Shown here: piece after piece, positions 1-32,583 of the stretch
Position numbering within the stretch: the stretch's first letter is position 1
How the letters are laid out: every line of letters starts with the position of its first letter
NCBI RefSeq assembly: GCF_003130405.1
Contig: NZ_QEAS01000010.1
Coordinates: 122,449 to 155,031 of the forward strand
Origin: Pararcticibacter amylolyticus
GTDB lineage: Bacteria > Bacteroidota > Bacteroidia > Sphingobacteriales > Sphingobacteriaceae
Direction: 5' to 3'
Length of the DNA stretch: 32,583 nucleotides
The notes under the pieces: generated by a model
The model's database searches: none
What the model was told of the DNA's origin: nothing
The model's input: only the letters and a program-made list of their open reading frames with translations
Program-made: the position numbers and the translations under genes

Positions 1-332
1 TTCCCTTCCTTAATTTCCATTTTTTCAGCGAAATGCGCACAATAGTCACGCAAGTCTTCCACAATATTCTTCTCTCCTGTAGCACGGAGGAAGCTATCTC
101 CCATAGTCTGAAGAGTTTCATAAAAGAAGCGCTTCATCTCATCAACAGGCATATCTTTTGTCCAAAGATCGATGCGTAAAGAATTTTTATAATTGTGGTC
201 CCACAGAGAAAGGATCATTGCTTTTACCGGCAGTTGCTCCCTGTTCTCAGAATCAGATGATTCCCAGGTGATCTGCTCCGGTACATTGTTATCATCCAGC
301 TCTACTGTCAGTTTTATTTCCGCTTTCTTCAT
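1..332 (-). CDS. gldC: Gliding motility-associated protein GldC (3' part cut by window edge)
   Basis: The visible part encodes about 110 residues from ATG at 330-332 and is still open at base 1, so the C-terminus lies outside the window. The opening MKKAEIKLTVELDDNNVPEQ, a central stretch rich in SLWDHN and a very characteristic LRIDLWTKDMPVDEMKRFF match what I know of GldC, a small soluble protein found across Bacteroidetes and first linked to gliding and type IX secretion in Flavobacterium. GldC homologues also occur in non-gliding members, so motility cannot be concluded. The protein has no signal peptide, so it is cytoplasmic. It lies 31 bases downstream of a small membrane protein gene on the same strand and could be co-transcribed with it. 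GldC normally has about 110-115 residues, so only a few should be missing. Confidence 0.85.
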   Translation of the reverse strand, partial: MKKAEIKLTVELDDNNVPEQITWESSDSENREQLPVKAMILSLWDHNYKNSLRIDLWTKDMPVDEMKRFFYETLQTMGDSFLRATGEKNIVEDLRDYCAHFAEKMEIKEG

Positions 333-363
333 TTGTCTTTATTTACACTCTTTTTATTTACTA

Positions 364-621
364 CTAATTTAATACGCTTGCTTTTCCGAGGATCAGTAAA
401 ACAGCCACCGCAAAGATGACAAATAACATCTCAACTATCCAAATCCGTTTAAGATCACGAAGAAATGTCCTGAACAGGATGTCGGATACAGAGCACACGA
501 GTATAAGCAAGATCATCATAGTGAAACTTACACCGCTCTCTTTGGAAAAAACAAGGGGATAGACCAGCAAAACCATAAGGGCTGCCGAAACAAAATTTAA
601 AGGAGTAAGCCGGGCTTTCAT
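364..621 (-). CDS. Small hypothetical membrane protein, three predicted helices
   Basis: An 85-residue protein I do not recognise. It has three hydrophobic stretches, at about residues 9-26, 32-50 and 62-81. A short polar, basic loop containing RTFLRDLKR lies between the second and third, which suggests a small inner-membrane protein. Its ATG (619-621) overlaps the TGA stop of the DEAD-box helicase in an ATGA arrangement, a typical sign of translational coupling. gldC begins 31 bases after its stop. The tight overlap and good hydrophobic pattern support a real gene. No conserved catalytic motif is visible and no function can be assigned. Confidence 0.65.
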   Translation of the reverse strand: MKARLTPLNFVSAALMVLLVYPLVFSKESGVSFTMMILLILVCSVSDILFRTFLRDLKRIWIVEMLFVIFAVAVLLILGKASVLN

Positions 622-2009
622 CCTCTCCTTCCGTTTTTTGATGCCCCCGTGCGACCACTTTTAGGCCCGGCGTTCCTTGTGTTACTTTTTCCCGCCGGTG
701 GTTTCCCCGCCTGGGATTTCACTTGCTTCTTTGCCGGAGATTTTGAGTTGCCCCCCTTCTGGTTCGAATATTTCTTTTCGTGGAAAGCCCCTTTAAACTC
801 AGGGTTTTCTTTACGTTTTTGCGTATCAATCTCACGGGCTATATCCTGGCGTTCATTGAAAGGAGTTTCTTCAACAAACACATCTTCCGGCAAGCTCTTT
901 TCCGGGATCTGCTGCCTGATCAGCTTCTCAATTTTACGGAGGTAGTATACTTCTGCCGGATTACAAAACGTAATCGCATCGCCGGTATTAAAGGCCCGCC
1001 CCGTCCGTCCGATCCTGTGAACATAATCCTCAATAACAATCGGCACATCGAAGTTGATGACATGGCTGACATTACTAACATCAATACCCCTGGCCGCGAC
1101 ATCTGTGGCCACCAGTATTCTCACAGTTCCTTCCTTAAAAGCATTGATCGAATTGATGCGCGTGTTTTGCCCCTTGTTCGCATGGATCACCTTTACCTGG
1201 TCTTCTCCATACCTCCTTTCAAGGAATCTGTGGATATCATCTGCAACGCCTTTCGTTTTACAGAAGATGATCAGCTTATTCAGTTCATCGTCTTTTTGAA
1301 GAAGATGCTGCAAAAGGTTGATCTTAGTCTTGAGGTTTGGAACAAGATATACCGATTGCTGAACCGTTTGAGCCGGCGTGGCCTGTGGGTCTACTTCCAC
1401 TACGGTTGGAAATTTCAGAAAATCACCCGCTATCTTATGCACCAGCTCACTCATTGTGGCCGAAAACAACAAATTCTGACGTTTGCGCGGCACAACTTCG
1501 AGGATACGGTGAATTGAACCAATAAAGCCCATGTCCATCATCTTATCGGCCTCATCAATCACCAGGAATTGCAGAGATTTTACCGGAATATGCCCTTCCA
1601 GATATAAATCCAGGAAGCGGCCGGGTGTCGCCACCAGGATATCAAGCCCTTTTTCCAGCTCAGCTTTCTGCGTTTTAGGCCCTAGTCCACCATAAATAAC
1701 GAGTGTTCTCAGGTCTGTATACGCGGCAAACAAACGGATATTCTCCTCGATTTGCATAGCCAGCTCACGGGTAGGTGCCAGTATCAGGGCCCGGACATCC
1801 TTTCCCTGTGCGTACTTTAGTTTCATGAGCATCGGAAGAACGTACGCTGCTGTTTTACCAGTACCAGTCTGGGCAATACCCATAATATCCTGACCCGCAA
1901 GAATCGGAGTAATCGCCTTTTGCTGTATCGGAGTGGGCTCAGTAAACCCCGCATCAGCCACAGCATTCAGTATCTGGCGGTTCAATTTAAAATCTTCAAA
2001 AGAAGGCAT
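618..2009 (-). CDS. DEAD-box ATP-dependent RNA helicase, RhlE-like
   Basis: A 463-residue cytoplasmic RNA helicase of superfamily 2. The helicase motifs appear in order: a Q-motif around residues 22-30 (FTEPTPIQQ), Walker A AQTGTGKT at 46-53, PTRELA at 79-84, TPGR at 128-131, DEAD at 152-155, SAT at 183-185 and HRIGRTGR at 331-338. The C-terminal 70 residues or so are rich in Lys, Gly, Ser and Asn, as in RhlE/CshA-type enzymes where the tail binds RNA. Such helicases act in ribosome assembly and mRNA turnover, often in the cold; which applies here is unknown. A TATCTTTG box lies six bases before the ATG, and the gene overlaps the following small membrane protein gene by four bases. The core is complete; the tail has low complexity. 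Confidence 0.93.
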   Translation of the reverse strand: MPSFEDFKLNRQILNAVADAGFTEPTPIQQKAITPILAGQDIMGIAQTGTGKTAAYVLPMLMKLKYAQGKDVRALILAPTRELAMQIEENIRLFAAYTDLRTLVIYGGLGPKTQKAELEKGLDILVATPGRFLDLYLEGHIPVKSLQFLVIDEADKMMDMGFIGSIHRILEVVPRKRQNLLFSATMSELVHKIAGDFLKFPTVVEVDPQATPAQTVQQSVYLVPNLKTKINLLQHLLQKDDELNKLIIFCKTKGVADDIHRFLERRYGEDQVKVIHANKGQNTRINSINAFKEGTVRILVATDVAARGIDVSNVSHVINFDVPIVIEDYVHRIGRTGRAFNTGDAITFCNPAEVYYLRKIEKLIRQQIPEKSLPEDVFVEETPFNERQDIAREIDTQKRKENPEFKGAFHEKKYSNQKGGNSKSPAKKQVKSQAGKPPAGKSNTRNAGPKSGRTGASKNGRRG

Positions 2010-2014
2010 AGCTG

Positions 2015-2022
2015 CAAAGATA
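2015..2022 (-). promoter_or_regulatory. Bacteroidetes -7 box upstream of the helicase gene
   Basis: On the minus strand TATCTTTG fits the Bacteroidetes -7 consensus TAnnTTTG exactly and ends six bases before the helicase ATG, implying a very short leader. No good -33 TTTG lies at the expected spacing; the nearest TTG is only about 13 bases upstream. The assignment therefore rests on the -7 box alone. Confidence 0.45.
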
Positions 2023-2072
2023 GTGTTTTACAGGCCAATCACCGAGCTTCTGCCTCTTATTAAGGTAACCTG

Positions 2073-2876
2073 TCAGATAGTGGCTACAGAACCGCCATCT
2101 ACGCGAAGGTTCGTTCCGGTGATAAAAGAGGCCTGTTCTGAGGCCAGAAAAGCTACAGCTGCGCCGACTTCCTCAATCGTACCGGGCCTGCCCAGCTCAA
2201 TTCCGGGCCTGTTTTGTTCAAGGAATTCTCTCTGAGCATTTTCCATCGTAATCCCCTTCGCCCGCGCCTGCCCGCTTAACATATCCTCCACCAGCGGCGT
2301 ATAAATAAAGGCAGGCGAAACGGTATTGATCAGAATATTATCCCTGCCATAAAGCTTCGATAGTCCTTTACTCAAGTTGATAATCGCAGCCTTTGTCAGA
2401 TTATAAGGAATCATGTCCGGATAAGGCTGAAGTCCGTTTTCTGAAGACAAATTGATGATCCTTCCCCATCCCTTTGCCTTCATCCCCGGGATAACTGCTT
2501 TAATCACCCGAATCATCGAAACCACGTTGAGGTCGTACAGACTCAGGTAATCTTCCGCATCAAATTCCTCGAAAGGCACCATTTGACCGATTCCTCCGAC
2601 GTTGTTTACCAGGATATCTATACCGCCGGAATGAGAAGTTACCGTTTCGATCAGGTTATCTATATCTTCCTGACTGGTAACATCAGCCTGAACGGCTTTT
2701 AATTTATTTCCCGTTTCAGCGGATATTTCGCCGATTGTTTTCTCCATTTCATCGAGGTCCCGGGAACAGATGAACACGAGTGCTCCTGCTTCTGAAAGAG
2801 CTTTGGCTATCCCTTTCCCTATTCCCTTACTGCCGCCTGTCACCAAAGCTGTCTTATTACTCAGATCGATTTTCAT
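2073..2876 (-). CDS. SDR-family NAD(P)-dependent oxidoreductase
   Basis: A 267-residue classical short-chain dehydrogenase/reductase. The cofactor motif TGGSKGIG is at residues 13-20. NNVGG at 91-95 is the usual NNAG variant. The catalytic set is Ser144/145, Tyr158 and Lys162 (YNLTK). The C-terminal TGTNLRVDGG is also standard. CSR at the end of the second beta strand (Arg39) suggests a preference for NADP(H), by family analogy. It resembles the 3-oxoacyl-ACP reductase/FabG-like branch, but the substrate cannot be read from the sequence and the neighbours give no pathway. The gene is transcribed away from the dihydroorotase gene across a 125-base divergent spacer and sits 63 bases upstream of the helicase, which has its own promoter box. 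It is probably a single-gene unit. Confidence 0.9.
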   Translation of the reverse strand: MKIDLSNKTALVTGGSKGIGKGIAKALSEAGALVFICSRDLDEMEKTIGEISAETGNKLKAVQADVTSQEDIDNLIETVTSHSGGIDILVNNVGGIGQMVPFEEFDAEDYLSLYDLNVVSMIRVIKAVIPGMKAKGWGRIINLSSENGLQPYPDMIPYNLTKAAIINLSKGLSKLYGRDNILINTVSPAFIYTPLVEDMLSGQARAKGITMENAQREFLEQNRPGIELGRPGTIEEVGAAVAFLASEQASFITGTNLRVDGGSVATI

Positions 2877-3001
2877 CCTGTTAAATTTAAGTTTAAAAGC
2901 TAACCACTACAATAATAACACAATAGCACTCCGGGGAGTTACTTCACGAAAAGAAAAGACACAATGATGATAAATCATTAAATTCGCACAATTTAACTGG
3001 T

Positions 3002-4342
3002 ATGTCTTCCATTCTTATAAAAGCAGCAACGGTAGTAAATGAAGGCCGTATTTTCGAATCCGATGTATTCATCAAAGACGGACGTATTGATCGCATAGCT
3101 CCTCATATCGACATTCGCGCCGATAAAGAGATTAATGCAGAAGGAAAGTATCTCTTACCCGGCTGTATCGACGACCAGGTACATTTCCGCGAACCCGGAC
3201 TCACGCACAAGGCCGAAATCTATACAGAAAGCCGGGCAGCTGTAGCCGGAGGGATTACATCCTTCATGGAAATGCCCAATACTGTACCAAATACTGTAAC
3301 GCAGGAATTGCTTGAACAGAAGTATGCTATTGCAGCCCGGCGGTCGCTGGCCAACTATTCCTTCTTCATTGGCGCGACCAATGACAACCTGGAAGAAGTG
3401 CTTAAAACCAATCCCGAAGATGTTTGCGGAATTAAAATCTTCATGGGATCGTCTACCGGCAATATGCTGGTGGACAATGAAAGAACGCTGGAGGGAATTT
3501 TTGCGAAAGCTCCTATGCTCATTGCCACGCATTGTGAAGATGAGGCAACTATCAGGGCTAATATGGAAGCTTTCAAAAACCAGTACGGCGACAACCTGGA
3601 GCCCTTCATGCATCCTTTAATAAGAAATACGGAAGCCTGCTACAAATCCTCATCGTTCGCAGTAGAGCTCGCAAAACGTTATAATACACGCTTGCATATC
3701 CTCCACATTTCAACGACTAAAGAAACAGATCTTTTTTCTAACACAATCAATCTCGCAGACAAAAGAATTACCGCGGAGGCCTGTATTCATCACCTGTGGT
3801 TTTCTGATGAAGATTACGCAGAAAAAGGTAACTGGATAAAATGGAACCCGGCGGTTAAAACGGCGGACGACCGTCATGGTATATTTCAAGCTGTACTCGA
3901 CGGAAAAATCGACGTTATAGCAACAGACCATGCGCCGCATACCATTGAAGAAAAGTCTCAGCCCTATATAAAAGCTCCTTCCGGGGGACCGCTCGTACAG
4001 CATGCTCTTCCGGCTATGCTTCAGTTTTATCACCAGGGAAAAATCAGCCTGGAGAAAATTGCAGAAAAGATGGCTCACAATCCGGCAATCTGCTTCCGTA
4101 TCCAGGACCGTGGTTTTATACGGGAAGGTTATTTCGCAGATCTCGTTCTGGCTGATCTGAACAGCAGCTCTGCCGTTGAAAGATCTAATATCCTTTCAAA
4201 ATGCGGATGGAGCCCATTTGAAGGCTACAGCTTTAATTCAACCATCACTCACACCATTGTCTCCGGCCATCTGGCATACGATAAGGGGCAGTTCTTTGAA
4301 CAGAAAATGGGAGAAAGGCTAAAGTTTGTGCCGGTGAGTTAA
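3002..4342 (+). CDS. pyrC: Dihydroorotase (amidohydrolase superfamily), Bacteroidetes type
   Basis: A 446-residue cyclic amidohydrolase predicted to close N-carbamoyl-aspartate to dihydroorotate, the third step of pyrimidine synthesis, in the cytoplasm. Visible landmarks are DDQVHFREPG at 57-66, MPNTVPNT near 91-98, Lys145 in GIKIFMGSS as the likely carboxylated metal bridge, His177 in ATHCED, His235 in HILHIS and Asp309 in ATDHAPH. The HxH of the first metal-binding motif is QxH here (Gln59, His61). From memory this is shared by Bacteroidetes homologues rather than being a mutation. Length and overall motif order fit dihydroorotase; dihydropyrimidinase or allantoinase is less likely. The gene is isolated, with no other pyr gene in the window, and is convergent with holA. 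Confidence 0.87.
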   Translation: MSSILIKAATVVNEGRIFESDVFIKDGRIDRIAPHIDIRADKEINAEGKYLLPGCIDDQVHFREPGLTHKAEIYTESRAAVAGGITSFMEMPNTVPNTVTQELLEQKYAIAARRSLANYSFFIGATNDNLEEVLKTNPEDVCGIKIFMGSSTGNMLVDNERTLEGIFAKAPMLIATHCEDEATIRANMEAFKNQYGDNLEPFMHPLIRNTEACYKSSSFAVELAKRYNTRLHILHISTTKETDLFSNTINLADKRITAEACIHHLWFSDEDYAEKGNWIKWNPAVKTADDRHGIFQAVLDGKIDVIATDHAPHTIEEKSQPYIKAPSGGPLVQHALPAMLQFYHQGKISLEKIAEKMAHNPAICFRIQDRGFIREGYFADLVLADLNSSSAVERSNILSKCGWSPFEGYSFNSTITHTIVSGHLAYDKGQFFEQKMGERLKFVPVS

Positions 4343-4353
4343 GATAGAAATTA

Positions 4354-4375
4354 AAAACTGTCAGTGCAGTATTTT
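4354..4375. terminator. Weak hairpin between convergent pyrC and holA
   Basis: AAAACTG (4354-4360) can pair with CAGTATTTT (4367-4375) around a six-base loop, with one bulged base. Read on the minus strand it is followed by TTTTTAATTT just after the holA stop. The stem is short, so terminator function in either direction is only a possibility. Confidence 0.3.
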
Positions 4376-5389
4376 AAACACCAGTTCTTTCAACAGGTCG
4401 GCATCATTGGTGTTCCCCGTTGATTCAACTCCCTTAGTCTTCAGGTCATACTCTCTGAGGTAACTTATTATCTCAAAAGTTTTAGAAATATTGAAGCTTT
4501 TTGCAGCCTGGTCATAATCCTTCACAAAGAACGGGTTTACTCCCAATTCTTTGGCGAGGTTCTGCGGAGTTTTATCTGCAACATAATGATATTTCAGGAT
4601 CTTTGTAAACCAGGTATTCATAGCCCCAAGAACCAGTTGAATGGGATTAGCTTTAGGGTTTGAACCAAAATAACTGATAATCTGATTCGCCTTTATAACA
4701 TTACGCTTGGCGAGTGCATCCTGAAGCTCGAATACATTATATTCCTTACTGATCCCGATATTATTCTGAACATCCTCAACAGAGATTTCATTCCCTTTCT
4801 GAATGTTCAGCATCAGCTTTTCCAGTTCGTTTGAAACTTTTGACAAGTCATTACCAAGATATTCAGCTATGAGGGCTGAAGCACGCGGATTAATCCGGTA
4901 AGCCTTTTCTCTCACGAAGTCTTCTATCCAGGCAGGAACTTTATTTTCGTAGATGGTAGCAGATTCAAAAACGACCCCACTTTTTTCAATTGCTTTATAT
5001 GTCTTTTTCCGCTTGTCGAATTTCCCGTGTTTATAACAAAACACCAGAATAGTACTGGCCAGCGGTTTTTCAAGATAAGTAAGAAACGGATCTCCCCCTT
5101 TTTTGTCGTCACCATCCTTTCCCCACTTCATATCCTGAGCTTCTTTTATCATCACCAATTGAAACTCACTCATCATGGGAAAGCGTTTCGCTGCATTCAG
5201 CACCGTCATCACATCTGTATCCCTGCCGTAGAGTACCGTTTGATTAAACCCCTTCTCTGCTTCGGAAAGAAGATTCCCTTCTATATAATTACTGAAAAGA
5301 TCAATATAATAGGGCTCTTCGCCGTGAAGAAGATACACCGGTTTAAACTTACGGGCCTTGAGGTCATTCAATAAAGCAGCAGCAGTCAT
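4361..5389 (-). CDS. holA: DNA polymerase III subunit delta
   Basis: A 342-residue clamp-loader subunit, which opens the beta sliding clamp during replication. The N-terminus YLLHGEEPYYID (about 19-30) is the degenerate nucleotide-binding start of the delta subunit. PMMSEFQLVMIKEAQDMKW near 70-88 and SKVSNELEKLMLNI near 184-197 are characteristic conserved parts of domains 1 and 2. The C-terminal helical domain with FVKDYDQAAKSF is where delta contacts its partners in the clamp loader. Length matches bacterial delta (about 340). In many Bacteroidetes genomes holA adjoins an HsdR-N-type gene; here that gene is 15 kb away at 20366. The start is ATG at 5387-5389, with a weak -7-like TATCTTAG just upstream. 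Confidence 0.9.
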   Translation of the reverse strand: MTAAALLNDLKARKFKPVYLLHGEEPYYIDLFSNYIEGNLLSEAEKGFNQTVLYGRDTDVMTVLNAAKRFPMMSEFQLVMIKEAQDMKWGKDGDDKKGGDPFLTYLEKPLASTILVFCYKHGKFDKRKKTYKAIEKSGVVFESATIYENKVPAWIEDFVREKAYRINPRASALIAEYLGNDLSKVSNELEKLMLNIQKGNEISVEDVQNNIGISKEYNVFELQDALAKRNVIKANQIISYFGSNPKANPIQLVLGAMNTWFTKILKYHYVADKTPQNLAKELGVNPFFVKDYDQAAKSFNISKTFEIISYLREYDLKTKGVESTGNTNDADLLKELVFKILH

Positions 5390-5398
5390 TTGTGAGGG

Positions 5399-5406
5399 CT
5401 AAGATA
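5399..5406 (-). promoter_or_regulatory. Possible -7 box of holA
   Basis: The minus strand reads TATCTTAG, one base off TAnnTTTG, ten bases before the holA ATG. This is the same close position seen for the helicase gene. No clear -33 element was found. Confidence 0.3.
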
Positions 5407-5429
5407 AGAAAAAATGAAGAGTGGGCGGG

Positions 5430-5719
5430 TTAGTAAACTTCATCATTGTGTGCCTATATCAAGCAGCACTATATCCTGGTGACCTTCGGGATCTGAATTG
5501 TATTCAATCGTAAAAATGATTCTACAGTCATACCCGCAATAACAAGCCAGGTAAACCGCCAGTTTGCCACTTAATTTATGAGTTCGTAGTTCCGGAGAAT
5601 ATGGATCTTCCAACAATTAACTTAAAGCGTTTTTAGTCCCTTTTTCCAAAAGAGGGTTTCTCTAAGAAAATTTCTTATATGACCGTTGAAAAGCTTGTAA
5701 AAACAAGTTTTCTTTTCAC
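5430..5719 (-). pseudogene. Decayed RelE/ParE-superfamily toxin (mRNA interferase)
   Basis: No intact ORF exists, but the minus strand carries a recognisable toxin broken into frames. GTG at 5717-5719 opens VKRKLVFTSF. One base out of frame follows FQRSYKKFS, a TAG (5662-5664), RNPLLEKGTKNALS and a TAA (5617-5619). Next comes a clean 57-codon stretch beginning LLEDPYSPELRTHKLSGKLA and ending DIVLLDIGTQ before TGA (5443-5445). The true family ending, GTHDEVY, is recovered in another frame ending at 5430 if one A is removed. LRTHKLSG, YDCRIIFTI and a terminal HDEVY are hallmarks of RelE-type toxins from antitoxin-RelE pairs known in cyanobacteria and Bacteroidetes. Two stops and two frame breaks make it non-functional. 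Its antitoxin lies seven bases upstream. Confidence 0.8.
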
Positions 5720-5726
5720 CGTAGAG

Positions 5727-5937
5727 CTATAATAAATCTAACTTATTAAACGCCTCTTCCAACGTCAAAGAAGTAAGCTTTCCTGAACGATATTCTTTTA
5801 ATGTTTTTTTGAGCATCCCCGGCTATCTCTTCACGCCGTTCTTCAATCTGGCGTTTCTGCAAAATATCAAGAAGCATCTTGCGGGAAATAGCATCAAGGC
5901 TCATTACCGCATCTAGTGTTGATTGAAGATCTGCCAT
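5727..5937 (-). pseudogene. Frameshifted antitoxin partner of the RelE-type toxin
   Basis: As read, the ORF from ATG 5935-5937 gives 63 residues and ends at 5746-5748. At a run of seven T on the plus strand (5804-5810) removal of one base restores a 69-residue protein. The restored version continues QKTLKEYRSGKLTSLTLEEA and ends with TAG at 5727-5729, directly before the toxin remnant. The N-terminal part (DAVMSLDAISRKMLLDILQKR, then an ERREEIAGDA helix) is the pattern of small helical antitoxins that pair with RelE-type toxins. The indel is in a homopolymer, so a sequencing error is possible for this gene alone, but the neighbouring toxin is clearly degraded. Without a toxin, loss of the antitoxin would carry no cost. 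Confidence 0.7.
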
Positions 5938-5959
5938 AGAACAAACAATTGACTTATTA

Positions 5960-5992
5960 CAAATATAACTATATACTTCTTTCAGTATACAA
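5960..5992 (-). promoter_or_regulatory. Promoter of the decayed toxin-antitoxin operon
   Basis: The minus strand carries TATATTTG (5960-5967), an exact TAnnTTTG -7 box, with TTG (5990-5992) 22 bases upstream as a -33-like element. It lies 22 bases before the antitoxin ATG. The signal is better preserved than the genes it served. Confidence 0.5.
5972..5989. promoter_or_regulatory. Inverted repeat between -33 and -7, candidate antitoxin operator
   Basis: TATACT (5972-5977) and AGTATA (5984-5989) form a perfect inverted repeat with a six-base spacer, centred inside the toxin-antitoxin promoter. Type II antitoxins usually repress their own operon through such palindromes, so this is a reasonable operator candidate; no binding is shown by sequence alone. 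Confidence 0.4.
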
Positions 5993-6055
5993 CAGTTTAC
6001 CGGAAAGTAATTTAACGTACTCCTTTTAGTAATTTCTCTTTATCTATGGAATAAC

Positions 6056-6063
6056 TTAATTTG
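6056..6063 (+). promoter_or_regulatory. Possible -7 box of the macroglobulin gene
   Basis: TTAATTTG differs from TAnnTTTG at one position and lies 23 bases before the first ATG of the alpha-2-macroglobulin gene. No convincing -33 element accompanies it. Confidence 0.3.
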
Positions 6064-6086
6064 CATCATCATTCACCTAAACTTGA

Positions 6087-9000
6087 ATGTTCATGTTAAT
6101 GAAACAGATTGTTCGCAAAATTGCCGGCATCCAGGTAATCCTGATGCTTTCCTCCGTATTTGTCTTCGGGCAAGCCTACCAGATTCATACTAAACGAATA
6201 GACTCGCTGGCTGACGCTGGTCTGCCCAAATCGGCCTTAAAAGAAGTGGATAAACTTGAATTGCTTGCGAGAAAAGGAAACAGGCACTCCGATATCATAC
6301 GCACAGCTATTTACAGGATTAAATTGCTGCAATATATGGAGGAAAGCGCAATCGTTAACATTATAAAGGCATTAAGAGAAGATGTACAAAAGTCAGAATT
6401 TCCGGTTAGGCCTGTTCTCCAGTCCCTGCTGGCCGAGATGTACTGGAAATACTATACCGAAAACAAGTGGCAGTTTATGCAACGCTCCCGGCTTGAAAAA
6501 CCGGATCCCGATATTAACCGCTGGGATCTAAAAACCATTGTGAAAGAGTGCAGCCGTTTATACGCTCTTTCTCTTCGCGACACTACAACCTTGCAGAAAA
6601 CACCTGTATCTATAATAGAAAATGCTTTAACCGGAGACACCGCAACACGTCATTTGCGACCAACGTTATATGACCTGCTGGTCCACCGCGCGCTTAATTT
6701 CTACCTTAACGAAGAACCTGCATTACCTGAACCACGGCTTCCCTTCACGCTTAGAGACCGTCGTCTTTTCGATAATGCAGGCTTATTCGTAAGACTGAAC
6801 ATCCAGACCTCCGATACTACCTCCACTTATTTCAAAGGGATCAGGTACTTGCAGCAAGCCTCCCGGTTTCATTTAAATGAAGTCCATCGCGAAGTGCTGG
6901 CCGATATCGACCTCCGCCGGTTAAAATTTCTTTATAACAATTCTCCCTTACCAGACAAAGACTCGCTCTACCAAAATGCCTTGCTTCGAACAGCAAATGA
7001 TATCTCAGATAAGCCTTTAGGAACTGACGCTCTTGTTCTGGCAGGACAATATTACCAGGAAAAAGACAGCCTTAGAACAGCACACGATCTTTTTAAAAAA
7101 GCGTCCGCTTCATTTCCGGGAAGCCCAGGAGCAGAAAACGCATTAAAACTATTAGCGCAACTGGAAACCCCCGAAATTCAGGTGACAGCAGAGGAAACAA
7201 ACGTCCCCGGCAGGCCGTTTCCGGCACTGTTGGAATACCGGAATATAGATCAGGTAAAAATTCAGATCTATAAGCTGACATCAACTCAGTTTGACCGGTA
7301 TACTCGATCCTTCGGTACTGCATTCGGCATATATCAAAACGACACCAGATTCCATGTTGCCAGCTCAGCTGTTTTAGACGTCCTTTCTAAGTGTTCTAAA
7401 GTACAGGAATTCACGCTCAACCTCCCCGGCCAGGAGGATTACAGGATGCACTCTGCCGAATTCAAAGTAGACTCGCTAAAGCCCGGCATTTATGTTCTTC
7501 TTGCAGGAAGATCGGAAGTACAGGACACTTCGTTCACCCAGCTCTTAGATTTCCGCATCAGCCGCCTCGCTTTCGTAAACAGGAAAAATCCTGATTCCAG
7601 GGTTGAGATCCAGGTGACAGACAGGGAAAGCGGAGCTCCTCTCCCAGATGTCGGGGTATTGCTTTACCGGCACGATTATGAAAAGAAATCCAAGCCTTTA
7701 CCCTCAGGTTATATTCATAAAGGGATTACAGATAAAAATGGAAGATTAAAAACAAGCCAGCTTTCTGTTTCGTCTTTTGACCTCCAGCTAAACTTCGGAA
7801 CCGATACACTAACGGAAAAACAAGGGGGATGGCTAAGATCCAGAGAGGTCGATAAAAAGCTTAAAGAAAAAACAATCCTGTTCACTGACAGGCAAATATA
7901 CCGTCCGGGACAAACCATCCATTTCAAAGGCATTGAATTACGGAACCTGAACGACAAAACAGATATTATTCCCGAAAAAAAGACTACAGTAACGTTTAAA
8001 GACGGCAGCAACAAAGAAATCAGCTCGCTTCTTCTAACGTCGAACGAATACGGTTCGTTCAGCGGCGAATTCGTTGTTCCCCAACATATCCTGAATGGAG
8101 ATATAAGTATCCGTACTCCCGACGGAAGCATAACCGTTAAAGTAGAAGAATATAAGCGACCGTCTTTCAACATCGAATTTTTACCTGTAAAAGGCAGCTT
8201 CCGGCTGAACGACACAGTAATTATCCGGGGCAGAGTAAAAGCCTTTTCAGGATATGGCCTGTCCCAGGCACGGCTCGTGTATAGGATAACCCGCACGCTG
8301 GATTTTGATCATGATGCTGCGACAGCAATTTACGGATCGTCAGGACGATACATTTACAGCAACCCTTTAGAAATAGAGACAGACACAGTCTTTACCGATA
8401 ACCAGGGAAACTATTCCATCCCGTTTAAAGCCATAGCCGATGAAAAAATAAAGGGAGAGGCATTTTTCCGTTATCAAATCAGCGCAGATGTTACCGATGC
8501 TACAGGAGAAACACACTCAGCTACCGGAGATGTTATTGTCGGGTCTCGCAGCTATAGACTATCTGCTGCCTTTCCATCAATCCTATTTTCAGGAGACACC
8601 GCAAAACTGCATGTTGATCTGACTACTCCCAACGGCGAAAAACTAAAAGGAACTATTAACACAGAAATCTATTCATTACAACAGCCAACACACCTGTTAA
8701 AACAGAAACTCTGGAGCATTCCCGACCAGCAACTCATGGATAGGGAAGAATACAAGAGGCTGTTCCCGGAGTATCCGTGGAAAAATGAAGATAATCCGGC
8801 CCAATGGCTTCAAAAAGAGAAAGTGCTCCATACAGAGAGTCTGTCAGATACATCAGCAGCTACAGTAATTACGCTGCCTGGAATGACTGGAAAATCTTCA
8901 GGCACATATAAAATGATTGTGAAGGCAAGAACTACCACAGGAGACACAGCTTCCTCAATACTATACTTCAAGTACTTGAATAACCAATCGCCTCATACTA

Positions 9001-12000
9001 TCTATACAGATGCTATAATCCCTGTTATAACAGCGGCAGAGCCCGGACAAGAAGCCGAATTCCTTGTTGGCAACGCAAGTCACACTTTTATATTAATGGA
9101 AGTACTTGACAAAACAGAGATCATTTCTTCAAAATGGATAGATGTACAAACACAAGAGAAGATCAGAATTCCGTTTTTTAATGCTAAAAACCTGACGGTT
9201 CAATTTCTTTCTGTTTTCCAAAACAGGCTTTACACCAGCAGTCATCGCATCTTTGTGAAAAGCCCGGAGAAAGCTCTTAACATAAAACTACTTACCTTCA
9301 GAGAGCAGCTTGAAACCGGCCAGAAAGAACAATGGAAACTACAGATCACAAACTACAAAAATCAGGGAAAAGCAGCCGAACTATTAGCTGGCATGTACGA
9401 TGCTTCTCTCGACAATATTGCCTACCCGCAAAACTGGTCAATCCCATCAAGTGATTCTTTTTCTAACGCCTTCTCCTGGAACAGTTTCCGGTTCGTTAAC
9501 AATACCATTAGCAGTCCTCTATCCTTCACCTATAAGGACTATGCATTAAGCTTCAGAAATTACGAAAACATTGATCTGCTGGGCTATAGTTATTTTGGTG
9601 GGTATAATGAAGGATTTGAAGAATACAGGCAGTTTCTTCGCGACAGGGAAAAAATGAGAGAGCGAGACAAAAGGCTGGAAGAAGAATACGTTAAAAATGC
9701 GGCGTTTATTAAGCAGGGAAATATCATAAAAGGCCTGATACTGGACGCCAGCGATAACCATCCCCTGGCAGGTGTCTCCGTATCAATAAAAGACAGTAAG
9801 ATATCTACTGTAAGCAATTCCAAAGGAGAGTTTAAAATGAAAGTGCCGGTTGGGGGAATAATCGTCATTTCCAGCACCGGATATTTCAAACTTCAACGAA
9901 AATTAACATCACCCGGAAAACTGAAACTCCTTCTCAAGTCAAAAGATGAAACACAGAGAGAAGCAGTCATCACAGGACAAAGCAAACATAGAAAGTCAAC
10001 GATCACAGGAGCTATATCTACTTTCAGAATACGCGGAATGGGAATGACGCAACCCACAATAGTACAAGACAATACAGTTCACAATTTCGCATCACTTGAG
10101 ATTTCAGACCCGGGTGTTAAGTCAATTGAAGGCGATCCGAATGCTGAAATGCGGCTGGATGAACCGACTGTTCCTGCTTCAAAGGCAGGCCAGGTACCGG
10201 CAATAAAACTTCGTAAGAATTTCAATGAAACGGCCTTCTTTTATCCTCAACTTCGTACCGATGAAAAAGGAGAGGTTGCAATCGGATTTACCACACCTGA
10301 AGCGATGACCCGATGGAAGTTCAGAGCCCTGGCCCATACCCGCGAGTTTGCATATGGCTATATCGAACAAGACGTAATTACACAAAAGCAATTAATGGTA
10401 GGTGCTAACATGCCACGGTTTTTCAGGGAAGGAGATACGATCAGCATTTCTGCAAGAGTCGCCAACCTCACCAGCCACAACGTAACAGCAAACATAGGTC
10501 TGAGCCTTTTTAATGCTGTAACCATGCGACCTATATCACTGCTTGCCGATCCCGGACAAGAAAAACAATCCCTTATTGTAAAGGCACGTACCAACGAAGC
10601 GGTATCTTTTAAGTTAGCTATTCCATCAGATCTTGAAGCGCTAACTTACCGGCTCACAGCGTCAACAGAAAGCCATTCAGACGGAGAAGAAAACACCGTA
10701 CCCGTGTTGTCTGACCGGATGCTGGTAAACGAATCACTACCTATGATGGTTCGTCCAGGTCAGACGTCCGTCTTCAGACTCGATAAATTACTCAACAACA
10801 ACAGCTCCACCTTAGTCAGCAAATCGATTACACTTGAATATACCGAAAATCCGGTTTGGTATGCGGTACAGGCAATGCCCTATCTGATAGAATTTCCCTA
10901 TGATTGCTCAGAGCAGACATTCAGCAGGTACTTTGCCAACAGTCTCTCTGCTTCAATCATTCAATCTTTACCTGCAATAGCCCAAACTTTCAAACAATGG
11001 AAAGCATCTGGCAGTAAGGCTTTACAGTCCAATCTTGAGAAAAACCCCGAACTAAAAAACCTTCTGCTCGAAGAAAGTCCCTGGCTGCGGAATGCAGCGA
11101 GCGAGAGTGAACAGAAAAAGCGCATAGCACTCCTTTTTGACCTTAATAAATTAAGTCACGAGCAAATACAAACGATTGATAAGCTATCCAAAATGCAGCT
11201 TGCAGACGGAGGCTTTCCCTGGTTCAGCGGCAGCAGATCCGACCGTTATATCAGTCAGCATATATTGGCTGGTATTGGTCAGCTTTATCAGCTTAAAGCT
11301 GCTACAGGAAATGATGTCAAACTTAAGAACATTAAACGAAAATTGCTGGCATACCTGGATACCAGAATCGAAGAAAGTCAGCTGCAAACTACAAGAAATA
11401 ATAAGAATAGCAATTCTGACCCACTTTCTTCTATTGAGATCCATGCATGGTACACCCGCAGCTTTTTCAATGATGTGGCACTAAACAATAAACTCCGTGG
11501 GATCAGCAAACTCTATCTCGCTAAAGCTGAGAAGGATTGGACATCGGAGGACATTTATGAACAGGCAATGATCGCCCTTACAATGCTCCATTACGACAGG
11601 CCTCAGGTCGCACAAAAAATTATCCGCTCCCTAAAGGAAAGAGCACAGCATTCACAGGAGATGGGAATGTACTGGACTCAGAACCGGTCCGGCCGGTTTT
11701 GGAGCCAATCAACAGTCGAAACCCAATCCCTGTTAATCTCCCTCTTTACTGAAGCAGGAGGTCACGAAAAAGCTGTCCAGGAAATGAAGATATGGCTTTT
11801 GAGAAATAAACAAACAAATAACTGGCAAACCACGAAGGCCACAGCAGCTGCCTGCCATGCTCTGTTGTTACAGGGAGACACAATTCTCAGCAGAACCAGC
11901 GGTACTACCATCAGAATAAATAATGAATCTCTTGCCAACCTGAAGCCAGATATTCAGAGAGAAAGCGGATCTGGCTATATTAAGACTAACTGGACTGGCA

Positions 12001-12542
12001 GTGAAATTAAACCGGAGATTGGAAACATTAAGGTGACGAACAATGGGAATGTCGTCAGTTGGGGGGCGCTCCACTGGCAGTATACAGAGAAGATGAATAA
12101 GATCACCCCTTCTTCTTCCAGCATGAGCATTGAACGAAAGTATTTCGTTGTCAAAAAAGAGAAGACGGGAGAAGTGCTCAGTCCAGTCGATGCCTTGCAC
12201 ACACCTAAAACCGGAGACCTGCTAAGGGTAGTTATCTATCTGAAGGCGGATCAGGATTATGAATATATCCATTTAAAGGATATGCGCCCCTCGGGGACGG
12301 ACCCTGTTGATGTTCTTTCCTCATTTAAATACCAGGATGGACTTCCGTATTATCAGGTTACCAGGGATGTCGCAACCAACTTCTTCATCGATCACCTGAA
12401 CAAAGGATCCTACGTGTTCGAATACTCGCTCAGAGTTGCTCAGCCAGGCAATTATTCAACCGGAATCTGCTCTATTCAGTGTATGTATGCTCCAGAATTT
12501 AATGCACACAGCGAAGGGAGGAGGATGATAACAGAGAGGTAA
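6087..12542 (+). CDS. Large secreted alpha-2-macroglobulin family protein with carboxypeptidase-regulatory/SusC-like insert
   Basis: A 2151-residue protein with an N-terminal signal segment (hydrophobic to about residue 28, ending near FGQA). Three in-frame ATGs lie at 6087, 6093 and 6099; the last gives the most typical signal peptide. A TPR-like helical region covers about 300-355. Macroglobulin-type beta domains follow, for example RQIYRPGQTIHFKG near 600-615. A carboxypeptidase-regulatory-like domain lies at about 1211-1290, then a SusC-like stretch with ITGQSKHRKSTITGAIS. The A2M core (FFYPQLRTDEKG) is near 1380. A thioester motif Cys1607-Ser-Glu-Gln1610 heads an alpha-helical thioester domain to about 1900, and the C-terminus ends in YAPEFNAHSEG. 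Family members trap attacking proteases in the periplasm or at the cell surface. No penicillin-binding protein 1C gene, the frequent partner in Proteobacteria, lies nearby. Confidence 0.9.
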   Translation: MFMLMKQIVRKIAGIQVILMLSSVFVFGQAYQIHTKRIDSLADAGLPKSALKEVDKLELLARKGNRHSDIIRTAIYRIKLLQYMEESAIVNIIKALREDVQKSEFPVRPVLQSLLAEMYWKYYTENKWQFMQRSRLEKPDPDINRWDLKTIVKECSRLYALSLRDTTTLQKTPVSIIENALTGDTATRHLRPTLYDLLVHRALNFYLNEEPALPEPRLPFTLRDRRLFDNAGLFVRLNIQTSDTTSTYFKGIRYLQQASRFHLNEVHREVLADIDLRRLKFLYNNSPLPDKDSLYQNALLRTANDISDKPLGTDALVLAGQYYQEKDSLRTAHDLFKKASASFPGSPGAENALKLLAQLETPEIQVTAEETNVPGRPFPALLEYRNIDQVKIQIYKLTSTQFDRYTRSFGTAFGIYQNDTRFHVASSAVLDVLSKCSKVQEFTLNLPGQEDYRMHSAEFKVDSLKPGIYVLLAGRSEVQDTSFTQLLDFRISRLAFVNRKNPDSRVEIQVTDRESGAPLPDVGVLLYRHDYEKKSKPLPSGYIHKGITDKNGRLKTSQLSVSSFDLQLNFGTDTLTEKQGGWLRSREVDKKLKEKTILFTDRQIYRPGQTIHFKGIELRNLNDKTDIIPEKKTTVTFKDGSNKEISSLLLTSNEYGSFSGEFVVPQHILNGDISIRTPDGSITVKVEEYKRPSFNIEFLPVKGSFRLNDTVIIRGRVKAFSGYGLSQARLVYRITRTLDFDHDAATAIYGSSGRYIYSNPLEIETDTVFTDNQGNYSIPFKAIADEKIKGEAFFRYQISADVTDATGETHSATGDVIVGSRSYRLSAAFPSILFSGDTAKLHVDLTTPNGEKLKGTINTEIYSLQQPTHLLKQKLWSIPDQQLMDREEYKRLFPEYPWKNEDNPAQWLQKEKVLHTESLSDTSAATVITLPGMTGKSSGTYKMIVKARTTTGDTASSILYFKYLNNQSPHTIYTDAIIPVITAAEPGQEAEFLVGNASHTFILMEVLDKTEIISSKWIDVQTQEKIRIPFFNAKNLTVQFLSVFQNRLYTSSHRIFVKSPEKALNIKLLTFREQLETGQKEQWKLQITNYKNQGKAAELLAGMYDASLDNIAYPQNWSIPSSDSFSNAFSWNSFRFVNNTISSPLSFTYKDYALSFRNYENIDLLGYSYFGGYNEGFEEYRQFLRDREKMRERDKRLEEEYVKNAAFIKQGNIIKGLILDASDNHPLAGVSVSIKDSKISTVSNSKGEFKMKVPVGGIIVISSTGYFKLQRKLTSPGKLKLLLKSKDETQREAVITGQSKHRKSTITGAISTFRIRGMGMTQPTIVQDNTVHNFASLEISDPGVKSIEGDPNAEMRLDEPTVPASKAGQVPAIKLRKNFNETAFFYPQLRTDEKGEVAIGFTTPEAMTRWKFRALAHTREFAYGYIEQDVITQKQLMVGANMPRFFREGDTISISARVANLTSHNVTANIGLSLFNAVTMRPISLLADPGQEKQSLIVKARTNEAVSFKLAIPSDLEALTYRLTASTESHSDGEENTVPVLSDRMLVNESLPMMVRPGQTSVFRLDKLLNNNSSTLVSKSITLEYTENPVWYAVQAMPYLIEFPYDCSEQTFSRYFANSLSASIIQSLPAIAQTFKQWKASGSKALQSNLEKNPELKNLLLEESPWLRNAASESEQKKRIALLFDLNKLSHEQIQTIDKLSKMQLADGGFPWFSGSRSDRYISQHILAGIGQLYQLKAATGNDVKLKNIKRKLLAYLDTRIEESQLQTTRNNKNSNSDPLSSIEIHAWYTRSFFNDVALNNKLRGISKLYLAKAEKDWTSEDIYEQAMIALTMLHYDRPQVAQKIIRSLKERAQHSQEMGMYWTQNRSGRFWSQSTVETQSLLISLFTEAGGHEKAVQEMKIWLLRNKQTNNWQTTKATAAACHALLLQGDTILSRTSGTTIRINNESLANLKPDIQRESGSGYIKTNWTGSEIKPEIGNIKVTNNGNVVSWGALHWQYTEKMNKITPSSSSMSIERKYFVVKKEKTGEVLSPVDALHTPKTGDLLRVVIYLKADQDYEYIHLKDMRPSGTDPVDVLSSFKYQDGLPYYQVTRDVATNFFIDHLNKGSYVFEYSLRVAQPGNYSTGICSIQCMYAPEFNAHSEGRRMITER

Positions 12543-12562
12543 GTGAAAACTTCCTTCTCTGT
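12531..12562 (+). terminator. Hairpin terminator after the macroglobulin gene
   Basis: ACAGAGAGGTAAGT (12531-12544) pairs with ACTTCCTTCTCTGT (12549-12562) around a GAAA tetraloop, with one G:U pair and one mismatch. The TTATATTT just after it gives a weak U-rich tail. The stem includes the macroglobulin stop codon. The convergent ccsBA gene ends at 12591, so the hairpin may serve both directions. Confidence 0.6.
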
Positions 12563-12590
12563 TTATATTTACCGGGTAACAATCACAGCC

Positions 12591-15500
12591 TCATACCACC
12601 AGCCTTTCTTTATCCTTTTTCTCCAGCCTCCTGTATCTTAGTATTACGATGGCCGATATTGCCAGTAATACAGCAACCACCCAGTATACCCATACCGGTA
12701 CAGGTACCGGGTCTCCGGCGGCGTAAGAATGTAACCCAGACAAATAATAATTTACGCCGAATGAAGTCATGATGATAGAAGAAAATGCCCAGAGAGAGGC
12801 AAGATTATAAACCAGCGCATTTTTTAAAACCGGAATGAGGCGCAGGTGGAGCACGAACGCATATACGACTACCGAAATAAGGGCCCAGGTTTCCTTAGGA
12901 TCCCATGCCCAGTAACGCCCCCAGCTCTCGTTAGCCCAAACGCCGCCAAGGAAAGTACCAATTGCAAGAAGAAACAAGCCGATAGTGATGGCCATCTCGT
13001 TTACAATACTCAATTCCTGGATGCTGAGCCACCATTTTGTGCCTGGTGCAATGGGTTTAAAGATCAGCAGCAATATAGTCAGAAGAGCGATGATCGCTGC
13101 CAGCGCGAGAGGCGCATAGGAACTGACTATAATCGCTACATGGATCTTTAGCCAGTACGAATGCAGCACCGGCATAAGGTTGGTAATTTCGGGATTAAGC
13201 CAGTCCAGAAAACCAACAAACAGCAGAGTCCCCGAAAACAGCAGTCCCAGTGGTATCGTAAACCTTGATTTACCGGAAAAAAGAAGACCAAATAAAAGGA
13301 TTCCCCAGGCAACGAAAACCAGCATTTCAAAACCATCAGACCAGGGTGGATGCTTAGCGATATACCATCTTAGCCCAAGGTGGAAAGTGAACACCAGAAG
13401 CCCCAGCCAGCTCAGGACTTTTCCAGTGATCCAGGCTCTTTCAAGATGCTTAGATTCTTTGAATAATAACGTGATCGCCAGCACCAGCTGAATGGCGCCA
13501 AGAAGCCAGAAAATTCCGAACAGCCGGTTTCCCAGGTTCAGTTTATTATACAAAATCTCTCCCTTGATCAGACTTTCTGAAGGATACACTTTACTGCCTG
13601 CTTTTTTCTGGAATAAATGGATATAGTCAAGCGTTTCATCAGCCTGCTTCCAGTCACCTGTTTCCATTCCCTTCTGCAACCCTGCCAGATACAGAGAAGT
13701 GATATTTTCAACAAAGCGCGCATCATCTTCGGCGAAGCCCTTCTGAGATTCCTGACTGGTAAACCATGTATTGTTTTTATCCTGCTTATTGGGAAAGATC
13801 CGGAGAAAATCGCCGGTTAATAATGCATAAAAAATATTAAAGCGTTCGTCTGTTTTCAGCAGTTCCTTATGCCCCTCATTTCGTTCTGCAGGCTTCAGTT
13901 TATTGGCTTCTTCAACGAGATCATGCAGAAGATAATCACCGTCTTTATTCACAAAGTCGCGAAAACTGAGTCTTTCAGAAGGTTTTTTCTGCAAGGCGAG
14001 AAAGGCGAGATGAGATTTTTCCTTATCAATCCTGATGACAGGTAAACGGCTGAATAACACCGGGTCTATCTGTACAGCCAGAAGAAACTGTTCGGAAGAT
14101 AGCCTTACGTTACCTGAATCTGCCGGCAGCTCAACATAAGATCGTCCGCTGATCTTGCGAATAATTTCATTTGCGAGTGTATTAAGCGGCTTCATACGGC
14201 CATCCAGGTCCTGTACAATCAATTTACCATACTCCGCAGCCTTTTCCCGGGGAACTACCGGAATCTTAAGTGGTGCCTGAGCCATGACAGAACCCAGTAA
14301 GCTAAAGAAAACAATAAAGGCAAGAGCTGCCTTCCGGCGCACGGAACTAAGTTTTTTATTCAGCAGACTGAACCTGCTTCCTTTAGCGAAGAATGTGAAT
14401 ATCATTCCCACCGCCAGTAAGGTATAACCGAGGTACGTCAGGTACGTTCCGGGCCTGTCTCTGTTTATCGATAATACTGTGCCCTTTTCATCCGTATCAT
14501 ACGATGACTGATAAAAGCGGAAGCCCCTGTAATCCAAAACATTGTTCATGAACACACGATACGGGAATACGGTAGCCCCGTCCATCACTTTCAGTTCACT
14601 GGCGTAGCTCTCGGGACTTTGGCTTCCCGGATAGCGCACCAGCTGAAAATCATCCAGAAAAAGTGAAAAAGGCAGGGTTTCAGCCCTCGGCCCGTACGTA
14701 ACCGCAAATTCTTTTCCGTTGTAGGTAAAGGGATGCCAGGCCGGCTTCATAGTTACCATCCTAATATAAGCCTCTGAAACAGCACTCCCCTGATCGTCAG
14801 CGATCTTTAACTTCACCACATCGGGCAGATTTTTTGCCAGCTTCTCATCCTTTTCCGGCCGGTACTTTAACCCGGACTTTTCGTGAACTGCTTTCACGAG
14901 AAATGCACCTCCCTCCCATTGATAGAGAGACCGCAACTTCAGAGGCCTTAATTCACCGGCATGAAGCATATCGATTTTCTGCGACGCCATTTCCATGGAC
15001 TGCAGATGCACGGAACTGTTGATCATCCAGGTACTATCCTTTTTAAAAATCTTCACAGGTGCCTTTGTCTCCGCACTGGTTCCGAGCAAAAGATTGCCCA
15101 TTGATAATGATTGCCCCGCCTTTATCAGATGATCTTCCCGTCCCTCTCCAAGAGCCACTGCCAGATCAAGATACGTATCTTTTCCAGTGGTAATTTCCTC
15201 TCTCGCCCCCTTTACATATTCTTCGAATGTCACGCTGAACGAGTTGCTTTCCCATTCTGCATGATATGTTTCGGATTTAAAATTATGATGGATAAGCGTG
15301 ACCGGTATATCAAAACGCTTAGCCTGCGCCCCGTGCTGCCTGAACTGCAGGTAACGGCTATTGGTATAAAACACGTTTTCTTTTTCTCCCTCACGTATAT
15401 GGATCACTCCCTCTTCGCTGAGGTAGCGGGTCACGCCTGCACCCAGGATTATCATGACGAAGGCGACATGAAACAGGCCTACCGGCCACCGGTTTGCGTG

Positions 15501-15710
15501 GAACAACTTATACTGCCTGATATGTGCCAGGAAATTCACCGAAAGCCAGAGCATGATCAGCTCAAACCACCATGCCTCATACACCAGTGCCCTCGCTACA
15601 GCTGTACCATGATCATTTTCAATGAAAGTTGCTACCGCGCATGAGACAGCAAAAGCAATAAGTAAAACAAGAGAAATACGGGTAGAAAAAATAAATTTTG
15701 AATAAGACAT
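12591..15710 (-). CDS. ccsBA: CcsBA-type cytochrome c heme lyase (ResB-CcsA fusion), NrfI-like
   Basis: A polytopic membrane protein of about 1039 residues that exports heme and attaches it to apocytochromes c on the periplasmic side (system II). The N-terminal third is ResB/Ccs1-like, with several helices. A large extracytoplasmic region follows. The C-terminal third is CcsA-like, with many helices and the tryptophan-rich heme-handling motif WGRYWAWDPKETW at about 930-942. I chose ATG at 15708-15710 (MSYSKFIFSTR) rather than 15731: the longer start would run 17 bases into the preceding porin gene and adds seven unusual residues. It is the last gene of the nrfH-nrfA-porin-ccsBA set. In Wolinella the equivalent NrfI is dedicated to the CXXCK heme of NrfA; a similar task here is an inference. 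Confidence 0.9.
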   Translation of the reverse strand: MSYSKFIFSTRISLVLLIAFAVSCAVATFIENDHGTAVARALVYEAWWFELIMLWLSVNFLAHIRQYKLFHANRWPVGLFHVAFVMIILGAGVTRYLSEEGVIHIREGEKENVFYTNSRYLQFRQHGAQAKRFDIPVTLIHHNFKSETYHAEWESNSFSVTFEEYVKGAREEITTGKDTYLDLAVALGEGREDHLIKAGQSLSMGNLLLGTSAETKAPVKIFKKDSTWMINSSVHLQSMEMASQKIDMLHAGELRPLKLRSLYQWEGGAFLVKAVHEKSGLKYRPEKDEKLAKNLPDVVKLKIADDQGSAVSEAYIRMVTMKPAWHPFTYNGKEFAVTYGPRAETLPFSLFLDDFQLVRYPGSQSPESYASELKVMDGATVFPYRVFMNNVLDYRGFRFYQSSYDTDEKGTVLSINRDRPGTYLTYLGYTLLAVGMIFTFFAKGSRFSLLNKKLSSVRRKAALAFIVFFSLLGSVMAQAPLKIPVVPREKAAEYGKLIVQDLDGRMKPLNTLANEIIRKISGRSYVELPADSGNVRLSSEQFLLAVQIDPVLFSRLPVIRIDKEKSHLAFLALQKKPSERLSFRDFVNKDGDYLLHDLVEEANKLKPAERNEGHKELLKTDERFNIFYALLTGDFLRIFPNKQDKNNTWFTSQESQKGFAEDDARFVENITSLYLAGLQKGMETGDWKQADETLDYIHLFQKKAGSKVYPSESLIKGEILYNKLNLGNRLFGIFWLLGAIQLVLAITLLFKESKHLERAWITGKVLSWLGLLVFTFHLGLRWYIAKHPPWSDGFEMLVFVAWGILLFGLLFSGKSRFTIPLGLLFSGTLLFVGFLDWLNPEITNLMPVLHSYWLKIHVAIIVSSYAPLALAAIIALLTILLLIFKPIAPGTKWWLSIQELSIVNEMAITIGLFLLAIGTFLGGVWANESWGRYWAWDPKETWALISVVVYAFVLHLRLIPVLKNALVYNLASLWAFSSIIMTSFGVNYYLSGLHSYAAGDPVPVPVWVYWVVAVLLAISAIVILRYRRLEKKDKERLVV

Positions 15711-15714
15711 GAAG

Positions 15715-17034
15715 CTAGAGTAAAACACCAATGAATTTATTCTTCATAGTGGGCCTGAAAATCAACATCACATAGGCCCAATTCTGCCCCTTCTTCAGTG
15801 TCCCATTATTTTGGATCGTTTCAAAAGTGTCTGAATGAAAAAATTGGCTGTATCCCCCTTGCAGGGAAATCGCCTGGTTAAAAATATACCCTGCACTAAG
15901 GTCAAGCTCTGTGCCCAGATGACGTTTCATCCGTTCGCCCGTTGAATTATACGCATTCGCCTGCGAGAAAAAGCCATGCCCATCCAGCTGCGTAAAGAAC
16001 CTCGAATTGAAATCAAGTCTCGCCTTAACGAAATAGTCCTGTAAACCTACACTGTTTTCGTGAGCACCGCCCACGTAAAACAAGTCCATATATCCATTAT
16101 GTGCATGATTCGTTCCATACAAAGGAGAGAACGAGCGGTTCACAGAAGCCGTATTATTGCCGGAAGTTCCGCTGAGTATCTCAGCTCCTCCTGCAATACG
16201 AAGCGTCCTGGAAACGGCACTGTCAATGTTCAATTGCTGTGTAATCAGGGCACTCGCGTCGTATGCCCTCATTTTACGCCCCTGCGGGTCCTTTCCCAGC
16301 TGATAATAATAAAAACCCGATAACAACGTGTTTCTGACCTTGTATTTCAAAGTTGGAAGTCCGATTGTCTGCCGGTAATAGGTATGCTTTTCAGCCACTG
16401 CACCGGAAGCATCGTTCCTGGTAAATTGTCTGCCATCGTTCCACAGCAGCAATGAATATTCAAACGGCCCGGCTGTATTACCTAACCGTGCGAACTGTGC
16501 TGCTTTGTACTGATTAGCCACAGTAAATACATTTCCGCTAAGCTTCTGACCGTCCTGGTTAAACCCTCCGCCTAACTGAAAGTTAAGTTTGTCTTTTTCA
16601 TATTTTACCTGGATAAAATCGTGGGAACGTCCCTGCAGTGCCCAGTCGAGGTTTCCCAGAAAGCGGGCGTTATCAAAGTTTAGTTCCTGGCGCCCAATCC
16701 TGATCTTCCAGTTGTTTCCCAAACCGGTTTCCAGCCATGCCTCATACAGCGATAAAAAGTCGTCACTGATTTTAGCCTGAGAGGTGCTTCCCCAGGTACG
16801 GATGTCCTGAACACTTGCATAAAAGGTAAAAGCATCCTGCTTATACCCCGCCTGCAACCTCAGCCGGTGTGCTACAAATGCAGCAGGGTCTGCATCTTTA
16901 CTGATCAGCTTTCCATAGCCATTCCTGAATTCTGCACGGGGTATGAACTGTCCATCGATATTAAACTGGGAATAAGCGGGGGAGATATAGCAAGCAAAGA
17001 CAAATACCCAGCCAGCGTATAAAGACTTCCTCAT
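15715..17034 (-). CDS. Outer-membrane beta-barrel, alginate-export/porin type
   Basis: A 439-residue protein with a signal peptide of about 22 residues (hydrophobic core then PAYSQF). The mature part consists of alternating amphipathic strands, including RLRLQAGYKQDAFTFYASVQ and the motif WKIRIGRQELNFDNARFLG near 115-135, typical of the alginate-export (AlgE-like) family. This points to a 16-18-strand outer-membrane channel. The gene lies 28 bases after nrfA and 4 bases before the ccsBA start, so it belongs to the nitrite-reduction operon. Its substrate is not visible. Because of the context, passage of nitrite, formate or another small anion is more plausible than alginate. The terminal residues (IGVLL) do not end in the aromatic residue preferred by many barrels. 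Confidence 0.8.
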   Translation of the reverse strand: MRKSLYAGWVFVFACYISPAYSQFNIDGQFIPRAEFRNGYGKLISKDADPAAFVAHRLRLQAGYKQDAFTFYASVQDIRTWGSTSQAKISDDFLSLYEAWLETGLGNNWKIRIGRQELNFDNARFLGNLDWALQGRSHDFIQVKYEKDKLNFQLGGGFNQDGQKLSGNVFTVANQYKAAQFARLGNTAGPFEYSLLLWNDGRQFTRNDASGAVAEKHTYYRQTIGLPTLKYKVRNTLLSGFYYYQLGKDPQGRKMRAYDASALITQQLNIDSAVSRTLRIAGGAEILSGTSGNNTASVNRSFSPLYGTNHAHNGYMDLFYVGGAHENSVGLQDYFVKARLDFNSRFFTQLDGHGFFSQANAYNSTGERMKRHLGTELDLSAGYIFNQAISLQGGYSQFFHSDTFETIQNNGTLKKGQNWAYVMLIFRPTMKNKFIGVLL

Positions 17035-17062
17035 ACGGTTTTCAGATTTTAAGATACCCGTG

Positions 17063-18550
17063 TTAATTAAGCATATTTACCTTCATTTTCGACTCACGGG
17101 CTTTACCTTCTTTCAACCACTGAGGTACCACCTTCTCAAGGAATTCTGCCTTTTCCATCTTCTCTTTCTCCAGGTTCACACCAATATAAGCCTGGAGCTC
17201 TGACTTACTGCTCAGATTTGGCATTTTTACCGGCTTATTATGCCCCAGGGATGCCAGCACCCTTGCCAGTTCTACCCTTACATCCTGGATAATTGTTAAT
17301 CCGGAAGCAAGTATGCGGCTCGACTCAAGAGGAGCATGAAACCCTGCGCCATGAGATGCTGCAATATAATCCCAGCGCCACTGGGCATGCCTGATACCCT
17401 TTAGGATATTCGTCATTTGTGCCTCCTTTGCCCCCAGTTTCCATGCCTGTTCTGCCTCCAGATGAGCCATTGCTACATGACGCTGAAGCTGGGAAATACT
17501 CTGTTTTACTTTGGTCTGGCGCTCGTACACATCGTTGACAAGGTCGGAAACCTTTTCCCGGTGACATACAAAGCACGAGTTCTCCACATTGGCAAGTGGC
17601 GAACCTATATGATGATCCGTAAATTTCTGTCCACCCTCCGTCCCGTAAGGCATGTGGCAATCTGCACATGATACTCCGCGTTTCGCATGGATGCCGAACG
17701 AATAGATCTCATAATCGGGGTGCTGAGCCTTCAGCATCTTTGCCTTACTGAGGGGATGAACCCAGTCGGCAAAATCAATCTTGTCATAGTATGCTTCCAT
17801 CGCCTCTACGCTCTGCCCATCCTTCCATGGGAAAGTAACATATTGTGCTTTTGGCGCTCCGGGTCTTTTTTTATCGAAGTAATATTCCACATGACACTGC
17901 GCACAAACCAGCGAGCGCATCTCCTGGTGAGAAGCCTTGTTTATATCCTTCCCCATTGCCTGAAAAGCCTCTACCAATGCCGGCCGGGTAATCGTAAGAT
18001 TCATAGTTTTGGGGTCATGGCAATCAGCACACCCGATCGGGTTAATAATCTGACTGCCGAAGTCTGAGAGCTTGTGACTGTAAAACTCCGTTACGCCAAG
18101 TTCTTTCATGAGCCTGGGAACATCCGGACTTTTACATGTCCAGCAGGTGCTGGGCATCACCCCTGCCCCCGGCTCTTTAGGAGCTCCTATGCGTACAGAC
18201 GCCAGTACATCACGGACGGCATGGTTATGCCCTCGGGGCTGATTATATCCCTTACTGAAAGCATACCCGGCCCATAGGATAATAGTTTCAGGGTTTTCTT
18301 CCAATGCATCCCTGAAACCGCTGGTATTGTATTTACTTTTAAAAGAGGTGTCCTGAGTCTTCTGGTATGATTGATATTGCCTGGGGTAGTTCATTCCCCA
18401 AAGGGTGTCCCGCGGTTCAATTCCTTCTATCTGTACTTTAGGATGATACGCAAATCTCGCTTCTGCTCTCCTGTCCATGATGGAATAGACCAGCATGGAC
18501 AAAAGGAACACAATAACTACTGTAGCAATAAAAAGGATCCAGTTCTTCAT
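17063..18550 (-). CDS. nrfA: Ammonia-forming cytochrome c nitrite reductase, catalytic subunit
   Basis: A 495-residue pentaheme enzyme that reduces nitrite to ammonium with six electrons in the periplasm. Heme sites in order are CWTCK at 136-140 (lysine-ligated active-site heme), CADCH 174-178, CAQCH 216-220, CADCH 295-299 and CFVCH 326-330. Catalytic residues inferred from spacing in known NrfA are Arg120, Tyr223 (in VEYY) and His277, with Gln276 and Glu222 at the calcium site. The N-terminus has one hydrophobic stretch (about 4-24) without a clear cleavage site, so it may stay membrane-anchored. nrfH ends 4 bases upstream, the standard gene pair. The length matches characterised NrfA proteins. 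All key residues are present, so it should be active. Confidence 0.97.
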   Translation of the reverse strand: MKNWILFIATVVIVFLLSMLVYSIMDRRAEARFAYHPKVQIEGIEPRDTLWGMNYPRQYQSYQKTQDTSFKSKYNTSGFRDALEENPETIILWAGYAFSKGYNQPRGHNHAVRDVLASVRIGAPKEPGAGVMPSTCWTCKSPDVPRLMKELGVTEFYSHKLSDFGSQIINPIGCADCHDPKTMNLTITRPALVEAFQAMGKDINKASHQEMRSLVCAQCHVEYYFDKKRPGAPKAQYVTFPWKDGQSVEAMEAYYDKIDFADWVHPLSKAKMLKAQHPDYEIYSFGIHAKRGVSCADCHMPYGTEGGQKFTDHHIGSPLANVENSCFVCHREKVSDLVNDVYERQTKVKQSISQLQRHVAMAHLEAEQAWKLGAKEAQMTNILKGIRHAQWRWDYIAASHGAGFHAPLESSRILASGLTIIQDVRVELARVLASLGHNKPVKMPNLSSKSELQAYIGVNLEKEKMEKAEFLEKVVPQWLKEGKARESKMKVNMLN

Positions 18551-18554
18551 GATA

Positions 18555-19205
18555 TTATTTCTTTTGGGCGTCTTTTTGTTTTTCTTCGTTCATTGATTCT
18601 TTCAGCCAATCAGGGACGACAGTCATTTCCGAGGTTCTGTATATTCTGATGGGTTCTATTTGTAAGCCGACTGAGGAAAGGCCTTTTACCTTTCCATGAG
18701 GCACATCACGGTGGCATTCCCAGCAGGTCCGGTCTGTTCTTTTTCCAAAGTGGTCATCTACAAACCCGGCCATTTTCGCGTCTGTTACCTGGTCCTGATG
18801 ACATCTGATACAATTATCCTGAATGACTTCCAGTGAAGCATGCTTCGCCTTGATCACCTGTGGTTCAGCACGAAGCGTAAAAATTGACGCGTGATACAAG
18901 CCATCTTTAGCCTTAAAATAATATTTGCTGAAAACATTGTTATGAGGCACGTGACAGTCATTACAATGGGCTACCTCCCGGTGTGAACTGTGGTTCCAGG
19001 TAATATACTGAGGATTCATCAGGTGGCAATTCACACAAGCCTGGGGATCGTCAGACAGGTAGGAAGCTGCATTACTTAAACGCAGTACATAAAAACCCAG
19101 ACCGATAAAAGCGCCAACAGCAACTATAGCGTATTTTCTCCACCGATGCGGCGGGATTAAGTTATGCTTAAATAGAAAGCGTTTAAGTTTCCTGAATTTA
19201 GCCAT
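18555..19205 (-). CDS. nrfH: Tetraheme quinol dehydrogenase NrfH (NapC/NirT family)
   Basis: A 216-residue membrane-anchored cytochrome c that oxidises menaquinol and passes electrons to NrfA. One transmembrane helix lies at about 25-41, preceded by a basic, cytoplasmic N-terminus. The four heme sites are CVNCH at 57-61, CNDCH 81-85, CIRCH 132-136 and CWECH 161-165. CVNCHLM gives the CXXCHXM pattern in which Met63 is the unusual ligand of heme 1 in NrfH. The C-terminal 45 residues extend past the minimal family length and end in a charged tail. It is the first gene of the nrf operon, followed after four bases by nrfA. The ATG at 19203-19205 is the natural start, as the basic segment and helix follow directly. 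Confidence 0.95.
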   Translation of the reverse strand: MAKFRKLKRFLFKHNLIPPHRWRKYAIVAVGAFIGLGFYVLRLSNAASYLSDDPQACVNCHLMNPQYITWNHSSHREVAHCNDCHVPHNNVFSKYYFKAKDGLYHASIFTLRAEPQVIKAKHASLEVIQDNCIRCHQDQVTDAKMAGFVDDHFGKRTDRTCWECHRDVPHGKVKGLSSVGLQIEPIRIYRTSEMTVVPDWLKESMNEEKQKDAQKK

Positions 19206-19230
19206 AAATTGGTTTTACCATACTTGCCTG

Positions 19231-19266
19231 CAACATTATAAGCGTATCTTATGATGTTATACGGCT
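19231..19266 (-). promoter_or_regulatory. Candidate nrf promoter with adjacent inverted repeat
   Basis: On the minus strand TAATGTTG (19231-19238) is one base from the Bacteroidetes -7 consensus and lies 25 bases before the nrfH ATG. Directly upstream, AGCGTAT (19241-19247) and ATACGGCT (19259-19266) form an imperfect inverted repeat with an 11-base spacer, a suitable place for a regulator of anaerobic or nitrite response. No canonical FNR box (TTGAT-N4-ATCAA) was found. Confidence 0.25.
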
Positions 19267-19379
19267 AATAACAAGCCATCTCGCCCGATCCCTCCGATGA
19301 CATTCAACAAACAAAACATAACAAAGTTTACAGATTATTGACACTTTCTACTATTTAGAATAGTTCTTCACACTTCATT

Positions 19380-19409
19380 TTTTCAGAAGGAAAATGTAAT
19401 TTTCAGAAG
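19380..19409 (+). repeat. Two 10-base direct repeats upstream of the AIM24 gene
   Basis: TTTTCAGAAG occurs at 19380-19389 and again at 19400-19409, exactly 20 bases apart, close to two helical turns, ending 19 bases before the AIM24-family start. Such phased repeats can bind a transcription factor dimer. A separate short palindrome, CTATT-TAG-AATAG, sits at 19351-19363. Function is unknown. Confidence 0.35.
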
Positions 19410-19428
19410 TGATAATAATCTAAGCAGT

Positions 19429-20220
19429 ATGATAAGCAACCATGAAATAGATTACCGCATTTTCGGAGAAGAAATGCAATATGTAGAAGTAGAGCTCGAT
19501 CCAAACGAAACAGCAGTAGCAGAGCCCGGTGCCTTTATGATGATGGATGACGGAATCCAAATGCAAACCATCTTCGGAGACGGCAGCCAGCAGACAGGTG
19601 GGATCTTAGGAAAGCTCTTCAGTGCAGGAAAGCGGCTTCTGACAGGGGAGAACCTGTTTATGACTGCATTCACGAATGTCGGCTATGGAAAGAAAAGCGT
19701 GAGCTTCGCATCTCCTTATCCCGGCAAGATCATTCCGCTTGATCTTTATCACCTGGGAGGTCGTGTAATATGCCAGAAAGATGCATTTTTATGTGCAGCG
19801 AAAGGTGTGAGTGTAAGCATTGAATTTCAACGTAAACTTGGAACTGGTTTGTTCGGAGGAGAAGGATTCATTATGCAAAAGCTTGAAGGCGACGGAATGG
19901 CCTTCATGCATGCAGGCGGCCATGTCCTTGAAAAGCAACTACAACCGGGAGAACTGTTAAAAGTAGATACGGGCTGCCTAGTTGGATTCACCCATGGCGT
20001 AGATTATGACATTCAGTTTGTCGGCGGTATCCGGAATACCATCTTTGGCGGAGAAGGAGTTTTCTTTGCCACCCTGCGCGGCCCGGGCAAGGTATGGATC
20101 CAAACGTTACCAGTAAGCAGACTGGCTGCCAGGATCCTTCAGTATGGAACAGGCCCCAGGAAAGAAGAAGGCAGTATCTTAGGGGGCTTGGGGAATCTCC
20201 TGGATGGCGACGGACGTTAA
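19429..20220 (+). CDS. AIM24/TIGR00266-family protein
   Basis: A 263-residue soluble protein of the AIM24 (TIGR00266) family, whose members form a double beta-prism-like fold. Supporting features are an early AVAEPGAFMMMDDGIQMQT near 29-47, GGxxxKLFSAGKRLLTGE with the glycine-rich FTNVGYG near 82-88, and GGIRNTIFGGEGVFFATL at about 200-217. The family tail near the C-terminus (LPVSRLAARI) is also present. There is no signal peptide or membrane helix. The biochemical role in bacteria is unknown; the yeast homologue is a mitochondrial inner-membrane protein. It is divergent from nrfH across a 223-base spacer and followed by a strong hairpin, so it is probably a one-gene unit. A functional link to the nrf operon cannot be assumed. 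Confidence 0.88.
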   Translation: MISNHEIDYRIFGEEMQYVEVELDPNETAVAEPGAFMMMDDGIQMQTIFGDGSQQTGGILGKLFSAGKRLLTGENLFMTAFTNVGYGKKSVSFASPYPGKIIPLDLYHLGGRVICQKDAFLCAAKGVSVSIEFQRKLGTGLFGGEGFIMQKLEGDGMAFMHAGGHVLEKQLQPGELLKVDTGCLVGFTHGVDYDIQFVGGIRNTIFGGEGVFFATLRGPGKVWIQTLPVSRLAARILQYGTGPRKEEGSILGGLGNLLDGDGR

Positions 20221-20251
20221 GACCTAATGTTCCCCTAACTCAATAAAAATC

Positions 20252-20293
20252 CAGGGTCATCTTTTAAAACACCTTATTTAAAAGATGACCCTG
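20252..20293. terminator. Perfect 17-bp hairpin after the AIM24 gene
   Basis: CAGGGTCATCTTTTAAA (20252-20268) is perfectly complementary in inverted orientation to 20277-20293, around an eight-base loop. It lies 31 bases after the AIM24 stop. No T tract follows on the plus strand, but ATTTTTATTG follows on the minus strand. It is most likely a transcription terminator or an mRNA-protecting 3' hairpin. Confidence 0.6.
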
Positions 20294-20352
20294 ATAATAG
20301 CAAACCCTTAAACTGTCATACAAGGACTACCGGACAACTCAGCTTTTTTTCC

Positions 20353-20360
20353 GATTTTTG
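20353..20360 (+). promoter_or_regulatory. Possible -7 box of the HsdR-N-type gene
   Basis: GATTTTTG is one base from TAnnTTTG and ends five bases before the ATG at 20366, the same close placement as at the helicase gene. No -33 element is apparent. Confidence 0.3.
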
Positions 20361-20365
20361 CACGG

Positions 20366-20827
20366 ATGTTTGAGCCGGTACAATTGAATCTACCTCCCTA
20401 TCCGTTCAGGATAAAGCATGATGCAGGAGTTCATTATATTTTTGATGACATAAGAAAAAAATACTTGGTATTAACCCCTGAAGAGTGGGTCAGACAACAT
20501 TTTGTGCAGTTCATGATAGCACAAAAGGGATATCCAAAATCTCTTATCAGGCTGGAAGGGGGATTAAAACTGAATACCCTTCAGAAACGTACCGATATTG
20601 TTGCTTTCAACTCGAAGGGAGAAAAAGTGTTGATGATTGAATGTAAAGCGCCGTCAATCCCGATCACCCAGAAAGTCTTTGATCAGATTGCCCGGTATAA
20701 TATTGTTCACCGGATCCCCCTTCTCGCCGTCAGCAATGGGCTGTGTCATTACTATTGCAAAGTAGATTTTGAGAGAAAAAGCTACCAGTTTCTGGAAGCC
20801 TTGCCGGAATACCTGAAGGACTTATAA
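20366..20827 (+). CDS. Stand-alone HsdR-N-type (PD-(D/E)xK fold) protein
   Basis: A 153-residue protein matching the N-terminal nuclease domain of type I restriction HsdR subunits, but without the helicase part. The likely PD-(D/E)xK centre is Asp77 in RTDIVAF and Glu92-Cys-Lys94 in MIECKAP, with the expected 14-residue spacing. The upstream LTPEEWVRQHFV (36-47) is also conserved in this small family. No methylase or specificity gene is near, so this is not a restriction system. From memory, Bacteroidetes genomes commonly carry this gene as a single conserved unit, often beside holA, which suggests a housekeeping DNA repair or processing role; the substrate is unknown. It is convergent with the lipoprotein gene, whose stop abuts its own at 20827/20828. 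Confidence 0.8.
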   Translation: MFEPVQLNLPPYPFRIKHDAGVHYIFDDIRKKYLVLTPEEWVRQHFVQFMIAQKGYPKSLIRLEGGLKLNTLQKRTDIVAFNSKGEKVLMIECKAPSIPITQKVFDQIARYNIVHRIPLLAVSNGLCHYYCKVDFERKSYQFLEALPEYLKDL

Positions 20828-21484
20828 CTACAGATTTCTTACCCTGATCTTTTCAAGGCTTGCCTGGTACTTTTTAAATACCGGATCGGCAGAGCTTATC
20901 TTCATATCACCCATGACAGTTTTTACATCTTCGGTGTGTAAACTGTCAGGCAAAGCGAATACCCCACCAAAACAAGGGATCTCGCCAGCAAGCTTTCCTT
21001 TGTTAAAATCAACGAAAGTACCACCATAATCCCATCCAAAGCCATATAAAGAGACCGGCGTATCTCCGTTAAGTTTCACGATATCATTCAGGGACGTCCC
21101 GATCTTTATCCCGTTAACAAAATGATAGGGCGACGAGGGGCGGGATATTTCCAAAAACTCAATATTAGTATAGGGGGCCTGGTTTTCTTTCCAGTGAACC
21201 ACGATTTCCCTATCACTCCCCTTCCATAGCGTTGTGACAAAGCCGTCAAAATCCCCTTCAAGGAAAAGGGAATCCATTGATACATTTTCCTTACCCGCTT
21301 TTTCCTCAAGAGAAGTCAGATCATTATCCAGCTCTATCCCGCCTATACCCCAGCAAGTTATTTCATCTTCACCCTCCTGGTTATCTGCGATAGAAAAGAT
21401 CTTTCCTCCCGTTTTCTTATGTTTATCGGAACTATTACAGGCCAGAAAGAATACCGCCAGGAAAAGCAAAAGAGCGTTACGCAT
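20828..21484 (-). CDS. Lipoprotein of unknown function, paralogue of the upstream lipoprotein
   Basis: A 218-residue protein with a lipoprotein signal ending at Cys16 (FFLAC), so it should be lipidated and held in the inner or outer membrane. I do not recognise the family. It shares a pattern with the neighbour at 21520-22164: CxGIG near 44-48, a leucine/glutamate segment followed by GK, LWKGSDREI, a K-x-x-x-P-Y/F-x-x-I-x-x-x-E element, SPYHFVNGIKIGTSLNDIVKLNG, and FN-G followed by PCFGG. Both carry two mature-region cysteines at matching places (CxGIG and PCxxG), perhaps a disulfide. The gene lies 35 bases after its paralogue, probably in the valS transcript, as a tandem duplication. Confidence 0.8.
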   Translation of the reverse strand: MRNALLLFLAVFFLACNSSDKHKKTGGKIFSIADNQEGEDEITCWGIGGIELDNDLTSLEEKAGKENVSMDSLFLEGDFDGFVTTLWKGSDREIVVHWKENQAPYTNIEFLEISRPSSPYHFVNGIKIGTSLNDIVKLNGDTPVSLYGFGWDYGGTFVDFNKGKLAGEIPCFGGVFALPDSLHTEDVKTVMGDMKISSADPVFKKYQASLEKIRVRNL

Positions 21485-21519
21485 AAGCTTGCATTTGTAT
21501 ATAAATAAATTGCGGCGTT

Positions 21520-22164
21520 CTATTGTTTTGCAGTTACCCGAAAACTTCCGAGCATCACCTCCATTTTCTTAACAATATTATCTGACGATTCTACCACTTT
21601 CTTTTTCTTGAACGCATCAAATGCATCCTTATAGATGTTCGACTGACTTACCCATTCAAGTCTTCCTTCAAGACAAGGGTTGCCTTTTGAGATATCCCCA
21701 TTATTAAAACTGGTGATCAGTCCATTATCTTCATCCGTATAGAAATTGTTAAAGGTAAGAGGCATGTGACCGTTTCGCCTCACAAGATCAGGTAAAGACA
21801 ACCCAACCCTGATACTATCGCCGGTCATATAAGGTGCATCAGAGGCACCGGTCTCAATATATTTTATTTTATTGAATGGCCTGGACCTTTCCTTAAAATA
21901 AATATTTATCTGTTTCGGTTTCCCCTCCCACAAACTCAGATACTTTCCTGAGATATTATTCTCATGTTCAACGAGCGCTTTTTTGCCAAACTTTTTCTCC
22001 AGGTCAGCATAGCTGTCGCTCACTTTCACTTCTCCTATACCATCACAGGAAACAAGGACTTTAGGATCAACTTCGTTTTTTTCAGCAACCTTCTCCTGTT
22101 TAACAGAAGGTTGCTGACAGGCCATAAGGCATAACAGGAAGGCAGACAGAATTATTTTTCTCAT
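21520..22164 (-). CDS. Lipoprotein of unknown function, first of a paralogous pair
   Basis: A 214-residue protein with a lipoprotein signal ending at Cys16 (LMAC), followed by a polar linker rich in Lys, Glu and Gln. Not recognised as a named family. The conserved core shared with the next gene includes CDGIG near 40-44, KKFGK near 57-61, LWEGKPKQI, KERSRPFNKIKYIE, SDAPYMTGDSIRVGLSLPD, RRNG and FNNGD followed by NPCLEG. The N-terminal half repeats the idea of a short ligand-binding module rather than an enzyme; no catalytic motif is seen. Its ATG (22162-22164) directly abuts the valS stop, so it depends on the valS transcript, although the products have no obvious biochemical link. Confidence 0.8.
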   Translation of the reverse strand: MRKIILSAFLLCLMACQQPSVKQEKVAEKNEVDPKVLVSCDGIGEVKVSDSYADLEKKFGKKALVEHENNISGKYLSLWEGKPKQINIYFKERSRPFNKIKYIETGASDAPYMTGDSIRVGLSLPDLVRRNGHMPLTFNNFYTDEDNGLITSFNNGDISKGNPCLEGRLEWVSQSNIYKDAFDAFKKKKVVESSDNIVKKMEVMLGSFRVTAKQ

Positions 22165-24801
22165 TTATTTTAACATTTTAAGGCTTTCTTCAAGGATAGT
22201 GATCTTTGCTTCGGCATCGGCCTGTTTCTTCCGTTCATTTTCAACAATCTCAGGCTTAGCATTTTGTACAAACCTTTCATTCGAAAGTTTTATGGTAACA
22301 GATTTAAGAAATCCGTGCAGGTACTCAAGTTCTTTTGTAATCCGTTCACGTTCCGCCTCCGCATCAATATTCCCTTCCAGGCTTACAAAAAACTCATCAC
22401 GGCCGGCAATGAAGCTGGATGCTCCGCTCACTTTATCGTTGGAGAATGTCACGTCACTTACGTTGGCAAGCTTATTAATAATTCCAAGATAGTCGTCGTA
22501 CTTTATCGGCGAATTAGATTTAATGACCAAAGGCAGGGACTCTTTCGGAGAGATCTGTTTACTGTTCCGGATATTTCTTATCTCCGAGATCACTTGTTTT
22601 ACGATCTCCATTTCTCCCAAAAGCACAGCATCTGCCTCTCCTGCAACCGGATAAGGAGCAACGATGCAGCAATCCATTTCCTCTCTTTTCCCAAACACTT
22701 CATCATGCCAGAGCTCTTCCGTCAGGAAAGGCATGACAGGGTGAAGAAGCTTGAGTATCCTTTCGAAGAAGCCTTTCGTGGCGTCAAAAGTTGCCTGATC
22801 GATAGGCTGCTGATAAGCCGGCTTGATCATTTCCAGGTACCAGGAGCAGAAATCATCCCATACCAGTTTGTATACCGACATCAGAGCCTCCGACAAACGA
22901 TACTGCTGGTAATCGTTTTCTATACTGGTCAAAGCCTCATTAAACCTGCATTCAAACCATTTAACAGAGGCTTCATTACATGCTTCGGTCACAAGCTCAG
23001 GATCAACAGTCCAGCCCTTTACCAGGCGAAATGCATTCCAGATCTTATTGGCAAAGTTTCTTCCCTGCTCACAATATGACTCGTCGAACATCAGATCATT
23101 GCCCGCTGGGGAACACAAAAGCATCCCTACACGGACACCATCTGCTCCAAATTTGCTGATCAGTTCTATTGGGTCAGGGGAATTTCCCAGGGACTTTGAC
23201 ATCTTTCTGCCAATTTTATCTCTCACTATCCCTGTGAGATATACATTCTTAAAGGGGGCAGTTCCCCGGAATTCGTGACCTGCCATGATCATCCGTGCAA
23301 CCCAGAAGAAAAGGATTTCGGGAGCGGTAACAAGATCGTTGGTAGGATAATAATAGTTAATATCAGCATTCCCTTTTTGTTCAGGATGGCCGCAGACAGA
23401 AGGATCAAACACCGACATCGGCCACAACCATGAAGAGAACCAGGTATCTACCACATCCTCGTCCTGGGTGATCTCTGTAAAGTTCTTTCCTGCATTTCTG
23501 AATTCAATTGCAGCCTCTTCCCTGTCCTTCGCCACAACCCATTCCCCTTTTTCATTATACCATGCAGGAATCCTTTGTCCCCACCACAATTGACGGCTGA
23601 TACACCAGTCTTTCACATTCTCCATCCAATGGCGGTAGGTATTAATGAACTTATCGGGGATAAGCTTTACGTCTCCCTCTAATACATACTGAAGGGCCGG
23701 CTTTGCCATCTCCTCCATCTTTACAAACCATTGCAGCGATAACTTCGGTTCTATCGCTGCATCTGTGCGTTCTGAAAAGCCTATCTGAGATTTATAATCC
23801 TCTACTTTTTCAAGCTGGCCTGCGTCTTCAAGTAAGCGTGCGATCTTCTTCCGGGCAGAGAAACGCTCTTCACCGATCAGGATCTCCGCCTTCTCATTCA
23901 GAGAACCATCGTCATTGAGAATATCGATCACAGGCAGGTTGTGCTTCAATCCCAGTTCATAGTCGTTGAGATCATGCGCCGGAGTTACCTTTAAGCACCC
24001 GGTACCGAAATCCATCTCTACATACTCATCCTCAATAACCGGAATTTCACGGTTAATAAGCGGCACAAGGACTTTCTTCCCTTTCAGGTAGTGATACCGC
24101 TCATCGTTCGGATTAATACATACGGCGGTATCTGCCATTATTGTCTCAGGCCTGGTAGTGGCAATAACAATATGACCATCCCCTTCTGCTATTTTATATT
24201 TTATGTAATATAATTTCTGGTTTACCTCTTTCCTGATCACTTCTTCATCCGAAACAGCAGTCATCCCTTTCGGATCCCAGTTTACCATTCGGACGCCCCG
24301 GTAGATCAGCCCTTTTTTATAAAGGTGAATAAAGGTATCTCTCACAGCCACCGAAAGGTCTTCATCCATCGTAAAACGGGTACGGTCCCAGTCGCACGAG
24401 GCCCCCAGTTTCTCAAGCTGCTTCAGAATAATACCGCCGTATTTCTCCTTCCAGTCCCAGGCATGTTTCAGAAAACCTTCTCTCGTAAGGTCTTTCTTCT
24501 CAATACCCTGCTCTTTAAGCATAGCCACAACCTTGGCTTCCGTGGCGATGGAGGCATGATCCGTGCCGGGTACCCAGCAGGCATTTTTCCCCTGCATTCT
24601 CGCCCTTCTCACCAATACATCCTGAATAGTGTTATTAAGCATATGTCCCATGTGAAGCACACCGGTGACGTTCGGAGGAGGAATCACGATGGTATACGGC
24701 TCGCGCCCGTCGGGTTCCGAATGGAAAAACTTCTTATTCAGCCAGTAGCTGTACCACTTATCCTCTGCTTCTTTAGGATTATATGTTTTGGAAATACTCA
24801 T
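22165..24801 (-). CDS. valS: Valine--tRNA ligase
   Basis: An 878-residue class I aminoacyl-tRNA synthetase that charges tRNA-Val. The HIGH motif appears as HMGH in PPPNVTGVLHMGH (about 36-48) and KMSKS as KMSKSLGN near 530. The catalytic core is split by the CP1 editing domain with TTRPETIMADTAV. A C-terminal coiled-coil arm (ERERITKELEYLHGFLKS and onwards) is typical of ValRS. I chose ATG at 24799-24801 (MSISKTYNPKEAEDKWY). The frame is open to an ATG at 24858, but that codon lies just inside the -33 end of a well-formed promoter at 24828-24859, so it cannot be in the transcript. The gene is followed without a gap by two lipoprotein genes. Length is normal for the family. Confidence 0.97.
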   Translation of the reverse strand: MSISKTYNPKEAEDKWYSYWLNKKFFHSEPDGREPYTIVIPPPNVTGVLHMGHMLNNTIQDVLVRRARMQGKNACWVPGTDHASIATEAKVVAMLKEQGIEKKDLTREGFLKHAWDWKEKYGGIILKQLEKLGASCDWDRTRFTMDEDLSVAVRDTFIHLYKKGLIYRGVRMVNWDPKGMTAVSDEEVIRKEVNQKLYYIKYKIAEGDGHIVIATTRPETIMADTAVCINPNDERYHYLKGKKVLVPLINREIPVIEDEYVEMDFGTGCLKVTPAHDLNDYELGLKHNLPVIDILNDDGSLNEKAEILIGEERFSARKKIARLLEDAGQLEKVEDYKSQIGFSERTDAAIEPKLSLQWFVKMEEMAKPALQYVLEGDVKLIPDKFINTYRHWMENVKDWCISRQLWWGQRIPAWYNEKGEWVVAKDREEAAIEFRNAGKNFTEITQDEDVVDTWFSSWLWPMSVFDPSVCGHPEQKGNADINYYYPTNDLVTAPEILFFWVARMIMAGHEFRGTAPFKNVYLTGIVRDKIGRKMSKSLGNSPDPIELISKFGADGVRVGMLLCSPAGNDLMFDESYCEQGRNFANKIWNAFRLVKGWTVDPELVTEACNEASVKWFECRFNEALTSIENDYQQYRLSEALMSVYKLVWDDFCSWYLEMIKPAYQQPIDQATFDATKGFFERILKLLHPVMPFLTEELWHDEVFGKREEMDCCIVAPYPVAGEADAVLLGEMEIVKQVISEIRNIRNSKQISPKESLPLVIKSNSPIKYDDYLGIINKLANVSDVTFSNDKVSGASSFIAGRDEFFVSLEGNIDAEAERERITKELEYLHGFLKSVTIKLSNERFVQNAKPEIVENERKKQADAEAKITILEESLKMLK

Positions 24802-24827
24802 ATTTTCTGGATGTATCAAATGATCAG

Positions 24828-24859
24828 CAAACTTAGATAAATTGCCCCTATGTGCCAAA
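24828..24859 (-). promoter_or_regulatory. valS promoter (Bacteroidetes -33/-7)
   Basis: The minus strand has TTTG (24856-24859), a 20-base spacer, and TAAGTTTG (24828-24835), an exact match to both Bacteroidetes promoter boxes. The -7 box lies 26 bases before the chosen valS start at 24801. It excludes the longer open frame beginning at 24858. Confidence 0.7.
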
Positions 24860-24961
24860 TACTGATACCAGCTTTATGTACGCAAACAAAACGCAACGGT
24901 ATCTCTTTTATTACACTATCGGATTAAGGTTATGTCAGATTAGTTAAAAGAGTACTCTGTA

Positions 24962-25789
24962 TTACATTTCTACATGCTCTGACCGGATGGCATGCCCCAG
25001 AAACACGGCAGCCTTTTCTTCAAAATTAAGGCAGGATTCTGTCGTAAGGAACCGTGTAGTGCCTCCCTCTGAACAAAAGGTTTCTATCTCGGGATGGCGG
25101 AACAGGTAATCCTTTAAACTATCAGCAACAAGCCCTCCCTGCGAAATGATACGGATATGCGAAGGAAGATATTTTTGAATCTTATTGATCAGCAGCGGAT
25201 AATGCGTACAGGCGAGAACAATGGTATCTATATCCTGACATTTTCCAAGAAGGCTATCCAGGTTCTTCCGGATGAAATAATCGGCGCCCGGCGATTCAGC
25301 CTCGTTATTCTCTACCAGAGGGACCCACATGGGACATGCTTCCTGAAACACCTCTACGTCAGGAAAGAATTTGGCAATTTCAAGTACGTAGGATTCTGAA
25401 GAAACCGTGCCCGGAGTAGCAAGAATACCGACTTTTCGTGTCTGCGTATACTCTCCGACAACTTCCGCAGTGGGCCGGATTACACCCAGAACCCGCCTGA
25501 GTTCGTCTAACCGGGGCAGATCATTTTGCTGTATGCTGCGCAAAGCTTTAGCCGACGCCGTGTTACAGGCCAGGATAACCAGCCGGCATCCCATTCCAAA
25601 CAACTGGTTGACACATTCAAGCGTATAATGATACACGGTTTCAAAAGAACGTGTACCATAAGGCACTCGCGCATTATCACCCAGATAAATATAATCATAC
25701 TGGGGTAAGAGAGCAGAAATCTCTTTAAAGACCGTAAGTCCGCCGTAACCCGAATCAAAGATCCCTATGGGCGCCCTTTCCTGTATCAT
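24962..25789 (-). CDS. murI: Glutamate racemase
   Basis: A 275-residue cytoplasmic enzyme that makes D-glutamate for peptidoglycan. The two catalytic cysteines are Cys75 in LACNTASAK and Cys194 in LACTHYPLL, and the N-terminal IGIFDSGYGGLTVF (Asp12, Ser13) is the family signature. YLGDNARVPYG near 35-45 is also conserved. Length matches MurI (about 270). The start ATG (25787-25789) overlaps the stop of the DUF1634 gene by four bases, so it is translated as the last gene of a three-gene unit with tauE/safE. The neighbours have no known role in cell wall synthesis, so the linkage is probably transcriptional only. Confidence 0.95.
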   Translation of the reverse strand: MIQERAPIGIFDSGYGGLTVFKEISALLPQYDYIYLGDNARVPYGTRSFETVYHYTLECVNQLFGMGCRLVILACNTASAKALRSIQQNDLPRLDELRRVLGVIRPTAEVVGEYTQTRKVGILATPGTVSSESYVLEIAKFFPDVEVFQEACPMWVPLVENNEAESPGADYFIRKNLDSLLGKCQDIDTIVLACTHYPLLINKIQKYLPSHIRIISQGGLVADSLKDYLFRHPEIETFCSEGGTTRFLTTESCLNFEEKAAVFLGHAIRSEHVEM

Positions 25790-26181
25790 CCTCCAAGTCC
25801 TCCTACCATTCCGAAAACAATAATGCCAAGCACGATCAGCGTGATCACAACGTAAAGATAGTCTTTCTCTATAGCGAAGGCGATAGCAGAAAAGAAAATG
25901 CGCACGATGGGTGTGGCCAGCAGGATCACAACGCCCAGTTGTATAATCGCAGCACCGCTAAAAGACATGACTCCCTCCAGGATACCCGGAAAATGCCTGA
26001 GGTTCTCCGGCGCCCCTCTGAACACTTTGTAATCCGGAACTTCTGCACCATGCCGGGTCAGATAAACCACACCTCCTATAAAAGCAACGATACTGGCGGT
26101 AACCACTCCTGTCCTGAGAAGTTTTCCTACCAGCGCAGCCACATCCCTGTCGGTACTGAAAGAATTGAAAAAATTTCTCAT
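25786..26181 (-). CDS. DUF1634 family membrane protein
   Basis: A 131-residue protein with three hydrophobic helices, at about 25-43, 70-91 and 107-128. The N-terminus FSTDRDVAALVGKLLRTGV and the GVVILLATPIVRIFFSAIAF stretch fit the DUF1634 family. Members are very often encoded next to TauE/SafE exporters, as here, and may act as a small partner of the transporter, but no function has been shown to my knowledge. Its ATG overlaps the stop of the exporter gene (ATGA, 26178-26181) and its own stop overlaps the murI ATG, so all three should be translationally coupled. Confidence 0.88.
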   Translation of the reverse strand: MRNFFNSFSTDRDVAALVGKLLRTGVVTASIVAFIGGVVYLTRHGAEVPDYKVFRGAPENLRHFPGILEGVMSFSGAAIIQLGVVILLATPIVRIFFSAIAFAIEKDYLYVVITLIVLGIIVFGMVGGLGG

Positions 26182-27014
26182 AATTTACCGGTCAAACCAT
26201 TATAAATCATTTCCAGGGCCAGAAAAGTAATAATTACACTAAACAGGAGCCTCAGTCTCTTTGTACTGGCACCTACCAGGATCTTAGATCCCGTAAAAGC
26301 TCCGCCTAACACCCCGATAACAACCGGCATGGCAAGGGCCGGGTCAATATATCCTCTTTGCAGATACACAACAGCACTGGCAGCCGCCGTTACTCCAATC
26401 ATAAAATTGCTAGTCGTGGTACTTACCTTAAACGGAATCCTCATCACCGTATCCATGGCCAGCACCTTCAGGGCCCCCGAGCCTATTCCCAGCAGTCCGG
26501 AAATAATCCCTGCAAGGGTCATCAGTGAATATCCGCCCAGCACTCTTTGTACTTTATACTCAACTATTCCTTCTTTCGAGGGATAACTGCTGTTTAATTT
26601 CAGTTTCCTGGCCAGCATGCTTCGTTCCACTGTTTCTGCCTCCTCATGCTTCTTCCTCAGCGACATCGCAGCAGAAAATAAAAGGACTGTACCAAATAAA
26701 ATAGCAACAACGTGGGTTGCGGTGTATACCGCAATCACAGCACCAATAATTGCACCGGTTGTAGTGGCAATTTCCAGAAACATTCCGATCCTGATGTTGG
26801 TGATCCCTTCTTTAATATAAGCAGCTGCCGAACCGGACGACGTGGCAATAGACGCCACCAGTGCACAACCAATCGCATACCGGATATCGACATGAAAGAT
26901 CAGGGTGAGAAGGGGAATAAGTACCACACCTCCTCCCAGGCCGGTCAACGAACCAAGTAAACCGGCGGCGTATGCTCCTACAAGCAAGATGAGGGTAAAT
27001 AATAATACAGACAT
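26178..27014 (-). CDS. TauE/SafE-family membrane transporter (sulfite/sulfonate exporter type)
   Basis: A 278-residue inner-membrane protein with about eight hydrophobic segments arranged as two repeats. The signature GLLGSLTGLGGGVVLIPLL near 19-37 and the matching second copy GIISGLLGIGSGALKVLAM near 170-190 are typical of TauE/SafE. The family exports sulfite, sulfonates or related sulfur anions; the substrate here is not known. I chose ATG at 27012-27014 rather than a TTG at 27027-27029, because the TTG lies inside the -7 promoter box. It heads a unit with DUF1634 and murI. A terminator of the metal-efflux operon stands just upstream. Confidence 0.88.
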   Translation of the reverse strand: MSVLLFTLILLVGAYAAGLLGSLTGLGGGVVLIPLLTLIFHVDIRYAIGCALVASIATSSGSAAAYIKEGITNIRIGMFLEIATTTGAIIGAVIAVYTATHVVAILFGTVLLFSAAMSLRKKHEEAETVERSMLARKLKLNSSYPSKEGIVEYKVQRVLGGYSLMTLAGIISGLLGIGSGALKVLAMDTVMRIPFKVSTTTSNFMIGVTAAASAVVYLQRGYIDPALAMPVVIGVLGGAFTGSKILVGASTKRLRLLFSVIITFLALEMIYNGLTGKL

Positions 27015-27026
27015 ATCAGGCAGCTG

Positions 27027-27034
27027 CAAACTTA
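27027..27034 (-). promoter_or_regulatory. -7 box of the tauE-DUF1634-murI unit
   Basis: The minus strand reads TAAGTTTG, an exact TAnnTTTG match 12 bases before the ATG at 27014. No TTTG was found at the usual -33 distance. Together with the preceding hairpin it suggests that tauE starts a new transcript. Confidence 0.5.
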
Positions 27035-27049
27035 GAGAAAAACTTTAAG

Positions 27050-27078
27050 AAATAAGGCCCCTTGCCGGGGCCTTATTT
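27050..27078 (-). terminator. Terminator of the heavy-metal efflux operon
   Basis: AAATAAGGCCCC (27050-27061) and GGGGCCTTATTT (27067-27078) form a perfect 12-bp stem with a five-base loop, four bases after the RND pump stop codon. On the minus strand the stem is followed by a T-rich stretch (TTAAAGTTTTTCTC). This is the best intrinsic terminator in the window. Confidence 0.8.
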
Positions 27079-27082
27079 AAGG

Positions 27083-30000
27083 TTAACCATTCACCGCACC
27101 CAGTTTCCTGAGCAGGTTCCGGTTCTCTCTTCTATGTAGCAACTTATAGAAAATACTGTAAATAACGGGCAGAATAAGGAGTGTAAGGATCGTGGATGTG
27201 ACAAGCCCCCCTATTACGACGATGGCAAGGGGCTTCTGAGTCTCCGAGCCGACTCCCGTAGATACCGCTGCAGGAATTAATCCGATAGCAGCCATAAGGG
27301 CGGTCATCACCACCGGCCTCACACGTGATATTACCCCCTTGAATATGGCTTCATCAAGCGGCATGTGCTCCATGAGGTTCTTTCTGAAGACCGAAATCAG
27401 GATAACCCCATTCTGGATACAGACGCCAAACAGCGCTATAAAGCCGATGCCCGCAGAAATGCTGAAATTCATCCCGGTTATATGCAGGGCCAGGATACCG
27501 CCGATGAGTGCAAACGGCACGTTCAGGATCACCAGCATGGCGTCCTTCACATTGTTAAACGTCACGAACAGGATCAGGAAAATGACCAGCAAACAAACCG
27601 GAACTACACGAGCGAGGGTATTGGAAGCACGTATCTGGTTCTCAAACTGGCCGTTCCAGGTGAACGAGTATCCCTGGTCGAGCTTCACGGCCCCATTTAC
27701 TTTTTTCTGAGCCTCGGCGATCGTACTTCCAAGATCTCTTTCTCTTACAGAAAACTTAACCGCTATATACCGGGTATTGTTATCCCTATAAATAAATGCC
27801 GGCCCTGTAAGTTTCTTGATCTCCGAAATCTCCTTTATAGCCACACGTCCTCCTTTGAGGGTAGGAACCATCAGGTTCTCGATCTTTTCCTGGGCGTCTC
27901 TGAACGGCTGCTGATAACGAACCATAATATCGAAACGCCTCTCTCCCTGATACAGCTGGGAAGCAGCTTTCCCCCCAATAGCCATTTCAATAACAGAATT
28001 TGCATCGGCAGTACTGACTCCATACATCGCCATCTTACGCTGATCGAGCTCTATCCTGAACTCAGGCTGTCCCAGGTTCCGCAACACTCCCAGGTCTTCA
28101 ATGCCCCTTACTTTTTTGAGCACGGCCATTACAGCGTCTGCTTTTTTGTCGAGAACATCAAAGTCAGGACCAAAAATCTTTACCGCCATGGAGGCATTTA
28201 CCCCCGCAACCGCTTCATCCACATTATCCCTTATAGGCTGCGAGTAGTTATAAACAATCCCGGGCAGCTTCTTAAGCTGTCCATCCATTTGATCAATCAG
28301 TTCGTCTTCAGACAAGCCCTTTCTCCATTGGTCTTTTTTCTTAAGATCAACCTGGATCTGCACGTTATAAAAACCTTTCGGATCCGTCCCATCGTTGGTT
28401 CGTCCCACCTGGGCAAGTGTTTGCTTTACTTCAGGGAACTTATCCAGGATCTGCATCATTTTCTGGTTGATGTTTTCGGCCTGCGAAAGTGAAATACTCA
28501 TAGGAAGTTCGGCCTCTACCCATAAAGCGCCCTCATTAAGATCCGGCAGGAACTCTGTACCAAGGAACTTTGCAGAAACAAATGTGAGCACCATAAAACT
28601 AAATGCCAGCAGCAGGCTGAACTTCTGATTATGGTAGGTGAAGGAAAACAGCCTGGTTACCCCATTCTCGAAGAAAAGAACAATTCTGTTATGCTTCTCC
28701 CTGACATTCTTGCTCAAAAGGATACTCGACAGGGCTGGAACGAGCGTAAGGGTAAACAGCAATGCTCCCAGCAATGCAAAACCAAGCGTATACGCCAGAG
28801 GTGAAAACATTTTTCCCTCTACCTTCTGGAATGAAAAGATCGGGATCAGACATGTGATGATGATGAGCTTGGAAAAGAAAATAGCCTTTCCCATTTCCGT
28901 CCCCACATTTTTAAAAAGCCCCATCTTGGCCAGCCCGTTAAACTTCTCCATTCCAACCTCCTTAGCACGGTGATCAAGTGCCACGAATAGCCCTTCCACC
29001 ATTACCACCGCACCATCAATAATAATCCCGAAGTCGACTGCCCCCATCGAAAGCAGGTTGGCACTCATTCCTTTCATCCTCATACAGATGAAGGCGAAAA
29101 GAAGCGAAAGAGGAATAATGATTGCTACTGTGACCGTAGTACGCCAATCGGCCATAAACAGGAACACGATCACTGTCACCAGTATAATCCCTTCCAGGAG
29201 GTTGTGAATGACAGTTTCTGTACAGAAGTCCATCAGGTCGGTACGATCGTAAAAAGTATTAATTTTCACCCCTTTAGGAAGGATAGACGTATTCAGCTCC
29301 TGCACTTTATCCCTGATCCTGTTTAGCACCTCTGCCGGGTTCTCTCCCTTTCGCATCACAATGATCCCTTCCACTACATCCTTTTCGTTATCACGGCTTA
29401 CCTGTCCCAGCCGCGGAAGGCCGCTTTCGTGGATGGTGGCTATATCTTTAGCAAGAATAGGCACATCGTTCACGTTTTTAATGATGATATTCTCAATACC
29501 TTCTATATTATTGATCACCCCGATACCCCTGACCACATAAGCCTGATCGTTCTTGTTAATGACGTCCCCTCCCACATTAATATTAGAGCGGTTAATAGCG
29601 TTATAAACATCCAGGGAACTTAATCCGTATTTCTGAAGCAGTGCAGGATTGACGCTAACCTCGTAAGTCTTTTCCTCGCCGCCGAAACTGTTCACATCCG
29701 CCACACCCGGCACCGACTTAAACTGCCGGTCGAGTATCCAGTCCTGTATTGCCGTGAGTTCGTGAACAGACTTCGTTTTACTTTCCAGCGTATACCGGTA
29801 GATCTCTCCGGTTGGCCCATATGGAGGCTCTACCTCGGGTTTCACACCTTCAGGCAGATCTGCATTGGCCAGCCGGCTGAGCACCTGCTGTCGGGCGAAA
29901 GCGTCGTCTACATCATCGTCAAATATGATCCTGATATAAGAAAGCCCAAAAGCGGAAGTGGTACGCAGATTAGCCTTTTTCTGTACAGAATTAAGTACCG

Positions 30001-30220
30001 TCTCCATCGGGATGGTAATAAACTTCTCTATTTCTTCCGCACTCCTTCCCGGCCATTGGGCGATAATAATGATCTGCGTATTCGTAACGTCAGGAAACGT
30101 TTCAATCGGGGTATTGCTGTAACTCCAGACACCGAGAACCGCGAGTATCCCGGTCAGGAAAAACACCAGATACCGGTGTCTTAAAGAAAAATGTATGATA
30201 TTTTTAATAACCTTGTTCAT
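27083..30220 (-). CDS. CzcA/CusA-family heavy-metal RND efflux pump
   Basis: A 1045-residue inner-membrane proton antiporter that expels metal ions through a tripartite complex. Twelve transmembrane segments are expected: one at 13-30, a cluster at about 335-540 and another at about 860-1030. The heavy-metal RND motif DFGIIIDGAVVMVE is near 395-408. GxSYIRIIFDDDVD in the N-terminal porter domain is typical. At the place where CusA has its third copper-binding methionine, this protein has a DNVDEAVAGV segment with Glu, closer to divalent-cation pumps of the Czc/Cnr type than to the Cu(I)/Ag(I) pump. Specificity for Co, Zn, Cd or Ni is therefore an inference. It lies 16 bases after the adaptor gene and ends the operon. 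Confidence 0.93.
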   Translation of the reverse strand: MNKVIKNIIHFSLRHRYLVFFLTGILAVLGVWSYSNTPIETFPDVTNTQIIIIAQWPGRSAEEIEKFITIPMETVLNSVQKKANLRTTSAFGLSYIRIIFDDDVDDAFARQQVLSRLANADLPEGVKPEVEPPYGPTGEIYRYTLESKTKSVHELTAIQDWILDRQFKSVPGVADVNSFGGEEKTYEVSVNPALLQKYGLSSLDVYNAINRSNINVGGDVINKNDQAYVVRGIGVINNIEGIENIIIKNVNDVPILAKDIATIHESGLPRLGQVSRDNEKDVVEGIIVMRKGENPAEVLNRIRDKVQELNTSILPKGVKINTFYDRTDLMDFCTETVIHNLLEGIILVTVIVFLFMADWRTTVTVAIIIPLSLLFAFICMRMKGMSANLLSMGAVDFGIIIDGAVVMVEGLFVALDHRAKEVGMEKFNGLAKMGLFKNVGTEMGKAIFFSKLIIITCLIPIFSFQKVEGKMFSPLAYTLGFALLGALLFTLTLVPALSSILLSKNVREKHNRIVLFFENGVTRLFSFTYHNQKFSLLLAFSFMVLTFVSAKFLGTEFLPDLNEGALWVEAELPMSISLSQAENINQKMMQILDKFPEVKQTLAQVGRTNDGTDPKGFYNVQIQVDLKKKDQWRKGLSEDELIDQMDGQLKKLPGIVYNYSQPIRDNVDEAVAGVNASMAVKIFGPDFDVLDKKADAVMAVLKKVRGIEDLGVLRNLGQPEFRIELDQRKMAMYGVSTADANSVIEMAIGGKAASQLYQGERRFDIMVRYQQPFRDAQEKIENLMVPTLKGGRVAIKEISEIKKLTGPAFIYRDNNTRYIAVKFSVRERDLGSTIAEAQKKVNGAVKLDQGYSFTWNGQFENQIRASNTLARVVPVCLLVIFLILFVTFNNVKDAMLVILNVPFALIGGILALHITGMNFSISAGIGFIALFGVCIQNGVILISVFRKNLMEHMPLDEAIFKGVISRVRPVVMTALMAAIGLIPAAVSTGVGSETQKPLAIVVIGGLVTSTILTLLILPVIYSIFYKLLHRRENRNLLRKLGAVNG

Positions 30221-30236
30221 GTTACTTCCCCCTCTT

Positions 30237-31334
30237 TTATTCAGACAATGCGTTATAGAGCAGGATCTGATTTTTAGAAATCACACGTTCACCAGGTTTT
30301 AGTCCAGATCCTATATAAGTGATGTTTCCGACAGACTTGATCACATTGATCTCCCGGATATGCAGATCGCACTGACCATTATACACAATCACGTAGTTCT
30401 TGCTGCTGTCAAAAATGACCGCATCAGAAGGTATAGCAACAGAACTGGAAGGCTCGTTGTTGGTAATCAGAACATTGGTAAACATTTCCGGTTTAAGCAA
30501 CAGTCCAGGATTAGGCAGAACGACCTTAACCTTCATTACCTTATTCTCAGGATCCAGCACAGAACTCACTTCATCCACCTTCCCTTCAAACTCTTTACCA
30601 GGATAAGCCAGAGTAGTTACTTTGGCAGCATATCCCGTTTTCACTTTTGCAATATCACTCTCAAAAACATTTGCCCATACCCACACATCCTTCATATCAG
30701 AAATGGTGAACAGGCTTGCACCATTGTCCTGGCGTATATAACTTCCGGCGCTGATATTTTTCTCTACAACAAAGCCACTTTCCGGGGCTTTTATGATATA
30801 CGTACCATTTGCGCCAGTACTCCCGCGGCCGTTGATAGCAATCTGCTCCCTGATCTTCCGGGTTGCCGAGAGCGCCTTGTTGTAATTTTCTTTAGCTTCC
30901 GTATAATCCCGTTCACTCGAAATGCCGTTCTTGTACAGATATTCCGCCTGCTGAAGCTGTCGCTTTGCCACTGCCAGATCCGACCGGGTAGTTTCCAGGT
31001 CTGTATAATTTCCCGCGACATCCGCACTTCTGATCACAGCAAGAGTCTGCCCGCGGGCCACCTTGTCGCCAAGCGAAACTCTCACCTCCATCACCTGCCC
31101 GCTGGCAAAAGGGAACACTTTCACAACGCGGTTGTCATTAAAAGATACCTCACCCGACAAACTCAGTTCATCTTTCACATTTGCAATCTTTACCGTATCA
31201 ATTTTAATAAGCTTTGAAAGGGAATCACTGACACAAACCTTGCTTTTCGCCTGTGAATCTTCGCTTTTCTTTTCTTTACATGCCGATATAAGGAATATAC
31301 CGGCGATAACCAGGGTGATTATTTGTCTCTTCAT
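30237..31334 (-). CDS. RND efflux periplasmic adaptor lipoprotein (CusB/CzcB type)
   Basis: A 365-residue membrane fusion protein linking the inner-membrane pump to the outer-membrane channel. The signal sequence ends in ISAC with Cys19 as the lipid anchor, followed by a polar linker. A barrel-sandwich (lipoyl-like) half starts near 80-105 with FASGQVMEVRVSLGDKVARG. A helical hairpin with a coiled-coil pattern follows at about 110-165. The second lipoyl half, ending IKAPESGFVVEKNISAGSYI, lies near 179-200. Beta-barrel and membrane-proximal domains complete the protein. No histidine- or methionine-rich metal-binding tail is present. The gene is 24 bases after the TolC-type gene and 16 bases before the pump gene. 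Confidence 0.92.
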   Translation of the reverse strand: MKRQIITLVIAGIFLISACKEKKSEDSQAKSKVCVSDSLSKLIKIDTVKIANVKDELSLSGEVSFNDNRVVKVFPFASGQVMEVRVSLGDKVARGQTLAVIRSADVAGNYTDLETTRSDLAVAKRQLQQAEYLYKNGISSERDYTEAKENYNKALSATRKIREQIAINGRGSTGANGTYIIKAPESGFVVEKNISAGSYIRQDNGASLFTISDMKDVWVWANVFESDIAKVKTGYAAKVTTLAYPGKEFEGKVDEVSSVLDPENKVMKVKVVLPNPGLLLKPEMFTNVLITNNEPSSSVAIPSDAVIFDSSKNYVIVYNGQCDLHIREINVIKSVGNITYIGSGLKPGERVISKNQILLYNALSE

Positions 31335-31358
31335 TTTTTATATATGGTACTGTACTGA

Positions 31359-32583
31359 CTAAGGATTTACAACTGTTGAGCCAGCTGCATAATTGAGTTC
31401 CGCAGCTGCCTTTTGCAGGTTATATTGTTGTTCTATTATTTTAAGGCGGGTGTCTTTATACGAATCGAAGAAATCAACAAATTCGATCAGGCTTATCTGG
31501 CGCTGCTGGTAACTCTTCAGCATTGCCTTAAACAGCTGGTCGTAATTCCTGTAAAAATCTGCCGGTTGTTCTGCAAGCATCTGAGCTGAAAGATTATAAT
31601 GCCCTACAGCTTCCACCACACTGTTTTTCAATTCAGCTTCGGTATTTTTAAGCGACGCTTCCCCGCTCTTTATATCAAACCTGGCAGCTTTAATATTTCC
31701 CTGGTTCCTGTTGAAAAGAGGAATGGGAAGTCCGATCTGTAATCCGAAATAATGAGGAGCGTAGCTGTTTATCCGGTCGTAGACGATTCCCGCCGAAACA
31801 TCCGGTATTGCGAGTGATTTCTGATAAGCCAGGTTATCTTTTGCCCGTTGTTCATCCAGCGCACTCATCATATAGTCGGCCCGTTGTGTCAAAGCTTTCG
31901 CAATCAGGCTGTCGGTTTGCGGCAAAACATTGGGATGTATTTCCTCTTCCCGTGGCACAATAAACGAATGGGGATCAACGGCGAGAAGAGTTTTAAGTTC
32001 AGTTTCAAGGGACAGCAGTTGCTGATTATTTGCGGTAAGCTCTGCCTGAAGTCCAAAAAGCAGGGCTTTTATCCTGACTGCCTCCTTAAAGGAGGTATTC
32101 CCGCTTTTATACGACTTTTGCTCTGCATCTGCGAGTGTATTCAGGGCAGCAATTTCGGTATTGTACAACTGGCTTTGCGCATTCAGGCGGGTGGCTTCGC
32201 TGAAGTCTATACGGAGGTTATACCTCAGATTACGCATCAGGTCCTCGAAGCTTGCCTGTTGAATTTTTGCATCATCCTTTGCAAGCTGTACCTCCTTCCC
32301 TCTTTTGCCCGCGGTTTTAAACACCTGGCTCAGCACCAGATATACCTGCCCGTTGCCGTTTTCGTGATTGAAGAATTTATGGGTATTATCATAAAGATTC
32401 TGTTCGGTGTTAAGCGTTGGATTGTCCCATAACGCAGCCTGTCGTACCAGCGCATCTGCAGCGTTTACATTGTACTTCTGAGCGATAAGACTGAGATTAT
32501 TTTGGAGGAACAGCTTCTCAGCTTCACCGAAACTCAATTTCAATGAGTCGGTTTGGGCAGAGGCCTTGTTTGACTGATTTAGA
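31359..32583 (-). CDS. TolC-family outer-membrane efflux protein, CzcC/CusC type (5' end outside window)
   Basis: The open frame continues to the right edge, so the true start is not seen. A TTG at 32541-32543 could be taken as the start, but the upstream codons read on without a stop (LNQSNKASAQTDSLKLSFGE), like the end of a signal peptide followed by the mature N-terminus. About 407 residues are visible. Two long helical repeats typical of TolC are present: one begins SFGEAEKLFLQNNLSL, and the second is around DYMMSALDEQRAKDNL. They are separated by strands such as SAGIVYDRINSYAPHYFGLQIGLPIPLF. The family forms a trimeric channel through the outer membrane and periplasm. It is the first visible gene of the metal-efflux operon. 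Any metal-sensing regulator would lie beyond the window. Confidence 0.9.
   Translation of the reverse strand, partial: LNQSNKASAQTDSLKLSFGEAEKLFLQNNLSLIAQKYNVNAADALVRQAALWDNPTLNTEQNLYDNTHKFFNHENGNGQVYLVLSQVFKTAGKRGKEVQLAKDDAKIQQASFEDLMRNLRYNLRIDFSEATRLNAQSQLYNTEIAALNTLADAEQKSYKSGNTSFKEAVRIKALLFGLQAELTANNQQLLSLETELKTLLAVDPHSFIVPREEEIHPNVLPQTDSLIAKALTQRADYMMSALDEQRAKDNLAYQKSLAIPDVSAGIVYDRINSYAPHYFGLQIGLPIPLFNRNQGNIKAARFDIKSGEASLKNTEAELKNSVVEAVGHYNLSAQMLAEQPADFYRNYDQLFKAMLKSYQQRQISLIEFVDFFDSYKDTRLKIIEQQYNLQKAAAELNYAAGSTVVNP

Follow-up and report, generated by a model that had tools for sequence, protein, structure and literature searches.

The window analysed here, the whole stretch of 32,583 nucleotides from Pararcticibacter amylolyticus, carries on its plus strand a gene for an alpha-2-macroglobulin (A2M), within which a SusC-type domain lies upstream of a bait region made of sequences that resemble other envelope proteins of the same genome. 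The features of this gene are as follows:

6087..12542, plus strand: alpha-2-macroglobulin gene, one open reading frame of 2151 aa
A2M N-terminus, plus strand: signal-peptide-like stretch, judged by eye
7872..8117 (aa 596-677), plus strand: MG2 domain, PF01835 (Pfam, E 1.4e-14)
9609..9701 (aa 1175-1205), plus strand: helix preceding the SusC-type domain (AlphaFold2)
9708..9935 (aa 1208-1283), plus strand: SusC-type N-terminal domain (CarbopepD_reg_2, NTE; hereafter "CTD"), from Pfam, the match to 5t3r_D and AlphaFold2
9951..10193 (aa 1289-1369), plus strand: bait region proper, predicted disordered (AlphaFold2), adjoining PF00207 at the bait position of YfhM
9957..10019 (aa 1291-1311), plus strand: SusC TonB-box/plug-start mimic REAVITGQSKHRKSTITGAIS (own-genome search, PDB match)
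10023..10043 (aa 1313-1319), plus strand: plug-like FRIRGMG, seen by eye, with similar IRG motifs in many relatives
10059..10100 (aa 1325-1338), plus strand: TonB-linker mimic 1, IVQDNTVHNFASLE (own TonB VVEDNSVHDFASIE), score 56, best of 2000 shuffles 35
10101..10166 (aa 1339-1360), plus strand: TonB-linker mimic 2, ISDPGVKSIEGDPNAEMRLDEP (own TonB VADPGQKTIAGDPNAEIRIDEP), score 90, best of 2000 shuffles 49
10230..10496 (aa 1382-1470), plus strand: A2M domain, PF00207 (Pfam, E 1.6e-18)
10899..10916 (aa 1605-1610), plus strand: thioester motif YDCSEQ (CxEQ), from the sequence motif
12123..12497 (aa 2013-2137), plus strand: bMG10 domain, PF17973 (Pfam, E 3.8e-31)

The MG2, PF00207 and bMG10 matches all exceed the curated Pfam cut-offs, and no match to A2M_BRD was reported by Pfam for the window protein. 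The CxEQ motif is present as YDCSEQ, from which formation of the thioester bond is predicted, and a C.EQ motif recurs in most of the relatives inspected. In a sequence search of all PDB chains, aa ~1392-1636 match the A2Ms of E. coli and Salmonella (YfhM: aa 1393-1629). A structural model of aa 1000-1640 was built with AlphaFold2 from an alignment of 25 sequences; it consists of MG-type strands C-terminal to the disordered stretch, and a Foldseek search with it returned A2M, complement and related structures among the 50 matches listed. The A2M gene is neighboured by genes for DNA polymerase III delta and a cytochrome c assembly protein, and no PBP1c gene was present among the neighbours scanned. 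A PBP1c gene adjoins the A2M gene in a number of bacteria, though it is not required. On the minus strand of the window, positions 12591-19205 encode a cytochrome c assembly/ResB fusion, an alginate-export-like protein, a cytochrome c552 and a NapC/NirT-type cytochrome, which together look like an ammonifying nitrite reductase cluster.

The preliminary description of this DNA had proposed that a SusC-type N-terminal domain sits inside the A2M, and this is confirmed by three lines of evidence. CarbopepD_reg_2 (PF13715) matches aa 1214-1287 above the curated cut-off (E 8.5e-12), AlphaFold2 gives aa 1208-1283 as a confident beta domain (10-residue mean pLDDT 77-92), and aa 1210-1316 match the SusC homolog 5t3r_D (E 7.3e-6; all PDB chains), with VVTGYTTQRKADLTGAVSVVK aligned to AVITGQSKHRKSTITGAISTFR of the window and SusC homologues together spanning about aa 1206-1318. 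An ordinary MG domain at aa ~1208-1283 was ruled out, Pfam and structure prediction giving the CTD in its place, and the likeness to SusC N-termini is found in profile searches. A search of the window's own genome with aa 1172-1371 yielded 139 matches at E <= 1, counting the A2M itself; the best non-self match has an E of 1.1e-15, and most matches sit in open frames of ~800-1250 aa, the size of SusC, by which they were assigned.

The domain is followed by REAVITGQSKHRKSTITGAIS and then by FRIRG, in that order. As Pfam reported no match to Plug (PF07715) in the window protein, the remaining plug is absent except for the IRG motif, and a folded plug was ruled out by the predicted disorder. Pfam, AlphaFold2 and Foldseek likewise gave no outer-membrane beta barrel in the window protein, which continues as A2M. 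That a plug-start signature follows the domain, with the rest of the plug and the barrel missing and the A2M resuming, therefore holds according to Pfam, the PDB search and AlphaFold2. The equivalent of the TonB box is degenerate in the window (REAVITG versus VDEVVV in Bt1763), and many relatives have an intact-looking TonB box, EVVVVGYG.

The segment following the CTD (aa 1289-1369) is disordered in the model, with block mean pLDDT of 26-36. The insert had been placed before the bait, which was not upheld: the part beyond the CTD is disordered, abuts PF00207 and thus occupies the bait position itself. The two TonB-linker mimics within it occur in reversed order relative to TonB, while aa 1289-1324 and 1361-1375 showed no excess over shuffles when compared with the own TonB linker (p 0.09 and 0.44). 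In an own-genome search the bait segment of the window matched SusC-like frames, one TonB (49% over 39 residues, E 1.2e-5) and a second A2M-like protein; no TonB domain was reported by Pfam in the window protein. Of the extent first given for the SusC-like insert, 9717-10090, the SusC likeness stands and the end does not, as the mimicry reaches ~10166 and the additional part is TonB-like.

Of 201 genomes drawn from Sphingobacteriaceae, the family that includes L107 (Pedobacter sp. SYSU D00535) and L108 (Mucilaginibacter sp. PPCGB 2223), 77 gave a match at E <= 1e-30. We surveyed 80 named loci, which are the best 80 of at least 585 and not a random sample, some of them from genomes that are also in the G set. 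Within these best 80 of at least 585 loci, pieces scoring above all shuffles were found for the CTD in 25/80 (20 shuffles), for plug-like sequence in 24/80 (60 shuffles), for the TonB linker in 18/80 and for the OmpA linker in 6/80 (40 shuffles each), lower scores being close to chance. The SusC reference set comprised 14 N-termini (27 fetched, 15 found by pattern, one wrong one removed).

Reading of the sequences shows that the relatives combine the pieces differently. The baits of L042, L043 and L044 hold a CTD and an apparently complete plug, those of some other relatives a CTD and an eroded plug, and those of L055, L056 and L058 a TonB box and plug without CTD. TonB-linker pieces occur in the baits of L009, L015, L016, L017 and L053, and OmpA-linker pieces in those of L027, L036, L050, L052 and L059. 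In L037 and L057 the order is shuffled, with IRG preceding the TonB-box motif. Whether some Bacteroidetes A2Ms retain a plug had been raised at the outset, and some relatives do keep one: of 6 relatives scanned, 4 pass the cut-off for Pfam Plug, L108 (profile 2-107 of 107) and L172 (5-107) over almost the whole profile and L134 and L150 over part of it; L164 falls slightly under the cut-off and L113 has no match. The L108 plug was modelled as disordered in its first half and with no more than moderate confidence in its second.

The window's genome encodes a second, divergent A2M-like protein (L041; G000:C80:55000-62500; 1942-aa frame, YLCNEQ motif), which carries at its bait position a CTD, a TonB box and a plug that looks complete from its sequence. 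In G003 (L045), which belongs to the window's genus, no CTD was seen in the sequence, where the alignment has a gap, nor did it receive the CTD label on the tree described below, and the CTD score of its contig was marginal (42 vs 41 for the best shuffle). A further bait cassette like YDPKTDTYIINGKPVKK recurs in L032, L035, L036 and L161 after a TonB-like piece. In the 4 genomes searched no donor for it was found, and a 64-aa frame interrupted by two stops (E 0.43) was all that it matched besides.

In order to compare baits with the TonB of their own genome, we took the best TonB of 24 genomes and of 12 more, 36 in all, with the bait defined as the 170 aa upstream of the A2M start and the ends of TonB and OmpA linkers defined by pattern, or by a fixed position for some TonBs. 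The added 12 derive from 22 genomes searched, 13 of which had a TonB match, one being dropped as a repeat of G019; in the remaining 9/22 no TonB was found at the cut-off, and these therefore lie outside the comparison. The own TonB linker scored above the 99th percentile of its own shuffles in 23/36 baits, and 13/36 gave no TonB signal over this threshold. Across the 36 genomes, the own-linker scores add up to 2502, compared with a mean of 1702 (sd 89) after permutation, and 0 of 20000 permutations were as high; the first 24 genomes gave 1714 vs 1197 (sd 68), again with 0/20000. When only one genome per genus was kept (11 genera), p was <= 0.001 in all 300 draws of 1000 permutations.

The signal is confined to the linker. 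Among the first 24 baits, the TonB linker scored >45 in 18, the TonB N-terminus in 0/24 and the C-terminal domain in 0/24. Bait segments exceeded all 100 shuffles against their own TonB linker in 22/36 cases, whereas other A2M segments did so in 0/36, 0/35 and 1/35 (105 of 106 controls gave nothing). The bait of the window scored 105 with its own TonB and 110 with the best other, its own being rank 5 of 36 because TonB linkers within its genus are nearly alike. Lineage-specific variants of the linker are followed as well: the G035 bait IKDPGVKTLEGDPNAEVRIDQPVG...VVEDNAVYEVANIE follows its TonB variant VKDPGQKTIEGDPNAEVRIDQPVG...VVEDNGVYEVANIE, and the same applies to VVSFAAVEK in G007 and INT.(V/L)GEGPIN in G117. 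A search of the whole genome with the 118-aa bait of L113, for which no target was preset, returned three matches at E <= 10, namely the A2M itself, TonB (E 1.6e-14, 71% over 45 aa) and OmpA (E 0.94).

A corresponding relation to OmpA was found in part of the genomes. The cassette YDELKDPTLRQEVEALK of the G093 bait is present in frames of 449-476 aa in 6/6 genomes and in the A2M in 5/6; these frames read as OmpA-family proteins, with the cassette between the barrel and the C-terminal domain. From 26 genomes searched, all 23 with an OmpA were used, and the 3/26 in which none was found are thus outside the comparison. The own OmpA linker exceeded the 99th percentile in 11/23 baits, one of which (G110) looks spurious, and the own sum was 1103 vs 1010 (sd 31), with 20 of 20000 permutations as high. 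Above all 100 shuffles stood the OmpA linker in 10/23 baits, the barrel in 0/23 and the C-terminal part in 0/23. The window bait scored 26 against its own OmpA linker, below the threshold of 39. A composition artefact was ruled out by the shuffle nulls and by control comparisons that used other segments of the A2M and the domains of TonB and OmpA.

The codons of the shared residues agree no better than codon usage predicts. The same codon was used at 207 of 475 identical residues for TonB (expected 205.4), at 70/164 for OmpA (71.3), at 313/988 between the window and 27 SusC N-termini (318.1) and at 644/1992 between L041 and SusC N-termini (633.2). The likeness is therefore held at the protein level, without a trace of recent DNA copying, and recent gene conversion at the DNA level from SusC, TonB or OmpA was ruled out by these tests. 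SusC paralogues compared among each other are also near expectation (13297/38373, expected 12739.6), so that an old capture of DNA followed by silent saturation may still underlie the pattern.

Baits can diverge while the remainder of the protein does not. In L134/L148, L114/L115 and the tandem copies of G126, the cores are 92-96% identical but the aligned bait residues only 21-23%; in the last case (L059, G126:C1:3440500-3455000) the tandem A2M genes have cores 96% and 80-residue baits 23% identical. Other close pairs have conserved baits, such as L019/L021 (96% identical) and L164/L167 (90%). The dN/dS of baits is ~0.1-0.4 in most of the listed pairs with alignable baits, with L124/L171 (1.08) as the exception, compared with ~0.04-0.1 for cores, and the bait is thus the less constrained part. 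L114 and L115 are A2Ms of Prevotellaceae MAGs with cores 94% identical, and only one of them has a CTD/TonB-box bait.

On a tree of 117 A2Ms, labelled where a piece reached z > 6 over 30 shuffles, the fewest label changes needed are 21 for plug-like, 12 for CTD, 10 for TonB and 7 for OmpA pieces. The tree was made without 11 loci named as duplicate or partial and without loci lacking the anchor pattern or having a short frame. None of the four labels was assigned to 54/117 A2Ms, the five Cloacimonadota/Ignavibacteriota rows among them, and mimicry is therefore unnecessary for function.

According to our analysis, the baits are built of short cassettes that resemble segments, exposed and for the most part flexible, of major proteins in the envelope of the same cell: from SusC the N-terminal domain, the TonB box and strands of the plug, from TonB the periplasmic linker and, in relatives, from OmpA the linker joining the barrel to the C-terminal domain. 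The cassettes are shuffled and repeatedly gained and lost, and the version of the own genome tends to be followed at the protein level. This pattern of self-mimicry is solid. What it is for is suggested by the biochemistry of known A2Ms, in which the trap is sprung and the thioester laid bare once the bait is cleaved (PMC4498604, PMC5764988) and, as described for the E. coli A2M, the bait sequence determines which protease is captured (PMC9918453). We posit that a protease which invades the periplasm, and whose targets there would be TonB, OmpA or SusC, attacks the look-alike bait in their place, upon which the trap would spring, the thioester would bond the protease and the protease would be caged. 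The bait would in this way be a decoy of those envelope proteins that need protection. A thioester-type bacterial A2M with a self-mimicking mosaic bait that acts as a decoy is the explanation we favour, with a probability of roughly 55%. Several observations sit uneasily with it: the CTD, being folded, is no evident target for a protease, the window bait matches some other TonBs better than its own and 13 of the 36 baits lack a TonB signal above the threshold, while some close pairs keep their bait and the bait is under weaker constraint than the core.

The nearest rival turns the argument round. The baits might imitate linkers that belong to long-lived proteins of the cell and are spared by its periplasmic proteases, so that the trap is not fired by the cell itself; the likeness would then mark what own proteases tolerate and not what invaders target. 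Genome-specific likeness at the protein level to flexible linkers fits this equally well, as does the fast bait turnover in several pairs, and the present data can be read either way. Folded CTD and plug pieces are not readily explained by it, however, and since 54 of the 117 A2Ms bear no label, a safe bait can evidently be had without mimicry. We regard this reading as unlikely, if still the one closest to our own.

Coupling of the protein to an outer-membrane partner, as put forward in the preliminary description, would make the pieces docking modules that bind TonB, SusC or OmpA partners, the TonB box being bound for instance by the C-terminal domain of TonB. The TonB-box/plug-start motif is kept in many relatives without a plug and in some without a CTD, and the TonB box of Bt1763 is reported to be functional (PMC7782687). 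This was not borne out for the window, whose TonB box is degenerate; its same-genus relative G003 shows no CTD, and the baits of other relatives hold look-alikes of the OmpA linker or of TonB's own linker instead. TonB's own linker is not known to be a ligand of TonB. Given that the pieces are shuffled in both content and order, and that some members have a degenerate TonB box or none at all, we consider docking quite improbable. The least probable of the readings is that of a tolerant spacer, a weakly constrained disordered stretch that gains coding fragments by recombination, with SusC genes as the commonest donors and the likeness decaying afterwards. More than 100 SusC-like places in the window's genome would supply such fragments, and the three pairs with near-identical cores have very different baits. 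Yet TonB and OmpA linkers are short and come from few genes and nevertheless recur in separate lineages, and the whole-genome search with the L113 bait matched only these two proteins besides the A2M. Residue identity moreover persists though codons are at chance level, and the bait dN/dS of ~0.1-0.4 in most alignable pairs (1.08 in L124/L171) also speaks against a mere spacer.

Extended to the phylum, the decoy reading would state that Bacteroidota A2Ms carry evolving mosaic baits that copy the exposed linkers of the cell's SusC, TonB and OmpA in their protein sequence, are re-tuned as these change and catch proteases that attack the envelope, a tentative proposal that we place a little short of even odds. 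If true, bait sequences would be a readable record of envelope sites under proteolytic attack and point to candidate cleavage sites, and this would be a case of self-mimicry as a bacterial defence. A bait that mimics and tracks own linkers would directly answer what the A2M guards, namely TonB, SusC and OmpA. The A2M family itself is known, and its variant with a self-mimicking bait seems to be new; in open-licence PubMed Central, no title or beginning of an abstract was found to describe an A2M bait with pieces of SusC, TonB or OmpA, the longest result sets being covered at the top only.

With Type I bacterial A2Ms (YfhM/ECAM, Salmonella A2M) the window protein shares the MG domains, PF00207, the CxEQ motif, bMG10 and a bait directly before PF00207, and by analogy it is predicted to trap proteases. 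It differs from them in the SusC-type domain upstream of the bait, in a bait that is built of self-mimics and in having no PBP1c among its scanned neighbouring genes. Its bait comprises ~80 disordered residues, compared with the 20 residues (Arg923-Leu942) that are described as lacking density in the cleaved structure of ECAM from E. coli (PMC4498604). The N-terminus of SusC-type transporters (Bt1763, 5t3r) has the same succession of NTE/CarbopepD_reg_2 and TonB-box/plug-start sequence; in the window, however, neither a Pfam plug nor a barrel follows, and in some relatives complete or partial plugs run into the A2M domain. The likeness to the own TonB and OmpA consists of bait segments of ~14-50 residues that match the linkers of the same genome, and extends neither to the N-terminus and C-terminal domain of TonB nor to the barrel and C-terminal part of OmpA. 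Comparable, too, are the engineered A2M baits described in PMC9918453, in which a swapped-in bait sequence sets the protease that is captured; those are man-made, whereas the bait described here is a natural mosaic of own-protein sequences.
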